Source: Owenweeksia sp. (GTDB lineage: Bacteria > Bacteroidota > Bacteroidia > Flavobacteriales > Schleiferiaceae). From it: DNA of 64,000 nucleotides. The stretch's first letter is position 1; each line of letters begins with the position of its first letter. Positions 1 through 64,000 of this stretch are shown here, in pieces. Under the pieces are notes generated by a model, which made no database searches, was not told the origin of the DNA, and worked only from the letters and a program-made list of their open reading frames with translations. The DNA lies in the NCBI GenBank assembly GCA_002695025.1, contig NZNV01000025.1, positions 124,001 through 188,000 on the forward strand, read 5' to 3'. The position numbers and the translations under genes are program-made.

Positions 1-584
1 GGGATATTCTCCTGCACATGGTTTTTTACGCCAAAATAGGTGCAGAGAAAAAAGCCTTTGATATTGGTGATGTCCTCAACGCCATCTGTGAAAAGCTCAT
101 CGATCGGCATCCTCATATTTACGGAGATGTGAAGGTGAGCGGGGAGGATGAGGTGAAATCCAATTGGGAAAAGCTTAAGCTGAAAGAGGGTAAGAAGTCC
201 GTTCTGGAAGGAGTGCCCCGTTCTTTACCGGCTATGGTAAAAGCCACCCGTATCCAGGAAAAAGCCCGCGGGATAGGTTTTGAATGGGAAGAAACCTCTC
301 AGGTTTGGGACAAGGTGCATGAAGAGTTGGGTGAACTGCGTGAAGAAGTGGAACAGGGGGATGCTGAAAAGACCGAGCAGGAATTCGGGGACCTTTTATT
401 TTCACTCATCAATTTAGGCCGTTTCTTAAAAGTTGATCCTGAATCAGCCCTGGAGCGTACCAACAAAAAGTTCATAAAACGCTTTACCTACCTGGAACAG
501 GAGAGCGCAAAACAGGGCCGTCAGCTTTCGGATATGACCCTGGCCGAGATGGACGAAATATGGGAAGCGGCTAAAAAGCTTTGA
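1..584 (+). CDS. mazG: Nucleoside triphosphate pyrophosphohydrolase MazG, 3' part
   Basis: The reading frame is open from the left edge; codons before the first internal ATG at 18 read DILLH and continue into MVFYAKIG, which matches the middle of MazG, so the start lies outside the window. About 193 residues remain of a protein usually near 260. The second NTP-PPase domain is visible: the EELGELREE helix followed by EQEFGDLLFSLINLGR gives the acidic EExxE...ExxD set that binds Mg2+. The family hydrolyses nucleoside triphosphates to monophosphates and pyrophosphate, and is linked to nucleotide-pool cleaning and (p)ppGpp control. The last residues (WEAAKKL) are a normal MazG end. A hairpin follows the stop codon. 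Confidence 0.9.
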   Translation, partial: DILLHMVFYAKIGAEKKAFDIGDVLNAICEKLIDRHPHIYGDVKVSGEDEVKSNWEKLKLKEGKKSVLEGVPRSLPAMVKATRIQEKARGIGFEWEETSQVWDKVHEELGELREEVEQGDAEKTEQEFGDLLFSLINLGRFLKVDPESALERTNKKFIKRFTYLEQESAKQGRQLSDMTLAEMDEIWEAAKKL

Positions 585-586
585 AC

Positions 587-608
587 AAAAACACCCACTG
601 TGTTTTTT
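587..608. terminator. Hairpin terminator after mazG
   Basis: An 8-bp stem AAAAACAC (587-594) pairs with GTGTTTTT (600-607) around a 5-base loop. It lies 2 bases after the mazG stop and ends in a T-run. The stem is A/T rich, so termination strength is uncertain. Confidence 0.5.
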
Positions 609-709
609 CAATGTGATATTCCGGTTAAATTAAGCTTAAGATTTTTTAAGGCTTAAGTCATTTCTTTAATTTTCGGAAAAATTTCACAAAAAGCACAGAT
701 TCAGGGTTT

Positions 710-1207
710 ATGAAAAAACTGTATTTGGTTCGTCATGCTAAATCTTCATGGAAAGAGGAAGGCGTACATGATATGGATCGCCCCCTTAAAGGCCGGGGCG
801 TGAGGGATGCCTACAATACCTCACAATGGCTCCGGGAGCAAGGTGATAGGCCGGAGTTTATTATTTCCAGTCCCGCAACAAGAGCACTGCACACGGCTTT
901 GATCTTTTCCAGGAACCTTGAATATTCTTTCAGTGATATCCTGATCGATCAGCAGATCTATCACGCCAGCACCAAGGACCTCTTGCAGCTGGTGCGCAAC
1001 CTGAGTGATGACTACAGCTCTGTGATGCTGTTCGGGCACAACCCCACCATTACTGACTTTGTAAACCGCTGTATAGACCATCGTATTGATAATGTACCCA
1101 CCACGGGGGTGGCCTGTCTCAAGTTTGAGGAAGAGGAATGGAAGAACATCGATAAGAAAGCAGAACTGGTATTTTTTGATTACCCCAAACGCAGAAGAGG
1201 CAAGTGA
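710..1207 (+). CDS. sixA: SixA-like histidine phosphatase
   Basis: A 165-residue branch-1 histidine phosphatase. The catalytic LVRHAKSSW motif lies at residues 6-14, and the second His is in LFGHNPTITDFV (about 107-118). Family members remove phosphate from phosphohistidine or small phosphoesters; SixA acts on phospho-His of signalling proteins in E. coli. Here it is the first gene of a coupled trio with ppk1 and ppx, since the GTG start of ppk1 overlaps its TGA stop. That context suggests a role tied to phosphate or polyphosphate metabolism, but the substrate is not evident from sequence. The start gives a standard N-terminus (MKKLYLVRHAK). Confidence 0.85.
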   Translation: MKKLYLVRHAKSSWKEEGVHDMDRPLKGRGVRDAYNTSQWLREQGDRPEFIISSPATRALHTALIFSRNLEYSFSDILIDQQIYHASTKDLLQLVRNLSDDYSSVMLFGHNPTITDFVNRCIDHRIDNVPTTGVACLKFEEEEWKNIDKKAELVFFDYPKRRRGK

Positions 1208-3273
1208 AGTTAAGAGCCCGTAATTCCATTATAGCCAGAGACATCAGCTGGCTGCTGTTTAATGAACGTGTGTTGCAGGAGGCGCTTGACCCCAACAATC
1301 CCATCATTGAAAGGCTTCGTTTCCTGGGTATCTTTTCCAGTAATATGGATGAGTTCTTCAGGGTACGTTACGCCAGCATCAAACGTTTGAGCCAGATCAG
1401 CGAAACGCCCAAAAAACGACTAGGCGGACAATCACCCGCAGAGCTGCTTACCGAGATCTCAGAGAAATCCATGGAGATGCAGGTAAGGGCCCAGGAGGTG
1501 AACGATCAACTGCTGAATGAACTGGAGGAGAAAGGTATCTCCTTTGTGAATGAAAAGAACCTTACGGCCGGGCAGCAGGATTATGTGCGCAAGTACTTTA
1601 TTGATAAGGTAAGTGCGGCTGTTTTTACGCTGCTGCTTACGGATAAGGATCGTGTGCCACACCTGCGCGATAAAAGTATTTACCTCGCCATTAAGATGAT
1701 GAAGAAGGAAACCCCGGATAAGCCGGAATATGCCCTTATTGAGGTTCCTTCTGACCTGGTGGGTCGTTTTGTAGTATTGCCAAAATACGGCAAACAATAC
1801 GTGATGTACCTGGAAGACCTGATCCGCTATAACCTGGAGTACATCCTCTTTATCTATGATTTTGACCGTATAGAGGCCCATACCGTTAAGATCACCCGTG
1901 ATGCGGAGCTGGATCTGGACGATGATGTTTCCAAGGGTTTCCTGGAAAAGATGAGTAAGTCGGTAAAGAACCGCAGAACAGGCGACCCGGTACGTTTTGT
2001 GTACGACAAGGAGATATCCGGTGATATCCTGCAGTTTCTCATGCAACGCATGGACCTGGACAGCTATGATACCCTCATCCCCGGAGGACGCTACCACAAC
2101 AAAAAAGACTACATCAAATTCCCGGATCTCGGCATGCATGAGTATGAATTTGATGCATTGCCACCTATGCAGCACCCTGATCTGGACCTGGATCGCAGTA
2201 TCCTGAACGTAGTGCGTAAAAAGGATGTGCTGCTGTTTATGCCGTACCATAGCTTTTCGTACCTCATACGCATGTTGCGGGAGGCTGCCCTGGACCCACT
2301 GGTACAGAGCATACAGGTAACCCTGTATCGTGTAGCGGATAAAAGCCGTATGATCAGTGCCTTGATCAATGCCGCTAAAAATGGTAAGCAGGTAACGGTG
2401 GTCATTGAGCTCCGGGCGCGTTTTGACGAAGAGGCCAATATCAAGTGGACCCAGGAGCTGCAGGCCGAAGGCGTGCACGTTATATTCGGGGTATCAGGTC
2501 TTAAGGTGCATAGTAAGATGTTCCTGATCACCCGTAAGGATGGCGATAAGATTGAGCGCTTTGCCTCTATCGGCACCGGTAATTATAACGAATCTACTTC
2601 CAAGCTGTACACGGATTATCACCTTCTTACTGCAGATAAAGCCATAACCACAGAAGTTGAAAGCGTGTTTGACTTTCTCCAGAGGAACTATAAAGTCAAT
2701 AAGTACCGGCATTTGTTTGTATCCCCACACTATACACGTAAGGCTTTTATACGCCTTATTGAGAACGAGATTGAAAACGCCAAGAAGGGAAGCCCCTCCG
2801 GTATTACTTTAAAACTGAACAGCCTGTGTGACGTTAAGATCATTGAAAAGTTATACGAGGCCAGCAGTTATGGCGTAAAGATCAGGATGATCATCCGTGG
2901 TATCTGTTCCCTGGTGCCGGGGGTAAAGGGATTGAGTGAAAATATAGAAGCCATCTCCATTCTGGATCGTTTTCTGGAGCATTCCCGGGTTATGGTTTTT
3001 GAGAACGGTGGTGACCCTAAATACTTTATTTCTTCGGCAGACTGGATGCCACGTAACCTTGATTACCGGGTGGAGGTAACCGTGCCTATTTTTGATGATG
3101 TGATCAAACGGCAACTGCGTGACCACCTGGATATCATCTGGAAGGACAACGTTAAATCACGCTGGCATAATGAAGAGCAGGATAATGCATATCGGGTGAT
3201 CAAAGGTCCCAAGATACGCTCGCAATATGCTCTTTATGATTACGTAAAGAATCAATTAAAACGAGGACGATGA
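1204..3273 (+). CDS. ppk1: Polyphosphate kinase 1
   Basis: A 689-residue PPK1, full length for the family. It makes polyphosphate chains from ATP, reversibly. The N-terminal domain has the usual RDISWLLFNERVLQEA region. The two phospholipase-D-like catalytic domains carry LKVHSKMFLI, whose His is the autophosphorylated residue, and LEHSRVMVFENGG. The start is a GTG at 1204 that overlaps the stop of the preceding phosphatase gene; no ATG lies between it and the conserved N-terminus, so GTG is the best start. The stop overlaps the ppx start (ATGA), so all three genes are probably translationally coupled. Confidence 0.96.
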   Translation: MKLRARNSIIARDISWLLFNERVLQEALDPNNPIIERLRFLGIFSSNMDEFFRVRYASIKRLSQISETPKKRLGGQSPAELLTEISEKSMEMQVRAQEVNDQLLNELEEKGISFVNEKNLTAGQQDYVRKYFIDKVSAAVFTLLLTDKDRVPHLRDKSIYLAIKMMKKETPDKPEYALIEVPSDLVGRFVVLPKYGKQYVMYLEDLIRYNLEYILFIYDFDRIEAHTVKITRDAELDLDDDVSKGFLEKMSKSVKNRRTGDPVRFVYDKEISGDILQFLMQRMDLDSYDTLIPGGRYHNKKDYIKFPDLGMHEYEFDALPPMQHPDLDLDRSILNVVRKKDVLLFMPYHSFSYLIRMLREAALDPLVQSIQVTLYRVADKSRMISALINAAKNGKQVTVVIELRARFDEEANIKWTQELQAEGVHVIFGVSGLKVHSKMFLITRKDGDKIERFASIGTGNYNESTSKLYTDYHLLTADKAITTEVESVFDFLQRNYKVNKYRHLFVSPHYTRKAFIRLIENEIENAKKGSPSGITLKLNSLCDVKIIEKLYEASSYGVKIRMIIRGICSLVPGVKGLSENIEAISILDRFLEHSRVMVFENGGDPKYFISSADWMPRNLDYRVEVTVPIFDDVIKRQLRDHLDIIWKDNVKSRWHNEEQDNAYRVIKGPKIRSQYALYDYVKNQLKRGR

Positions 3274-4163
3274 AGGTTCATAAACTGGCAGGTATTGATA
3301 TTGGATCCAACTCCGTGCGCTTGTTGGTGAGCAACGTGATCACCGATCGAAAGAATACCCTCTTTAAAAAGTCGTCACTTACCCGTTTGCCTATCCGTCT
3401 GGGTTCCGATTCCTTTGGAAAGGGAAAGATCGCCAAGAAGAATATCAATCGCCTGGTAACCGGTATGCGTGCCTATTCCAATATAATGGACGTACATGGC
3501 GTGGAGCAATATCGTGCTTGTGCTACTTCAGCCCTCAGGGAGGCGTCCAATGGTGAGGAGGTATGCCGGATGGTGTTGGAAGAAACCGGCATCAACATAG
3601 AGCTTATCGATGGAAAGGAAGAAGCAAAAATGATCTTTAACTCCGATATGATCGACAGTATCCGCGACCAGGAAGACAGTTTTCTGTACATGGATGTGGG
3701 TGGTGGTAGTACTGAGTTTACCCTGTTTTACGGAAACCAGATCAAGGCCAGCCGCTCTTTTAAGATCGGTACCATTCGCCTGTTGAACGGAATGGTGCAT
3801 AAGGATGACTGGGATGTGATGAGAGATTGGATAAGAGCCGAGACCAAAGGCATGGGCGAAGTACTTATGGTAGGTTCCGGAGGTAACATCAACCGTACTT
3901 TTAAAATGTCTGACCGCAAGGCCGGACAGCCTTTGAGTCTTGACTATATTGAGAACACCTACAATATGCTCCTTAAGTTCACCCCGGAAGAGCGTATGAT
4001 CAAGTTTGATCTGAATCCTGACCGTGCGGATGTAATTACCCACGCGCTGAAGATCTATAAATCAGCTATGACCTGGGCTGGTTCAGAGCGTATGCTGGTG
4101 CCTAAAAAAGGTTTGGCAGATGGTATTGTACGGTATCTTTTCAGGGAGCATGTATTAAGCTAA
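3270..4163 (+). CDS. ppx: Ppx/GppA-family phosphatase (exopolyphosphatase)
   Basis: A 297-residue protein of the actin-like Ppx/GppA fold. Visible signatures are the phosphate-1 loop AGIDIGSNSVRLLV near the N-terminus, DVGGGSTEFTLF near residue 141, and GSGGNINR near 205. The family releases phosphate from polyphosphate ends or hydrolyses pppGpp. At under 300 residues it is the short form without the C-terminal HD-like domain of E. coli Ppx. It overlaps ppk1 by four bases, pairing polyphosphate synthesis with degradation in one transcript. Exopolyphosphatase is favoured over GppA because of this neighbourhood. Confidence 0.9.
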   Translation: MKVHKLAGIDIGSNSVRLLVSNVITDRKNTLFKKSSLTRLPIRLGSDSFGKGKIAKKNINRLVTGMRAYSNIMDVHGVEQYRACATSALREASNGEEVCRMVLEETGINIELIDGKEEAKMIFNSDMIDSIRDQEDSFLYMDVGGGSTEFTLFYGNQIKASRSFKIGTIRLLNGMVHKDDWDVMRDWIRAETKGMGEVLMVGSGGNINRTFKMSDRKAGQPLSLDYIENTYNMLLKFTPEERMIKFDLNPDRADVITHALKIYKSAMTWAGSERMLVPKKGLADGIVRYLFREHVLS

Positions 4164-4217
4164 TTGCATATAGTGAAATTCTATTGAAATTGAATTTTCA
4201 ATAGCTAAATCACATTG

Positions 4218-4225
4218 TATATTTG
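4218..4225 (+). promoter_or_regulatory. Bacteroidota-type -7 element upstream of thioredoxin gene
   Basis: TATATTTG fits the TAnnTTTG -7 consensus of Bacteroidota sigma factors and lies 15 bases before the chosen ATG at 4241. It supports that ATG over the in-frame TTG at 4223, which lies inside the element. I see no well-spaced -33 TTTG. Confidence 0.55.
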
Positions 4226-4240
4226 TATCAAAATAAAATT

Positions 4241-4558
4241 ATGGCTGTAATAACATCAACAGATACCGATTTTTTTAACCACCTGGGAAACAATGATAAG
4301 GTGGTAGTAAAGTACTATGCAGACTGGTGCGGAAGCTGTCGCCTGTTTGCTCCCAAATACAAACGTGTAAGTAATGAGGAGGAAAACGAAAATGTGGTTT
4401 TCCTGGAGGTGGATGCCGAAAAGAACCCGGAGGCCCGCAAGAAAGCCAATGTAGATAACCTTCCTTATTTAGCGGTATTCGAAAAGGGTGAGCTGGTGGA
4501 TGGAAGCCCCAGCAGTAAAGAAGAATACCTGAGAAGCTTGATTGAAAAAATAAAGTAA
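4241..4558 (+). CDS. Thioredoxin-family protein (CGSC active site)
   Basis: A 105-residue single-domain thioredoxin fold. It has the redox motif WCGSC near residue 30, in KYYADWCGSC, and the cis-Pro region VDNLPYLAVF. Thioredoxins reduce disulfides in the cytosol; there is no signal peptide. The second middle residue is Ser rather than the usual Pro (CGPC), which changes redox potential in studied thioredoxins. The ATG at 4241 is preferred because an upstream TTG would lie inside the likely promoter element. The DUF6952 gene follows after one base, a pairing common in Bacteroidota. Confidence 0.88.
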   Translation: MAVITSTDTDFFNHLGNNDKVVVKYYADWCGSCRLFAPKYKRVSNEEENENVVFLEVDAEKNPEARKKANVDNLPYLAVFEKGELVDGSPSSKEEYLRSLIEKIK

Positions 4559-4559
4559 T

Positions 4560-4799
4560 ATGAAAGTACCGGCTATACGAAAGTTGCTCAAAGTGGATAT
4601 TGAAGTACTGCGCAGGGCTGAGGAAGACCTGGCAGAAGAGCGCTCACCGGAAATTGAAATTGAAGGGGCGGATGAAGGTGAAAAACTCACTCATGTATTT
4701 GGAGCCATCTGGATACAGGAGCAGGTGGCCAGTGGTGCCATGAACGAAAAAGAGGCCCTCCGTGCTTTTATGGACAAGGTGAGAACCTCCATTAGTTAA
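4560..4799 (+). CDS. DUF6952-family small protein
   Basis: A 79-residue acidic protein starting one base after the thioredoxin stop. It contains the EIEGADEGEKLTHVFGA stretch and ends MDKVRTSIS, features I recognise from the DUF6952 family found beside thioredoxin and peroxiredoxin genes in Bacteroidota. There is no signal peptide or membrane segment. Its function is unknown; co-transcription with a thioredoxin suggests a part in thiol redox work. It ends just before a strong bidirectional terminator shared with the convergent tpx gene. Confidence 0.75.
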   Translation: MKVPAIRKLLKVDIEVLRRAEEDLAEERSPEIEIEGADEGEKLTHVFGAIWIQEQVASGAMNEKEALRAFMDKVRTSIS

Positions 4800-4813
4800 G
4801 TGTTACGCAAAAT

Positions 4814-4848
4814 TAAAAAAGCCCCCGAGCCGAGCTCGGGGGCTTTTT
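4814..4848. terminator. Bidirectional terminator between thioredoxin/DUF6952 and tpx
   Basis: A perfect 10-bp GC-rich stem, GCCCCCGAGC (4821-4830) with GCTCGGGGGC (4834-4843), has a 3-base loop and is flanked by an A-run on the left and a T-run on the right. It can serve both convergent units. Confidence 0.93.
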
Positions 4849-4851
4849 GTT

Positions 4852-5349
4852 TTAAAGATTTTTCAGGGCGGTGTCGTAATCAGGTTCCTGGGTTATTTCA
4901 GGTACTTGCTCACTGTATACCACGCTTCCCTCCGGATCAACCACCACTATGGCTCTTGACATGAGTCCGGCAAGGGGGCCCTCCGTCATGGTAATATGGT
5001 ATTCACGCGAAAAATTCTGATCCTTGAATTCCGAAAGCATGACCACATTATCAATGCCTTCTGCACCGCAAAAGCGCTTTTGCGCAAAAGGCAGATCTTT
5101 ACTGATACAGAGAACGATGGTATCGTCCAGCCCTGCTGCTTCCTGGTTAAATTTGCGTACTGAAGCCGCACAAACACCCGTGTCAATGCTTGGAAATATA
5201 TTGAGGATCAATTTTTTACCACGGTAATCGCTGAGGTGTTTATCCTGCATATCAATACCGGTAAGTTTAAACTCCGGTGCCACATCTCCCGGCTGAGGAA
5301 TTTCACCTGCCGTTTTAATAGGGTTTCCTTTAAATAAAATATCTGCCAT
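4852..5349 (-). CDS. tpx: Thiol peroxidase (atypical 2-Cys peroxiredoxin)
   Basis: A 165-residue Tpx. The peroxidatic Cys is in PSIDTGVCAASVRKFN and the resolving Cys in FAQKRFCGAEGI, the spacing seen in Tpx proteins. It reduces hydroperoxides using thioredoxin, and the neighbouring convergent gene is a thioredoxin. An upstream in-frame start would add 18 residues (MIEQRCC...), but MADILFKGNPIKTAG is the standard Tpx N-terminus, so the ATG at 5349 is chosen. It is a single-gene unit that ends at the shared terminator. Confidence 0.94.
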   Translation of the reverse strand: MADILFKGNPIKTAGEIPQPGDVAPEFKLTGIDMQDKHLSDYRGKKLILNIFPSIDTGVCAASVRKFNQEAAGLDDTIVLCISKDLPFAQKRFCGAEGIDNVVMLSEFKDQNFSREYHITMTEGPLAGLMSRAIVVVDPEGSVVYSEQVPEITQEPDYDTALKNL

Positions 5350-5439
5350 TGTAAAATTGGTTTTGGTAAAGGTAACTGATAGGCAGCAGCGCTGTTCAAT
5401 CATTTCATCACTTTTTTAGAAGGGTAGGTGCCTGTTTTC

Positions 5440-5447
5440 TATATTCG
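5440..5447 (+). promoter_or_regulatory. -7-like element upstream of flavoprotein gene
   Basis: TATATTCG is one base from the TAnnTTTG consensus and lies 17 bases before the ATG at 5465. Confidence 0.45.
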
Positions 5448-5464
5448 CCACCGCAAGCTGAATT

Positions 5465-6613
5465 ATGGCAACTTATCATTACGATCTCATTATTTCCGGT
5501 GCCGGACCTGCGGGTGCTTCCTGCGCTATGGCTCTGGAGGATAGTGGCTTGAAAATAGCTCTACTGGATAAATATGAGTTTCCCCGGGATAAGATCTGTG
5601 GTGATTTTATTGCTGCTAAAGGTGTGCGCGAACTGATACATATAAAACCCTCTCTGAAGGAACGTTTTGAGAAGTTCCCGCATAAGACGGTTAACCGCAG
5701 CACCCACCTGTTTGTAGGTAAAATGGATCCAATTCAGATAGACTGGGTGCTGAAATCCTATACCATAAAGCGAGAGCTTTTTGACAATGAACTGGTACAA
5801 TCCATTCTGGAGACCGGTAAAATTGATTTTTTTCCGGTTCAGGCAGTAAAGGATGTAGAGGCCAATGATGAAGGGGTAAGTGTAACTACTGTAAACGGTA
5901 GCACCTTTAAAGCTAAGATGATTATTGGTGCAGATGGTGCTCATTCACCCGTGGCCAAAATGCTGGCTGGTTATAAGGTAGATCGTAAGCATTACGGAGG
6001 TTCAGTGCGTGCTTACTACAGTGGTGTGGAAAATATTGATCCGGCTATAAACGAGATCTACGCCCATAAAGATGTTTTACCGGGCTATTTCTGGCTGTTC
6101 CCCATTTCGAAAACAGAGGCTAATGTGGGTTTGGGAATGCAATCGCGACATATTACCGCCAAGAAAGTAAACCTCAAGGATCTTTTTTACCGCTTTATAG
6201 AGCAATCTCCTGTTTTACAGACTAAGTTGAGCAACGCCACAATGGAGAGTAAGCTGGAAGGTTTTGGCCTGCCTTTTTATTCAAGGAAATGGACTGTTTC
6301 GGGTAACCGTTTCCTGCTGATTGGTGATGCTGCTTCCATGATCGACCCTTCCAACGGAGAGGGAATTATGCAGGCCGTAGTCAGTGGAAATATAGCAGCA
6401 CAGCACGTGCTAAAATCTTTTGAAAAAAATCGTTTTGACGCGGATTTTAATCAGGCTTTTTCCGATACCCTGCACGGCCGGTTCTGGAAGGAGATGAGGG
6501 TAAAATCATGGCTGGTAAATACCTTTGCTGATAAGAGCCGGGTGGTGAATATGGTGGGGCATATCTGTGTGAAAAACCCTTTCCTTACCAGGCAGTTAAA
6601 GAAGTTCCTGTAA
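5465..6613 (+). CDS. Geranylgeranyl-reductase-family FAD-dependent oxidoreductase
   Basis: A 382-residue flavoprotein. The dinucleotide-binding GAGPAG lies at residues 12-17, followed by the family signature DKICGDFI. A second FAD contact is at IIGADGAHS, and LIGDAASMIDPSNGEGI near residue 286 is typical of p-hydroxybenzoate-hydroxylase-fold enzymes. Members reduce isoprenoid double bonds or hydroxylate lipids and quinones; the substrate cannot be read here. It has no signal peptide, is transcribed alone, and is divergent from tpx. Confidence 0.85.
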   Translation: MATYHYDLIISGAGPAGASCAMALEDSGLKIALLDKYEFPRDKICGDFIAAKGVRELIHIKPSLKERFEKFPHKTVNRSTHLFVGKMDPIQIDWVLKSYTIKRELFDNELVQSILETGKIDFFPVQAVKDVEANDEGVSVTTVNGSTFKAKMIIGADGAHSPVAKMLAGYKVDRKHYGGSVRAYYSGVENIDPAINEIYAHKDVLPGYFWLFPISKTEANVGLGMQSRHITAKKVNLKDLFYRFIEQSPVLQTKLSNATMESKLEGFGLPFYSRKWTVSGNRFLLIGDAASMIDPSNGEGIMQAVVSGNIAAQHVLKSFEKNRFDADFNQAFSDTLHGRFWKEMRVKSWLVNTFADKSRVVNMVGHICVKNPFLTRQLKKFL

Positions 6614-6756
6614 GCTATCTGCTCAGTAATATCTTATTTATTTCATAATTAAGTCCGGTTCTTTTATTAATCCGTAATGCATTGCACCCGGGCTGCAAAA
6701 AGCATGATAGAGACTCTGTTTCCGGGGTAGGACGGTTCTTCAAAGCCGTACTTTTT

Positions 6757-6764
6757 TATCTTAG
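6757..6764 (+). promoter_or_regulatory. -7-like element upstream of DUF6624/TPR gene
   Basis: TATCTTAG approximates TAnnTTTG and sits 15 bases before the ATG at 6780. No clear -33 box is visible. Confidence 0.35.
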
Positions 6765-6779
6765 CGCAAAACCCTTTTT

Positions 6780-7658
6780 ATGAGAACCCTTATTTTTTTC
6801 CTATTGACCCTATGTTTTGTAACTGATGCACAATGCCAGGATGCTTCCACAAAAGGCGATAATGCCGAGCTGGCCCAGATGTACAAGGAAGACCAGGCGG
6901 ACCGCACTCCCGGCACCCTTATAGATTTTGAAAAAATGGCCGAACGAGATCGCGAGCGGGAGGCCAGGGTATATGAAATGCTGGACCAGGGCCTGGTAAA
7001 AACGTCCAATGATTATGCTAATGCGGCCATGATCTTTCAACATGGTAACGATACCGTAGCTTCTGGCATGGCGGTAAAGATGATGTACAAAGCTGTGGAA
7101 TTGGATAGTACCCGTAGTAAATGGCTTCTTGCAGCGGCTATTGATCGTGACCTGATGTATCGCAATAAACCGCAGATATACGGAACACAATACCGTAGAA
7201 TGGAAGGAGGAAAATGGGAACTGTATAAAATTGATAAAAACGCGGTTACCGATGCGGAACGCAGGGCCTACAATGTTCCTTCTCTTGAAGAAACCAATGT
7301 CCGCTTGAAGCGCATGAATTCCAAGCAAATAATGGAGCTTTATGATTCCGGAAAGACAGTAGATGAAATAGTAGGCTTTATACGTAAGCACCAGGCCACA
7401 AATTCCGGTTACGATCTTTCGGAAGATGCCGTGAATAATTTTGGCTATATGCTAATGGGTAAAGGAGAGGACAAAGAAGCTTTAAAAGTATTCCAACTGA
7501 ACGTGCAGTTACACCCTAAGGCTTACAATCCCTGGGACAGCTATGGAGAAATCCTTTTGAAGCTGGGGCGTAAGGAAGAAGCGGCTGAGGCCTATGAAAA
7601 ATCTCTGCTACTCAATCCTCAAAACAACAATGCAAAAGAGGTGCTTAAAAATATGTAA
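6780..7658 (+). CDS. DUF6624-like domain protein with C-terminal TPRs
   Basis: A 292-residue exported protein. Residues 1-19 form a signal peptide (MRTLIFFLLTLCFVTDAQC). A DUF6624-like middle part has the hallmark QIYGTQY near residue 137, preceded by the QHGNDT and AAAIDRDLMY segments. The last about 80 residues form two tetratricopeptide repeats (EALKVFQLNVQLHP and EAAEAYEKSLLLNP). The function is unknown; TPRs suggest protein binding outside the inner membrane. It is a single-gene unit with a terminator shared with dnaK. Confidence 0.75.
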   Translation: MRTLIFFLLTLCFVTDAQCQDASTKGDNAELAQMYKEDQADRTPGTLIDFEKMAERDREREARVYEMLDQGLVKTSNDYANAAMIFQHGNDTVASGMAVKMMYKAVELDSTRSKWLLAAAIDRDLMYRNKPQIYGTQYRRMEGGKWELYKIDKNAVTDAERRAYNVPSLEETNVRLKRMNSKQIMELYDSGKTVDEIVGFIRKHQATNSGYDLSEDAVNNFGYMLMGKGEDKEALKVFQLNVQLHPKAYNPWDSYGEILLKLGRKEEAAEAYEKSLLLNPQNNNAKEVLKNM

Positions 7659-7712
7659 TGACTGTTAAGTCAGAGTATGGATCAGTTAAGCGGCCTCTTT
7701 GAAAATAGCATA

Positions 7713-7750
7713 TAAAAAAAAGCCCGGCATTGCCGGGCTTTTTTTTTATA
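7713..7750. terminator. Bidirectional terminator between DUF6624 gene and dnaK
   Basis: Stem AGCCCGGC (7721-7728) with GCCGGGCT (7732-7739) has a 3-base loop, an A-run to the left and nine T to the right. It can end both convergent transcripts. Confidence 0.92.
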
Positions 7751-7765
7751 TATAGTGATTACGAA

Positions 7766-9691
7766 TTACTTCTTATCGTCTTCGTCCACTTCTTCGTATT
7801 CAACGTCTGTAACGTCTTCAGCAGCATCACCGCCTTCACTGCCCTGGGCAGCTCCGTCAGCAGGCTGGCCTTGTGCGGTACCACCTTCCTGCTGGGCTTT
7901 ATACAACTCTTCTGAAGCGTTTTTCCAGGCCTCATTGATCTTTTCCATAGCAGTATCAATAGCGGCCACATCCTGGCTCTGGTGAGCTGTTTTCAACTCG
8001 GTCAAAGCACTTTCAATAGGACCTTTTTTATCGTCAGAAAGCTTGTCGCCAAACTCTTTCAGTTGTTTTTCGGTCTGGAAGATCATACCGTCAGCGGAGT
8101 TGATCTTATCCACCTTCTCCTTGGCCTTTTTATCAGTATCAGCATTGGCTTCAGCCTCACGCTTCATTTTTTCGATCTCATCCTGGCTCAGGCCTGAAGA
8201 AGCTTCAATACGGATACTTTGCTCTTTACCGGTAGCTTTATCCTTGGCCGAAACATTCAGTATACCGTTGGCATCAATATCAAAGGTTACTTCGATCTGA
8301 GGCACACCGCGCGGAGCGGGTGGAATATCGCTCAGGTGGAAGCGGCCGATGGTCTTGTTATCCTGTGCCATAGGGCGCTCCCCCTGGAGTACGTGGATCT
8401 CAACCGATGGTTGATTGTCACTGGCGGTAGAGAAGGTCTCAGACTTCTTGGTAGGGATAGTGGTATTAGCCTCGATCAGTTTGGTCATTACACCACCCAT
8501 GGTTTCAATACCCAATGATAATGGCGTAACATCCAGAAGGAGAACATCCTTTACATCACCAGCCAGAACGCCACCTTGAATAGCGGCACCCAGAGCTACT
8601 ACTTCATCCGGGTTAACTCCTTTGGAAGGCTCCTTACCGAAGAAGCTTTTTACTGCTTCCTGTATGGCGGGGATACGGGTACTACCTCCTACCAGGATAA
8701 CCTCATCGATATCGGATTTTTCCAATCCGGCACTTTTCAGGGCCGATCTGCAAGGTTCAATAGTACGTTTGATCAGATCGTCTGCCAATTGCTCAAATTT
8801 GGAGCGTGACAAGGTCTTAACCAAATGCTTGGGTCCGCTGGAGGTTGCGGTAATATAAGGCAGGTTGATCTCTGTAGAGGTAGAAGATGAAAGCTCGATC
8901 TTGGCTTTTTCAGCAGCTTCTTTCAAACGCTGAAGGGCCATGGGGTCTTTTTTCAGGTCCATATCCTCTTCCTGTCTGAACTCATCGGCCAGCCAGTCGA
9001 TCAATACTTCATCAAAGTCATCACCACCCAGGTGTGTATCCCCATCGGTAGCGCGTACTTCAAAAACCCCGTCACCTAACTCCAGGATGGAAACGTCATG
9101 CGTACCACCACCGCAGTCAAATACCACGATCTTTTTGTCTTCACCTTTCTTATCAATACCATACGCCAGGGATGCAGCGGTAGGCTCATTGATGATCCTA
9201 CGAACTTTCAGACCGGCAATTTCACCGGCTTCCTTGGTAGCCTGGCGCTGTGAATCGTTAAAGTAAGCCGGAACGGTGATTACCGCTTCGGTTACTTCCT
9301 GGCCGATGTAATCTTCAGCGGTTTTCTTCATCTTCTGAAGTACCATGGCTGAGATCTCCTGGGGAGTATACATGCGGCCGTCAATATCCACACGAGGAGT
9401 ATTGTTATCTCCTTTTACAACTTTATAAGGTACGCGGTTTACCTCTTTTTCCACTTCTGAAAAAGAAGAACCAATGAACCGTTTAATCGAATATATCGTT
9501 TTGCTGGGGTTAGTAATAGCCTGGCGTTTAGCCGGATCACCAACCTTTCTTTCACCGCCTTCTACAAAAGCAACAATAGAGGGGGTAGTGCGCTTCCCTT
9601 CGCTGTTCGGGATCACTACCGGCTCGTTACCTTCCATCACTGCAACGCAGGAGTTGGTGGTTCCTAAGTCAATTCCAATGATCTTTCCCAT
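7766..9691 (-). CDS. dnaK: Chaperone DnaK (Hsp70)
   Basis: A 641-residue Hsp70, full length. The ATPase domain starts [14 protein letters not shown] and contains [16 protein letters not shown] and the [11 protein letters not shown] region. The substrate-binding domain includes [14 protein letters not shown], and the end is acidic (EEVDEDDKK), as in bacterial DnaK. The His in GGGTHDVS replaces the Phe of E. coli DnaK, which I take as a lineage trait. dnaJ and grpE are not adjacent. It is transcribed alone between two terminators. Confidence 0.98.
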
Positions 9692-9719
9692 TATATCTTT
9701 ATTTAGTATTAAGTGTTGG

Positions 9720-9745
9720 CAAAATTTAACGGTGATACATTGTCA
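9720..9745 (-). promoter_or_regulatory. dnaK: Possible dnaK promoter
   Basis: On the minus strand a TTGACA box lies 14-15 bases upstream of TAAATTTTG, a near match to the Bacteroidota -7 element with one extra base. The ATG of dnaK is about 30 bases downstream. No CIRCE-type inverted repeat is visible. This is a weak prediction. Confidence 0.3.
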
Positions 9746-9762
9746 ATCTCTATGCCAGTGGA

Positions 9763-9800
9763 CCAAAAAACATAAGTCCTGTCAGGTTTGACAGGACTTA
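9763..9800 (-). terminator. Terminator of DUF4249 gene
   Basis: A perfect 12-bp stem, TAAGTCCTGTCA (9773-9784) with TGACAGGACTTA (9789-9800), has a 4-base loop. On the minus strand it is followed by six T, so it ends leftward transcription ahead of dnaK. Confidence 0.9.
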
Positions 9801-9838
9801 GTGGAAAAAGTGGTATTGAAATGGTGTCTAACTGTCAG

Positions 9839-10951
9839 TTAGATCTCATCATAAGGACATTTAAGCTCGTTGATACCGGCATTGGGAATATCATCACAAA
9901 TACAAGTGTCACCCACACCCTTCTGGGTACGTGCAAAACGTTTTTCGCAGAGTACCTGTCGGAGGTAGAGGCCGTCTTCGTACGAAGGGCTACCGGCATC
10001 CTGGAGCAATACATCGTCCAGAACCAATTTTATGCGAGAGGCAAAGATGCCCGTACCGTTTACAATATTGGTGAACTCAGGGCGGTTCTGATTAATGGAA
10101 TTGGATGGGGCTTTAAGGTTCATATAGGTGGTCAGGTTTTCATCTGCCCCCCATATTTCAAAGCGCATGTGATCAAAGAAACGGAGAACGGAAGAGTCGG
10201 TTTCGATGCGCCCTGCCAGGGCGGCATAAAAGGCATTGTTATCCGAAAACTTAACTTCATAATCCGTAATACCACCCTTGCGCTCTACGTTCTGGAAGCG
10301 GTACATAATCTCTTTCATCTCGGATTCTTTGGTGTCAAGATTATATTCCTTGTAATAGAAATAGAAGCGAGGCTGGTACAGGTAAATATTTTTGTTCTTG
10401 GACTCGTTATCCCAGCTGAGCAGTCCCTGGTATTCATATATTCCTCCCAGCCTGGCAGGTCTTCGGAGGTCAAAACCTTCCAATACGCGGGTCGAGGCCG
10501 TTACCTGGGGTCCGCCATCGTTCTTGTCAATAATAAGCTCGTATTCATATTGGCTGCTTACGGGTATGTCCGGGGAAATAATCGGGTATATCCGGTAAGC
10601 TTCTGTAGTAAAAGGTCCGTCACTGTTAAGATTCCGGATGTTGTAGTCAGGTCTTAATTCACTTGAATCTACAAGATTACCCCTGTTTCCATTATTGATT
10701 TCGTACCAGTAAAGGGTTACCGTGATCTCGTTTTCATCATAGTACAAGGAATCCGGTTTATCATAAGAGTTTCTTGCCGGTTCTGATCCCAGGTAGCCTC
10801 TTTCTATACGTATAAAGTTGGTATCCTGTGTAGGGTCCAGAATGCCGTATACTACGGTAATATCCTGCCACTCTGCGTTTATGCTCAACTCATTGTCACA
10901 AGCCAGGATGAACAAGGTGGCTACAATGCCAAAAATGCTTCTTAAATTCAT
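9839..10951 (-). CDS. DUF4249 family lipoprotein
   Basis: A 370-residue lipoprotein of the Bacteroidota DUF4249 family. The N-terminal signal ends in a lipobox-like FILAC within the first 20 residues. The segment ITVVYGILDPTQDTNFIRIERG is the recognisable family start, and the rest is predicted beta-rich. Family members are often encoded beside TonB-dependent receptors, but none is adjacent here. The function is unknown; it is likely outer-membrane anchored. The ATG at 10951 is chosen over the TTG one codon upstream. Confidence 0.82.
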   Translation of the reverse strand: MNLRSIFGIVATLFILACDNELSINAEWQDITVVYGILDPTQDTNFIRIERGYLGSEPARNSYDKPDSLYYDENEITVTLYWYEINNGNRGNLVDSSELRPDYNIRNLNSDGPFTTEAYRIYPIISPDIPVSSQYEYELIIDKNDGGPQVTASTRVLEGFDLRRPARLGGIYEYQGLLSWDNESKNKNIYLYQPRFYFYYKEYNLDTKESEMKEIMYRFQNVERKGGITDYEVKFSDNNAFYAALAGRIETDSSVLRFFDHMRFEIWGADENLTTYMNLKAPSNSINQNRPEFTNIVNGTGIFASRIKLVLDDVLLQDAGSPSYEDGLYLRQVLCEKRFARTQKGVGDTCICDDIPNAGINELKCPYDEI

Positions 10952-11037
10952 CAAATACCTAAATTTCTAGTTGATTAGACGTCATATTTCAAAAGGGTTG
11001 TTTTGAAGCAGGAGTCTTTCCAAACAGGGCAAAAGTA

Positions 11038-11053
11038 TAACTTTGTAGCTTTG
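11038..11053 (+). promoter_or_regulatory. panB: Two tandem -7 elements upstream of panB
   Basis: TAACTTTG (11038-11045) is directly followed by TAGCTTTG (11046-11053). Both match TAnnTTTG exactly and lie 28 and 20 bases before the panB ATG. Either or both may be used; no good -33 box is visible. Confidence 0.5.
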
Positions 11054-11073
11054 ATCCTATATAAAATGACGCT

Positions 11074-11892
11074 ATGTCCGTTGCGAAATCAGATTTCAAG
11101 AAAGTAACCACTAATTCCGTTCAGGAAATGAAACGGAACGGTGAAAAGATATCCATGCTTACCGCGTATGATTATACCCTGGCCAAAATCATAGACTCGG
11201 CTGGTATTGATGTAATACTGGTAGGTGATTCAGCCTCCAATGTTATGGCTGGGCATGAAACCACTTTACCCATTACACTGGAACAAATGATTTATCACGC
11301 CAGTTCGGTAGTACGGGCCGTGGAAAGAGCCTTGGTGGTGGTAGACCTGCCCTTTGGTAGTTACCAGGGCAACAGCAAGGAAGCCCTGAGCTCCGCTATC
11401 CGTATTATGAAAGAGAGCGGGGCACATGCGGTAAAGCTGGAAGGAGGTATAGAGATACGCACTTCCATAGAACGTATACTGACGGCCGGCATCCCGGTGA
11501 TGGGTCATCTGGGGCTAACCCCGCAGTCTATTTACAAATTTGGAACTTATACCGTTCGTGCCAAAGAAGAAGCTGAAGCCGAAAAGCTGGTATCGGATGC
11601 CAGGCAACTGGAAGAAGCCGGATGCTTTGCGTTGGTATTGGAAAAGATACCTGCTAAGCTGGCAAAAAAAGTGGCCGAGGCTATTTCCATTCCTGTTATT
11701 GGCATCGGTGCCGGTGCCGGGGTGGATGGCCAAGTGCTGGTATTGCATGATATGCTGGGGATGACCCATGAGTTCCATCCTCGCTTTTTGAGAAGATACC
11801 TCAACCTGTATGAAGATATAACCGGGGCAGTGCAGAACTACGTAAAGGACGTTAAGGCTGTTGATTTTCCCAATAAGAAAGAACAATATTGA
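11074..11892 (+). CDS. panB: 3-methyl-2-oxobutanoate hydroxymethyltransferase
   Basis: A 272-residue PanB, normal length. It transfers a hydroxymethyl group from methylene-tetrahydrofolate to 2-oxoisovalerate, giving ketopantoate for pantothenate and coenzyme A. Recognisable parts are [39 protein letters not shown] with the metal-binding Asp, [11 protein letters not shown], and [22 protein letters not shown]. The pseudouridine synthase gene overlaps its stop codon, so the two are probably co-transcribed although the functions are unrelated. Confidence 0.97.
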
Positions 11893-12596
11893 GTGTAGCT
11901 CTCGAGAAAAAACGGATACTCTTTGAAGATAATCACCTGCTGGCAGCCCTGAAATTGCCGGGTGAGTTGGTGCAGGGGGATCATACCGGGGATACACCCT
12001 TACTGGAAAAAGTGAGAGAGTACATCCGCATTACCTATGATAAACCGGGTAATGTGTATACCGGACTTATACACCGGCTGGATCGTCCTACTTCAGGTGT
12101 GGTTCTTTTTGCCAAAACATCAAAAGCTCTGGCCCGGATGAACGCTGTTTTTGAAAAGCGTGAAGTGGCCAAAACCTATTGGGCGCTCATCAAGGGTAAG
12201 CCGGATAAGGAAGAGGATCGGCTGGTTAATTACCTCAAAAAAGATGAGAAAAAGAACAAGTCGTTTGCGGTTTCCAAAAGTGACAAGCTCGCCAAAAAAG
12301 CCATTCTGAACTATCGTTGCGTGGATCACTCTGAAAGTTACAGTTTGCTGGAAGTGGAGCTGGAAACCGGGCGGCACCACCAGATCAGAGTTCAGCTGGC
12401 TACTGCAGGTATGTCTATAAAAGGCGACCTTAAATACGGTTTTCCACGCAGCAATCACGATGCGAGTATTTCGCTGCACGCCCGCAGCATCTCCTTTGAG
12501 CATCCCGTAAGTGGTGAACATTTGAAGATAACGGCTCCAGTGCCGGAAGGTGATAAAGTATGGCGCTACTTTAGTAAATTGGATGCCCATAAGTAA
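11889..12596 (+). CDS. RluA-family pseudouridine synthase
   Basis: A 235-residue protein with the RluA catalytic motif [15 protein letters not shown] near residues 60-75; its Asp attacks the target uridine. Downstream are KTYWALIKG and [12 protein letters not shown], both typical of the family. There is no S4 domain, and the length is that of compact RluA-like enzymes acting on rRNA or tRNA; the target is not determined. The start is a TTG at 11889 overlapping the panB stop. The next in-frame ATG would delete the catalytic motif, so TTG is needed. Confidence 0.88.
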
Positions 12597-12602
12597 AATC
12601 CC

Positions 12603-13292
12603 ATGCAGTTTATTCTTGAGATAATAGCCCTGTTCTTTATTTTTCTGCTATTCAGGCAAGCTGTTATACGTGCTTTCCCGGTGAAAGCAGTGGGCTTACC
12701 CCTTAGTGATGATTCCACGCTGGCACTTAAAAAGTACCGCAGAAGATACTTGATCCTTTTCTGGACATCCGGTATTGTACTTAGCTTTTTCATCATGCTG
12801 GGACTGCATGAACTCTTCTATCAGTTGCATGCCAGAGGTTCAGAAGGGAATGTGCTCATTATAGAACGGACGGCTCTTTACATCCCTGCCATCATCCTGG
12901 GTTTTTTGTTGGGCACTTTTTTAAGCCGTTGGTTAAACTCGAGGATGCAGCATGATGGCCTTAGTTTTTTCTTTGAGGAATATCACGATGAATGGAAGGG
13001 TTTTGACACCAATAAACTTCGTGGATGGCATATAGCGGGAGCTTTGATACTGGCTATGGCCATGTTGTATACACAGTATCATGTATTTGCTGTGTTAAGG
13101 GATGGGAAAGTTATATGGCAAAGTCCACAAAGCGGCTTTCATGTGCACACCATTAATGAAGTGGAAAGCATATTTCTCCATAAGCAGAATGAATTTTCCA
13201 TTGCTTTCAGCACCGGGGATACTCTTGTAACCGAGGGAATGGACGGTGATAAAGCGAGCTTCGTAAATAACATAAAAAACCCCGCCAGATAG
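12603..13292 (+). CDS. Membrane protein of unknown function
   Basis: A 229-residue protein that I do not recognise. Hydrophobic segments are near residues 3-17, 48-68, 91-109 and 145-163, so four membrane helices are likely. Between helices 3 and 4 lies a hydrophilic loop (EEYHDEWKGFDT). The last about 65 residues are soluble and beta-like (HVHTINEVESIFLH). It begins 6 bases after the pseudouridine synthase stop and probably belongs to the panB operon. Its last codons form one arm of the hsp20 terminator. Confidence 0.65.
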   Translation: MQFILEIIALFFIFLLFRQAVIRAFPVKAVGLPLSDDSTLALKKYRRRYLILFWTSGIVLSFFIMLGLHELFYQLHARGSEGNVLIIERTALYIPAIILGFLLGTFLSRWLNSRMQHDGLSFFFEEYHDEWKGFDTNKLRGWHIAGALILAMAMLYTQYHVFAVLRDGKVIWQSPQSGFHVHTINEVESIFLHKQNEFSIAFSTGDTLVTEGMDGDKASFVNNIKNPAR

Positions 13293-13298
13293 GCGGGG
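13274..13298 (-). terminator. hsp20 terminator overlapping the end of the convergent gene
   Basis: Stem CCCCGCC (13280-13286) pairs with GGCGGGG (13292-13298) around a 5-base loop. On the minus strand it is followed by six T. The arm and loop include the last codons and the TAG stop of the convergent membrane-protein gene. Confidence 0.85.
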
Positions 13299-13337
13299 CA
13301 CTAACAACTAACACATCAAATCTGCTTAATTTCTCCT

Positions 13338-13787
13338 TTATAGGATCTCTATCATTTTAGGCGTTTGTTTTTTGGCTTCCGGTTTTTTAGGGAGCTCAAT
13401 AGTTAGCACACCTTTGTCGTAAGAAGCTTTTATATCTTCTTCGGATACCCGGTTTTCAGGTAAGTGAAATGTTCGGGAGAAGGAATAATGCTGGAATTCC
13501 ACGTGTGAGAAATTAGGTTTCTCTTCTTTTTTCTCATTCTTCAATTCTGAAGAAACAGTCAGCGTGTTCTCTTCCAGTGAAATCTTAAAATCCTCTTTCT
13601 TCATTCCTGGAACGGCAAGTTCCACTTTGTAAGATTCATCATCTTCAGAAATGTTGGCGGGAGGCATATTGCTCCATCTTTTTACGCCTCCGTTAACCGG
13701 CCAGTTAAAAAATTCATCGTTAAAGAAATGATCCAGTACGTTGTTGAAACTGGCTACTTGTCCGGGTTGTCTTTTTATAAGTTTCAT
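13338..13787 (-). CDS. Small heat-shock protein (Hsp20/alpha-crystallin)
   Basis: A 149-residue small heat-shock protein. The N-terminal arm contains FNNVLDHFFNDEFFNWP. The alpha-crystallin domain runs from about residue 45 (ISEDDESYKVELAVPG) to about 137, with the family end motif KGVLTIELPKK. The C-terminal MIEIL supplies the I-x-I anchor used in oligomer assembly. It holds unfolding proteins in the cytosol during heat or oxidative stress. It is transcribed alone, divergent from the M48 protease gene. Confidence 0.95.
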   Translation of the reverse strand: MKLIKRQPGQVASFNNVLDHFFNDEFFNWPVNGGVKRWSNMPPANISEDDESYKVELAVPGMKKEDFKISLEENTLTVSSELKNEKKEEKPNFSHVEFQHYSFSRTFHLPENRVSEEDIKASYDKGVLTIELPKKPEAKKQTPKMIEIL

Positions 13788-13967
13788 GGGTTTTAATTTT
13801 TTCAGTTACGCTGTCGTATAGTCAAAGCAAGTGCCATTACCTGAAACGTACACTTTTACTGAATAAATGTCAGTAGTCTTTATCTTTTAATGACAAATAG
13901 TCATAAATTGGAAATATGCAAACACTTTTTGTCACCGGGTGTTATTCCTTTCAAATCAATTACAATC

Positions 13968-14771
13968 ATGAAGAAGTATCTTTTTCTCGCCTTTGTATTC
14001 TTTATTGGTAGCTGCAAAACCGTCCCGTTGACCGGGCGTAAACAGCTAAACCTTATACCTTCCAATGAGATCCAGTCCCTGAGTAATGATCAGTATCGGC
14101 AGGTGATGAATGAAAGCCAGCTTAGTAACAATACGCAATGGAGCAATTGGGTAAATGAAGTTGGAAATGATATTAAGAATGGAGTAGAAGCATACTTGCG
14201 CCAGGAAGGTCAGCTGGAATTGATTGAAGATTACAATTGGGAATTTAACCTTATAAAAGATGACGCCACGGTGAATGCCTGGGCCATGCCCGGAGGAAAA
14301 GTGGCTTTTTATACGGGTATAATGCCCATTTGTGCCTCTAAAGAAGGGGTAGCCGTAGTGATGGGACATGAGGTGGCTCACGCCATTGCCCGTCATGGTA
14401 ATGAACGTATGTCGCAAGGGTTGGTGCAGCAGTTGGGCGGTGTAGCCCTGGCGGTTGCGGTACGGGATAAGCCGGCAGAAACCCAGGCGCTTTATATGAG
14501 TGCGTATGGAGTGGCCAGCCAGGTAGGGGTGTTGTTACCCTTTAGCCGTACCCATGAAAGTGAGGCTGATCACCTGGGACTAATATTTATGGCTATGGCT
14601 GGCTATGACCCGCATGAAGCTCCCAAATTCTGGCAGCGTATGGAGAGCCAGTCCGGTGGTGCACAGCCCCCGGAATTCCTGTCCACACACCCCAGTCACA
14701 CCACTCGCATTAACAATCTTAATAAGTGGATGCCGGAAGCCATGAAATATTACCGGCCTTCAGCTAACTAA
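13968..14771 (+). CDS. M48-family metalloprotease lipoprotein
   Basis: A 267-residue protein with a lipoprotein signal (MKKYLFLAFVFFIGSC, Cys16). The zinc site is HEVAHAIARHG, with HExxH starting at residue 134, and the third ligand is in RTHESEADHLG. It belongs to the BepA/YfgC/LoiP-like M48 group, which degrades misassembled outer-membrane proteins in the periplasm. An in-frame ATG 78 bases upstream would add 26 residues before the signal; the ATG at 13968 is chosen because it starts the lipoprotein signal. It is divergent from hsp20, which fits an envelope-stress context. Confidence 0.92.
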   Translation: MKKYLFLAFVFFIGSCKTVPLTGRKQLNLIPSNEIQSLSNDQYRQVMNESQLSNNTQWSNWVNEVGNDIKNGVEAYLRQEGQLELIEDYNWEFNLIKDDATVNAWAMPGGKVAFYTGIMPICASKEGVAVVMGHEVAHAIARHGNERMSQGLVQQLGGVALAVAVRDKPAETQALYMSAYGVASQVGVLLPFSRTHESEADHLGLIFMAMAGYDPHEAPKFWQRMESQSGGAQPPEFLSTHPSHTTRINNLNKWMPEAMKYYRPSAN

Positions 14772-14778
14772 AAGCTTT

Positions 14779-14786
14779 TATCTTAG
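14779..14786 (+). promoter_or_regulatory. -7-like element upstream of YhhN-family gene
   Basis: TATCTTAG, close to TAnnTTTG, lies 18 bases before the ATG at 14805. Confidence 0.35.
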
Positions 14787-14804
14787 CGGGCTACCAAACC
14801 AGAT

Positions 14805-15497
14805 ATGTTAAAGGTTCGCGATTTTTCAAAATTGTATTTCACATTTCTGTTCCTGCACCTGGCCAGCATTTACCAGCCGGAAAGCAGAGTTTTATACCAG
14901 TTAAGCAAACCGCTTTTGCTGGCTTCGCTACTGGTTTTTTTCATTTACAGAACCGAGAAGGGGACAGCCTCAAAATGGTGGATATCAGCTGCCCTTTTCT
15001 TTTCATTGGCAGGCGATACCTTGTTAATGGGGGCGGGTGAGATTTTTTTCCTGGCGGGGATGGGAGCTTTTGCACTGGCTCATCTTTCCTATATATTCTT
15101 TTTTGTTAGAGAGCGAGGATATCCCTCTTCATGGATAGGCTTGCTGATAGGTGTGATAATAGCCGTTTTCAGCCTTTTTGCTTTAAATACCTGGATTGAA
15201 CTTCCGGAACCCATGATAATCCCGGTTAACGTTTATGGTATTATACTGGGTCTTAACTTCATCGTGTCGCTGCAGTTTGGCCTGTCCTGTAACAAGCCGG
15301 CTTACCTGGTTCCTTTGGGGGTGTTTCTTTTCATAGCTTCCGATTTCCTGCTGTCGTATCAAAAATTTAATTTGGTGGGAGGCGATACATACCTTCAGAT
15401 GATCATCATGGCCTTGTATGGTGGGGCGCAGTACCTTATTGTTATGGGTACCCTTAATACTATCGAAGGAAAGAGGTTTTCTGCTAAGACTGCTTAA
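14805..15497 (+). CDS. Lysoplasmalogenase-like membrane protein (YhhN/TMEM86)
   Basis: A 230-residue integral membrane protein with about eight hydrophobic helices. The two conserved acidic sites of the YhhN/TMEM86 family are visible: FSLAGDTLLMG near residue 67 and FIASDFLLSYQKF near 180. Animal members hydrolyse the vinyl-ether bond of lysoplasmalogens; the bacterial role is less clear. The stop codon directly abuts the priA stop on the other strand, with no space for a separate terminator. Confidence 0.82.
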   Translation: MLKVRDFSKLYFTFLFLHLASIYQPESRVLYQLSKPLLLASLLVFFIYRTEKGTASKWWISAALFFSLAGDTLLMGAGEIFFLAGMGAFALAHLSYIFFFVRERGYPSSWIGLLIGVIIAVFSLFALNTWIELPEPMIIPVNVYGIILGLNFIVSLQFGLSCNKPAYLVPLGVFLFIASDFLLSYQKFNLVGGDTYLQMIIMALYGGAQYLIVMGTLNTIEGKRFSAKTA

Positions 15498-17954
15498 TCA
15501 ATACGGATCCACATCGTAAATAACCTGGACCTTATGATCTGCATTTTCACGAAAGAAGTCTTCTATGGTTTCCCGGAGCCTGATTTTGGCCTTTTTGAGG
15601 GAAACTTTATCTTCCAGTTTGATCAGGATTTCCATCAGGTAGCGGTTGCGTAACCTGGCTATCATAGGGAATTCAGGCCCCAATACACGTTCCCCGAACA
15701 GCTGGCGCAATTCTTTACTCATCAGATTTGCCGAAGAAGATAGCTTGTTCTTATCGCGATGCTTTAGCGTAATACGTATAAAACGGTAAAAAGGGGGGTA
15801 CTTGAAATTCTTACGTTCATAGATCTCATCCTGGTACATGCCGGAATAATCGTTTTCCATCACTTTCCGGATCACGTTGTGGTAAGGGTCGCTGGTTTGG
15901 ATGAGCACTTTGCCTCGTTCACCCTTGCGGCCCGAACGTCCTGCTACCTGTGCCATCAGCTGGAAAGCTCTCTCGTGGCTCCTGAAATCCGGAAAGTTCA
16001 GCAACGTATCGGCATTGATGATGCCCACTAAAGCCACGTTCTCAAAATCGAGGCCTTTAGTAACCATTTGGGTACCTACCAGGATGTTGATGATGCCGTC
16101 CTCAAAATCACTGATAATGTTTTCATACGCATTTTTCTTGCGGGTACTGTCCAGGTCCATGCGCTGTACCTCGGCATTTTCCAACATCAGTTTAAGGTCG
16201 TCTTCCAGTTTTTCGGTTCCAAAGCCAAAAGAGGATATTTCCGGACTGTTGCAGGCCGGGCATCGCTGCGGTACCTGGCGGGAATAACCACAATAATGAC
16301 AACGTAACTTATCGATATGTTTGTGATAGGTGAGGGTGATATCGCAGTTCTTGCACTGGGTGATGTGCCCGCAATTCCTGCATTGTACGGTGGTGGTAAA
16401 ACCCCTGCGGTTCTGGAATAGGATGACCTGTTTTTTGGCATTCAGTACGTTTTGGATTTCTTTCATCAGGTCGGTGCTGAAATGCCCCTGCATCTCTCTT
16501 TTGGAGCGGGCTCTTTTAAGATCAATACATAGTATCTCCGGCAGGGGAAGGTTACCGTGGCGTTGCATCAACTCTACCAGCCCAAATTTACCTTGTTGAG
16601 CATTGTAATAGGTTTCGAAAGAAGGGGTGGCGGAGCCGAGCAGGGTTTTTGCCTGATGCATCAGGCCCATCACAATAGCCGTATCCCGCGCGTGGTAGCG
16701 TGGGGCAGGATCAAACTGTTTAAAGCTGGTCTCGTGTTCTTCATCCACAATGATCAACCCCAGTTGGCCGAAGGGAAGGAATACACTGCTCCTAGCCCCA
16801 ATAACCAGGTGGGCTTCCCTTGGTTTTTGTACCAGTTGAAGCCAGGTTTCCACCCGTTCCCGGTCGCTGAAACGGGAGTGGAAGACCAGTACTTTATTGC
16901 CAAAATATTGTTTGAGCCGGGTAATGAGCTGCGTGGTCAGGGCTATTTCCGGTACTAAGTAAAGTACCTGTTGCCCCTTGCTCAGTACCTCTTCAATGAG
17001 TTGCACATAGATCTCCGTTTTGCCGGAGGATGTAACCCCGTGCAGCAATACGGTTTCCTGTTCTTTAAAAGAAGTTTGGATCTCAGCCAGGGCTTTCGCC
17101 TGGTGCTCGTTAAGGGTTTTCAGGGACGTTTGAGGAATGTCTCCTGCTGGCAGGCTACTTTCCGTATCGTAGAATAGTTCCAGCACCTCTTTATCCTGCA
17201 GTGACTTAAGGCTGCTTTCACCGGCACCACTTTCCTTCAAAAGGCGTGCAGCCGTGATTTTTTTAGCCTTTCCCAACTCCCCTTGCAGTTTAAAAAAGCT
17301 AAGAAGTAATTCCCTTTGCTTCGGAGCTCTTTCCAGTTCTTCAAAAAGCGTGGAGAGTTTATCTTCTGGTAGTCCTTCCCATAGTCTTACGTAGCGCTTT
17401 TGTTTGGGCTTATAGCCTGTTTTTAGCTCTTCTTCCAGCAGGATATAGTGCTTTCCCAGCAAATTGCGGATGATCTTCAGAGGGTTGCTAATACCGGTTA
17501 TTTCGCTGATCTCCTTAATGCTTAATGTATGCTGACTTTGTAAGGCCTCCACAATCAGATATTCATGATCCGATAATTCTTCATCAACAATTTCTTTGAG
17601 GTGGTTGGGAATTACGGTAGTCTCACTTTCCAGCTTGAGGCCGGCAGGCAGAGCAGCCATCATCACTTCTCCCATGGAGCACATATAGTAGTCAGCCATC
17701 CAGGCCCATAATTCAAATTGTCTGGAGGTAACAATTGGATAGGTGTCCTCTATTTCAAGAATGTCCTTAGGAGTATAACCTTCCGGAGCTTTGCGGTGAA
17801 GACGGTATACCAGGGCGGTATAAAGCTTTCTTTTACCCAGCTGTACGATAACCCGCATGCCGGGTTTTACCTGGCTTTCCAGTATTTCCGGCACCCGGTA
17901 CGTGTAGTTTTGCGGGAGCGCCAGGGGCAGGATAACATCAGCATAGGTGTGCAT
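15498..17954 (-). CDS. priA: Primosomal replication helicase PriA
   Basis: An 818-residue PriA that reloads the replisome at stalled forks. The N-terminal DNA-binding part begins HTYADVILPLALPQNYTYRVP. Walker A is HGVTSSGKTEIY and Walker B is DEEHE. The zinc-binding insert has eight Cys in CRNCGHITQCKNCD followed by CHYCGY and CPAC. Helicase motifs V and VI include VGTQMVTKGLDFENV and QVAGRSGRKGERG. The ATG at 17954 is chosen over a GTG two codons upstream. It is the last gene of a leftward operon after glutaminyl cyclotransferase. Confidence 0.97.
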   Translation of the reverse strand: MHTYADVILPLALPQNYTYRVPEILESQVKPGMRVIVQLGKRKLYTALVYRLHRKAPEGYTPKDILEIEDTYPIVTSRQFELWAWMADYYMCSMGEVMMAALPAGLKLESETTVIPNHLKEIVDEELSDHEYLIVEALQSQHTLSIKEISEITGISNPLKIIRNLLGKHYILLEEELKTGYKPKQKRYVRLWEGLPEDKLSTLFEELERAPKQRELLLSFFKLQGELGKAKKITAARLLKESGAGESSLKSLQDKEVLELFYDTESSLPAGDIPQTSLKTLNEHQAKALAEIQTSFKEQETVLLHGVTSSGKTEIYVQLIEEVLSKGQQVLYLVPEIALTTQLITRLKQYFGNKVLVFHSRFSDRERVETWLQLVQKPREAHLVIGARSSVFLPFGQLGLIIVDEEHETSFKQFDPAPRYHARDTAIVMGLMHQAKTLLGSATPSFETYYNAQQGKFGLVELMQRHGNLPLPEILCIDLKRARSKREMQGHFSTDLMKEIQNVLNAKKQVILFQNRRGFTTTVQCRNCGHITQCKNCDITLTYHKHIDKLRCHYCGYSRQVPQRCPACNSPEISSFGFGTEKLEDDLKLMLENAEVQRMDLDSTRKKNAYENIISDFEDGIINILVGTQMVTKGLDFENVALVGIINADTLLNFPDFRSHERAFQLMAQVAGRSGRKGERGKVLIQTSDPYHNVIRKVMENDYSGMYQDEIYERKNFKYPPFYRFIRITLKHRDKNKLSSSANLMSKELRQLFGERVLGPEFPMIARLRNRYLMEILIKLEDKVSLKKAKIRLRETIEDFFRENADHKVQVIYDVDPY

Positions 17955-17995
17955 AAGCACAAAAGTTACATTTTAAATTATTCCCTTTTGGCCTT

Positions 17996-19030
17996 TCAGC
18001 TGGCGTGGGTAATCACACGGATCAGGAATGCTTTATCCCAGTATTTTCCTGTAATCAAGAACAGGTCGCGCTCCGGTAAGTAGGCAATGCCGTTCATTAC
18101 TTCGGCATCGGGATTGGTGAGGTGTGTGCGAAGAGCAGAAAGATCCAGGTAGGCATCAACCGCCCCGCTTTCATAATCTATGCGGGCAACCTGGAAGGAC
18201 TGGTATACATTGGCGTAGATATGACCATTCACATATTCCAGCTCATTGAGCTGGTTAAGCGGGCCGGTACCAGCATATACTTCCCGGCTATCCAGCAATT
18301 TCATTTTAGAATCCAGCCGGTACAAACGGTGGCTACCGTCAGAAATGTAGAGGGAGGTGCCATCATTGCTGATCCCCCATCCCTCGTTAACCGGGATCTG
18401 TAACATGCCTTTCCCCTTGAGGTTGGTGTTGTATAAAAAACACACTTTTTCACGCCAGGTGATCTGGTAAATGGTACTATCCAATATGGTTAATCCTTCA
18501 CCAAAATAATCGGGAGCCAGTGAGATTTCTTTCACGGTTTTCATACCGGGAAAGGTAAGTTTGCGCAAACCTGATTCCCCGTACTGGCCCTTGCTTTCGT
18601 AAAGATCTCCCCGGTAAAACTCAAGTCCCTGAGTGTAGGAATCCATAGCATGCTGTAAGGTTTCCACGATCTCGTAGTCCAGTTTTTGGGGTTTGCCCGT
18701 AGGTACCACGGCAATGTTCAGCGTTTGTTGGCTTTCACCATCCCGGGTGAAGGCCCGTATGGTGAGTTTTTTAGAACCGGCATGGGTAAAGTTATAGGTG
18801 AGTTGCTTTTGGTCCGTGGAGGTGGACTGAGGCTGTTCACCGGTAATCTCCAGAGAGTCTATGGAAGCATCTTCGTTGAGAAAAACGGTGAATTGCTCAC
18901 CGATGCCTACCGTTTGTGGGGCTTTAACTTCCAGCTTATGTACTTTTATACGGTCTGCTGCGTTCTGGCAGGCACTGGCCCCAATAAGGGATGCAACAAT
19001 AAAAGCGGGTACCTTAATCCTTGTGAACAT
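17996..19030 (-). CDS. Glutaminyl-peptide cyclotransferase, lipoprotein
   Basis: A 344-residue plant/bacterial-type glutaminyl cyclase (Glu_cyclase_2). It has a lipoprotein signal with Cys21 (ASLIGASAC). An N-terminal beta domain covers about residues 25-110, followed by a five-bladed propeller. Family signatures are DSYTQGLEFYRGDLYESKGQYG, LNELEYVNGHIYANVY, and MNGIAYLPERDLFLITGKYW. The enzyme turns N-terminal Gln into pyroglutamate, here probably in the periplasm. Its start lies 17 bases inside the end of the upstream methyltransferase gene, so the two are coupled. Confidence 0.88.
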   Translation of the reverse strand: MFTRIKVPAFIVASLIGASACQNAADRIKVHKLEVKAPQTVGIGEQFTVFLNEDASIDSLEITGEQPQSTSTDQKQLTYNFTHAGSKKLTIRAFTRDGESQQTLNIAVVPTGKPQKLDYEIVETLQHAMDSYTQGLEFYRGDLYESKGQYGESGLRKLTFPGMKTVKEISLAPDYFGEGLTILDSTIYQITWREKVCFLYNTNLKGKGMLQIPVNEGWGISNDGTSLYISDGSHRLYRLDSKMKLLDSREVYAGTGPLNQLNELEYVNGHIYANVYQSFQVARIDYESGAVDAYLDLSALRTHLTNPDAEVMNGIAYLPERDLFLITGKYWDKAFLIRVITHAS

Positions 19031-20159
19031 GTTTTTTACTGCCTTTATAAATGTCGTATTTCACAAGCCAGCTCTCCAGCTTGCCGTTGTATAACTGAAT
19101 TTTTTTTGAAGGTTTCAAACCTACGTTTTTCAAGCCTTCGGATGAAGAGGTGAATACCCAAACCTCAAAACCCGCAAATTCGCGTTTTAATGTATCACCA
19201 ATGCCTTTATACAGGGCCGGGATATCGGCTTCCATTTTTTCACCATAGGGAGGGTTAAAGACTACAAGACCTGTATCACGGAAACTCCCGGGCTTCCGGA
19301 AATTCATAAAGTCGGCAATGGCAGTTTCCACCTGTTCGTGCATCAGAGCATTGCGCAGGTTCTTTTCAGCTTTCCGCAAAACATAGGCTTCTTTGTCAAA
19401 GCCATAAATGGAAAAATGGAAGTTCTTTTCCTTTTCCAGCGCCTTGTCGAAGAGGAGGCCAAACAGTTCAGGGTCATAGCCTTTCCAGTGTTTGAACGAA
19501 AAATTCTTTCTGAAAATGTTGGGAGGGATGTTATGAGCCATTAAAGCGGCTTCTATCAGTAAAGTACCTGATCCGCACATGGGATCTATAAAATCCCGGA
19601 GGCCATCCCAACCGGTCAGTTTCAGTATTCCGGCCGCCAGCACCTCACTGATGGGTGCCCGGTCAGCTTCAGAGCGGTATCCTCTTTTGTGAAGGGAGTC
19701 GCCTGAACTATCCAGTGAAATGGTAACGTTTTCATTGGAAATATGTACGTTGATGCGGATATCCGGATCCTTGGTGAATACCGTAGGCCTCCGACCGGTC
19801 TTGTCCCGAAACCGGTCCACTATACCATCCTTAACCCGTTGTGCAATAAACAAGCTGTTCTTGAACTGGCGGGCAAAAACATTGGCATCAATTACAAAGG
19901 TTTTGTTCACCTCAAAGTAATCTTCCCAATCCAGGTCCTTTACCTTTTTGTATAGTTCATCCTCATTGCGCACCTTAAAGTTGGCAATGGGAACCAGAAT
20001 ACGGAGGGCGGTTCGGGTCCACAGGTTGGCTTTGTAGAGAAACCCCAGGTCGCCTTCAAAAGAAACTCCCCGGTTGATGGTCTTTACGTTGCGGGCACCC
20101 AAAAGCTGCAGTTCCTTAGCCAGAACACTCTCCAGGCCAAAATAAGTTTTGGCCAGCAT
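19014..20159 (-). CDS. THUMP-domain class I SAM-dependent RNA methyltransferase
   Basis: A 381-residue protein resembling the N-terminal half of RlmL (YcbY), which makes m2G in 23S rRNA. It has an N-terminal ferredoxin-like/THUMP region (residues 1-165), then FIDPMCGSGTLLIEAALMA (SAM-binding motif I) and VFNPPYGEKM (NPPY catalytic motif). The position modified is not known here. The ATG at 20159 gives the usual start MLAKTYFGLESVLAKEL; an upstream TTG would overlap the previous gene. Its 3' end overlaps the glutaminyl cyclase start. Confidence 0.9.
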   Translation of the reverse strand: MLAKTYFGLESVLAKELQLLGARNVKTINRGVSFEGDLGFLYKANLWTRTALRILVPIANFKVRNEDELYKKVKDLDWEDYFEVNKTFVIDANVFARQFKNSLFIAQRVKDGIVDRFRDKTGRRPTVFTKDPDIRINVHISNENVTISLDSSGDSLHKRGYRSEADRAPISEVLAAGILKLTGWDGLRDFIDPMCGSGTLLIEAALMAHNIPPNIFRKNFSFKHWKGYDPELFGLLFDKALEKEKNFHFSIYGFDKEAYVLRKAEKNLRNALMHEQVETAIADFMNFRKPGSFRDTGLVVFNPPYGEKMEADIPALYKGIGDTLKREFAGFEVWVFTSSSEGLKNVGLKPSKKIQLYNGKLESWLVKYDIYKGSKKHVHKD

Positions 20160-20172
20160 CGGTATAGAGTCG

Positions 20173-20514
20173 TTATTCAACCTCAAAAGACTTGGTTTTG
20201 AAGCTTACATCTTTCTTTTTATCATACCGGGACTCGGTGAAAACCACTTCACCTTCCAGGGTGTCACCGGGGTTGATCTCGGCCATCACCGTATCTATCC
20301 AAACTTTGTCTCCCTGGTAAAAGCTCACCTGGTAGCCCAGATTCTTAGGCCTGCCATCAGGGCTGTAAAAGAACAGGCGTACACCATACACCTTACGGTT
20401 TTTAAGGTTGGTAGTGTATATCTCAGAGTCAGTAATATAGGGGTCTACAGGGCTCTTGTTTTCTTGTGAGCAGGCCACGGCCAGCAAAGCTGCGCAGGCC
20501 AGTAATTTTTTCAT
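20173..20514 (-). CDS. Small lipoprotein of unknown function
   Basis: A 113-residue protein with a clear lipoprotein signal (MKKLLACAALLAVAC, Cys15). The mature part is about 98 residues and beta-like, with VYGVRLFFYSPDGRPKN and a conspicuous run of Lys near the end (YDKKKDVSFKTK). I do not recognise a family. It is the first gene of the leftward operon with the RNA methyltransferase, cyclotransferase and priA. Confidence 0.7.
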   Translation of the reverse strand: MKKLLACAALLAVACSQENKSPVDPYITDSEIYTTNLKNRKVYGVRLFFYSPDGRPKNLGYQVSFYQGDKVWIDTVMAEINPGDTLEGEVVFTESRYDKKKDVSFKTKSFEVE

Positions 20515-20620
20515 GTACTACGGTTTAAGGGAGTAAAATTACGAATTGAAAGGTCTTTAGCCATCTCCGGAGCCCATCCTTCTTGGCGGGGCATATTGAA
20601 ATTCTTATTATTCTTGCTGT

Positions 20621-22405
20621 ATGGCAAACCTTGAACTTCTGGATTGGATCATCCTGGTAGCGTGCCTGGCAGGCTTTATTATCATTGGTATAAGCTTTAG
20701 GGCAAAGGCTGGTAACAGTCTCAGTGATTTTTTCCTGGGTGGCCGTAACCTGCCCTGGTATATTGCCGGGGTAAGCATGGTGGCCACTACCTTTGCTGCG
20801 GATACTCCGCTGTGGGTAACTGAAAAGATCGCTCAACACGGGGTTTCCGGAAACTGGCTGTGGTGGAACATGCTGATAGGAGGTATGCTGACCACTTTCT
20901 TTTTTGCGCGGCTCTGGCGCAGGGCTAATATTCTTACAGAACTGGAATTTTTGGAACTCCGTTACAGCGGACCTGTAGCAAGGCTCCTCCGTGGGGTAAA
21001 GTCGGTATACCTGGGTTTGTTCCTGAACACCATCATCATTGGGTGGGTAAATGCAGCGCTCATCTCCATACTCGAAGTATTTTTTGAAATACCCTATCAA
21101 ACCGCTTTTTGGATGGTTGCCGGGGCTATGGTACTGGTGGCTGTTTACAGTTCTGTGGCGGGTTTGTTGGGCATCGCCATGACGGATTTTGTACAGTTTG
21201 TTATTGCCATGGCAGGCTGCATTATTCTGGCGGTGATTGTTCTGGATACCCCCGAGGTAGGAGGTGTGGCAGGATTAAAGGCCAAACTGCCGGCCTGGCG
21301 GCTGGATCTTTTTCCCACCATTTCGGGAGTTTCAGATGTGGCTGTGGGTACTTTTTCGCTTTCAGCCGGAGCCTTCTTCTCGTATATTGTTTTACAATGG
21401 TGGGCCAGTTGGTACCCCGGTAATGAACCCGGTGGCGGAGGGTATATTTCCCAGCGTATGATGAGTGCCAAAGATGAAAAGAACGCGGTATACTCCAGTC
21501 TTTTCTTTCAGATTGCACACTACTGTTTACGCCCCTGGCCCTGGATCATAGTAGGTTTATGCGCATTGGTACTGTACCCGGATCTGCCCATAGAGGAATC
21601 CAGGAAAGGCTTTATTATGGCCATGCGTGATTATCTCCCTACCGGGGTAAAAGGTTTGTTGCTGGTTGGTTTCTTTTCAGCGTATATGAGCACCATTTCT
21701 ACGCAGCTCAACTGGGGAGCCAGTTACCTTACCAACGACCTGTACAAACGGTTTATAAAAAGGGAAAATGAGTTTGAAAGTGAAGCAGTGGCTGAGAAGG
21801 CTTATGTAAAAGCTGGACGTGTGCTTACCGTACTTATTATGATAGTAGGGCTGGTGGTAACTTCACAGATCACTATGATAGACACAGCTGCACAATTCCT
21901 GATTGCCAGCGGTGCCGGGCTGGGTATGGTTTTGATACTACGTTGGTACTGGTGGCGAATCAATGCTTGGAGCGAGTTGGTTGCCACTTTGGCTCCGGTA
22001 CTGGGACTGGTTATTGCCAACTACGTTTTACCCCAATGGCTTCCGGAAGAGTTCTTTGCCCAGAACGGGGCTTTTATTTTTACCGTGGTATTTACTACGG
22101 TGGTATGGCTGATAGCTACGTATGTAACTGCACCTACCGACAAGGCTACTCTGCAATCGTTCTATGAAAAAGTAAAGCCCGGAGGTTGGTGGAAACCTAT
22201 CCGGAGAACCGGGGATAAACCGGTTACGGTTTCCTATCTCTTTGTTTGCTGGCTTTCGGGAGTGGTTATGGTATATGCAGCCTTATTCCTTATTGGCTAC
22301 CTGATCTTTCAGGAGTGGATGCCCTTCGCTATGTGGAGCGGAGTGTTCCTTTTGAGCTTTTGGATATTGCGCTGGGGAATGCACAAGGCCGACTTTAGCC
22401 GTTAG
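20621..22405 (+). CDS. Sodium:solute symporter family protein
   Basis: A 594-residue membrane protein of the SSS/SSF family with about 13-14 hydrophobic helices. The N-terminal pattern LSDFFLGGRNLPWYIAG followed by MVATTFAADTPLW is the conserved SSF start. GLLLVGFFSAYMSTISTQLNW, near residue 345, contains the sodium-site region of helix 8. The substrate is not evident; sugar, proline or carboxylate are possible. No neighbouring catabolic gene helps. It is divergent from the small lipoprotein gene. Confidence 0.9.
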   Translation: MANLELLDWIILVACLAGFIIIGISFRAKAGNSLSDFFLGGRNLPWYIAGVSMVATTFAADTPLWVTEKIAQHGVSGNWLWWNMLIGGMLTTFFFARLWRRANILTELEFLELRYSGPVARLLRGVKSVYLGLFLNTIIIGWVNAALISILEVFFEIPYQTAFWMVAGAMVLVAVYSSVAGLLGIAMTDFVQFVIAMAGCIILAVIVLDTPEVGGVAGLKAKLPAWRLDLFPTISGVSDVAVGTFSLSAGAFFSYIVLQWWASWYPGNEPGGGGYISQRMMSAKDEKNAVYSSLFFQIAHYCLRPWPWIIVGLCALVLYPDLPIEESRKGFIMAMRDYLPTGVKGLLLVGFFSAYMSTISTQLNWGASYLTNDLYKRFIKRENEFESEAVAEKAYVKAGRVLTVLIMIVGLVVTSQITMIDTAAQFLIASGAGLGMVLILRWYWWRINAWSELVATLAPVLGLVIANYVLPQWLPEEFFAQNGAFIFTVVFTTVVWLIATYVTAPTDKATLQSFYEKVKPGGWWKPIRRTGDKPVTVSYLFVCWLSGVVMVYAALFLIGYLIFQEWMPFAMWSGVFLLSFWILRWGMHKADFSR

Positions 22406-22426
22406 TCACTGCCGTGGGCAAATCTG

Positions 22427-22434
22427 TATCTTCG
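22427..22434 (+). promoter_or_regulatory. -7-like element upstream of TSUP gene
   Basis: TATCTTCG, close to TAnnTTTG, lies 16 bases before the TTG at 22451. It supports TTG as the start, because an in-frame start further upstream would precede the promoter. Confidence 0.4.
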
Positions 22435-22450
22435 CCAAAAATCCGGAATC

Positions 22451-23239
22451 TTGTCTGTAGCGGAATACCTCATGCTTTTTGGAGGCGGACTTCTGGCAGG
22501 GGTTATCAATACCCTGGCCGGCAACGGTTCAGCTATTACCCTGAGCTTACTGATTTTTACCGGCATGCCAGCCAATGTGGCCAATGCCACTAATCGAATT
22601 GGTGCCTTATTGCAAACTTTTACAGCGGTAGTCAGCCTGAGGCGTACCAAGCGCACGGGCTTGATGTTTCGCGATAGCTTCTGGTTTATCATTCCTTCCA
22701 TTCTGGGTTCTATTATCGGGGCCTTTCTGGCCGTTGATATTGACCCGGATGTACTTCAGTATACCATCGGTGGGTTTATGGTAATCCTGTTGTTTACACT
22801 TTTGAATAAGCCCAAAAAATGGTTGAAGGCTACCAATGTTTCCAAAAGTCATAAAACTACCTTCAACTGGATAGCCATTTTTCTGACGGCAGTGTACGGA
22901 GGCTTTATTCAAATGGGGATCGGTATTATTTTACTGAGTGTGTTGGTATTGGTGGCAGAATACAGCCTGCGTGATGCAAATATCATTAAGCTGGTACTCA
23001 CCTTTATTTTTGTGGTGCCTGCCTTTTTTATTTTCTGGTTCAGTGGTGATATGCGCTGGGAACCAGGATTCGCCATGGCCCTCGGGCAGGGTATAGGTGC
23101 AGTAGTGGGCGCGCGGTATATACTGTATATGCCCAAGGCTAATTTGTACGTACGCTGGCTGCTCATAGTGATCTTGTCAGTTTCAGCGGTAGTATTGCTG
23201 AATATACCACAAGTTGTGGGCAATTTTGCCGGTTGGTAG
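22451..23239 (+). CDS. TSUP (TauE/SafE) family membrane permease
   Basis: A 262-residue membrane protein with about eight helices. The family N-terminal motif GGGLLAGVINTLAGNGSAITL is present, with its repeat at YGGFIQMGIGIILLSVLV near residue 155. TSUP proteins export or import small anions such as sulfite, sulfoacetate or organosulfonates; the substrate here is unknown. The start is taken as TTG; the first ATG is seven codons later and would shorten the first helix. Confidence 0.85.
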   Translation: MSVAEYLMLFGGGLLAGVINTLAGNGSAITLSLLIFTGMPANVANATNRIGALLQTFTAVVSLRRTKRTGLMFRDSFWFIIPSILGSIIGAFLAVDIDPDVLQYTIGGFMVILLFTLLNKPKKWLKATNVSKSHKTTFNWIAIFLTAVYGGFIQMGIGIILLSVLVLVAEYSLRDANIIKLVLTFIFVVPAFFIFWFSGDMRWEPGFAMALGQGIGAVVGARYILYMPKANLYVRWLLIVILSVSAVVLLNIPQVVGNFAGW

Positions 23240-23339
23240 CAGGGTCACACATAGATAAATGCTATGCAGCATTCAACTCTAATTTCCGCAGCTTTCCAAA
23301 TTGGGCACGATTGATTTTATTTGCTTCACTTTATCCGGC

Positions 23340-24032
23340 ATGCTGAACTACATTTATCTTATTGCTTCTGTGGCGGTTGGCAGTTTTATTGCCGCCATGA
23401 TCCGCAACCCCAGGACGGCTGCGGTAAAAATGTTGCTCACCTTTAGCGGGGCCTACCTGCTGAGTATAGCCGTATTTCACCTTATCCCTGAGATCTATCA
23501 GGATGGTGACGGAAAGGTTGGTCTCTTTATTATGGGTGGCTTTTTTCTGCAACTCATCCTGGAGTTTTTTTCCAAAGGCGTGGAACATGGCCACAGCCAT
23601 ATCGAGATGTTCCGCAATAAGGGAATACCTTTATCCATAATAGCGAGTCTTTATCTGCATGCCTTACTGGAAAGTTTGCCGGTAGGTACCCACGGTGAAC
23701 ACGGAGATCATACACTGCTTTGGGCCATTGTAATCCATAAGGTTCCTGTAAGTCTTATCCTGTACGTGATGGTAGCCGAGGTTTTCAGCAGTGCCTGGAA
23801 GATCATTCTTTTTATGCTGGGCTTTGCGTTGATTGCCCCTTTGGGGGTTTTCCTGGGAGAAACCTTTGCGTTTCTTGTGGATTATAGCCGCGAGATCACG
23901 GCTATAGTATTGGGTATCTTCCTGCACATATCCACTACCATACTCTTTGAGTCCAACCAGTCGCACCGTTTTAACTTTACCAAATTATTCATTACCCTTT
24001 TAGCGGTAATGTTGGCTTGGTTCACTTTATAG
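23340..24032 (+). CDS. ZIP-family divalent metal transporter
   Basis: A 230-residue membrane protein of the ZIP family, which takes up Zn2+ and related metals. Helix IV carries LYLHALLESLPVG (HxxxE type) and helix V carries VIHKVPVSLIL, the two metal-binding helices. A His-rich loop VEHGHSHIEM lies between helices III and IV, and a second His-rich stretch (GTHGEHGDH) precedes helix V. The ATG at 23340 is chosen; an upstream TTG would add 13 residues. No metal-dependent regulator or operator is recognised nearby. Confidence 0.88.
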   Translation: MLNYIYLIASVAVGSFIAAMIRNPRTAAVKMLLTFSGAYLLSIAVFHLIPEIYQDGDGKVGLFIMGGFFLQLILEFFSKGVEHGHSHIEMFRNKGIPLSIIASLYLHALLESLPVGTHGEHGDHTLLWAIVIHKVPVSLILYVMVAEVFSSAWKIILFMLGFALIAPLGVFLGETFAFLVDYSREITAIVLGIFLHISTTILFESNQSHRFNFTKLFITLLAVMLAWFTL

Positions 24033-24109
24033 GCTATCCTATTGTTGAAACCAAATAGCGTAATAGAAAGAACTAATACCGTTTCATTTTAAAGCGGTTA
24101 AGCTTTCTA

Positions 24110-24117
24110 TATATTTG
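24110..24117 (+). promoter_or_regulatory. -7 element and AT-rich leader of peroxiredoxin gene
   Basis: TATATTTG matches TAnnTTTG exactly. It is followed by a 63-base leader, 24118-24180, that is strongly A/T rich and lacks a Shine-Dalgarno, a typical leader of highly expressed Bacteroidota genes. Confidence 0.6.
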
Positions 24118-24180
24118 CAATCGCTATTAAAATAAAAATTGAATAGTTAAATCAAATAATCATAATTAAAAAAGAAACAA

Positions 24181-24813
24181 ATGGGAGTACTCGTAGGCAG
24201 AAAAGCCCCACAGTTCAAAGCTTCAGCAGTGATCAATGGTGAGGAGATCGTAGAGGATTTCTCACTGGATCAGTACATCGGAAAAAAGCACGTTATCCTT
24301 TTCTTCTATCCTAAGGATTTCACCTTTGTATGTCCTACTGAATTGCATGCATTCCAGTCTCGCAAGGCTGATTTTGAAAAGCTTGGGGTTGAGGTAGTAG
24401 CTGTTTCCACGGATACCGAACAATCACATTGGGGTTGGTTACAGGTACCCAAGGATAAAGGCGGTATTGAAGGTATCACCTATCCTTTGGTTGCTGATAC
24501 CAACAAAACCATTTCCGCTAACTATGATGTGTTGGCCGGTAGTTACTACTACGATGAAAATGATGAGTTGAAAGCCGAAGGTGAAATGGTGGCTTACCGT
24601 GGTCTGTTCCTTATTGACCGGGATGGTATTGTACGTCACCAGATCGTTAACGACCTGCCATTGGGCCGTAACGTAGATGAGGCTATCCGTATGGTGAAGG
24701 CTTTACAGTTTGTTGAAGAAAAAGGTGAAGTATGCCCTGCAAACTGGAACGAAGGTAAATCAGGAATGAACGCCACCCATGAAGGTGTAGCTTCTTACCT
24801 GAGCGAGAACTAA
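24181..24813 (+). CDS. Peroxiredoxin (typical 2-Cys, AhpC/Prx1 type)
   Basis: A 210-residue typical 2-Cys peroxiredoxin. The peroxidatic Cys is in DFTFVCPTEL and the resolving Cys in GEVCPANW near the C-terminus. It reduces hydrogen peroxide and organic peroxides; the electron donor is AhpF or thioredoxin, and no ahpF is adjacent. It is a single-gene unit with its own strong-looking promoter and a GC-rich terminator, which suggests high expression. It is the third thiol redox protein in the window, with thioredoxin and Tpx. Confidence 0.96.
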   Translation: MGVLVGRKAPQFKASAVINGEEIVEDFSLDQYIGKKHVILFFYPKDFTFVCPTELHAFQSRKADFEKLGVEVVAVSTDTEQSHWGWLQVPKDKGGIEGITYPLVADTNKTISANYDVLAGSYYYDENDELKAEGEMVAYRGLFLIDRDGIVRHQIVNDLPLGRNVDEAIRMVKALQFVEEKGEVCPANWNEGKSGMNATHEGVASYLSEN

Positions 24814-24837
24814 GAACCTCTTGGTTTATTGTAACTG

Positions 24838-24869
24838 GCCCTGCCCCCTTAACGGGGCGGGGCTTTTTT
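24838..24869 (+). terminator. Terminator of peroxiredoxin gene
   Basis: Stem GCCCTGCCCC (24838-24847) pairs with GGGGCGGGGC (24854-24863), 10 pairs with one G-T wobble and a 6-base loop, followed by six T. Confidence 0.93.
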
Positions 24870-24904
24870 GTATGTTAGCACCCTACACTAGTTTCCCTTA
24901 GTTG

Positions 24905-26176
24905 ATGGTAGCTACGCAGGTTTCGCAACGTAATTTCTGGATATGGGCCCTAAGCCTTCATTTGCTTTACCTGGTGTATGCACTAGTAGGCGGCCCCAAC
25001 CTGCTCAACGATTCCTGGGAGTATCTCAGGCAGGCGCGTAATATCAGTGCTGGTTACCTGGCTTATTGCGGTGATCTCAGTGAGCCGGTCAATTACTTCG
25101 ATTTTAGTAAAAGGCCACCTCTTTACCCTTTCCTGCTATGGCTCACCGGAGCCAATACATTTTTTACAGGGATACTGCTTCTCCAGAATGGCTTGTCACT
25201 ATTCACGGTATACCTGCTCCGTAAAACGCTAATAGAGCGGGGGTTTTATCATCCGTTGTGGTTTGGAGTACTGGTAAGCAGCAGTGTTTCATGGTTTATT
25301 TATGTGAATAGCATTATGTCCGAAGTATTGCTGGTTGCCCTGGTTACGACTATGATCTATAGCTATCATCGCTTTTTAAAAGAGGGCAGAAGGTGGGCGT
25401 GGGTATATAACTGTCTGTTGGCATTGGCTGTATTTACCAAGCCGGTATTTTTTCCTTTTGTAGTGATTAACCTGGTATTCTGGCTGATCGGTCATCGCAG
25501 GCAATTCACGGCTGCCTTGCTGCCATTACTGCTGGTAGGCGTTTGGTTTGTACGAAACCGGGAAGTAACGGGAAAGGCCCATTTTTCCAGTATAAGCTAT
25601 ATCAACCTCCTGGATTACAATGCCTACTATTTTAACCTGGAAACCCGGGGTGTGGAATATGCCGAGAATAGCAGTGATGAGGCACATAATCGTTTGGAGA
25701 ATTTAACTTCATTTCCAGCTAAGGCTGATTACATGCAGGAAACGGCATTGCGGGAAATGGGGCGTAGTTGGGGAACCTATATTTGGTTTCATATCAAAGG
25801 TTCGGTACGTGGTGTGCTGGACCCGGGTAATTTCGATGTGCGAACCTTCCTCGGAAAGGATGATACCTTGGGTTTCCTTAAGGTTTTGAATGAAAAAGGT
25901 ATGAAAGGCATCCCCGAAGTTTTGGGTGAGATGCCGGTTTTTTACCTGACTCTGTTGATGGTGAGTTTCATCAATAAGTTATTGCTTTTAGCGGGTATAC
26001 TAGTATTCCTGTTCAGGCGTGGCGTAGATTACAGGTGGAAATGGGCTTTGGCAGGTTTAATAACCTATGTGGTGTTTATCACCGGGCCTATTAACGCTTC
26101 CCGTTTCATGCTGGCAGTATGGCCGGCTATGGTCCTGTGCGCTATGCAGGCACGGCCCTACCGGGCTAAAACCTAA
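24905..26176 (+). CDS. GT-C-fold glycosyltransferase (GT39/ArnT-like membrane protein)
   Basis: A 423-residue polytopic membrane protein. An acidic DSWEYLRQARN in the first external loop and KRPPLYPFLLWLTG before helix 2 follow the pattern of lipid-phosphate-sugar-dependent GT-C glycosyltransferases. About ten hydrophobic helices are visible. It probably moves a sugar from a polyprenyl-phosphate donor in the periplasm; donor and acceptor are unknown. The ATG at 24905 is used; a TTG immediately precedes it. The stop overlaps the convergent EEP gene by four bases. Confidence 0.7.
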   Translation: MVATQVSQRNFWIWALSLHLLYLVYALVGGPNLLNDSWEYLRQARNISAGYLAYCGDLSEPVNYFDFSKRPPLYPFLLWLTGANTFFTGILLLQNGLSLFTVYLLRKTLIERGFYHPLWFGVLVSSSVSWFIYVNSIMSEVLLVALVTTMIYSYHRFLKEGRRWAWVYNCLLALAVFTKPVFFPFVVINLVFWLIGHRRQFTAALLPLLLVGVWFVRNREVTGKAHFSSISYINLLDYNAYYFNLETRGVEYAENSSDEAHNRLENLTSFPAKADYMQETALREMGRSWGTYIWFHIKGSVRGVLDPGNFDVRTFLGKDDTLGFLKVLNEKGMKGIPEVLGEMPVFYLTLLMVSFINKLLLLAGILVFLFRRGVDYRWKWALAGLITYVVFITGPINASRFMLAVWPAMVLCAMQARPYRAKT

Positions 26177-27258
26177 CGGAACTCCAGTTCTGAGATCACC
26201 GGATAGTGATCAGAAAGTTTTTCATGGACCACATTATAGTTGTTTACGTGGAACTCGTCAGAGTGGAAGATGTAGTCAATACGCAAAGGTACCGGGCCTC
26301 GGGCATAGGATTTACTAAAACCGCTCCCGGCTTCCATAAAGCTATCCTTCAGAGCAAGGTCAATACGATGATAGGTGTAAGATTGTGGAGTATCATTGAA
26401 GTCGCCACATAACACCACCGGGTGCGGGCTATCTGCAATGGCTCGTTCCAGAGCTTCTATTTGTTCACCCCGCCTCTGGAAAGCCCAGTGCAACCGTTTG
26501 ATGATCTTTAAAAAACCATTGGTGATCTCTTCCTGGCTTCCCTCGTTAGGGTTTTCCAGGCGTTTGTAGTCATTGGCACCCAGGCCCACGGAAGCCAGAT
26601 GTACGTTGATAAAACGAACGGTCCGGCCTTTCCATACGATGTCCGCATAAATGAACTCATTGTTTACCGGGGGTTCGCCTTCCAGGGGTTCGGTATACTG
26701 GAGGGTGCCCGTTCCTTCTATGGGAAATTTGGAAAGTATGGTTAAACCGTAATTGCGTCCATCGTTGGTCAACTTGGTAAAATCGTAAGGATAGCCCAGG
26801 TCCGGGGTTTGGTCAGATTTGTAAAACTCTTGCAGCATCAGTACATCCGGGGCTTCGGTAGTAATGAGGTTTTGTATCCTTTCGGGTATACCGTCTTCTT
26901 CAATCCATTTGTACACGTTGAACATGCGTACATTATAGGTCATCACTTTAAAGCTCTCACCCGGATTAACCACTTTATTGGGCGAACCCCATTGGTATAA
27001 GCGTGCCAGGTGAAAATAACCTACCCCAATACAGATCAACGGAAACAACAGCTTGAGCTTAAACCGGAGAAGCCAGTAAAATATAAAGATCAGGTTGAGC
27101 AATAATAAAACCGGATAGGCCAGTGCAGCAAAAGAGAAAAAGGTAAACCACTTGGGGTTGAAATAATAAGCAAGATAGGAGGCAAGCAAGCCCAAGGCCG
27201 ACAAAATGTTGATAAAGTAAATGACTCCATCAAGAAAAGATCGCTTCTGCCCGGCCAT
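26173..27258 (-). CDS. Endonuclease/exonuclease/phosphatase family protein with membrane N-terminus
   Basis: A 361-residue protein. About residues 12-85 hold three hydrophobic helices; the rest is an EEP domain. Catalytic marks are the VLMLQEFY segment (Glu metal ligand), CGDFNDTPQS, and SDHYPVISEL (Asp-His at the end). The fold cleaves phosphodiesters in nucleic acids, inositol phosphates or sphingomyelin; with its membrane anchor the substrate is open. It is the last gene of the small-membrane/mutL/rhomboid/rhomboid/EEP unit and shares a base with the preceding rhomboid stop. Confidence 0.85.
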   Translation of the reverse strand: MAGQKRSFLDGVIYFINILSALGLLASYLAYYFNPKWFTFFSFAALAYPVLLLLNLIFIFYWLLRFKLKLLFPLICIGVGYFHLARLYQWGSPNKVVNPGESFKVMTYNVRMFNVYKWIEEDGIPERIQNLITTEAPDVLMLQEFYKSDQTPDLGYPYDFTKLTNDGRNYGLTILSKFPIEGTGTLQYTEPLEGEPPVNNEFIYADIVWKGRTVRFINVHLASVGLGANDYKRLENPNEGSQEEITNGFLKIIKRLHWAFQRRGEQIEALERAIADSPHPVVLCGDFNDTPQSYTYHRIDLALKDSFMEAGSGFSKSYARGPVPLRIDYIFHSDEFHVNNYNVVHEKLSDHYPVISELEFR

Positions 27259-28139
27259 CAGTCCTTACCTACTTTAAAAAGAAAATCCCGTTCCTCACGG
27301 GAGAGACTGTCGTAACCTGAACGATTGATCTTGTCCAGGATCTCGTCCACACGTTGTTGCGTTTGTACTTTGCGCTCCTGGTACTGGAAATCGCTCCTGG
27401 TATTGGTATATACCTTTCGCACCTTGGGTTTGGGCTTAAAGAAATTTGCCAGACCATCCATAAAACTACTGAAGCCTCCGGTAATATCACGTCCTTCTTT
27501 TAGCTGGCGCATGGCTATATAACCAAACAGGGCACCCCCAAGATGCGCGATATGGCCACCCGCATTATTGTCCGGCAGGAAAGCCAGGTCCAGGAATACG
27601 GCTAGTACAGCTACCACCCATAGCTTTACTTCCACCACAAAGAACAGGCGCACCCTGAAGTCAGGGGCATAGGTGGCTATAGCCACCAGGATAGCCATTA
27701 CCCCAGCCGAAGCACCCCGGTTGGTAGACCCGGCCACTGCTTCACTAAAGAATGGGAATATATTATAAGCTAGTACGTACAGAATGGCCCCAATGAGTCC
27801 TCCCATCAGGTAAACACTCAAAAGCCTGCGTCCCCCCAGGTACTGCATAAAAAGCGTCCCCGCAAAATAGAGGTACAGCATGTTGAAAAGAATATGCAGG
27901 AAACCCTGGTGAGTGAACATATAGGTTACCAGGGTCCACGGACGGGTGGCTAGGCGTCCAAGGTCACTGGGAAGCACCAGCCAGTTGTCAAAAAAAGATT
28001 GTATACCGGTTTGGGTAAGAGTACCGATAATGTTGAGGAGGATATACACCAGGTACACTCCCAGGTTTATAAGGATTAGTTTAGCAAGGGCATCGCCCTC
28101 GTTGAAATAGCGTTTTATTTCGTTGCGAATTCCAGCCAT
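27258..28139 (-). CDS. Rhomboid-family intramembrane serine protease with C-terminal extension
   Basis: A 293-residue rhomboid. The catalytic Ser is in NRGASAGVMAI (GxS) and the His in GGHIAHLGGALFGY. HQGFLHILFNMLYLYFAG is the conserved H...N helix. After the membrane core a roughly 80-residue basic tail ends in VDEILDKINRSGYDSLSREERDFL, a short helical module I associate with DUF6576 of Bacteroidota rhomboids. Rhomboids cut substrates in or near the membrane; the substrate is unknown. It follows a second rhomboid gene by 8 bases. Confidence 0.9.
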   Translation of the reverse strand: MAGIRNEIKRYFNEGDALAKLILINLGVYLVYILLNIIGTLTQTGIQSFFDNWLVLPSDLGRLATRPWTLVTYMFTHQGFLHILFNMLYLYFAGTLFMQYLGGRRLLSVYLMGGLIGAILYVLAYNIFPFFSEAVAGSTNRGASAGVMAILVAIATYAPDFRVRLFFVVEVKLWVVAVLAVFLDLAFLPDNNAGGHIAHLGGALFGYIAMRQLKEGRDITGGFSSFMDGLANFFKPKPKVRKVYTNTRSDFQYQERKVQTQQRVDEILDKINRSGYDSLSREERDFLFKVGKD

Positions 28140-28147
28140 TGTACAAA

Positions 28148-28891
28148 TCAGTAATGACTAATCCCCCGGCTCCGCCAGTAGCGGATAAGCAGGTAACCAA
28201 ACAGCATTCCGCCCAGGTGGGCAAAATGTGCCACGTTGCTGTCCGGGTCGTTCTGTATTCCACTGAACAACTCCAAAGCCCCGTATATCGCTACAAAGTA
28301 CTTGGCCTTGATGGGGATTGCAAAATATACGTAAATGTACGTGTTGGGGAACATCATACCAAAAGCCAGCAACACACCGAATACCGCTCCGGAGGCACCT
28401 ACCGTAGGAGTGTTTAATAGGAGGTTGGCTTTGGCCATACTGGCATCTACATAATTGCGGTTCTGGTACAGGAGTTCCTGCCCTTCCCGGAGCACTACAC
28501 TCAGCTGTTCCGGGCTCAGTGCGTCCTGTATGCTCATGTACTCCCAATAATTGACACCCAGGTGTAATAATGCGGCACCAAAACCGGTAACCATATAATA
28601 AATGAGAAATCGTTTGCTGCCCCATACATTCTCCAGGGTATACCCAAACATCCATAAGGCGAACATATTAAAGAAAATATGTGAGAAGTTGGCATGCATA
28701 AACATGTGGGTAATCAGCTGGTAGGGCTCAAAATGCTCAGATACCGGAAGGTATAGCCCCAGGATCTGGCCGAGATCTCTTCCGAAAGTACTTCCTATTA
28801 CCCAGGTGGCTACAAAGAAAAGCCCGTTGATGATCAACAGGTTTTTAATCACATCGGGAAGGAGGTTGAAGCGTAACGGTCTTTGATACAT
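28148..28891 (-). CDS. Rhomboid-family intramembrane serine protease
   Basis: A 247-residue rhomboid with VGASGAVFGVLLAFG (catalytic Ser) and VAHFAHLGGMLFGYL (catalytic His), and the HMFMHANFSHIFFNMFALW helix. Between helices 2 and 4 is a hydrophilic insert of about 50 residues (DALSPEQLSVVLREGQ). The start codon directly follows the mutL stop. The two adjacent rhomboids differ in length and in the Ser loop (GASGA against GASAG), so they are an old pair rather than a recent duplication. Confidence 0.92.
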   Translation of the reverse strand: MYQRPLRFNLLPDVIKNLLIINGLFFVATWVIGSTFGRDLGQILGLYLPVSEHFEPYQLITHMFMHANFSHIFFNMFALWMFGYTLENVWGSKRFLIYYMVTGFGAALLHLGVNYWEYMSIQDALSPEQLSVVLREGQELLYQNRNYVDASMAKANLLLNTPTVGASGAVFGVLLAFGMMFPNTYIYVYFAIPIKAKYFVAIYGALELFSGIQNDPDSNVAHFAHLGGMLFGYLLIRYWRSRGISHY

Positions 28892-30712
28892 CTAGTTAAA
28901 CGATTTATCGATATCCTCAAGGTTCAAATTAATGATCACCGGTTTGCCGTTGAGGCTTACATAAGGTGAGCTGCACGCAAATAGTTCATCTACCAAATGG
29001 TGCATCTCTTCCTGTTCCATTTTCTTGCCAATTTTTATAGCTGACACTTTGGCCAGAATTTGTGCCATTTTTTGAAGGTGATCCTCTTTTTCATTGCCCC
29101 TGAAGTCTTTTTCATTCTCGATCAGTTGATCCAGGACCACCTGGATGTCATTACTTTCCAGGGTGAGGGGAATGCCGTTCACTACTACCTCATGGGTGCC
29201 GAACTCATCTATGTCAAAACCCATTTCGCGTAATTGTGGCATCAGACTCTGCACCACCTGGAAATCCGAGGCGGAAAAGCTGATATTTTGAGGGAACAGC
29301 AGTTGTTGGCTGGGAATATTCTTATTTTCCAGTGATGCCATAAGCCTCTCAAAACAAATACGTTCGTGGGCTCTTTGCTGGTGGATCATAATAAGTCCTG
29401 AGCCATGGGAGGTAAGGATGTATTTTTTGCCCACCTGCGTGAAGTGCTTCCTGGTGGGAGTTTCTTGTATTTCTATTTGTTCCTGTTGCCGGGTCGGGGC
29501 GTCCAGCTCGGGTAGGTCGTTCATGAGGCTCTCCCAATCCTGGGTTGGTCTGGAACCGGAAGGATTTGAACTTATGGAAACGGGACGAGGCCCTTTTCTC
29601 CGGTCTTCAAAAGGATTAAAGGTAGGATCAACTGTGATTCCCGGGGCTTCAATGGCTGTGCCTTTCGGTAACTCCGGCATGTTGAATTGCTGGTCTGTTT
29701 CAAAATCAAGGGTAGGAGCAATGTTGTATTGCCCCAGGGCATGCTTTACCGCGGTACGGATGATTATATGAATAGCTTTTTCATCCTCAAATTTGATCTC
29801 CGTTTTGGTGGGATGGATGTTCACATCTATCCGGGCCGGATCAATTTCCAGGAAGAGAAAATAAGTAGGGTGGATTCCATCCTGAAGTAAGCCTTCAAAA
29901 GCTGAACATACCGCCTTATGCAGATAACCATTGCGTATGAAGCGGTCATTGGCAAAGAAAAACTGCTCCCCACGGGTTTTCTTGGCAAACTCAGGCTTAC
30001 CGATAAATCCGTGCAGTTTGAGAATGGGCGTTTTCTCATCTACGGGAACCAGTTTTTCGTTGAACTTCTTCCCGAAAATATTAACGATCCGTTGCCTTAA
30101 CCCGGCTTTAGGAAGATCAAAAAGTTCACTTTTCCCATTGATAAGCGTAAAATGGATGTCGGGGTGGGGGATGGCCACCCGCTGGAATTCATCAATAATA
30201 TGACGTAGCTCCACATTGTCCGACTTCAGGAAGTTACGCCTGGCCGGTATGTTGTAAAATAGGTTTTTGACCTCAATTCGGGTACCTTTTGGGGTATTGC
30301 AAAACTCCTGCGACTTTACCGTGCTCCCTTCTATTTTAAGACAGGTGCCCAGTTCTTCATCTTCCGGGCGTGTGCGCAGTTCTACCTGGGCTACGGCAGC
30401 AATGGAAGCCAGGGCTTCACCCCGGAAACCCTTGGTGTGCAGGGTGAAAATATCTTCGGCCGTATTGATCTTGGAAGTGGCATGGCGTTCAAAGGACATA
30501 CGTGTGTCCGTTTCACTCATACCCTTGCCGGTATCAATAACTTGTATATAGGTTTTGCCGGCATCACGCACTACCAGGGTTATCTGGTCGGCACCGGCAT
30601 CTATGGCATTTTCAAGTAATTCCTTAACCGCTGAAGCGGGTCTTTGTACCACTTCACCGGCAGCGATCTGGTTGGCCACGCTGTCCGGCAAAAGGTGAAT
30701 AAGATCAGGCAT
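28892..30712 (-). CDS. mutL: DNA mismatch repair protein MutL
   Basis: A 606-residue MutL. The GHKL ATPase has IAAGEVVQRPASAVKELLENAIDAGA, DTGKGM and GFRGEALASI. A low-complexity linker covers about residues 340-410, and the C-terminal dimerisation domain follows. The region equivalent to the endonuclease DQHA motif reads IHQQRAHER, and the region of CPHGRP reads YVSLNGKP, so the metal-dependent nuclease site is not recognisable. Its ATG shares a base with the stop of the upstream small gene, and the rhomboid gene follows directly. Confidence 0.96.
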   Translation of the reverse strand: MPDLIHLLPDSVANQIAAGEVVQRPASAVKELLENAIDAGADQITLVVRDAGKTYIQVIDTGKGMSETDTRMSFERHATSKINTAEDIFTLHTKGFRGEALASIAAVAQVELRTRPEDEELGTCLKIEGSTVKSQEFCNTPKGTRIEVKNLFYNIPARRNFLKSDNVELRHIIDEFQRVAIPHPDIHFTLINGKSELFDLPKAGLRQRIVNIFGKKFNEKLVPVDEKTPILKLHGFIGKPEFAKKTRGEQFFFANDRFIRNGYLHKAVCSAFEGLLQDGIHPTYFLFLEIDPARIDVNIHPTKTEIKFEDEKAIHIIIRTAVKHALGQYNIAPTLDFETDQQFNMPELPKGTAIEAPGITVDPTFNPFEDRRKGPRPVSISSNPSGSRPTQDWESLMNDLPELDAPTRQQEQIEIQETPTRKHFTQVGKKYILTSHGSGLIMIHQQRAHERICFERLMASLENKNIPSQQLLFPQNISFSASDFQVVQSLMPQLREMGFDIDEFGTHEVVVNGIPLTLESNDIQVVLDQLIENEKDFRGNEKEDHLQKMAQILAKVSAIKIGKKMEQEEMHHLVDELFACSSPYVSLNGKPVIINLNLEDIDKSFN

Positions 30713-30987
30713 TAAGAGCTGATTATTAAATAGCTAACTAAAAGCAGGCCGATCACAATGAGGACCAGCCGCATATTGGAGGACCCCACCTGCCTGCTCC
30801 GCGTTTTTTTCCAGTCGGCCTTAAGCTGTGACCTGAAATCTTCACGGGTGAGTTTATCAGGTTCACCGGCATATTTACGTTTCAATTCCTCACTACGCTC
30901 TTTTTCTTCATCATAGTAAAGAGGCTGGTAGTTGAAATTACGGGCGCGGCCCTGTTTAAAAATGGTAGGAAGCTTGGGTGGTTCCAT
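30712..30987 (-). CDS. Small C-tail-anchored protein upstream of mutL
   Basis: A 91-residue protein with a basic/aromatic N-terminus (RARNFNYQPLYYDEEKER), a charged helical middle and one C-terminal membrane helix (LVLIVIGLLLVSYLII). It looks like the small genes that precede mutL in Flavobacteriia, where I recall the doubtful label riboflavin synthase subunit beta; nothing here looks like an enzyme. TAATG coupling to mutL suggests co-expression. Function unknown. Confidence 0.7.
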   Translation of the reverse strand: MEPPKLPTIFKQGRARNFNYQPLYYDEEKERSEELKRKYAGEPDKLTREDFRSQLKADWKKTRSRQVGSSNMRLVLIVIGLLLVSYLIISS

Positions 30988-31138
30988 GGTGACAAATTTA
31001 ACATTTAATATACGGCATTGCTACAATAAGCGGCAAATATGATACCTATTAACACTGCAGTATGGAATACTATTTGAACAATATTATAACACGGGGATTA
31101 AACTCTTTATTTTTAAGCTTGCTCAAGAAAATACATTT

Positions 31139-34099
31139 ATGAAGCTGACTTTGCGTTCCTTTTTTCTTTTCGCCCTTTTCATATCCGGACCCGGCATGGG
31201 GATTTATGCCCAGGTCATTCGTCCTTCGGTAATATGGGAGGGTGATACCAGTTGGGCACGTGAAAAGCTGAAGAACATGAGTATGGATGAAAAGCTGGGG
31301 CAGCTTTTTATGATCGCGGCTTATTCCAACAAGGGCAAGGCTCACCAGGATGAGATCATCAACCTGGTGAAAAATGAGCACATCGGAGGTCTTATCTTCT
31401 TTCAAGGTGGTCCGCAAAAGCAGGCACGTTTGACTAATATCTATCAACAGGGTGCCAAAATTCCTTTGATGATAGCCATGGATGCAGAGTGGGGCCTTTC
31501 CATGCGTTTGGATAGCACTTTTAAATTTCCCTGGCCCCTTACGGTAGGAGCCACCCGCGATTCGGCTTTGGCCTACCGCATGGGAGCCGAAATAGCTAAA
31601 CATTCTAAAAGGCTGGGAGTCCATATCAATTTTGGACCGGTAACCGATATCAATACCAATCCTGAAAATCCGATTATTAATGCCCGCTCCTTTGGTGAAG
31701 ATCCTGAAAATGTTACCCGACTGAGTGAAGCTTATATGAAAGGGATGCAGGACCAGCATGTTTTGGCCTGTGCCAAGCATTTTCCCGGTCATGGAGATAC
31801 CGATTCCGACTCCCATAAAACCTTACCCACCGTATCTCACAATATGGAGCGCCTCAACTCTGTAGAGCTTAAACCATATGGTGGATTGATTAATAAAGGT
31901 CTGGGTTCAGTAATGGTAGCGCACCTTAACGTTCCGGCCCTGGACAATACCGGTACCCCAACGTCATTATCCAAAAAGGTTATCACAGATCACCTCAAAC
32001 AACAAATGGGTTTTACAGGCCTGGTATTCACCGATGCCCTGAATATGAAGGGGGTGGCCGACCTGTACCCTCCCGGGGAGGTGGATGTTCGCGCATTGCT
32101 GGCCGGCAATGATGTACTGCTCTTTTCGGAAGATGTGAAGACCGCAAAGGAAAAGATCAGAGATGCTCTGAAAGCCGGGCGTATTACCGAAGAAGAGATC
32201 AATGACCGGGTATACAGGATACTGCTGACCAAAAGCTGGATGGGCCTGGAACAAAAAGAGCATATCGAATCAAAGAACCTTATTGAAGACCTTAATCCCG
32301 AATCATCCCACATCCTGAACCGCGACATTTACCGGAACGCAGTAACCGTAGTGGTCAATCGTGATAAAATGGTGCCGGTATCTGATCTCCGTGATAAAAA
32401 GATAGCCTGTGTAACGGCAGGTACGGATCCGGGCAGTGAGTTTGCCAAAACGCTGAAGTATTATGCCAAAGTAGATGAGTATCGCCTTACGGATAATAAT
32501 GACACCGAGCTGATCAGTAAGCTCTCGCAGTATGACCTGGTGATTGTTGGCGTATATACTTCCAATGCCAATCCGTGGAAAAGTTATAAAATATCCTCCT
32601 CGATCAGGACTTTTGTAAAGCGCCTTTCCCTACAGAATAGTATCATTCTGAACCTCTTTGCCAACCCTTATGCATTAAGTTCTTTTCCCGAAGCAGAGTA
32701 CGCCAGTGCGGTTATGATAAGCTACCAGAACCATCCGGATGCCGAAAGTCTGGCTGCTCAGATCATATTTGGTGCAGAGGGAGCCCAGGGGCGTTTACCG
32801 GTGAGCACCACAAGCTTGTTTGATGAAGGCTTCGGTATCAGCACCCCCTCACTTCACCGAATGGGTTATGGTTTACCCGGAGAGGTTGGAATGGACAAGG
32901 ATAAGCTTGAAAAGATAGATTTATTGGTAGACGAAGCCATTCGCAATCGCGCTACGCCTGGTTGTCAGTTGTTGGTGGCACGTAAGGGTAAGGTGATCTT
33001 TCACCGCACCTATGGATCTCATACATATTCCAGGAACCATCCCGTTTCGGAGTTTGATCTTTATGACCTGGCCTCTATTACCAAAATGGCGGCCAGTGTA
33101 CCCATGTTGATGAAGCTGGTGGAAGAAAATAAGATAGACCTGGATAAAACCCTTGGGGATTACCTGCCTCAGGCCAGGGGTACCAACAAGGAAAAACTGG
33201 TGATACGTGAAATACTGGCTCACCAGGCCCGGTTGCAGGCCTGGATACCTTTTTACCTGGAAACCCTCAGCAAGGGCCAGCAACTGCCGGAATATTATGC
33301 CGTGGAGCGCAATTTTGATTTTCCCAATTCTGTGGCTATTGATCTTTATAGCACCCGCTCGGTGCGTGATACCATACTGGCAAGGATATACGATTCCAAG
33401 CTGCTTCCCCAAAAGGAATATAAATACAGCGATTTAGGGTATTACCTCTTTATGGACCTGATTGAGCAGGTGGAGGGAGAACCTCTGGATGTACTGGTGG
33501 ACAAGAATTTCTATCGTCCCTTGGGAGCCTATACCATGACGTACCGTCCTTTGGAGAAGTTTCCTGAAGATCAGATCGTTCCCACGGAGGACGACAAAAC
33601 ATTCCGCAGGCAGGAGTTGAGAGGTTATGTACACGACCAGGGTGCCGCCATGCTGGGTGGAGTAGCCGGGCATGCCGGGCTTTTCTCTGATGCCAATGAC
33701 CTGGCCAAGCTCATGCAGATGTACCTGCAATATGGTAAATACGGAGGGGTAGAGTATTTTGACTCTGTAACGGTTAAGGAATTTACCCGCTGCCAGTATT
33801 GTGACGATGATAACAGACGGGGAATAGGCTTTGACAAACCACAATTGGGTGGTGCGGGGCCTACCTGTGGCTGCGTATCTCCACTTAGCTTTGGCCATAC
33901 CGGTTTTACCGGTACCATAGCATGGGCTGATCCTACCGAAGAGATTGTCTATATCTTCCTTTCAAACCGCGTTCATCCGGATGCTGAAAACCGAAAATTA
34001 CTTTCTTTGTCTACCCGAACAAGAATTCAAGAAGTAATTTATAATTCCATTAAAGATGAAAATGCGGTTCGCACTCTTATCAGTGATGTTCAGCCTTAG
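31139..34099 (+). CDS. GH3 beta-N-acetylhexosaminidase fused to a class C beta-lactamase-type serine hydrolase
   Basis: A 986-residue exported protein with a signal peptide (residues 1-25, ending near IYAQ). The GH3 half (about 40-580) carries KHFPGHGDTDSDSHKTLP, the NagZ-type motif with the catalytic Asp/His pair, plus VFTDALNMKGV. The second half (about 590-975) is a penicillin-binding/beta-lactamase-like fold with SITKMAAS (SxxK), a YSDLGYY segment in the YxN position, and GHTGFTGT. Both halves point to peptidoglycan or its fragments. The end overlaps the next gene by 44 bases. Confidence 0.93.
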   Translation: MKLTLRSFFLFALFISGPGMGIYAQVIRPSVIWEGDTSWAREKLKNMSMDEKLGQLFMIAAYSNKGKAHQDEIINLVKNEHIGGLIFFQGGPQKQARLTNIYQQGAKIPLMIAMDAEWGLSMRLDSTFKFPWPLTVGATRDSALAYRMGAEIAKHSKRLGVHINFGPVTDINTNPENPIINARSFGEDPENVTRLSEAYMKGMQDQHVLACAKHFPGHGDTDSDSHKTLPTVSHNMERLNSVELKPYGGLINKGLGSVMVAHLNVPALDNTGTPTSLSKKVITDHLKQQMGFTGLVFTDALNMKGVADLYPPGEVDVRALLAGNDVLLFSEDVKTAKEKIRDALKAGRITEEEINDRVYRILLTKSWMGLEQKEHIESKNLIEDLNPESSHILNRDIYRNAVTVVVNRDKMVPVSDLRDKKIACVTAGTDPGSEFAKTLKYYAKVDEYRLTDNNDTELISKLSQYDLVIVGVYTSNANPWKSYKISSSIRTFVKRLSLQNSIILNLFANPYALSSFPEAEYASAVMISYQNHPDAESLAAQIIFGAEGAQGRLPVSTTSLFDEGFGISTPSLHRMGYGLPGEVGMDKDKLEKIDLLVDEAIRNRATPGCQLLVARKGKVIFHRTYGSHTYSRNHPVSEFDLYDLASITKMAASVPMLMKLVEENKIDLDKTLGDYLPQARGTNKEKLVIREILAHQARLQAWIPFYLETLSKGQQLPEYYAVERNFDFPNSVAIDLYSTRSVRDTILARIYDSKLLPQKEYKYSDLGYYLFMDLIEQVEGEPLDVLVDKNFYRPLGAYTMTYRPLEKFPEDQIVPTEDDKTFRRQELRGYVHDQGAAMLGGVAGHAGLFSDANDLAKLMQMYLQYGKYGGVEYFDSVTVKEFTRCQYCDDDNRRGIGFDKPQLGGAGPTCGCVSPLSFGHTGFTGTIAWADPTEEIVYIFLSNRVHPDAENRKLLSLSTRTRIQEVIYNSIKDENAVRTLISDVQP

Positions 34100-34712
34100 C
34101 CTGGCGGCCCAGGAAAAAATTATTCCAAAGGACACAGTGATCGTAAGCTACCATCCCAGTGGGATGGTTAAATCGGTTGTCCAGTATAAAGGGCATATCC
34201 GTAATGGATTTAGCCTGATGATCGGGGTAGATGGGGATGTGATTCGGGAAGAGAATTACCGCAATGGCAAATTCCACGGGGTTGTAAAAACCTTTATGCA
34301 ATCCGGTGAAGTGCTGGAGGAGACTCATTACGATGATGGTATAATGAGCGGGGTATATAAAAAGTACTATGAGAGTGGAAGTCTGCAGGAAGAGTCCAAT
34401 TACCAGAATGGCATAAAAGAAGGGGCAGCTCTTTGGTATTATCAGAATGGCAATAAAGTAACCGAGTACAATTACATTAATGGTTCTATAGAGGGAGAGG
34501 CTAAAACCTATTACCTGGATGGTGCCGTAAAAAGTATTTCACAGTACCGGAACAATAAGCGAGAAGGTATTTATCGCGAATTTTACAATACCGGGCAGAT
34601 CAAAATGGAAGGAAATTATTTGAACGGGGAAAAGGAAGGCAAGTGGAAGATCTATGATCTGGAAGGGAAAGTGACTAAAAAGGAAAAATATAAAAAGGGC
34701 GAACTACGGTGA
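34056..34712 (+). CDS. MORN-repeat (YwqK-like) exported protein
   Basis: A 218-residue protein with a signal peptide (MKMRFALLSVMFSLSLAAQ; an alternative ATG is at 34062). About eight MORN_2-type repeats of 22-24 residues follow, each with a pattern such as YYESGSLQEESNYQNGIKEG. Database annotation often calls this family YwqK antitoxin, but here it lies between a peptidoglycan hydrolase fusion and bshA, with no toxin visible. It starts inside the end of the GH3 gene, and its stop overlaps the bshA GTG. Confidence 0.8.
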   Translation: MKMRFALLSVMFSLSLAAQEKIIPKDTVIVSYHPSGMVKSVVQYKGHIRNGFSLMIGVDGDVIREENYRNGKFHGVVKTFMQSGEVLEETHYDDGIMSGVYKKYYESGSLQEESNYQNGIKEGAALWYYQNGNKVTEYNYINGSIEGEAKTYYLDGAVKSISQYRNNKREGIYREFYNTGQIKMEGNYLNGEKEGKWKIYDLEGKVTKKEKYKKGELR

Positions 34713-35839
34713 ATATAGGTGTAGTGTGTTATCCCACTTTTGGTGGGAGTGGTGTTGTAGCTACCGAACTAGGTAAATACCTGGCCCGCCAGGGGCATAA
34801 AGTTCATTTTATCACGTATAGCCAGCCGGTACGCCTGGATATATTAGAGGAAAATATCTATTACCACGAGGTAAACGTGCAGGATTATCCCCTTTTCCAG
34901 TATCAGCCCTACGAGTTGGCTTTGTCCAGTAAAATGGTGCGGGTAACTCAAAAGTATAAGCTGGATCTGCTCCATGTACATTATGCTATCCCGCATGCCT
35001 ATGCAGCCTTTATGGCCAAACAGATCCTCAAGGCAGAAGGTATCAATATACCTGTAATCACTACCCTGCACGGAACGGATATTACCCTGGTTGGAAAAAA
35101 TCCAAGCTATAAGCCGGCTGTGACCTTTAGTATCAATAATTCCGATGTGGTTACTTCCGTTTCTGAAAGTTTGCGAAGGGATACCCAGGAAATATTCAAT
35201 ATTTCACGGGAGATCAAGGTTATCCACAACTTTGTGGACCTGAGCCTTTACCAGGCGGATGATAATTGCAAAAACGCCTTTGCCCCCAAAGGAGAAAAGG
35301 TGATCACGCATATTTCCAATTTCAGGAAGGTAAAACGCATTTCGGATGTGGTGGCTGTTTTTCACCGGATACAGAAGGAGCATAATGCTGTTTTACTTAT
35401 GCTGGGCGAAGGACCTGAAAAAGAGCGCGCGCGCCAACAGGCTCAGGAACTGGGTATAGGAGATAAAGTGAAATTCTTAGGAAAGACCTCGGAAGTAGTG
35501 CGGGTGTTATGTATATCGGATCTTTTTCTATTGCCGTCAGAAGCCGAGAGTTTCGGTTTGGCGGCCCTGGAAGCAATGGCAGCCGGGGTTCCGGTTATTT
35601 CCTCCAATACCGGGGGGATACCCGAAGTAAATATAAATGGTGTGACCGGTTTTACAGCTGATGTGGGTGATGTAGACCGTATGGCCGAAAAGGCTTTGTA
35701 TATCCTCCAGGGTGATGCACGTTTGTACCAGTTCGGGCGTCAGGCCAGGCAGCAAGCCGAAAAATTCTCACTGGAGCAAATAGGTCCTAAGTATTTTGAA
35801 TTGTACCAGGAAGCATTGGGTTTAGTGGGGAGTCATTAG
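34709..35839 (+). CDS. bshA: Bacillithiol biosynthesis glycosyltransferase BshA
   Basis: A 376-residue GT4 glycosyltransferase. It joins N-acetylglucosamine to L-malate in the first step of bacillithiol synthesis. The match is strong: IGVVCYPTFGGSGVVATELGK, HVHYAIPHAYAA, TTLHGTDITLVG, and the donor-site EAESFGLAALEAMAAGVPV region. The start is a GTG at 34709 overlapping the stop of the MORN gene. bshB and bshC are not in the window. Together with the peroxiredoxin, thioredoxin and Tpx genes it indicates a bacillithiol/thioredoxin redox economy. Confidence 0.94.
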   Translation: MNIGVVCYPTFGGSGVVATELGKYLARQGHKVHFITYSQPVRLDILEENIYYHEVNVQDYPLFQYQPYELALSSKMVRVTQKYKLDLLHVHYAIPHAYAAFMAKQILKAEGINIPVITTLHGTDITLVGKNPSYKPAVTFSINNSDVVTSVSESLRRDTQEIFNISREIKVIHNFVDLSLYQADDNCKNAFAPKGEKVITHISNFRKVKRISDVVAVFHRIQKEHNAVLLMLGEGPEKERARQQAQELGIGDKVKFLGKTSEVVRVLCISDLFLLPSEAESFGLAALEAMAAGVPVISSNTGGIPEVNINGVTGFTADVGDVDRMAEKALYILQGDARLYQFGRQARQQAEKFSLEQIGPKYFELYQEALGLVGSH

Positions 35840-35840
35840 T

Positions 35841-35936
35841 TAGTTGAAAGTTTAAGGTTCAACGTTTAAAGTTCCTAGGGGAGTCTTTCAGTAGGAAGTT
35901 TTTGATTTTTGCACCTTCAACTTTAAACTTTACAAC
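35841..35936. repeat. Short GTTTAAAGTT-word repeats, left of the SUI1 gene
   Basis: GTTTAAAGTT occurs at 35864-35873 and in reverse complement at 35919-35928, with degenerate relatives around them (TTTAAGGTTC at 35851-35860). The pair can form a stem across about 45 bases between the convergent bshA and SUI1 genes. A third copy lies on the other side of the SUI1 gene. Confidence 0.5.
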
Positions 35937-35939
35937 CAA

Positions 35940-36293
35940 TTACCCTCCTACCCGCTTTACATTATAGCCTTCTTTTTTCAGGAAATCCATGGCCTTGTCG
36001 CGCACATCGCCCTGAATGATGATCTCCCCATCTTTGGAGGAGCCGCCTACAGCACAATGGCTTTTGAGCTTTTTGGCCAGTTCCTTCAGTTCGTCATCAC
36101 TGCCTTCAAAGCCTTTGATGAGTACGGCTGTTTTGCCGCCTCGTCCTTTCTTTTCTATATGGGCTTCCAGGTATTGATCTCCCGGAGGAAGACTTTCCTC
36201 TTCGTGCTCTTCTTCAAATTTCGGGGCCGATCCGGTGCTATACACCAGGCCGCCCAGGTCTTCCAGGCTATTCAGTTTTTTTCCTTTGGCCAT
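35940..36293 (-). CDS. SUI1/YciH-family translation initiation factor
   Basis: A 117-residue protein with an N-terminal linker (residues 1-40) and a SUI1 domain: EKKGRGGKTAVLIKGFEG, then LKSHCAVGGSSKDGEIIIQGD. Eukaryotic eIF1 and archaeal homologues check start-codon choice; the bacterial role (YciH) is less defined and may concern initiation fidelity under stress. It is a single gene flanked by short GTTTAAAGTT repeats. Confidence 0.92.
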   Translation of the reverse strand: MAKGKKLNSLEDLGGLVYSTGSAPKFEEEHEEESLPPGDQYLEAHIEKKGRGGKTAVLIKGFEGSDDELKELAKKLKSHCAVGGSSKDGEIIIQGDVRDKAMDFLKKEGYNVKRVGG

Positions 36294-36302
36294 GTACGGG
36301 GT

Positions 36303-36340
36303 GTTTAAAGTTACAGGTTCAAGGTTTAAAGATCAAAGTT
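36303..36340. repeat. GTTTAAAGTT-word repeat, right of the SUI1 gene
   Basis: An exact GTTTAAAGTT at 36303-36312 is followed by GTTCAAGGTTTAAAGATC. It is the same word found twice beyond the other end of the SUI1 gene. Confidence 0.45.
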
Positions 36341-36371
36341 GTTCGTTTGATTGCTCATGAACCTTATAATC

Positions 36372-37328
36372 CTATTTCTTCAAGCCAATTTCGGCAAGGC
36401 GTTCGTTAAGGTATTCACCCGCAGTAATATCCGCATACTGTTTCGGGTTTTCCCCGTCTATACATTCATCCAGGCAATTCAGGAGCATTTCTGAACGTGG
36501 ATGTAAAAAGAAGGGTATGGAGTAGCGGGATTCACCCCATTTTTCACGTGGTGGATTTACCACCCGGTGCGTGGTACTGCGTAATTTATTATTGGTAAGC
36601 CGCTGCAGCATATCGCCCACGTTCACAATGATCTGCTCTGGAAGTGCCGTAACCGGTACGTAATCACCTTTTTTATTGAGTACTTCCAGGCCTTCCGCAC
36701 TGGCACCCATAAGCAGCGTAATGAGATTGATATCTTCGTGTTCAGCCGCCCGTACAGCACCCTCTGGCTCATCGGTGATGGGAGGATAGTGGATAGGGCG
36801 TAAAATGCTGTTCCCATGATGGATGCGGCTGTCAAAGTAGGTTTCTTCCAGCCCCAGATACAGCGCAATGGCGCGTAACATATTGCGGCCGGCATTTTCC
36901 AGGGTCTGGTAAGCAGCTTTGCCCACCTCATTAAACTGAGGTAACTCCTTTACTTCAACATTGGCTGGGTATTCTTCCCTGATGGGATCATCGTCCTCCA
37001 CATATTGTCCGAAATGCCAGAACTCCTTAAGGTCTCCGGTATTGCGGCCCTTGGCATGCTCCTTCCCAAAGGAAGTATAACCGCGCTGGCCGGCCAACCC
37101 GTCAATCTCGTATTGTGCTTTTATTTCCGGTGAAAGGTCAAAAAAAGCCTTAACCTGTTGATACAGGCGATCCGATAATTCGTCACTTAGGCCATGGTTC
37201 TTTACGGCTACAAATCCAATCTCTTCATAAGCCTTACCCAATTTTTCCACAAAGGCCTCTTTTCGTTCCGGGTTTCCGGAGAGAAAGTCGGCAAGGTTAA
37301 CGGAGGGAATATTATGTGTTGAATCCAT
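36372..37328 (-). CDS. 2-oxoglutarate/Fe(II)-dependent oxygenase (isopenicillin-N-synthase-like)
   Basis: A 318-residue enzyme of the IPNS-like dioxygenase group. The N-terminal domain has IGFVAVKNHGLSDEL. The double-stranded beta-helix holds iron ligands His and Asp in AAEHEDINLITLL and His in RSTTHRVVNPP, with the 2-oxoglutarate-binding Arg-x-Ser in ESRYSIPFFLHP. The substrate is unknown; bacterial relatives act on amino acids, purines or secondary metabolites. The ATG at 37328 is chosen over a TTG two codons upstream. The start lies inside the end of the lipid kinase gene. Confidence 0.9.
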   Translation of the reverse strand: MDSTHNIPSVNLADFLSGNPERKEAFVEKLGKAYEEIGFVAVKNHGLSDELSDRLYQQVKAFFDLSPEIKAQYEIDGLAGQRGYTSFGKEHAKGRNTGDLKEFWHFGQYVEDDDPIREEYPANVEVKELPQFNEVGKAAYQTLENAGRNMLRAIALYLGLEETYFDSRIHHGNSILRPIHYPPITDEPEGAVRAAEHEDINLITLLMGASAEGLEVLNKKGDYVPVTALPEQIIVNVGDMLQRLTNNKLRSTTHRVVNPPREKWGESRYSIPFFLHPRSEMLLNCLDECIDGENPKQYADITAGEYLNERLAEIGLKK

Positions 37329-38214
37329 CTTCAAAAACTTTGGGCGCTAAGATATTCAATGCGCCTGGCAAAACCTTGAAGTGGATCTTTTTTCCGAGTT
37401 TAAAAGGCTCCCCGTCCAGGTGCACCTTTTTACTTTTTTGTTTGATAGTAATCTCGTTGGTACGGAAGATGTCCGAATAGCGGGAATCCTCTATATGCTT
37501 GCTGAAGAGCTGCATGGCCACTACCGGCACCGCCCTTCCAGGGAATTTTTCCAGGATACTCACATCCATTAAACCATCTGAAACAGAGGCATTAGGCGCA
37601 ATAAAGGCATTATTGCCAAATTGCGAACCATTGGCAAAACTGATCAGCAAGGCTTTCTTTTTGAAGGAGCCTGTGGGTGTAGTGATCTTATACTTGCTGG
37701 GTTTGTAACCATTCCATTGCTGCAAAACACTTTGCACATAGGTGATAAATCCCCGGCCGGGCTTTTTGGCAAAATCGTGTGCCACACGGGCATCATAACC
37801 CACGCCTGCCACGTTGAAAAAGGGAATATCATTAGCGGTACACACATCAATGCGGGTTACCTCACCTTCATGCAGGCTGCGGATGGCTTTTAAGGGGTTG
37901 GTGGAGATCTGCAGGTGGCGGCCCAGACCGTTTCCGGAACCGATGGGGATAATACCCAGAGCGGTGCTGGTGTGAATAAGACCACAAGCCGTTTCATTAA
38001 CCGTTCCATCACCACCCACAGCAACCACGAGGTCCAGCTGATTTTCGGCTGCTTCAATGGCCAGGTCTGTGGCGTGCGAAGGTCCCTTGGTATATTCTAT
38101 ATGGAAATCAAATTGAGCGGTGGAAACTTCCCGTTTGATCTGATCAACGAGTTTTTTCTTATCGCGGGTCCCGCTGATAGGGTTAATGATAAACAGAGTT
38201 TTCTTAGGTTCCAT
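37312..38214 (-). CDS. Diacylglycerol/lipid kinase family protein (YegS/BmrU-like)
   Basis: A 300-residue DAGK-catalytic-domain protein. KTLFIINPISGTRDKK opens the domain, VVAVGGDGTVNETACGL binds ATP, and IPIGSGNGLGRHL is the third hallmark. Members phosphorylate diacylglycerol or related lipids on the inner membrane face. An in-frame start 21 codons upstream is possible, but the ATG at 38214 gives the normal N-terminus. It overlaps the oxygenase gene by 17 bases and is divergent from the E1 fusion. Confidence 0.9.
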   Translation of the reverse strand: MEPKKTLFIINPISGTRDKKKLVDQIKREVSTAQFDFHIEYTKGPSHATDLAIEAAENQLDLVVAVGGDGTVNETACGLIHTSTALGIIPIGSGNGLGRHLQISTNPLKAIRSLHEGEVTRIDVCTANDIPFFNVAGVGYDARVAHDFAKKPGRGFITYVQSVLQQWNGYKPSKYKITTPTGSFKKKALLISFANGSQFGNNAFIAPNASVSDGLMDVSILEKFPGRAVPVVAMQLFSKHIEDSRYSDIFRTNEITIKQKSKKVHLDGEPFKLGKKIHFKVLPGALNILAPKVFEDGFNT

Positions 38215-38265
38215 CGGGATGCTAAAGTATTCTAGAAGTGTTAACTGATCATTATGAAATATGGG

Positions 38266-38273
38266 TATTTTTG
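38266..38273 (+). promoter_or_regulatory. -7 element upstream of E1 fusion gene
   Basis: TATTTTTG fits TAnnTTTG and lies 20 bases before the ATG at 38294. It is the reason the upstream in-frame ATG at 38261 is rejected as start. Confidence 0.5.
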
Positions 38274-38293
38274 GCATCCCAATACAGAATTTT

Positions 38294-40270
38294 ATGCGAT
38301 TTCAGCGAAAGGGACTGACCAACGATGAACTGATTCATTTTTACCGGGCTATACTGAAGCCCCGGCTCATTGAAGAAAAAATGCTGATCGCCCTGCGCCA
38401 GGGGCGTATTTCCAAATGGTTCTCCGGCTATGGGCAGGAAGCTATTTCCGTAGGGGCTACTTTGGCCCTGGAGGAAGATGAATACATTCTTCCCATGCAC
38501 CGTAATCTGGGAATATTTACCAGCCGAAACGTACCGCTGGATAGGCTGTTCTCGCAGTTCCAGGGTAAGGCCAATGGCTTTACCAAGGGGCGTGACCGCT
38601 CTTTCCACTTCGGTACCAATGAACACCACCTGGTGGGTATGATCTCGCACCTTGGTCCGCAGATGGGCATTGCCGATGGTATTGCCTTAGCCACCAAACT
38701 GAAAAAGGAAAACAAAGCCACGCTGGTGATCACCGGTGACGGAGGGGCCAGCGAAGGTGATTTTCACGAAGCCATTAACGTAGCAGCCGTATGGGACCTG
38801 CCGGTTATATTCCTGGTGGAGAACAATCAATGGGGTCTTTCCACACCTTCTGAGGAGCAATTTAGATTTAAAAGCTTTGTGTATAAAGCCATTGGCTATG
38901 GTATAAAGGGAAACAGTATTGATGGTAACAATATCCTGGAAGTATACCACGAGGTGAAAAAGATTGCCGAGGAGATGCGAAGCAATCCCGGGCCCTTCCT
39001 CCTGGAATGCCGGACCTTCCGAATGCGCGGTCACGAAGAGGCTTCAGGAACTAAATACTATCCGGAAGGACTGCAGGATAAATGGTCTAAAAAAGACCCG
39101 GTAGACAACTATCGCGCTTTTCTCATCAATAAAGGTATCCTGTCTCCGGAAATGAACGAGGAGATCGTGGAAGAGATCAAAAAAGAGATCAGTACGGCTT
39201 TTGAAAGTGCCCTGGCCGAGGAGCCGATTAGCTTTAGCGCGGAAACCGAACTTGGTGATCGTTTTGCTGCTTTTGAGCAGGAAGCCGTTGCCCCGGCTGA
39301 AGAGCAGACCGAAATGCGGATGGTGGATGCCATAAGCAATGGTTTAAAGGAAGCCATGCATAAGTTTCCAGAGTTGGTGATCATGGGGCAGGATATTGCC
39401 GAATACGGAGGTGTTTTTAAGGTTACGGATGGTTTTATCAATCAATTTGGTAAGGAAAGGGTACGAAACACCCCACTTTGTGAAGCAGCCATAGTAGGTA
39501 GCGCCCTGGGTTTGTCGGTAAAAGGCTATAAATCGGTGGTAGAAATGCAATTTGCAGATTTCGTGACCGAGGGCTTTAACCAGATTGTGAATAATCTGGC
39601 TAAGATCCATTGGCGCTGGGGTCAGAATGCCGATGTAGTGATCCGTATGCCAACCGGAGCAGGCGTTGGTGCAGGACCTTTCCACTCTCAAAGCAACGAA
39701 GCCTGGTTTACCCATACACCTGGCCTCAAGGTGGTATATCCTGCCTTTCCGCAGGATGCTAAAGGCCTGCTGATCAGTGCTATTGAAGACCCGAACCCTG
39801 TGCTGTTCTTTGAGCATAAAGCGCTCTATCGCAGTGTGTACGGCCAGGTTTCAGAAGGTTATTTCAACCTACCGATAGGGAAGGGAATGCGGCTCCGAGA
39901 AGGGGAGCAACTGAGCATTATCACTTATGGCCAGGGTGTACATTGGGCTTTGGGTTACCTGGATCAGCATCCGGATATATCCGCAGATCTAATAGACCTG
40001 CGATCCCTGATGCCTTTGGATGAAGAATTAATCTACGGATCAGTTCAGAAAACCGGGCGCGCCATACTATTACAGGAAGACTGTTTGTTTGGGGGTATTG
40101 CTTCGGATATATCTGCCATGATCAATGAACATTGCTTTAGCTACCTGGACGCTCCGGTAAAACGGGTAGGAAGTATGAATACCCCGGTACCTTTTGCCAG
40201 GGAGTTGGAAGAGAATTTCCTGCCTAAAAAACGCTTTGCCGAGGCGGTGGAAGAAATCCTGGCGTATTAG
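38294..40270 (+). CDS. 2-oxoacid dehydrogenase E1, fused alpha and beta subunits
   Basis: A 658-residue fusion of the two E1 subunits that most branched-chain 2-oxoacid dehydrogenases keep apart. Alpha part, about 1-320: thiamine-diphosphate motif GDGGASEGDFHEA...NNQWGLSTP and FRMRGHEEASG. Beta part, about 335-658: MVDAISNGLKEAMHKFP, GQDIAEYGGVFKVT, the TPLCEAAIVG Glu, and MPTGAGVGAGPFHSQ. It decarboxylates branched-chain 2-oxoacids or pyruvate and acylates the lipoyl domain of E2. E2 and E3 genes are not in the window. It is monocistronic, and its end overlaps xerD by four bases. Confidence 0.95.
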   Translation: MRFQRKGLTNDELIHFYRAILKPRLIEEKMLIALRQGRISKWFSGYGQEAISVGATLALEEDEYILPMHRNLGIFTSRNVPLDRLFSQFQGKANGFTKGRDRSFHFGTNEHHLVGMISHLGPQMGIADGIALATKLKKENKATLVITGDGGASEGDFHEAINVAAVWDLPVIFLVENNQWGLSTPSEEQFRFKSFVYKAIGYGIKGNSIDGNNILEVYHEVKKIAEEMRSNPGPFLLECRTFRMRGHEEASGTKYYPEGLQDKWSKKDPVDNYRAFLINKGILSPEMNEEIVEEIKKEISTAFESALAEEPISFSAETELGDRFAAFEQEAVAPAEEQTEMRMVDAISNGLKEAMHKFPELVIMGQDIAEYGGVFKVTDGFINQFGKERVRNTPLCEAAIVGSALGLSVKGYKSVVEMQFADFVTEGFNQIVNNLAKIHWRWGQNADVVIRMPTGAGVGAGPFHSQSNEAWFTHTPGLKVVYPAFPQDAKGLLISAIEDPNPVLFFEHKALYRSVYGQVSEGYFNLPIGKGMRLREGEQLSIITYGQGVHWALGYLDQHPDISADLIDLRSLMPLDEELIYGSVQKTGRAILLQEDCLFGGIASDISAMINEHCFSYLDAPVKRVGSMNTPVPFARELEENFLPKKRFAEAVEEILAY

Positions 40271-41169
40271 CCTTTACTGCTTCGCGGGTGAAACTGCATG
40301 ATGGTTTTGTGTAGCGAAGTTTGATCCAGGTGAGTATAGATCTCGGTGGTGGTAATACTTTCATGACCCAGCATTTCCTGCACGGCACGTAAATCCGCAC
40401 CACCTTCTACCAGGTGAGTGGCAAAACTGTGACGGAAGGTGTGTGGGCTGATTGTTTTGGATATCCCGGCTGCTTCCGCCAAATTGCGTGTAAGGGTAAA
40501 GATCATGGCCCGGGTCAGTTTTTTACCCCTGCGGTTCAGAAATACAAAATCCTCGTGTCCTTTTTGAATATCCAGGTGTACCCGGCTTTCATGGATGTAT
40601 ATATCCAGGTACCTGATGGCCATTTTATTGATGGGAACCAGGCGCTCTTTATCACCTTTACCAGTAACCCGGATGATCTGGTCTTTGAGGAAAAGATCGG
40701 AAAGCCGTAGGCTGATCAGTTCCGAAACGCGCAGCCCGCAACCGTATAATACTTCAAAAATGGCTTTGTTTCGATGACCTTCAGCCTTACTCATGTCAAT
40801 GGCGTCAATAAGATTGTTTACCTCGTCTTTACTTAGGAACTCAGGCAACTTACGTCCCATTTTAGGGCTTTCCAGAAGTTCAGTAGGGTTTACATCGAGG
40901 TAGTCTTCCAGCAAAAGGTATTTGTAGAAGGCTCGTAAGGTGGAAACCAGCCTGGCCTGTGAGCGTGCATTAATTCCTTTTTTTGCCTGGGCGTTGATAA
41001 ACTGTTGCAAGTCATCAGCTTTCAGCTTAAGCGGTTTCCAGGCGGGATCTTCTGAAAAACCGGCTATCTTTTCCAGGTCCAGCGAATAGGAGATAATGGT
41101 GTTTTGAGACAGGCCACGCTCCAGTTTAAGGTAATGCTGAAAGTCGCGGATAGCCTGTGACCAGTTCAT
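40267..41169 (-). CDS. xerD: Tyrosine recombinase XerD
   Basis: A 300-residue tyrosine recombinase. The SAM-like N-terminal domain runs to about residue 95. Catalytic residues are visible: Arg in GCGLRVSELISLRL, Lys in VTGKGDKERLVP, HxxR in SPHTFRHSFATHLVEGG, His in LGHESITTTEIY, and the nucleophilic Tyr in TEIYTHL. It is a typical XerD, resolving chromosome dimers at dif with XerC. Location, length and housekeeping neighbours (aroQ) argue against a phage or island integrase. Confidence 0.94.
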   Translation of the reverse strand: MNWSQAIRDFQHYLKLERGLSQNTIISYSLDLEKIAGFSEDPAWKPLKLKADDLQQFINAQAKKGINARSQARLVSTLRAFYKYLLLEDYLDVNPTELLESPKMGRKLPEFLSKDEVNNLIDAIDMSKAEGHRNKAIFEVLYGCGLRVSELISLRLSDLFLKDQIIRVTGKGDKERLVPINKMAIRYLDIYIHESRVHLDIQKGHEDFVFLNRRGKKLTRAMIFTLTRNLAEAAGISKTISPHTFRHSFATHLVEGGADLRAVQEMLGHESITTTEIYTHLDQTSLHKTIMQFHPRSSKG

Positions 41170-41205
41170 GGGTTTGCGTTACTTTTAAAACTCAAAAATA
41201 AGCAA

Positions 41206-41631
41206 ATGCGCATCGCAATACTGAACGGCCCAAATCTCAACCTGCTCGGTAAACGGGAACCGCACATCTACGGAACCATGGATTTTGAAGCTTTCCTGGA
41301 AACCTTGAAGAAACAATATCCGGAAGTGGAGTTTGAGTATCGTCAAAGTAATTCAGAGGGGGAGATGATCAATAACCTTCAGACCTGGAACGGTAAAGTG
41401 GATGGTATTATCCTGAATGGAGCGGCTTTTACACACACTTCCATTGCCCTGGGAGATGCGGTAGCGGCTATCCACACTCCGGTGGTGGAAGTGCATATCT
41501 CCAATGTGTATAAGCGGGAGAACTTCAGAAAGTCTTCCTATGTGTCAGCGCATGCCAGCGGGGTAATAGTTGGTTTTGGTTTGCGGGGGTATGAACTGGC
41601 GGTACAATGCCTTTTGGAGCAGCCTATTTAG
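41206..41631 (+). CDS. aroQ: Type II 3-dehydroquinate dehydratase
   Basis: A 141-residue AroQ, normal for the dodecameric type II enzyme. It removes water from 3-dehydroquinate in the shikimate pathway. Signatures are ILNGPNLNLLGKREPHIYG with the active-site Arg and Tyr, FEYRQSNSEGEMI, ILNGAAFTHTSIAL, and VVEVHISN. It is divergent from xerD, and its end overlaps the FNT gene by eight bases. Confidence 0.97.
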   Translation: MRIAILNGPNLNLLGKREPHIYGTMDFEAFLETLKKQYPEVEFEYRQSNSEGEMINNLQTWNGKVDGIILNGAAFTHTSIALGDAVAAIHTPVVEVHISNVYKRENFRKSSYVSAHASGVIVGFGLRGYELAVQCLLEQPI

Positions 41632-42418
41632 TGTTATTATTGGCTTTTAACTGACTATTCTTTAAAACAGATACAAAGAATGCCCCTCCTATGGTATTGC
41701 CCAATACGGCAAATACCAGGAAATTCAGGTAATCCCATATACTGATGGTATCGGAAATGATCATTCCACAGATCACTTCTACTGATCCTACAATGCAGTG
41801 ATGCAGGCTTCCTAACCCAATGATCACGGTAATAAAGATAACGATGGTGATACGGCTGATGGATTCCTGCGAAGAGGAGAGGAGCCAACCCAGTAAGCCC
41901 ATCATCCAGCCGGCCAGGATGGCGGAGCCAAATATGATTTCCCATTCCGGGTTCAACATATTTTCCGCTATTTCTACAAAGGCCTCTTTACTGATAATGC
42001 CCATGGCAGGGCCTATCCAGGTAATGAAGAAAGAAAATAAGATCCCACCCACCAGGTTTCCTGCCAACACCAACCCCCATAGGCTAAAGAGTTCCTTCAC
42101 CGAAGCTTTACGATTGAGCACGGGGACTATGGCAAGAGCGGTTTGTTCCGTAAATAGTTCCGAACGTCCTATGATCACAAAAATGAAGCCCAGGGGGTAC
42201 CCCAGGGAAACCAGGAGGTGCAGTGTGTCGGGATGTATACGTCCATGGAATAGAGTATATAGCACGCCCATCAGGAAAATAGAGAAGCCTATTTCCAGAC
42301 CGGCTGTAAAGGCACTCAGGATTACGCCCAGGTTTGATTTTTCGTACTCTCTGAAACCTGAGCGTATTTGCTCATGAATGATCTCCTGGTGTTCTTTTTG
42401 TTCATCTTTCTCACCCAT
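41624..42418 (-). CDS. Formate/nitrite transporter (FNT) family channel
   Basis: A 264-residue membrane protein with six hydrophobic helices. The family pattern is present as GRSELFTEQTALAIVPVLNRK and LGSLHHCIVGSVEVICGM, the latter carrying the central His of the FNT pore. A hydrophilic N-terminus of about 30 residues precedes helix 1. It conducts small monovalent anions such as formate, nitrite or hydrosulfide; no linked enzyme tells which. It overlaps the convergent aroQ end. Confidence 0.9.
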   Translation of the reverse strand: MGEKDEQKEHQEIIHEQIRSGFREYEKSNLGVILSAFTAGLEIGFSIFLMGVLYTLFHGRIHPDTLHLLVSLGYPLGFIFVIIGRSELFTEQTALAIVPVLNRKASVKELFSLWGLVLAGNLVGGILFSFFITWIGPAMGIISKEAFVEIAENMLNPEWEIIFGSAILAGWMMGLLGWLLSSSQESISRITIVIFITVIIGLGSLHHCIVGSVEVICGMIISDTISIWDYLNFLVFAVLGNTIGGAFFVSVLKNSQLKANNNTK

Positions 42419-42497
42419 AAGTGGTTAAAACCTTAAAACCGATGGAAAGTTTCGGGCGGGCGCGTTTAGAGAAACCGCTGATCCCGCTTAGGGCACC

Positions 42498-43514
42498 TTA
42501 AAACAGATCCCCGAACCTTTTTTTACCGCCCAGGTAAAAAGCCTTTACAACACTATGCTTGTAAACACCTGGTAAATCCTTCAAAGGGCGGGCGGGACGG
42601 TTTATTCTTTTGCGGCTTAAGGCGTTAAAACGGCTGTAGAAGGAGAAATGAGCCCGCAGAATGGACCATACATGCGGGAACTTACCTTCCAGCATGAATT
42701 TTATGCCAGCCACCCCATCCAATACCAATCGCTGCAGGATCTTGCTGAATCCTTCAAAACCAGGTAGGTTGAGGTAAAGCATGATCAGGCTGTTACGAAA
42801 ATTGAGATAAGTCTTTTGAGGAGATAGTTTGTTGAGAGTGGCTCCTCCAAGATGGTATACCACCGATGTTGGTTCACACGCCACTTTGTAACCGTTCAGG
42901 TGCATGCGCCAGCACAGGTCTATTTCTTCCATGTGGGCAAAAAACGATTCATCGAGCTTTCCGGCTTTTCTAAAAGCTTCTTTACGCACAGCCAGGCAGG
43001 CCCCTGAAGCCCAGAAAACTTCCTGGTAGGTATCATATTGACCTTGATCCTTCTCCAAGCTGTCAAATATGCGTCCCCGGCAAAATGGGTAGCCCAGGGT
43101 ATCTACCCAGCCACCGGAGGCACCGGCATATTCAAAGTGATCCGGTTGTTTAAGGTCCCGGATCTTGGGCTGGATGGCTCCCAGGTTAGGCTGCTTTTCA
43201 AGGTGATTTATGAGCGGTGTAAGCCAGTTTTCAGTTACCTCTACATCACTATTCAGTAAAACCACAAATTCTTCGGGAATAGAATTAAGGCCTTCATTAT
43301 AACCTTGGGCATAACCGTAATTCCCTGCATTACGGATGAGTTTTACCGATGGGAATTCCTTAGCCAGTATTTCCAGGCTGGCATCCGAAGAGGCGTTGTC
43401 AATAACATAAATTTCGGCCGTATCCGGGCTGTACTTTATCACTGAAGGCAAGAAACGTTGCAAGAGGTGGGCCCCGTTCCAATTAAGTATGGCAACTGCG
43501 GTAGTCTTAGGCAT
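42498..43514 (-). CDS. Family 2 glycosyltransferase
   Basis: A 338-residue GT2 of the rhamnosyltransferase-like group. It has VAILNWNGAHLLQRFLPS, VIDNASSDASLEI, VVLLNSDVEV with the donor-metal DxD-type position, and MEEIDLCWRMHLNGYKV (ED motif). It probably adds a sugar to a surface polysaccharide, lipopolysaccharide or glycolipid at the inner membrane face. Its start overlaps the acyltransferase end by eight bases, placing it in an envelope-lipid operon. Confidence 0.92.
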   Translation of the reverse strand: MPKTTAVAILNWNGAHLLQRFLPSVIKYSPDTAEIYVIDNASSDASLEILAKEFPSVKLIRNAGNYGYAQGYNEGLNSIPEEFVVLLNSDVEVTENWLTPLINHLEKQPNLGAIQPKIRDLKQPDHFEYAGASGGWVDTLGYPFCRGRIFDSLEKDQGQYDTYQEVFWASGACLAVRKEAFRKAGKLDESFFAHMEEIDLCWRMHLNGYKVACEPTSVVYHLGGATLNKLSPQKTYLNFRNSLIMLYLNLPGFEGFSKILQRLVLDGVAGIKFMLEGKFPHVWSILRAHFSFYSRFNALSRKRINRPARPLKDLPGVYKHSVVKAFYLGGKKRFGDLF

Positions 43515-44364
43515 ATTTCCAGCGTTTATGGCTCCACAACCAATTCTCCGGCTTTTTGCGGATAACGGTTTCCAGGGCTTTCACATGCGTGTCGGTAACC
43601 TGGTACTGCCTGGTATCCTGAACATCCTCAAAAAGCAATTGGGCGGTCACCTCATAATAACCGCGCTTTACCCTTTGAATATCGATAAATACCACTGCCA
43701 GATCACATTTCTTTGCCAGGTTTTCCACGCCAAGATGAACGGGAGTGCTTTGGTTCAGGAAGTCTGCGCGGTATTTGATCTTGCCTTTATGCGGACTTTG
43801 ATCGGCCATAAAAACGTAGAGCGGTGCCTTGGCCGGATTATTCAGCATAAAGGGGTAGGTATCCTCCATAGGGAATAGTTTCAGCCCGAACTGCTCCCGT
43901 ATCTGCACGATCTTTTTGCTGAAATATTTATTGTTCAATGGGTGATATACAGCAAAACACGGGTTAGGTACCCATAGGGGAATGCACATGGCAGTCCATT
44001 CAAAATTAGTGTAATGGCCCATTACCATGATCACGCCTTTATCCTTATCGTAAAGATCCTGGAAAACTTCAGGATTCAACAGTTTAAAGCGTTTACGCAT
44101 GGTGCTGGCACTTACGCTAAGCGACTTGAAGGATTCAACAATGAGGTCGGTGAAATTGGAGTAAAAGGCTCTACGAATGGAGCGGATCTCACTTTCGTTC
44201 TTTTCCGGGAAAGATCGCTTCAGGTTGGCATCAATCACTTCTTTGCGGTATTTTACAACATCAGCCACTATAAAGCACAGTAAATCACTGAATATATACA
44301 GTATACGAAAGGGGAGAAGTGAAATAAGTCTCCCCAGGCCAATAGCCAGGTAATAGGCGATCAT
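43507..44364 (-). CDS. Lysophospholipid/lipid A acyltransferase family protein
   Basis: A 285-residue LpxL/HtrB-like acyltransferase. The catalytic H-x4-E reads MGHYTNFEW, the glycine/substrate block is FMADQSPHKGK, and an N-terminal membrane helix (LISLLPFRILYIFSDLL) anchors it. It adds an acyl chain to lipid A or a related lipid (aminolipids are also possible in Bacteroidota). It sits between the GWxTD gene (gap of 9 bases) and a GT2 gene (8-base overlap). Confidence 0.9.
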   Translation of the reverse strand: MIAYYLAIGLGRLISLLPFRILYIFSDLLCFIVADVVKYRKEVIDANLKRSFPEKNESEIRSIRRAFYSNFTDLIVESFKSLSVSASTMRKRFKLLNPEVFQDLYDKDKGVIMVMGHYTNFEWTAMCIPLWVPNPCFAVYHPLNNKYFSKKIVQIREQFGLKLFPMEDTYPFMLNNPAKAPLYVFMADQSPHKGKIKYRADFLNQSTPVHLGVENLAKKCDLAVVFIDIQRVKRGYYEVTAQLLFEDVQDTRQYQVTDTHVKALETVIRKKPENWLWSHKRWKYA

Positions 44365-44373
44365 GCCGCGAAT

Positions 44374-45900
44374 TTACCAGTTTGAATTGGAACGTGATTT
44401 AAAGATCATATTGTTGTTGAGACGGGAGCCATAACTATCCTGTGAAAGCTGGTCACTATTGGCATCTATATCGGGGCCGGTGCCACCGTTACCTCTGCGT
44501 GCCATGGTGTATTTCCATCTACTGTCAAACAACTCTCCGAAAGCGGTGGAGTGGACCAGTTCATAGTCATTGGTTGATACCTCATATTCAGCAAACACAA
44601 AGAAGCGGTTGGTTTGTTGGATAGCAAATTTGCTGGTGACCTGGTTGTATTGCCAAATTTGATAGGGAGGCATCGTAGGTTCAAACTTCCGGTCTTCCAG
44701 CATATCTGGCGGTCCATATTTTAAATAGACAAGGCCACGGGCTGTCATAAATCCCTTTTGAATGCGGGTGCCATATAGTTTGTTGGCAATTTTAACCTCA
44801 TGATGGTATTTTTTCCATTCCTCGGCCGGATTAGCAGGGTTTATACGTTGCCAGAAGGCATAGAAATATTTTTGCATGAGACCTTTGTCACGACTGTCTA
44901 ATAGAGATTTCTGATAGTTCTGTTCGGCCTCGCTGCTGATGGGGAATAGGTATTGGACGTAGGTGTAAATAGAATCGAAATTATCAATCCGTTCTACAAA
45001 GGTTCCGCTTACGTTCAGATCTTCAGTATTTCCCATGGCCAAAGGCTGGGCCTCATTGTTCCTTCTGAAAAAGAATTCCTTTTTGCGAAGGAGTATTTCA
45101 TTGTTACGGTCTACCGCCTCTATAACAAGGTTGTAATTGCCCGTAGGCAGGTCCTTGATGTTAAAGGCAGCCAGCACCGGTTGTATTTTACTGGCATTCT
45201 TTTTACTTACCGAGGCATATTCATTAAGGGGCTCGCCATTATCAGAATTCTCAATATAGTATTTAAGCAGGTAAGGCTCCCCTTCGGCAAGTTGTTGGGA
45301 GAGGTTATAAAGTTCCAGGTAAAAAGAAAGTTTATTCAAAGCCTGGGGAAAATAATAGGTACCCGAGCTCACCATCGGAATCAGCTCGTAGCCGGACTTC
45401 GTGAACTTACTTTGTTCATCAGCCTGCTTATAGCTATCCAGTATCAGCAGGTCAGAAGAATTGGTTTGGTCGCTCAGTGATTCGACTTCAATCTGTTGCT
45501 TGATAGAGTAATGCTCTGCAGTATCATTCATGTCACCCAATTCCAGTTCCAGGTCATAAGTTCCGGCTGCCAGGGAGAAACGTTCCTGGTGGATAAAAAC
45601 GTTGTTTATTGCTGAGGTGTCCTGTATAGAAGGACTTAATATGCGGAAGCGGTCTGCAGCTTTGATCTGCCCTTCCTGCCGGAATACTACGGTTACATCT
45701 ACACCACCGTTAAAGGCTTTCCCTTCTTTTTCAGGTTTAAAAGTGAGGGTGTTACCGTTTACCGCAAAATACAACTCCAGGTAAGGTTGATCTTCATGAG
45801 ATAGATATTGGGCGTAGGAAATATCGATCCCCAGCTCTTTACTAAACAAAAAGTTTAGTGATAGAAGAGTAAGCCCCAGAAGAAAACCTGCTTTTTTCAT
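44374..45900 (-). CDS. GWxTD-domain protein
   Basis: A 508-residue exported protein; the signal peptide is MKKAGFLLGLTLLSLNFLFS. The C-terminal GWxTD-type domain contains YFYAFWQRINPANPAEEWKKYH and YLKYGPPDMLEDRKFEPTMPPYQIWQY. The middle is beta-rich. The domain is widespread in Bacteroidota periplasmic proteins and has no known function. The ATG at 45900 is chosen because it starts the signal peptide; a GTG six codons upstream is possible. It heads the operon with the acyltransferase and GT2 genes. Confidence 0.85.
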   Translation of the reverse strand: MKKAGFLLGLTLLSLNFLFSKELGIDISYAQYLSHEDQPYLELYFAVNGNTLTFKPEKEGKAFNGGVDVTVVFRQEGQIKAADRFRILSPSIQDTSAINNVFIHQERFSLAAGTYDLELELGDMNDTAEHYSIKQQIEVESLSDQTNSSDLLILDSYKQADEQSKFTKSGYELIPMVSSGTYYFPQALNKLSFYLELYNLSQQLAEGEPYLLKYYIENSDNGEPLNEYASVSKKNASKIQPVLAAFNIKDLPTGNYNLVIEAVDRNNEILLRKKEFFFRRNNEAQPLAMGNTEDLNVSGTFVERIDNFDSIYTYVQYLFPISSEAEQNYQKSLLDSRDKGLMQKYFYAFWQRINPANPAEEWKKYHHEVKIANKLYGTRIQKGFMTARGLVYLKYGPPDMLEDRKFEPTMPPYQIWQYNQVTSKFAIQQTNRFFVFAEYEVSTNDYELVHSTAFGELFDSRWKYTMARRGNGGTGPDIDANSDQLSQDSYGSRLNNNMIFKSRSNSNW

Positions 45901-45958
45901 TATGTTTTTTCGTTTCACGTAAAGTTACAAATTTGACGCCAAAGAAGGGATTTAGTTG

Positions 45959-45988
45959 TTTGCCGCGCAAAAAATATTATTACTTTTG
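45959..45988 (+). promoter_or_regulatory. Promoter of tRNA-Ser
   Basis: TTTG (45959-45962), an 18-base spacer and TACTTTTG (45981-45988) match the full Bacteroidota -33/-7 consensus. They end 9 bases before the mature tRNA 5' end. It is the best promoter in the window. Confidence 0.75.
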
Positions 45989-45997
45989 CACCCCTCA

Positions 45998-46082
45998 GGA
46001 GAGATGGCAGAGTGGTCGAATGCGGTGGTCTTGAAAACCATTGACCTTCACGGGTCCGGGGGTTCGAATCCCTCTCTCTCCG
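45998..46082 (+). tRNA. tRNA-Ser (anticodon TGA)
   Basis: An 85-base type II tRNA. Acceptor arm GGAGAGA (45998-46004) pairs with TCTCTCC (46075-46081), with G as discriminator. Anticodon TGA is at 46032-46034 in a CTTGAAA loop. The variable arm is long, as in tRNA-Ser, and the T arm holds GGTTCGAATCC. CCA is not encoded. It marks the border between the housekeeping region and the accessory region to the right. Confidence 0.97.
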
Positions 46083-46089
46083 CACTAAG

Positions 46090-46114
46090 AAGCAGCTTAA
46101 CAAGCTGCTTTTTT
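46090..46114 (+). terminator. tRNA-Ser terminator
   Basis: AAGCAGCTT (46090-46098) and AAGCTGCTT (46102-46110) form a 9-bp stem with a 3-base loop, followed by a T-run. The remaining 46115-46328 shows no gene or clear signal, only a loose repetition of the CTACANTATC word. Confidence 0.88.
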
Positions 46115-46328
46115 GCTTTGGAAACGGTTGTATCCTTCTTTTCCATAGCCTGATCCCTACATTATCTGTGCTTCATCTGTACTCTATCTCTACACTATCC
46201 CAGGTTTTTTTGGCTTAAAAACATCCAAAATGGTCTTTTCCGGAAGAAAGGGTTGTTTATGCGGTGATGAGGTGAAATACTATAGGTTTTTGGGGAGTTT
46301 AAAACCATAATTCTAAAGGATATTACTT

Positions 46329-47084
46329 ATGCCGAAACAAGTGGGGATCCTAAAACTGAGGGGGAAGCTGGAAAGTTTTTCTTTTTACCAATCAAAGGAT
46401 GGGTACATAGTACGCAGGAAAGCGGGGGTAAGTGGTGAACGGATACGGAGAGACCCGGCTTTTGCGCGTACACGAGAAAACGGGAGGGAATTCGGCAGAG
46501 CTGCCAAAGCGGGAAAGTTGTTGCGGGATTCATTCGGAAAGCTTATCCACAGGGTTAGCAGAGGAAGGGTGGCTTCACGGCTGAACAGGCTAATGGTGGC
46601 AATATTGCAAAGCGATGAGGAGCATGAGAGGGGAGAAAGGAGAGTGGAGCAGGGAAAGCTGGCGTGGTTAAAAGGGTTTGATATTAATGAGAAGGCTCCC
46701 TTGCGGCAGGTGTTTATGGCTCCGTACACTTTACGTTATGACCGGACAGTGGGTGTTAGCACGATTTTTATACCGTCTTTCAGGCCGTTGGAATGCCTGA
46801 AGAAACCGAATGGGGCTACTCATTTCAGAATACTGACGGGTTGTGCGGAGCTTGATTTTACTGAGCAGGATTTTGTGAGTAAACAAAAGCAGAGTAACTG
46901 GTTACCACTGGATGAAGAGGTTGGGGATGTGGAACTATTTTTTGGGTTGGCGGGTGGAGGTGATCTGCCTCTGATTACGGTGTTGGGTATGGAGTTTGGG
47001 CAATTGGTGAATAGTGAGGTGTATGGAATGGAGGGGTATAATTGCCTGGGTATTGTTGGGGTACGTGAGGGGCAAAGGAGTTAG
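46329..47084 (+). CDS. Bacteroidota hypothetical protein of the DGY-VR/RTREN type
   Basis: A 251-residue protein without a signal peptide. The N-terminus has FYQSKDGYIVRRKAGVSGER followed by DPAFARTRENGREFGRAAKAGKLLR. I recognise this pattern from hypothetical proteins in many Bacteroidota, often multi-copy, but know no function. The N-terminal half is strongly basic, and the C-terminal part is beta-like with a LDEEVGDVELFFGLAGGGDLPLI segment. It is the first gene after the tRNA-Ser, and its G-rich codon use differs from its neighbours, which fits an accessory gene. Confidence 0.75.
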   Translation: MPKQVGILKLRGKLESFSFYQSKDGYIVRRKAGVSGERIRRDPAFARTRENGREFGRAAKAGKLLRDSFGKLIHRVSRGRVASRLNRLMVAILQSDEEHERGERRVEQGKLAWLKGFDINEKAPLRQVFMAPYTLRYDRTVGVSTIFIPSFRPLECLKKPNGATHFRILTGCAELDFTEQDFVSKQKQSNWLPLDEEVGDVELFFGLAGGGDLPLITVLGMEFGQLVNSEVYGMEGYNCLGIVGVREGQRS

Positions 47085-47126
47085 TTTATCTGATGTTGGT
47101 TAAGGTTTTTGGGATATGGTTTTTAC

Positions 47127-47164
47127 CTTCTTTTCTCTTGATAGAAAAGAAGCCAAAGATCAAG
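47127..47164. repeat. Intergenic hairpin repeat with pseudoknot potential
   Basis: CTTCTTTTCT (47127-47136) and AGAAAAGAAG (47143-47152) form a perfect 10-bp stem with a CTTGAT loop (47137-47142). The loop is complementary to ATCAAG (47159-47164) 6 bases downstream of the stem. It sits in the 263-base gap 47085-47347, where nothing else is recognised. Confidence 0.6.
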
Positions 47165-47347
47165 GGTGCTTAGAAATTCTTTAAAAGCTACGGTTCACCG
47201 GTCCTTAGAAACCCCAGTCGTTTCACTTCGGCACTTCTTGAGAACCGCTTTTACCTTGCTTTTTTACAGAATTTCTAAAAGGCCGTTCCTTCTTCCTGCG
47301 GAAGAATAGGGTTGATGAAAGGTGCTTTCAAAGCATTAGCGGAGTGA

Positions 47348-47623
47348 TTATTTCTTCTCAGGCGGTGGGGGTGGAGGCTTGCGTGGTCCGGGAACAGAAC
47401 GGGTTCCGGGGTAGGGTACAGGCCTGGAAGGTGTTTGCCCGGAGTTTGTCTTAACGAACTTTGGGGAATTATTCTTCTGATCTCTTCTTTTAGACGATAA
47501 TCTTGTTAGGTTACCTATGGAAATATAAGTATTCCCCAATGTGATTTTTGCACTTCCGTCATTGGCTTTACCCGATCGGTCCCTTTGTGCATAGGCATTT
47601 CCCATTTTGTTAAAAGTGTCCAT
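47348..47623 (-). CDS. Small proline-rich hypothetical protein
   Basis: A 91-residue ORF on the minus strand, divergent from the secreted lectin-like gene. The C-terminus is extreme in proline and basic residues (RKPPPPPPEKK), and the middle is basic. There is no signal peptide, membrane helix or known motif. Its open frame and ATG are consistent with a gene, but the size and composition also fit chance or a remnant. I cannot assign a function. Confidence 0.35.
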   Translation of the reverse strand: MDTFNKMGNAYAQRDRSGKANDGSAKITLGNTYISIGNLTRLSSKRRDQKNNSPKFVKTNSGQTPSRPVPYPGTRSVPGPRKPPPPPPEKK

Positions 47624-47712
47624 GTATTGTTTCAGAATAGAACTGAAATTTGAAGGAATATTTCACATTTTAACATTCTGACTCATAAGGATCAATAAAA
47701 TAATATCGTAAA

Positions 47713-48630
47713 ATGAATACCATTCGAGGAAGTAAGAGGTCATCCTTCATTTTGAAGCTCATATTAATTCTCATTTGCCCATTTGGATTATCCGCCCAGG
47801 AATGTCTTATAAAATGGACCAACCTAGCTTGGACCACTTCTTTTAGCGGGACGACTCTTACAAAAACGGGGCCTGATGGAGTTTGGAACGCAGGTGGGAT
47901 TTCTACTATTCGGATTCCAGAAAATGCCGATGGCTATTTGATTTATGAGGTAGTGGATAGTAGTAAATACACCTCTATCGGATTAGCTGATATGGATGTC
48001 AATTACCGTCCGGACAGTATAGATTTCAAATTCTTATTTACTCACGACCCCTACTATTTTGATAGGCATGTACAAGTATATGCACCAGGAGCGCGTCTGG
48101 ATAGCTATGACGGTGAAGTTACATATAGTTTAGGCGATCGATTCAAGATAAGTAGGGTAGGAAGCACCATTTACTATCAGAAGTATGATTTTGGTAATTC
48201 GGTTTGGAGCACGCTATATACCGCGTCAGCTTATTTGCCTACAGGCTCACAAAATCTTCCGGAGCTTATGGTTGATTGTTCCATGTCTAAACACGGAGGG
48301 GTTATAACAGACGCGAAGATTTCATGTTTTTCCTATGTACGTCTTAAAGACAATCTTGATGGGTCCTACTATAAGTGTACAGGGGGTAGGCTCGGTTTAA
48401 TTGTGGAGGAAGAGTATTTTGTGGACGATGCTGTATTGAATCTCAAGATATACGATAAAAGCCGCACAGTAGTTTACACCAATACCGGTGAATTGATATC
48501 CACAGGAGTAAAAAACTACTCCATAGACTTGGCCGCAGCCGGAGGTTTTACCAACAATGAATTTTACACTGTTGAAGTAGTTACCGCAAAGGACAGGAAG
48601 CGTTTTGTGCGAATTCAATATCAAGATTAA
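47713..48630 (+). CDS. Secreted lectin-like (concanavalin-type) hypothetical protein
   Basis: A 305-residue exported protein; signal peptide about 1-28 (ICPFGLSAQE). Residues about 30-185 form a beta-rich module (WTNLAWTTSFSGTTLTKTG ... WNAGGISTIRI ... LGDRFKISRVGSTIYYQK) that resembles jelly-roll sugar- or surface-binding modules in large Bacteroidota surface proteins. The rest is beta-like (YSIDLAAAGGFTNNEFYTVEV). It is the first gene of the co-directional RHS locus, with its stop directly before the next start. A part in surface binding is inference. Confidence 0.65.
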   Translation: MNTIRGSKRSSFILKLILILICPFGLSAQECLIKWTNLAWTTSFSGTTLTKTGPDGVWNAGGISTIRIPENADGYLIYEVVDSSKYTSIGLADMDVNYRPDSIDFKFLFTHDPYYFDRHVQVYAPGARLDSYDGEVTYSLGDRFKISRVGSTIYYQKYDFGNSVWSTLYTASAYLPTGSQNLPELMVDCSMSKHGGVITDAKISCFSYVRLKDNLDGSYYKCTGGRLGLIVEEEYFVDDAVLNLKIYDKSRTVVYTNTGELISTGVKNYSIDLAAAGGFTNNEFYTVEVVTAKDRKRFVRIQYQD

Positions 48631-49098
48631 ATGAAGCAATTTGTTTTAATATTTTTTGGCTTCTGGGTGCTTAGTGGGTGTACTCCCTATACAACCTCAG
48701 AACAGTTCAGGGCTTATTTAAATAATCCCCAAAACGGCCTTTCACATAAGTTTATTTTGGAAGGACAAACCTATCACCTTTCCTACCTGCCTTCAATTTT
48801 CACTAATTCAAAGGGTGATATGAAGAGATATTTTAAGCTCCGAGGTGATAACATCTTCTACAGGTTCTCGGAGGAAGACTTCTCAATAGAAAATGAAACT
48901 AAAAAATTAATACCATCCGTGGTAGTCCCTGAAAATGATGGTTTAGGGCAAGGGGAGATACTGGTGATTGGTTTTCCAGCAGATGCCGTTTCAGGAGACT
49001 TTGTGTTTAAAATTAGATCTGCCGGTGGTGGTGATACTGAAGTGGCAAAATTCAAAGGAAAGAGTATTCAGAACATCGAAAAAATCAGGTTAAAATGA
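48631..49098 (+). CDS. Lipoprotein of unknown function in the RHS locus
   Basis: A 155-residue lipoprotein: signal MKQFVLIFFGFWVLSGC with Cys17 in a textbook lipobox. The mature part is beta-rich, with HKFILEGQTYHLSYLPS and MKRYFKLRGDN. No known family is recognised. It begins directly after the lectin-like gene, and its TGA overlaps the ATG of the 1906-residue protein, so it is translationally tied to the RHS partner. It may anchor or chaperone the large proteins at the outer membrane; this is a guess from position. Confidence 0.65.
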   Translation: MKQFVLIFFGFWVLSGCTPYTTSEQFRAYLNNPQNGLSHKFILEGQTYHLSYLPSIFTNSKGDMKRYFKLRGDNIFYRFSEEDFSIENETKKLIPSVVVPENDGLGQGEILVIGFPADAVSGDFVFKIRSAGGGDTEVAKFKGKSIQNIEKIRLK

Positions 49099-52000
49099 AT
49101 AAGATCAGAAATTCAAAGGGCTCCAAAGTGCTTTCTGTATATGTGGCACTGAGTTTTTTAGTGCTTAATTTTTCTCCTGTTAGTTTGTGGGGATTGACCA
49201 CTGGGCCGGGTCAGCCTGAACTGGAAGGTTTTGCTCCTGCAAGTATGAATGAGATGGTGGATTCTTTTACGGGTAATTTCTCCTATAATATACCCCTGAT
49301 GAATGTACCGGGCCCTAATGGAGGGTACCCCATAAACCTGTCTTATACAGGAGGAATACAGATGGAACAAGAGGCTAGTTGGGTTGGACTGGGTTGGAGT
49401 TTAAACCCTGGTGCAGTGAACCGTGAGGTACGTGGATTACCGGATGATTTTAACGGGCAATCCGTAAATAAGAAGCTTACCCAAAGACCTAATCAAACAT
49501 TTGGGGTAAACGTAGCTTTGGCTAACCTGGAGATCTTTGGAGCGGATTCCAAAAAACTGGGAGTAAATCTGAATGCCAATGTAAATATCTTTTACAACAA
49601 TTATCGTGGTTTTAATGTGGAACCTGGTTTTGGATTTAGCTTAATGGATGCCCAGGACCGCAAAAGTGCGGATGGTGCTTCCGAAAAAAATCCTATTGAC
49701 ACTAATGGTAGGGTTGGTTCTCCACCGTCCTTTCCCTTCAAGATAAGAATGAATGAGAAAAGAGAAGAGAAAAAGAGCATTTTCGCAAATCCCGTTCAAT
49801 CCTTTGGGTCTCACTATAAAAATTTGTGGAAAAGGAGTAAGCAAAACCCAGGAGGACTTTTCAGCAGTTCAATAGTTCCTTCTGTCTCGGATATAAACTA
49901 TACCCACCCCATGTCAAGTTCATCCTATACTTTACATGTTAAGACAGGAATAGTGGCTTTTGGTATATCTGGAGATTTGCAGGTTCATACTTATTTTAAT
50001 GAACTTAAAGTGGCCGATAAAGATGTAAATATACCTGCCTACGGATACCTTTATTCGGATCATAATTTAGGGAATTCAAAGTCTGGGCTGATGGATTTTA
50101 CAATGGGAAATCAATCTATGCTTACCCCGGACAGCCGGATATTACCGGTGCCTAATCATACCAATGATGTTTATCATGTAAGTTCCCAAGGTGTTAATGG
50201 AACGGTGCGTGCGTTTAAAGGTGGTGTTACTAAGCTGATTGATCCTACCGTAGTCTCAAAAAAGAAGAACATTGGGGGAGGGTTTGAACTTAACTCCTTA
50301 CTTATCTCCAATAAAGTAGGGATAAACCTGAATGCCGGAGGTGGAAACAGCTATACCGGACCATGGGAAAATGGTGATGAGCCACTTCAATTCTTGAACA
50401 CTCCACTTCAAAACCTTCGCGTTTCGGAACCACTGTTGGAACCATACTATTTCAAATTCGCTAATGAACTTACCAGCCAATCCAATACTAATACTGCGGG
50501 GAGTGATAAGAATGCAGTGCGTTTTGATTTGGATAAGAAATTCGGGCTTTTTGCTGCGGAAGCAAAGTTAAAACCCTCCCTGCAAGGGTCCAGTCTTACA
50601 AATTCCCTGGATCCAAGTAATGCATTTAAGACCCAAAGAGAAAAAAGGGTTAATTCTTTTATGGCCCTTACCGAGGCTGAAGCAGCAGCCTTTGACGGCT
50701 ACACCCGTAAGGTAGGTATAGTTAGCAATCCGGCCAGTACTGTAGATATTAATTTTGAAACTTCCTCTTCTCCTGATAAGGATCGGATTGGTGCTATACA
50801 TGTTAGTGATGGTACGGGCATGCGTTATATTTATGGTATACCTGCCAAAAACAATTTACAAAAGCAAACCACTTTCTCAACCGGTGCAGTATATGGTACC
50901 GGACTTGCAAACCTTATTGGTAAGTCAGTCAATAATTCAAGTACAGAGAACAGTCTTCAGAATTCTTCCGGGACAGACCATTTTTATTCCGCTACACAAA
51001 CCCCGGAGTATGCCCATAGCTACTTGTTAACGGAGATCCTTTCTGAGGATTTTGTTGATATAAATTCCAATGGTCCGGATAAGGAGGATTTTGGCATATA
51101 TACCAAATTCGGATATGTGGTTAAACAGGACTTTAAAACTAAAAGCCCTGTCTCTGGGGCTGACTATTTACCTGGAGACCTTTCCAATGAAGGTGATGAT
51201 AAGGGAACCATTACTTATTTTGAAAAGGATTTGTATTACTTGAGATCCATTGAAACCAAATCTCACATAGCAATTTTTGAAATTGAGGAACGCGATGATG
51301 CCTATGGGGTTGGTGGAGAAAATTCTGGGCCTACCTCTTTACAGTCGCAATACCGTTTAAAAAATATCACCCTCTATAATGTTGATGACTACAATGAAAA
51401 TGGAGCTTCTGCCAAGCCTATAAAAACTGTACACTTCGGGTATAGCTATGAGCTTTGTGATGGTGCCACCAATGCTTCATCGGGAAAACTTACTTTAAAG
51501 AAGGTATGGTATACAGTTGGAACGGAAAAAACCAAAATGTCTCTTAGTCCCTATGAGTTTGCTTACACAAACAATTATGACTACAACGAAAATCATGTGG
51601 ATCGCTGGGCTACCTATCAAACAGAAGAGCAGAATATCTTTGGATCCAATACTCTATATCCTTATACAACCCAACTACAAAGTGACGCAAACGCTTTTGC
51701 AGCTGCATGGAATTTAAGCGAAATAACTCTGCCCACTGGCGGAGTTATTACGGTAAATTATGAAGCGGATGATTATCAGTATGTGCAAAACCGAAAAGCA
51801 CAGCGAATGTGTGAAATAATAGGTTTTGCTACGGGAAGCTTGAGTTCGCATGATTCTGTGCTGAGTGATGATAAAGATTGGATGATTGTTGATGTGGCCG
51901 AGAGCCTGCAAAACGCCCAGGAGGGCTTAAAATATACTGCAGGCTTGAAACAGCTATACTTTAAGGCCTTTATGAAAATGAAAGAATTTGAAGGTGAAAG

Positions 52001-54815
52001 TAACCCTCCCCCTCAAACAACTCCTTTCAACGGTTCTGACTTGGTAGCGTATGATTTTGTAGAAGGCTATTTAGACCTAGCTTCAGAAGATCCGGAAATA
52101 TATTCTTATGGCGGAAAGAATTATCTGGCCATTAGGGTCAAGAAGGATGGGAGAGGACGTCACCCTGTTAAAAAGGCAGGTTGGGTAGCACTAAGGCTCA
52201 ATAGAAACGATCTTCTTGATGATTCTGGAATTGATATAGATGGTTTTTCCAATTTTTCAGCTTCAATACTTGGGGCAATTGGATCAGTCATATCCAAAGC
52301 GGTGGAATTTGCTGTGGATGAAGGGGCTTTTTTCATTAAAGCAAATAACAGAGGTTGGTGCAATCATCTCTCCACCGGTTTAAAATCTATCGTAAGATTA
52401 AATGTAGCCGGTAAGAAAATAGGCGGTGGGCATAGGGTAAAGGATATTAAAATAAGTGATGAATGGTCACAAATGGGCGGGGGTAGCAGTGATGACTATG
52501 GTCAAACTTATAGCTATATCTTGCCAGATGGATCCAGTTCAGGTGTTGCGCAATATGAGCCTTTAACCGGAGGAGAGGAAAACCCCTTCAGAGAACCGGT
52601 ACGGTACGGTACTGACAAACTGTTTTTTAAGGATAGTGATCTATATTCTGAATTACCAATTGGGGAAGCATTTTTTCCTATGGCTTCAGTAGGCTATAGT
52701 CGGGTGGTAGTAACCAATAAGGCCAATCAAACACTTACCAACGGTGGTGCCGGAGTTCAGGTTACTGAGTTCTATACAGCTAAGGACTACCCGGTACAAA
52801 CTTCACGGACAGATATCCATAAAGTAAACGCAGGCACAGCAGAGAAACTGATCGCTTTGATCGGTAATAAGAAATATTTCCAGCCCGGTTTTTCGCAGGG
52901 CTACAGTATTGAACTGAACAATATGCATGGTCAGAAAAAAAGTGAGGCTACTTACAGGGCTAACGCCAACTTGGCCAAGGCAAGCCCGGTTCAGAAAACC
53001 GCGTATTACTACAGTACTGAAGGAGGGTACTTACCTGGTAAAGTAAATAAGCTTAAAAATGAGGTAAATGTTATCGGACCTGATGGTATTGAATCCAAAA
53101 AAGAAATAGGTGTAACCCAGGATACTTACGTTCACATGGGCGAAAGCCATGAGAGGACGTATGGTGGAGCAGTGGATGGAGACTTAGATTTTGGAACACC
53201 CCCTGCACTATATGTTGTACCCTCTGCCTATCCCAATATAGACTATTCTTACACCATGACCCGAACGGTAACCATGAACAAGGTAATCAGTCAGGCCGGT
53301 ATATTGGAAAAAGTGGTAACCTTTTATAATGGGGCGGAAACCACACAGGAACATTTATCCTTTGATGAGGAAACGGGTGTGCCACTGGTTTCATACACCA
53401 CCAATGATTTTAATGATACCATTTCCACCGCCACTCATCTGGCACGTTGGGATTACACGGATATGGGAGGTTCTTATCAGAATGAAGGAATTGTTATAGA
53501 AGGTCAGGTTAGTGATTACCTTAACTATCTGGTGCCTGGAGACATGCTTATAAACCCTACTACCCAAGAAAAAGTATGGGTTACTAAAAATAATGGTAAC
53601 CTGGAAGTTAGGGAAAAGGATGGTACTCTCTTCAGTAATGCCAACCTGCGGGGTTTTAAATTGATAAGGTCTGGCTATTCCAATAAAATGGGGACTACCC
53701 TTTCTTCAGTAACCACCAAGGGTAACCCTTACCAGTTTTTTACCAGTAGTTCGGTTGATGACGTGCTACAGGCTGATGCCATGACCTATAGTGATGAACT
53801 CAAAATTGCACTGGACCTGGGAGGGGTCTCAGCCTCTGATACCACAGGTATGGCATTAAACCCCTATGCTTATGCGATGAAGGGTGTTTATAAGCCCTCC
53901 AAAAGCTATTTCCACCTTGTGGATAGATCTCAAATTCATGAAGGACAAAATAGTTATGATTTTCATACCCGCATCCAGTCCGATGGGATATTTAAGGATT
54001 TTCACGTGTTTGACCCTGAGGGGGGGAATTCCGGATGGTATTTGTCTAATGAAATTGTTCTGTATGATCATAATGGTTTTGCTATTGAGGAGAAAGATGC
54101 ATTGGGAAATTACTCTGCAGCCTTGTATGGTTATGACAGAAACCTTCCAATTGCTGTTGCTCAAAATGCTATGTATCAGGAAATTGCTTTTGAAAGTTTT
54201 GAAGATTACAAATCAGGAAGTTTTTCATCACCACAATATCCGTATTTAGAGGATCCGGAAAACACTCACTTAAGGATAGAAGGTAGCCTTGAGCTTAGCG
54301 AAAAAGGGGATTCTCACACGGGCCTATATTCCTTTATTACGGGTGATCCGGAAATTGAGGCCAATCTGGATGATTTACTTGAATTCACCCCCGGTAAACA
54401 ATATTTGCTACAAGCCTGGAGAAAAACCAGTGCAGGAGGTGCTTTATCTGTTGAAGTTGATAATGCTGATCCTGGCATAGTTGCCGGGAAAGTTTCACCG
54501 TCTATCGAAGGGTGGGAATTGGTAGAAGTGGTCTTTATTGCAGGGACTACACATAAACTGGTTTTTGAGGGTGAAAATTCTCAATATGATGATATAAAGA
54601 TTCATCCTTTGGATGCCGGATTTGTGGGCTATGTGTACGATAGGTATAGTCACCGCGTGACAGCTGTATTGGATGCAAACCACTTTGCTACTGTGTATAG
54701 CTATGATCATGATGGCGTGTTGGTTAAAACAGCTAAAGAAACGGAAAGAGGGTATAAGACCATTCAATCTACTTTACGCAATACCAAACAAAGATCAGGA
54801 ACTCCTCAATCATAA
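49095..54815 (+). CDS. Large SpvB/TcB-like RHS partner protein
   Basis: A 1906-residue exported protein; signal-like N-terminus about 1-33. The first 110 residues (EGFAPASMNEMVDSFTGNFSY ... LMNVPGPNGGYPINLSYTGG ... WVGLGWSLNPGAVNR) resemble the N-terminal domain of SpvB and TcB proteins, which opens with a symmetric sugar-like barrel and the G-x-G-W-x-L motif. The long middle is beta-rich, and YD-type repeats appear near the end (YVYDRYSHRVTAVLDANHFATVYSYDHDG). There is no RHS core and no toxin. It is followed after 42 bases by the RHS protein, giving a two-protein RHS shell. Confidence 0.8.
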   Translation: MNKIRNSKGSKVLSVYVALSFLVLNFSPVSLWGLTTGPGQPELEGFAPASMNEMVDSFTGNFSYNIPLMNVPGPNGGYPINLSYTGGIQMEQEASWVGLGWSLNPGAVNREVRGLPDDFNGQSVNKKLTQRPNQTFGVNVALANLEIFGADSKKLGVNLNANVNIFYNNYRGFNVEPGFGFSLMDAQDRKSADGASEKNPIDTNGRVGSPPSFPFKIRMNEKREEKKSIFANPVQSFGSHYKNLWKRSKQNPGGLFSSSIVPSVSDINYTHPMSSSSYTLHVKTGIVAFGISGDLQVHTYFNELKVADKDVNIPAYGYLYSDHNLGNSKSGLMDFTMGNQSMLTPDSRILPVPNHTNDVYHVSSQGVNGTVRAFKGGVTKLIDPTVVSKKKNIGGGFELNSLLISNKVGINLNAGGGNSYTGPWENGDEPLQFLNTPLQNLRVSEPLLEPYYFKFANELTSQSNTNTAGSDKNAVRFDLDKKFGLFAAEAKLKPSLQGSSLTNSLDPSNAFKTQREKRVNSFMALTEAEAAAFDGYTRKVGIVSNPASTVDINFETSSSPDKDRIGAIHVSDGTGMRYIYGIPAKNNLQKQTTFSTGAVYGTGLANLIGKSVNNSSTENSLQNSSGTDHFYSATQTPEYAHSYLLTEILSEDFVDINSNGPDKEDFGIYTKFGYVVKQDFKTKSPVSGADYLPGDLSNEGDDKGTITYFEKDLYYLRSIETKSHIAIFEIEERDDAYGVGGENSGPTSLQSQYRLKNITLYNVDDYNENGASAKPIKTVHFGYSYELCDGATNASSGKLTLKKVWYTVGTEKTKMSLSPYEFAYTNNYDYNENHVDRWATYQTEEQNIFGSNTLYPYTTQLQSDANAFAAAWNLSEITLPTGGVITVNYEADDYQYVQNRKAQRMCEIIGFATGSLSSHDSVLSDDKDWMIVDVAESLQNAQEGLKYTAGLKQLYFKAFMKMKEFEGESNPPPQTTPFNGSDLVAYDFVEGYLDLASEDPEIYSYGGKNYLAIRVKKDGRGRHPVKKAGWVALRLNRNDLLDDSGIDIDGFSNFSASILGAIGSVISKAVEFAVDEGAFFIKANNRGWCNHLSTGLKSIVRLNVAGKKIGGGHRVKDIKISDEWSQMGGGSSDDYGQTYSYILPDGSSSGVAQYEPLTGGEENPFREPVRYGTDKLFFKDSDLYSELPIGEAFFPMASVGYSRVVVTNKANQTLTNGGAGVQVTEFYTAKDYPVQTSRTDIHKVNAGTAEKLIALIGNKKYFQPGFSQGYSIELNNMHGQKKSEATYRANANLAKASPVQKTAYYYSTEGGYLPGKVNKLKNEVNVIGPDGIESKKEIGVTQDTYVHMGESHERTYGGAVDGDLDFGTPPALYVVPSAYPNIDYSYTMTRTVTMNKVISQAGILEKVVTFYNGAETTQEHLSFDEETGVPLVSYTTNDFNDTISTATHLARWDYTDMGGSYQNEGIVIEGQVSDYLNYLVPGDMLINPTTQEKVWVTKNNGNLEVREKDGTLFSNANLRGFKLIRSGYSNKMGTTLSSVTTKGNPYQFFTSSSVDDVLQADAMTYSDELKIALDLGGVSASDTTGMALNPYAYAMKGVYKPSKSYFHLVDRSQIHEGQNSYDFHTRIQSDGIFKDFHVFDPEGGNSGWYLSNEIVLYDHNGFAIEEKDALGNYSAALYGYDRNLPIAVAQNAMYQEIAFESFEDYKSGSFSSPQYPYLEDPENTHLRIEGSLELSEKGDSHTGLYSFITGDPEIEANLDDLLEFTPGKQYLLQAWRKTSAGGALSVEVDNADPGIVAGKVSPSIEGWELVEVVFIAGTTHKLVFEGENSQYDDIKIHPLDAGFVGYVYDRYSHRVTAVLDANHFATVYSYDHDGVLVKTAKETERGYKTIQSTLRNTKQRSGTPQS

Positions 54816-54857
54816 TATTTCAGTCACCAACCGGCCCGTTTCGGAAAACCTATCACT

Positions 54858-57800
54858 ATGAAAAGTCTCAAACTACTTTTATTGGCAATACTGCTTCTTT
54901 CTGTTACCAGTAGTATAATTGCCGGACATGAAACCAGTACCGATGTTCGAAAAGGTGAATCCATACGAAATGGAAGTATGTTGGTAAAAGACCCTTACTT
55001 TAATATTCAGGGGTTGGACTACACCACAATTTTCCAGAGAGGAGTAGTCAGATTGTATTACAAAGAATACTTATTGCAGGTTCCAGCAGAGGGTTGGAGT
55101 CTTGAAGTGTATTACACGGCAACCCTGGGATATGCTTCTGGTCTTTCTACGGCAAAGCCGGGCATGCTCTACCTTGAGGGGGATGAAGATGATAATTTAC
55201 TGGATACCAACACAGCCCAAGAGGTTTTTGAGGGGGTTGATTCACTGTACTTGCTGGTTGATTCTGTTAAATACCGGGATATAAATGGCGGGGACATCCT
55301 GCAATTGCCTTCAGATTTTTATCTCGAGGTCATGATTACCACTGAAAAGTACTTTGATATAGCTATTGATGCGGTACCCGTGATACAGAAGGAACAGTAT
55401 TCAAGTTCTGTTAATACCCTTGACCTGGCGTGGGATTATATTCCGGGTGCTGAGGAATACGAATTGGAATATCTTTTTATCTCGGATGGAAGTCCCACGG
55501 GTGAAACCCACCAGGACACGGCCATTGAATATGATTTCAGGGATGCTTTGAGAATCAATCTCAAAAACAACTTCTACTCCATCTCAATGGCTTACCCTAA
55601 AGGCTCAGTTATATACAGGGTAAGAGGAATTGGGTATGATGTACAGTTTGCTGATTTTGAAAAAAGAAGGATTAATACACAATGGTCCTATACACCAACG
55701 GTGTACAATATATTAACAGCTGTGCAGGATGATGCCTCCTCTAAATGTTACTATTACACTGCAGGTATGGACCCTTCTATCAACTGGACTTATAGCGCTG
55801 CTTATGCCGAAGATGGGAAGAGAAAGGAGGCATTGGATTATGTTGATGGCTCAGGGCGGAGCAGACAGCAGGTTACCATCAATAATTCAGAAAACTATGC
55901 TATAGTGGGTGAAACCAAATATGATTATGTAGGCCGGCCTGTAGTGCAAGTATTACCAGTGCCGGTTTTTAACCAGGGCGTAGGGTTTTATGGAGCCCAG
56001 TTTAACGGCAACTGGGATAAACAGAATTTTGCCACGGAAGCGCATTTAAATACCTCCAACAGTACTTTGCCAGAAGCATTACCTTCCAATAGTAAAGCAA
56101 GTCAATATTACTCATCATCCAATAGCCTCAGCTTTATTAATAAATCAGCTATTCCTACTGCTGGCGGTTATCCCTATATGCTAACGCAATATACCAATGA
56201 TGGTACAGAGCAGCCACTTATCCAAAGTGGAGTTGGACCCACTTTAAAGTATAAGGCTAATGGAGTGGGTAACACCCGGTACCAGTATGGTAATCCAACA
56301 CAATCTGAACTGGATCGCTTATTTGGGAATGAAGCCGGGTATGCCAAATACTACCGGAAAAATGCCATTATTGACCCTAATGGACAAAAGACTATTCAAT
56401 ACCTGGACCTGAGAGGGAAGGTAATAGCCACTACTCTTTCTGATACAGTACCGGCCAACCTTTACGAACTACCTAATTCGGAAGATTCTATTTCCACCCC
56501 TTTATTCGATTGGCCAAAGGATTCTATAATAACGGATAGCGTTATGGAGATGATGAGTTACAGCTTTTCATCACCGGATACTGCCAAAATATACTTCGGT
56601 TTTGATACGGTGAAACTGGCCACTTGCTGGCAGGCAGATTCGTTCAGTGCTGCCTTTGATATTAATCTTACCGTAGCTTCGGAAGCGGGAGACACTATCG
56701 TAGATACTACTTTATACGGTTTGAAGTCCTGCCCCGATGATCTGCTGGCGGCTTTTATTCCGGCCAGTGGCAACTACAATATCAGCCGTGCCATATCACT
56801 GAACCTTGCTTACCGTGATTCCATACTTGCCGTTGAAGACAGTCTGTTATACTATCATAAATACGACCCTGATATTGACTGCGGTCCCATTTTTACTATA
56901 AGCGGGGATACTATTTGTGAAGTTCTGGATTGTGATTCGGCCTGTTTTGAAAGTAAAAGCTACGTTGTAGGGGGGGTAAGGTACTACCTGGATACGGCCG
57001 GTAATGAGTATACTACCTTATATTCAGATGCCGATAAGTACTATTTGTACCCTGATTCAGCCACCACCTGGAGTGTTTCTGGAGGAACAGGTCCTTTTAG
57101 CATTGCGGTGGAAGAATGCCTGGAAGATTGCGCTCAGTATCAAGACAGTACCGGTGCAGCTGATGTGCATCAGTTCTTTGCTGAAGATCGCTGCAGCATG
57201 AAGCTGGAAATGATGGAGTTTGATTTGTTGGGAAAGACGAATTGTGATACGATAATATGCTACACTCTTGGAGATTCATTATTAGGAGACACAAATAATT
57301 ATGATGGTACGCCTTCACGTTTATATGTTACCCGAAAATATATAGAGTACGAAGGGGGACCTTATATGTGGGATACTTTGATGACTTTATATAATTATCA
57401 GATTGAGAATAATAGAATCTGCCTGGAGGGACCGTTTGTAGCCGATGGTACAATAGAACTTCATTCCGAACCATATACTTTATCAGATGAGTCTACCCAT
57501 ACCATTAGCAATTTTTCTCTGCAAGCTTATTATAATATTGATTCTACATATTCCTCATGCTGGCAAGGAACCGCTTGTTACCGAATACCTGCACATTGGT
57601 CTCCGAATGATCAGGACGGGAATCCAGCCGTAATTTGGATTTGGAATTATGCTATAGATTTTGGCGAGGTGCTCTATGACTATCAGATTGTTGATAATAC
57701 TATTTGTGTAAATGGTCATTTAGGAGATGAAGTTACCTTATTCAGTACAGGTTATTCGCTGGATGATACAACTCATGGCAACCCCTATAATTTTGATTAT

Positions 57801-60800
57801 TTATCCGGTGAACATGCCTTCTTGTACTCTTGTAGCGGCTGTGATACCGGAACTGTATACAATGAAAATGGAGAGGTTGACGTTTCTTACCACCCTGAAT
57901 ACTGTGCCTATGAATTTTTCTGCAATTATTCGGAAAGCTGTGAAGAAAATACCTTAAGCATGCATGAAATAAATGACTTCCAAGGACTCATGTATTTGCC
58001 GCAGACCTATAATAATGCAATCTCATATTCTTACCTGGGTAAAAACTATAACTTCATGAATCCGCTTGGTTTTTCAGCTAACACAACAGGTACCGTTGGT
58101 GAGGTTGATCAGGATAAGAGCATCTATATGAACTCCGGTGTGCCCCGGGTAACCGACTTCCTTTTTAAGTGTAATACCGGGGATACTAATACCCTTTCGG
58201 GCTATGCCTATTATTATTTGAGTAAACTATTAAAGGACTATTTACCTGTATCCGATGAAAATGATGATCCTATACTGGATGGTTCCGGAAACCAGATCTA
58301 CTACAGCATTTGGTACGTACTGGATGATCCGGATGATATTGCAGGGTCCAATTATTCCAGTCTCCTGAGTTCATCTGTAATAAGCTTGTTCAAATCATTA
58401 CATGGAGGCAATGGGTGTGCAACAGCTGCAATAACCAGCAATGATGATAAACTCAGGGTTTTCCGTAGTGCCTACTTGTTTTTCAGAGAAAAGGTGATCT
58501 ACAATTATTTTGATAAAAAGTACATCTGCTCTAATACCAATACCCTCTATACTTATTGGGATGGGGATATTGATGAAGACGGTATAATGGATGACGGTAC
58601 AGGTTATCGCCTTATTTATCCTAAAAACCCTCTTTATGAGGATTATGGGAAACCCCTGGCTTCAACTGATCTGTATCAGACCGCAACGGACCAGACCGCA
58701 GGTGTGGTATCCAGTACTATGCCCACAGTAATTGATACTTTGAGTTGCAGTAAGTTGATGAAGTATATGGACACCAAGGGTTATGATACTACCATGATCT
58801 CGGTGCCTTATACCAATAGTTCTGCACTTGCCAATTATTTGAATTCAGACTTCTGTACCCAGCTTACAAGTGATGAAGTAGATAGTATTCTTCTTTGTGC
58901 TACCGGACAAAGCTATGTGTATACGGCCTACTTGCCGGATACTCTTAGAGCAAATGTCCTGGATTTTTGGACGGCTAGTCCTTCTGAAAGTTGTACTCAG
59001 GAGAAAAAGCGTCTGGCGTTGGCCGAGGCGGAAGAAAGGTGGGAGGCAGATAAGGCAGCCTACCTGGATAGTATTGCTGCTATGTATTCTACAATAGCTA
59101 TGGACTCTATGCTGTCCAACGAAAGGATGTGGATGGAGTATGTACTTAAAGAATACCATTACACCTTATATTATTATGACCAGGCGGGAAACCTCATAAA
59201 AACGATACCCCCGGCAGGGGTGACCATTTTTAACCAGGCTGAGGTGGATTCAGTGCAATTGTACCGTGAAACGGGTGCCGGCAACTTTAAACGGCCGCAA
59301 CACCGTTATGTTACCAATTATAGATATAACTCTCTTAACCAGGTTCGTATGCAATGGACACCAGATGGCGACTCTACTCATTTTTGGTATGACAATCTGG
59401 GCCGGCTGGTGGCTTCACAAAATGGCCGACAACGCGGTAGCGGGCAATATAGCTATACCCTTTATGATGGTTTGGGGAGGGTTTGTGAATCCGGCCAGAT
59501 ATCCGGGGCCGGTACACTTACAGCAGCTACGGCAGCTTCCAGTGGTAGTTTTAAGGCTTGGGTTTCAGGCGGGAACAGGGATCAGGTAGTCGTTACTCTT
59601 TACAATCAGCCGCTCTACAATATTCCCGGAGCTTCAGGCCTGTCAGGTATTGAAGCTGCTTTTATGGATAAAGGACAGCAATACGTGCGCAATAGGGTCT
59701 CTTCAGTCCTGTATATTAATAGTATTACAGCTTCAACTCCTTATGTTTTCGGATCCGCTAAACTGTCATCTATACCTTCTTCGTACTTAGGGTACTCCAG
59801 CGCTTCACATTACAGTTATGACCCACATGGTAATGTAGCAGAATTGGTACAGGAAATACCGGCATTGGACAGTTATAACCGAAGGTTTTTCAATATTGGA
59901 TATGAGTATGATTTAGTGAGTGGCAATGTAAACCAGGTAAGCTACCAACAGGGCAAAAAAGATGAATTTTACCACCGGTATCAATACGATGCTGATAATA
60001 GGATCAAATATGTGGAAACCAGTCATGATGGTGAAATTTGGGAAGAAGATGCCCGGTACTTCTATTATCCACATGGGCCACTGAGCCGGGTAGAACTTGG
60101 AGATATGAATATTCAAGGGCTTGATTACGCCTACACCCTGCAGGGTTGGCTTAAGGCGGTGAACAGCTCCAGTCTCGGTAAAGGACAAACCTATGCAGCT
60201 TTTGACCTGGGTAAAGATGGTCAGGGTAATAATGGGCTTAATCGTGCGTATACAGCTGATGCCTTTGGTTTTGAATTAGATTATTTTTCGGGTGATTATT
60301 CACCCATCGGTACCACCGGTTTTGTGGCTCCGGTCCTGGGGGGAGACAATCCTTTGGATACCACCTTCCGTTCCTTGTACAATGGGAACATAGGCCGGAT
60401 GATCAGCGCCTTTAATGATAATGTACAGGAACCAGTAGCCGTTCATGCTGCTAATTATCGGTATGACCAGTTAAATCGTCTTGCAACCTACGAATCTTAC
60501 CAGGAAGAAAACCTGAATGCCAGCAATGTAAGTAGCAATGCGTCATCCCTTGGCTACAAGACTCGTTATGCCTATGACCCCAATGGTAATATATCCACCT
60601 TGGAAAGGTGGAACCAAAGTGGTGCCCAAATGGATGATCTTGCCTATATTTATGATACCAACAGTACTTCAGGGTTTATGCGGAACCGCTTATTACAGGT
60701 GGTTGACTCTGTAGGTGTGGTTAATACCACCGATCTCAATACCCAGCCAGTTGATAATTATAGTTATGATGCCATAGGAAATATGATAAGTGATAATGTG

Positions 60801-63164
60801 GAAGGTATAAGTAGTATACAATGGAACGTTCAGGGCAAGGTGACCTCCATAAGTAAAAGTGGAGGTAATATCTATTTTACCTATGATGGCACGGGCAACA
60901 GGCTTAGCAAACAGGCAGGCGGCAAAACCACCTGGTACATTCGTGATGCCCAAGGTAATGCTATGGCCACTTACCTGGTAGAGAGTGGTTCCCTGAGTTT
61001 AAAGGAACAAATGATATACGGTTCTGACCGCCTTGGGCTTGTGAACCCGGATATTACCATCAGCACGGATAGTGTGTATACCGATACAGGTATTGTTATT
61101 GAACCCTGGAAAAATTACATAATAGATGCTTCTGGTGGACTGGAACTTGATAATGGAGGTGGGGACTACGTAATTACACTAAAAGCTTTGGATAGTGATG
61201 TTATCATAGATGAAAGCATAACACCCTTGTACGGGCAGTATCAAATTACAGGTAGTGACTACCTAGTGCAGCGCGGTGCTGCTATTACCTTTATGAACGG
61301 AGCCACTTCAACTATCACTTCCTCTGGACATGTAAAGATTGTAAGTCCAGCTGTGGCTTTCACTAATTCTGATTATGCGGGTAATTATATTGTCTCTGAA
61401 AATACCGATAGTCGGGTAGTAGGCTATAAAGCGTATGAATTGAAGAACCACCTGGGCAATGTGCTGAATACCGTGAGTGACCGTAAGGTACCTACCGTAT
61501 ATGAGGGACATGAGGTATCTGTATTTCAGGATGATTTCGGTGCAGCTGACGTTTCTATCGTATATACGGGTATGGACGGTTGGGAAACAGTAGGTGACAG
61601 CGCTTCTGCACAGGAAAATAATGACACACTAACCGTATACTATGAAGAAGGGGGAGAGGGTGCTATGCATAATATTGATGCCGATGAAAATTGTTTTTCC
61701 AGGTATTGTATTACCTTCACTGATATTAGCGGTTCATCACTCAATTTTGAGCTTACTGCTATTACAGCTTCAGATACCTTTACCATAGCCCAACAGCTAA
61801 TAACGGGTACCGGTACTTACTGTTTTGATATCCCCTACTATAATCTTACTGAAGCTACAGTCAGTATTACGGCAGTATCGGGTATGGGCTCTTTTGCCAT
61901 TACGAATGAACAATGCAGTTCCATTATTCCGAGTGATTGGGAAATTTACCGTGGCGATTGCCTGGCCTATGATGATAATGGCATAAAAATGTACAATGGT
62001 AATGGATTGGATCCTTATATACGTAAGATTGCATATCCTCTAGATGAAAACTGTGATCACACTTTCTGTTTTGATATCAGTGATCTGGAAGGGGGTGCCA
62101 GGATCAAGATCGTGGGTAACTTTACTGAAACTTTGGTGGATGAGAATGTGGAAGAAACTGGCATAGTATGCTTTGAAATAAGTGGCTATTATAGCCTCAC
62201 TTTCTTTATCTTCTCTGAAAATTCAGGTTATGTAGCCTTCAATAATATGACGCTCAACCGTAAATGTGATTCGGTGATGATGGTGGCTGATGTGCTGAAT
62301 GCGCAGGATTATTATCCGTTCGGGATGACAATGCCTGGAAGGACATTCAATGGTGGAGATTACAGGTATGGGTTTAATGGACAGGAGCAAGATAACGAGA
62401 TAAAAGGTAATGGCAACCACCTAGAGTTTAAGTATAGAGGTTACGATCCTCGTACTGGTCGTTTCCTATCTACCGATCCTCTCGAACCTATGTATCCTTT
62501 CCAAACGCCTTATGCCTTTGCTCAGAATATGCCAATATGGGCTATTGATCTTGAGGGATTAGAGGCATGGGTTGCAACACAGACCAAGGATATTATGAGT
62601 ATAGAAGATTTTGGTGCATTTGCAAAAACAGAGATTGATGTGGCTACGAGTGATGAGACTTTAAAGGGAACAATGGATTGTGCAGACTTTTCGTTATATG
62701 TCCTAACCAAATATTTTCAGGAAAAAGGTGTTGAGTTTACCTTTACGGACTATGCTGGGCGTCAAATGTCCTCAAGTGATGAAAAATATAGCAACTATGA
62801 AGATTTCTATGAAGACCTTAAGCTAAGAGCAGGTTCTAAAGAAGTTTTCAAGAACTCTTTTGACGTTCCAAATGAAAGATCTGTATCAGGAGATATTGTA
62901 ATGGGGGCAGGGAACAATCATGTGATGGTCAATAATCCCCAAGAAGGAGATGAAGCATGGAATATGGCACAGGCTTCTGGTGGGTATAATGGAGAAGGAA
63001 ACGAGGCTAATGATGCCGTTGGTCCAAAGAAAGAGCGAGTGTCTTTTAGGAATCAATCTGATCAAAAGACAAGAAGATTTAGTATTTTAAAGGATGTAAA
63101 GGCGGTAACAATAATTGATGCTGAGCCCAAGGATGTTAAAAGTGTACTTCAAGAAGAGCAATAA
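54858..63164 (+). CDS. RHS repeat-associated core protein with C-terminal NlpC/P60-like domain
   Basis: A 2768-residue exported RHS protein. Signal peptide 1-22. A fibronectin-III-like segment lies near 170-280 and a DUF6443-like region near 290-390 (CYYYTAGMDPSINW ... YVDGSGRSRQQVT). A Cys-rich internal region covers about 580-1290. RHS/YD repeats run from about 1485 to 2090 (HFWYDNLGRLVASQ, YSYDPHGNVAEL, YAYDPNGNISTL, FTYDGTGNRLSKQ). Then come YELKNHLGNVL, two Cys-bearing beta modules, YYPFGMTMPGRTF at about 2485, and the core end RGYDPRTGRFLSTDP at about 2526. The last about 200 residues form a distinct domain (see separate entry). It is coupled by TAATG to a small lipoprotein gene. Confidence 0.93.
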   Translation: MKSLKLLLLAILLLSVTSSIIAGHETSTDVRKGESIRNGSMLVKDPYFNIQGLDYTTIFQRGVVRLYYKEYLLQVPAEGWSLEVYYTATLGYASGLSTAKPGMLYLEGDEDDNLLDTNTAQEVFEGVDSLYLLVDSVKYRDINGGDILQLPSDFYLEVMITTEKYFDIAIDAVPVIQKEQYSSSVNTLDLAWDYIPGAEEYELEYLFISDGSPTGETHQDTAIEYDFRDALRINLKNNFYSISMAYPKGSVIYRVRGIGYDVQFADFEKRRINTQWSYTPTVYNILTAVQDDASSKCYYYTAGMDPSINWTYSAAYAEDGKRKEALDYVDGSGRSRQQVTINNSENYAIVGETKYDYVGRPVVQVLPVPVFNQGVGFYGAQFNGNWDKQNFATEAHLNTSNSTLPEALPSNSKASQYYSSSNSLSFINKSAIPTAGGYPYMLTQYTNDGTEQPLIQSGVGPTLKYKANGVGNTRYQYGNPTQSELDRLFGNEAGYAKYYRKNAIIDPNGQKTIQYLDLRGKVIATTLSDTVPANLYELPNSEDSISTPLFDWPKDSIITDSVMEMMSYSFSSPDTAKIYFGFDTVKLATCWQADSFSAAFDINLTVASEAGDTIVDTTLYGLKSCPDDLLAAFIPASGNYNISRAISLNLAYRDSILAVEDSLLYYHKYDPDIDCGPIFTISGDTICEVLDCDSACFESKSYVVGGVRYYLDTAGNEYTTLYSDADKYYLYPDSATTWSVSGGTGPFSIAVEECLEDCAQYQDSTGAADVHQFFAEDRCSMKLEMMEFDLLGKTNCDTIICYTLGDSLLGDTNNYDGTPSRLYVTRKYIEYEGGPYMWDTLMTLYNYQIENNRICLEGPFVADGTIELHSEPYTLSDESTHTISNFSLQAYYNIDSTYSSCWQGTACYRIPAHWSPNDQDGNPAVIWIWNYAIDFGEVLYDYQIVDNTICVNGHLGDEVTLFSTGYSLDDTTHGNPYNFDYLSGEHAFLYSCSGCDTGTVYNENGEVDVSYHPEYCAYEFFCNYSESCEENTLSMHEINDFQGLMYLPQTYNNAISYSYLGKNYNFMNPLGFSANTTGTVGEVDQDKSIYMNSGVPRVTDFLFKCNTGDTNTLSGYAYYYLSKLLKDYLPVSDENDDPILDGSGNQIYYSIWYVLDDPDDIAGSNYSSLLSSSVISLFKSLHGGNGCATAAITSNDDKLRVFRSAYLFFREKVIYNYFDKKYICSNTNTLYTYWDGDIDEDGIMDDGTGYRLIYPKNPLYEDYGKPLASTDLYQTATDQTAGVVSSTMPTVIDTLSCSKLMKYMDTKGYDTTMISVPYTNSSALANYLNSDFCTQLTSDEVDSILLCATGQSYVYTAYLPDTLRANVLDFWTASPSESCTQEKKRLALAEAEERWEADKAAYLDSIAAMYSTIAMDSMLSNERMWMEYVLKEYHYTLYYYDQAGNLIKTIPPAGVTIFNQAEVDSVQLYRETGAGNFKRPQHRYVTNYRYNSLNQVRMQWTPDGDSTHFWYDNLGRLVASQNGRQRGSGQYSYTLYDGLGRVCESGQISGAGTLTAATAASSGSFKAWVSGGNRDQVVVTLYNQPLYNIPGASGLSGIEAAFMDKGQQYVRNRVSSVLYINSITASTPYVFGSAKLSSIPSSYLGYSSASHYSYDPHGNVAELVQEIPALDSYNRRFFNIGYEYDLVSGNVNQVSYQQGKKDEFYHRYQYDADNRIKYVETSHDGEIWEEDARYFYYPHGPLSRVELGDMNIQGLDYAYTLQGWLKAVNSSSLGKGQTYAAFDLGKDGQGNNGLNRAYTADAFGFELDYFSGDYSPIGTTGFVAPVLGGDNPLDTTFRSLYNGNIGRMISAFNDNVQEPVAVHAANYRYDQLNRLATYESYQEENLNASNVSSNASSLGYKTRYAYDPNGNISTLERWNQSGAQMDDLAYIYDTNSTSGFMRNRLLQVVDSVGVVNTTDLNTQPVDNYSYDAIGNMISDNVEGISSIQWNVQGKVTSISKSGGNIYFTYDGTGNRLSKQAGGKTTWYIRDAQGNAMATYLVESGSLSLKEQMIYGSDRLGLVNPDITISTDSVYTDTGIVIEPWKNYIIDASGGLELDNGGGDYVITLKALDSDVIIDESITPLYGQYQITGSDYLVQRGAAITFMNGATSTITSSGHVKIVSPAVAFTNSDYAGNYIVSENTDSRVVGYKAYELKNHLGNVLNTVSDRKVPTVYEGHEVSVFQDDFGAADVSIVYTGMDGWETVGDSASAQENNDTLTVYYEEGGEGAMHNIDADENCFSRYCITFTDISGSSLNFELTAITASDTFTIAQQLITGTGTYCFDIPYYNLTEATVSITAVSGMGSFAITNEQCSSIIPSDWEIYRGDCLAYDDNGIKMYNGNGLDPYIRKIAYPLDENCDHTFCFDISDLEGGARIKIVGNFTETLVDENVEETGIVCFEISGYYSLTFFIFSENSGYVAFNNMTLNRKCDSVMMVADVLNAQDYYPFGMTMPGRTFNGGDYRYGFNGQEQDNEIKGNGNHLEFKYRGYDPRTGRFLSTDPLEPMYPFQTPYAFAQNMPIWAIDLEGLEAWVATQTKDIMSIEDFGAFAKTEIDVATSDETLKGTMDCADFSLYVLTKYFQEKGVEFTFTDYAGRQMSSSDEKYSNYEDFYEDLKLRAGSKEVFKNSFDVPNERSVSGDIVMGAGNNHVMVNNPQEGDEAWNMAQASGGYNGEGNEANDAVGPKKERVSFRNQSDQKTRRFSILKDVKAVTIIDAEPKDVKSVLQEEQ
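62550..63161 (+). other. Predicted RHS C-terminal toxin domain, NlpC/P60-like cysteine peptidase/amidase
   Basis: This is the part of the RHS protein after the core (about residues 2565-2768). It contains MDCADFSLYVLTKYF with Cys2608, and SGDIVMGAGNNHVMVNN with His2688, then MAQASGGYNG and a closing RRFSILKDVKAV strand. Cys at a helix start, GD-hydrophobic, then NHVMV, follows the papain-like NlpC/P60 pattern of peptidoglycan hydrolases and amidases. The Cys-His spacing of 80 residues is longer than usual, and the third catalytic residue is not clear. Toxicity is inferred from the position after the RHS core. Confidence 0.6.
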
Positions 63165-63589
63165 TGAATAAGAAGATTTTTTATGTTATTCTGATATGTA
63201 TTATCGGATTGAGTTGTCACCATACTGCTAATCCTTCCGAAAATTTGGAAATTGATCACTCTCGTGAAAAAGTTGAAGTTGTTAATAATAGAGAATCTCA
63301 AAAGTCCATTGATTCAAATTTCAACTCTTCGAAGAGCGATTCAATATTTTTAATATACTATCCTTCGGGTGGGGTATATGAAAAGAAGATATTTCTTCAA
63401 AACGGGGATAGAAAGATAATATCATATACTGAGTCCGGTGATAAAAAATCTGAATCAGATTTTTATTCCAACGGCAAAACACATTTTCGAAAATATAATC
63501 CCAAAGGAGAAGTTGCCCTTGAACATATAAAAATGAACGGAAAGGTCGTGCTTGATACGACTTATTGGGATAAAATGTTTGAGGAGTAG
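63164..63589 (+). CDS. Small MORN-like lipoprotein, likely immunity protein
   Basis: A 141-residue protein with a lipoprotein signal (MNKKIFYVILICIIGLSC, Cys18). The mature part has a linker to about residue 60, then MORN_2-like repeats (IYYPSGGVYEKKIFLQNGDRK, DFYSNGKTHFRKYNPKGEVA). Its ATG shares one base with the RHS stop (TAATG), the usual arrangement of polymorphic toxin and immunity genes. A lipid anchor facing the periplasm fits protection from a peptidoglycan hydrolase. The codon use is AT-richer than the RHS core. The immunity role is inference from position and location. Confidence 0.7.
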   Translation: MNKKIFYVILICIIGLSCHHTANPSENLEIDHSREKVEVVNNRESQKSIDSNFNSSKSDSIFLIYYPSGGVYEKKIFLQNGDRKIISYTESGDKKSESDFYSNGKTHFRKYNPKGEVALEHIKMNGKVVLDTTYWDKMFEE

Positions 63590-63639
63590 CTTTTTGGTAA
63601 TGTTCCAAAGTATTGATAAAGAATATGTTAACATAAATT

Positions 63640-63667
63640 AAAAACCCGGTCTTCAAGCCGGGTTTTT
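63640..63667 (+). terminator. Terminator of the RHS locus
   Basis: AAAAACCCGG (63640-63649) pairs with CCGGGTTTTT (63658-63667), a 10-bp stem with an 8-base loop ending in T. It lies 50 bases after the immunity gene and can work in both directions. Confidence 0.88.
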
Positions 63668-63728
63668 CAATTAAGTACATTTGAGCAGAGTTCTTTGAAA
63701 AAGTAAAACCCGCATAGGGTGCTAAGTC

Positions 63729-64000
63729 TTCGGGATGACGATGCCGGGAAGGACGTTTAACAGTGGTGATTATAGGTATGGGTTTAATGGTATGGAAGGT
63801 GATGATGAGGTTAAAGGGAATGGGAATTCGTATACTACTTTTTTTAGGCAATATGATCCTAGGATTGGACGTTGGCTAAGTCTGGATCCGAAAATGGCTA
63901 AATACCCATCTTGGAGCCCTTATGTTTTTAATTTTAACAATCCAATTAACTTAATTGACCCTAGAGGAGATGACCCGATAAGCGCAATAAGACGTCTTTC
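63729..64000 (+). CDS. Orphan RHS core end, partial (runs off the window)
   Basis: From 63729 the frame reads FGMTMPGRTFNSGDYRYGFNG, then YDPRIGRWLSLDPKMAKYPS and NPINLIDPRGDDP, the end of an RHS core. It aligns with the main RHS protein from Phe2488 (62319), but a TAA lies in frame just upstream (63723-63725), so no RHS body precedes it. ATG codons at 63735 and 63741 could start it. Most base differences from the main copy over the first 60 bases are silent, so the copy is not recent but has kept its protein sequence. The C-terminus beyond the window is a different, unseen domain. Confidence 0.78.

Follow-up and report, generated by a model that had tools for sequence, protein, structure and literature searches.

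The window, that is, the whole 64-kb stretch of DNA that was analysed, carries a non-coding structured element between two open reading frames (46329-47084 and 47348-47623). The first-pass annotation had described positions 47127-47164 as a perfect 10-bp stem with a CTTGAT loop and an ATCAAG tail 6 nt after the stem, and all of these features are exact in the sequence. They constitute only the 5' end of the element, which extends beyond them to about position 47284. Indeed, with a 261-base query searched against the same genome, the homology to three further loci (L002-L004) continues for about 130 nt past the hairpin and tail of the window copy. The GGCC end was placed by comparison with the elements of the genus represented by genome G358. 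The features are collected in Table 1. The window copy obeys the triple-helix rule described below, since G is found both at the last linker base and in stem pair 2. The helix corresponding to the outer body helix covaries in alignment A4. Further downstream lies a 1906-aa open reading frame (49095-54815), which we take to encode an RHS-type protein.

Table 1. Features of the element in the window (positions are those of the window)
Feature	Position	Strand	Remarks
Whole element	47127..47284	.	~158 nt, from the hairpin's outer foot to the terminal GGCC
Stem, 5' arm CTTCTTTTCT	47127..47136	+	10-bp stem; covaries across copies
Loop CTTGAT, 6 nt	47137..47142	+	Complementary to the tail
Stem, 3' arm AGAAAAGAAG	47143..47152	+	Second base G, which linker base 47158 follows
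Linker CCAAAG, A-rich	47153..47158	+	6-nt gap between stem and tail; pyrimidine-rich on the minus strand
Tail ATCAAG	47159..47164	+	Partner of the loop
Outer body helix, 5' strand TTAGAAATTCT	47170..47180	+	Pairs with 47268-47278 in the minimum-energy fold
AAAAGC	47183..47188	+	Pairs with GCTTTT 47258-47263 (sequence and fold)
CGGTTC	47191..47196	+	Can pair with GAACCG 47242-47247 (sequence)
Outer body helix, 3' strand AGAATTTCTAA	47268..47278	+	Minimum-energy fold
GGCC, 3' end of the element on the + strand	47281..47284	+	Ends all 11 elements of the G358 genus

Both strands of the window were scanned with a descriptor that required a stem of at least 8 bp, a loop of 4-9 nt and, no further than 30 nt away, 5 or more complementary bases. 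The scan returned the site at 47127-47164 in two registers, plus one unrelated and weaker 5-base match. In ten mononucleotide shuffles of the window, matches of this looser kind numbered 0, 0, 1, 0, 0, 0, 0, 0, 1 and 0. A 28-base string of the element, with up to 3 mismatches allowed, occurs a single time in the window (expectation 0.00). In an Rfam search of the window only a tRNA scored, and no family corresponded to the element. A search for the orthologous locus in four related genomes yielded no empty site for the window copy; what matched was the query's tRNA end and, in G013, a family copy.

Copies were collected in the same genome and in related ones, as the first-pass annotation had proposed. 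A covariance model of the head in which the tail was left unpaired (R1) produced 13 matches in the genome of the window, all with E-values below 0.002, and at E ≤ 0.1 it produced matches in 29 of the 88 genomes of the family. A broader covariance model built from 32 sequences (R2) also found 13 matches in the own genome and, at E ≤ 0.001, matches in 123 of 392 sampled Bacteroidota genomes, the stricter filters of this search losing weak matches. Ten complete or near-complete genomes contain 2-17 copies each (89 in total at E ≤ 1e-5), and the copy number among relatives ranges from none to 17 and more. The carriers include oral, gut and environmental genera of Bacteroidota; among the matches listed, the record titles of the stem-bearing loci all point to this phylum (Balneolaceae counted in) except for one Chlorobiota bin (L260). 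The pattern is also matched by 34 stretches in viral contigs, and a plasmid search with one G358 element gave no match. Rfam searches of 21 other loci, together with a further search, returned nothing above the gathering threshold and chance-level matches only, and no description of such a family was found in the open-licence literature, preprints aside. The element is best explained as one copy of a large dispersed family of non-coding sequences of Bacteroidota that is apparently undescribed.

Four body motifs (AACTCG, CTCA[AG]ACA, TTAACG and AGGCCG) are present in 73-87 of 248 copies, whereas at positions drawn at random from these loci the figure is 10-19. This recurrence indicates that the motifs mark a main subfamily; the copy in the window is a member of a diverged subfamily. 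Several copies depart from the common layout. Two copies located at contig ends of the own genome (L005 and L006) have about 50 nt of extra sequence between stem and tail. A nearly identical insert of about 50 nt is also seen between stem and tail in L072 (G003), and the loop itself is interrupted by shorter inserts in G297 and G395 and by longer ones in G013, G016 and G017. The inserts may represent another small element, one with the head as its target. Copies that are truncated or limited to the head stand beside full copies in L109, L110 and L111 (G016), in L317 and L318, and in G313. Some break off inside the tail or directly behind it, covering R2 positions 1-31 to 1-39, and in others the sequence changes after TCAA.

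Loop and tail covary in the family. The first copies examined in the own genome already combined CTTGAT with ATCAAG (window), TTTGAA with TTCAAG (L002, one G.T pair) and CTTGAC with GTCAAG (L003 and L004). The last combination is the one that the first-pass annotation had given as an example from other Bacteroidota, and copies elsewhere in the phylum confirm that the design occurs there with other loops. A contig database was then scanned with a pattern that imposed nothing on loop base 6, tail base 1, either arm of the stem or the final base of the linker, giving at least 134 matches in at least 120 loci. In 115 of the 134 matches listed, 5 or more contiguous pairs enclose the loop; these copies are called stem-bearing here. 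Loop base 6 and tail base 1 form a Watson-Crick pair in 113 of these 115 copies (T-A 64, A-T 25, C-G 24), which sustains the predicted covariation, and the two exceptions are both A/A. An earlier tally restricted to 80 of the loci (74/74) is superseded by this count on all 120 loci listed. Among the matches listed, the two positions are complementary in 96 of 98 distinct cores, and in 15 of the 19 matches that have no such stem.

A second test concerned the whole loop. Hairpins made of a perfect 8-bp stem and a 6-nt loop are accompanied by a perfect 6-base tail in 171 of 707 cases, against 5 of 707 with shuffled loops; these 707 hairpins come from the loci of the family search, so that the figure measures the strength of the rule and not its frequency, and the sequences are related by descent, so that p-values overstate their independence. 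When the R2 matches were taken with loop and tail unfiltered, full Watson-Crick pairing was observed in 68 of 132 rows of the own family. Outside the family, 150 of 155 matches were aligned, and 120 of these rows are fully paired. The other rows are truncated, contain loop inserts, belong to a second unit type or are true exceptions, such as CTTGAC/CTCAAG (L036), CTTGAC/TTCAAG (L120), CTTGAT/AGCAAG (a second own-genome copy near L034), CATGAT/ATCTAG (several G017 copies), CTTAAA/TTCAAG (G395) and a few more. The first-pass annotation had named two results that would speak against its reading. One, a lack of other copies, is not observed; the other, a loop changed without its tail, does occur in a minority of copies, for example in L036, L120 and G395. 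Where pairing is complete, T, C and A are found at loop base 6, but never G. The loop is complementary, with covariation, to a region outside its own stem, and an H-type pseudoknot is predicted from these sequences. Pairing along the entire 6-base loop would be sterically tight, as neither side has a spacer.

The remainder of the unit is also structured. Eleven elements of one genus (169-212 nt; G358, G393, G467 and G471) could be aligned over their full length, and RNAalifold proposed 39 pairs, 15 of which show compensatory double changes. When the rod is combined with the pseudoknot, 15 of 41 pairs show double changes and 98.4% of the cells are paired, a percentage favoured by the fact that the rod structure was largely derived from the same alignment. 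The same structure contains 44 double-change cells against a shuffled mean of 15.2, a value reached by 0 of 500 shuffles, and sliding the structure by 1-3 columns reduces the paired cells to 38.6-57.1%. The rod closes beside the tail, where GGCT pairs with AGGCC. The mean folding z-score, calculated on 60 of 241 elements, is -3.6 for the top strand and -3.8 for the complementary strand. Units are about 158-212 nt long and inverted pairs 360-540 nt.

A third correlation links the stem to the linker, whose typical sequence is CAAAA[AG]. In 173 distinct cores, the last linker base follows Y, the second base of the 3' arm: it is A in 48 of 48 cores with Y=A and G in 13 of 14 cores with Y=G. With Y=C, it is free (A 57, G 53, C 1). 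Cores with Y=G come from more than one lineage, namely the own family, Parabacteroides, Pedobacter, further bins and genome G211. Over 185 cores, viral loci included (the viral stretches were part of the linker-context and mutual-information scans and were left out of the folding-energy and flank or motif tests), the mutual information between this linker base and Y amounts to 0.276, against a shuffled maximum of 0.056, and it does not exceed 0.051 for any site tested beyond this pair. TTTT/AAAA makes up stem pairs 3-6 in 175 of the 185 cores, and 179 have AAAA in the linker, although the search models and the scan pattern favoured this linker A-tract.

On the complementary strand the linker has the sequence YUUUUG, and its direction is the same as that of the purine arm. 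In a pyrimidine triple helix, U is placed beside an A-U pair and C beside a G-C pair. Under this rule, pairs whose purine is on the other arm should leave the linker base free, as is seen. The linker rule is that of a U.A-U / C+.G-C triple helix on the complementary strand, and a major-groove triple-helix pseudoknot is predicted in the sense that the third-strand base tracks the purine of the stem pair as a rule of sequence. In 66 distinct stems, the top strand shows 30 A.C mismatches, of which 13 share a single position, and 11 G.T mismatches; they read as 30 G.U and 11 A.C on the complementary one. The complementary strand fits both the linker rule and the A.C excess better, and a reading of the element on its top strand may therefore concern the wrong strand. 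A purine-motif triplex on the top strand was rejected: it satisfies the linker rule as well, but it is less usual and leaves the A.C excess unexplained. The complementary strand also folds better in 199 of 241 elements, against 178 after shuffling. The mean difference is -5.76 kcal/mol with a shuffled control of -4.28, leaving a structural part of -1.47 (p=1.8e-5), and is mostly a matter of base composition. The idea that linker length tracks stem length was dropped, with a correlation of -0.18 over 117 perfect stems whose ends are poorly defined.

In a rival reading, loop and tail are one protein-binding site present twice, as an inverted repeat CTTGAY...RTCAAG of double-stranded DNA, and they are complementary on account of a protein that reads both rather than through base pairing. 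The nearly invariant TTGA/TCAA core, where practically only loop positions 1 and 6 vary, is what such sites would look like. This reading nevertheless appears improbable, as it explains neither why stem pair 2 sets the linker base nor the covariation of stem and rod.

The position of the copies relative to genes was analysed in parallel. Only 4 of 108 copies overlap an open reading frame of at least 100 aa. Among 80 copies, 48 lie between tandem genes, 20 between convergent and 12 between divergent ones, for a baseline of 137, 40 and 46 out of 223; the 48 tandem sites divide into 24 sense and 24 antisense, and there is no orientation bias of the copies relative to genes. A strong hairpin in intergenic DNA invites comparison with a transcription terminator or a stabiliser of 3' ends, but such a role is very improbable here: the stem is followed by no T run on its 3' side, contains few G-C pairs and is not called terminator-like, the copies are not enriched after genes and use divergent sites too, and a terminator has no need of loop-tail covariation. 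The first-pass annotation had anticipated a structured RNA or a mobile repeat rather than a simple terminator, and copies and covariation support this choice, the pseudoknot and the RNA form being predictions.

The random orientation would also suit an independent transcription unit. The family could then consist of stand-alone genes for a trans-acting small RNA, spread by ordinary duplication, in which the knot protects or presents the 3' end; the covariation of rod and knot resembles that of structured RNAs, and the better folding of the complementary strand points in the same direction. We regard this as rather unlikely. A copy number that goes from none to 17 and more among relatives suits a selfish repeat better, the promoter-like sites near the window copy are not above those of shuffled sequences (2 against a mean of 1.2), and stems and helices vary widely between the copies of a single genome.

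Mobility is suggested by one locus in which a copy is found between two genes in G358, while the same gene pair (77-80% identical) is free of it in the congeners G393 and G471, where the intergenic stretch measures about 250-300 bases. At this single locus no exact junction or target duplication was seen, the flanks being too diverged. The upstream flanks of 248 copies show no consensus (at most 0.32 bits outside the 11-bp stem). A Pfam search of 108 neighbouring proteins, taken from 80 of the 120 database loci, gave 168 families, and the first 25 of them include no mobile-element family that recurs.

Copies also occur in arrays. In the ten genomes, neighbouring copies are on the same strand in 26 of 26 cases below 1 kb, 8 of 9 at 1-5 kb, 8 of 13 at 5-60 kb and 14 of 31 above 60 kb. 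The close copies form head-to-tail arrays, and L352, L353 and L223 repeat the element together with its spacer; a strand bias on the scale of the chromosome was discarded on the basis of the most distant class. The array of L223 (Neolewinella aurantiaca) comprises five tandem repeats, about 750 bp in length, all of which begin with the same head. Integron-like cassette arrays, suggested by the clustering of copies on one strand, were also considered and set aside, the DNA between copies being mostly non-coding tandem repeat (L223) or ordinary genes (L315). Clusters of copies are seen in L317 (G418), L318 (G155) and L315 (G358) among what are presumably polysaccharide-synthesis genes, and own-genome copies in L095 (G000) lie near an operon that we assume to be of the restriction-modification kind.

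In the own family, many copies are arranged as inverted pairs 360-540 bp apart with their hairpins outward. In most cases the second unit of the pair, of a type seen in family f1, has the loop CATTGNC and the tail NNCTAGG, with partial complementarity only. Such pairs are found at L086:2273-2718 and L085:3356-3831, and in L107, L108, L067, L064, L093 and L113; a conserved body, GCGGAATTGCGTCCGCC..GGCGGAAGGAGCATGAAGCG, is common to several of them.

These properties (intergenic position, structure, multiple copies and occasional inverted pairs with outward hairpins) are those expected of a REP/REPIN-like DNA element moved by a RAYT (TnpA_REP, a Y1 HUH enzyme). The excerpts available of Quentin 2018 (PMC6006769) report that Bacteroidota RAYT genes of subclass 2.6 are flanked by atypical structures, copies of which exist elsewhere in the genome. 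RAYT/REP was the strongest candidate among known families because these subclass 2.6 enzymes are described there with atypical flanking structures. PF01797 matches were obtained in 12 of 20 genomes tested, but their presence does not track the elements. The domain is absent (E ≤ 0.001) from 7 of 16 element-bearing genomes (G013, G016, G017, G018, G021, G022 and G060), among which the single-contig G016 has 13 R1 matches yet no PF01797 match at this threshold, and with it no IS200/IS605 TnpA. A scan of 22 PF01797 loci (L143-L164) detected no intact copy of the element; one degenerate copy is located about 0.7 kb from the PF01797 gene C10 of the own genome. No GTAG- or CGTC-type tetranucleotide foot is conserved at the hairpin in 248 copies, and the size of about 160-500 nt exceeds the 20-40 nt of a REP palindrome. 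A RAYT as mobiliser is thus not supported by the PF01797 search and the flank scans, even if PF01797 may miss diverged members, and this origin seems unlikely. The own genome does contain Y1_Tnp-like genes with short palindromes of their own, different from the element: CGCGCGAA..TTCGCGCG at L154 (G000:C38), AAGCGTAGCG..CGCTACGCTT at L160 (G000:C39) and AGGCGTAGTT..AACTACGCCT at L164 (G000:C10). They are probably RAYT genes with their cognate repeats.

The explanation that we favour, and hold to be probable, is that of a non-coding element mobilised in trans and recognised as a folded single strand, with a covarying and possibly triple-helical pseudoknot. In each unit, a hairpin head would carry a 6-nt loop that pairs with a tail immediately beyond the stem. 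Behind it, stacked helices and internal loops would make up a rod, closed next to the tail. The folded form would act as a single strand, most likely the complementary one (minus in the window). In this strand, the U-rich linker YUUUUG would occupy the major groove of the A-U stem and form a U.A-U / C+.G-C triple helix with it, and the knot would cap the 3' end. The element would not move by itself, and both partners of every pair would change together because a trans-acting enzyme recognises the knot; a transposase working on single-stranded DNA, or a reverse transcriptase working on the RNA of the element, are the candidates. A more specific version is put forward tentatively: the complementary strand may be an RNA of about 160-220 nt produced from many loci of Bacteroidota, whose 3' triple-helix pseudoknot serves as a handle for copying to new places, a reverse transcriptase or a single-stranded-DNA enzyme copying the element via the knot. 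If true, we know of no earlier case of a bacterial repeat family for which a triple-helix knot is the signal for mobility.

A structured element carried by about one third of the sampled Bacteroidota genomes, with neither an Rfam match nor a description that we could find, is of interest in several respects. The family offers a testable structural rule in which loop, tail, stem and linker change together, and the search model recovers copies by the hundred. The element constitutes a direct route to a mobilising enzyme or a small RNA not yet known, and it may explain some contig breaks and array repeats in Bacteroidota genomes.

Several known systems share part of these properties. Telomerase RNA and the SAM-II riboswitch contain major-groove triple-helix pseudoknots in which a U-rich strand lies beside an A-U stem. 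The U.A-U and C+.G-C triples of the present element would be of the same type, here as a prediction for the complementary strand; a relationship in sequence was compared through Rfam, which gave no match. The ends of IS200/IS605 elements are single-stranded hairpins recognised by TnpA, near which one short stretch pairs with another. The present element is likewise structured, with a short stretch pairing with another near a hairpin, but here the loop is joined by 6 canonical base pairs to a tail downstream of it, and no recurrent tnpA is found beside the element. As with the REP, BIME and REPIN sequences associated with RAYT (TnpA_REP), the element is non-coding, intergenic, palindromic and multicopy, is sometimes arranged in inverted pairs and is presumably moved in trans; it differs from them by its length of about 160-500 nt, its multi-helix rod, its loop-tail pseudoknot, the absence of a GTAG-type foot and the lack of any RAYT linkage found. 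RU-1 and RU-2 are MITE-like intergenic repeats of enterobacteria, about 100-170 bp long according to the excerpts of the paper describing them (PMC2759123). They belong to a different phylum, and loop-tail covariation goes unmentioned in these excerpts (PMC2759123); what they have in common with the present family, as far as the same excerpts describe them (PMC2759123), is the nature of a short, non-coding and mobile-looking intergenic repeat.
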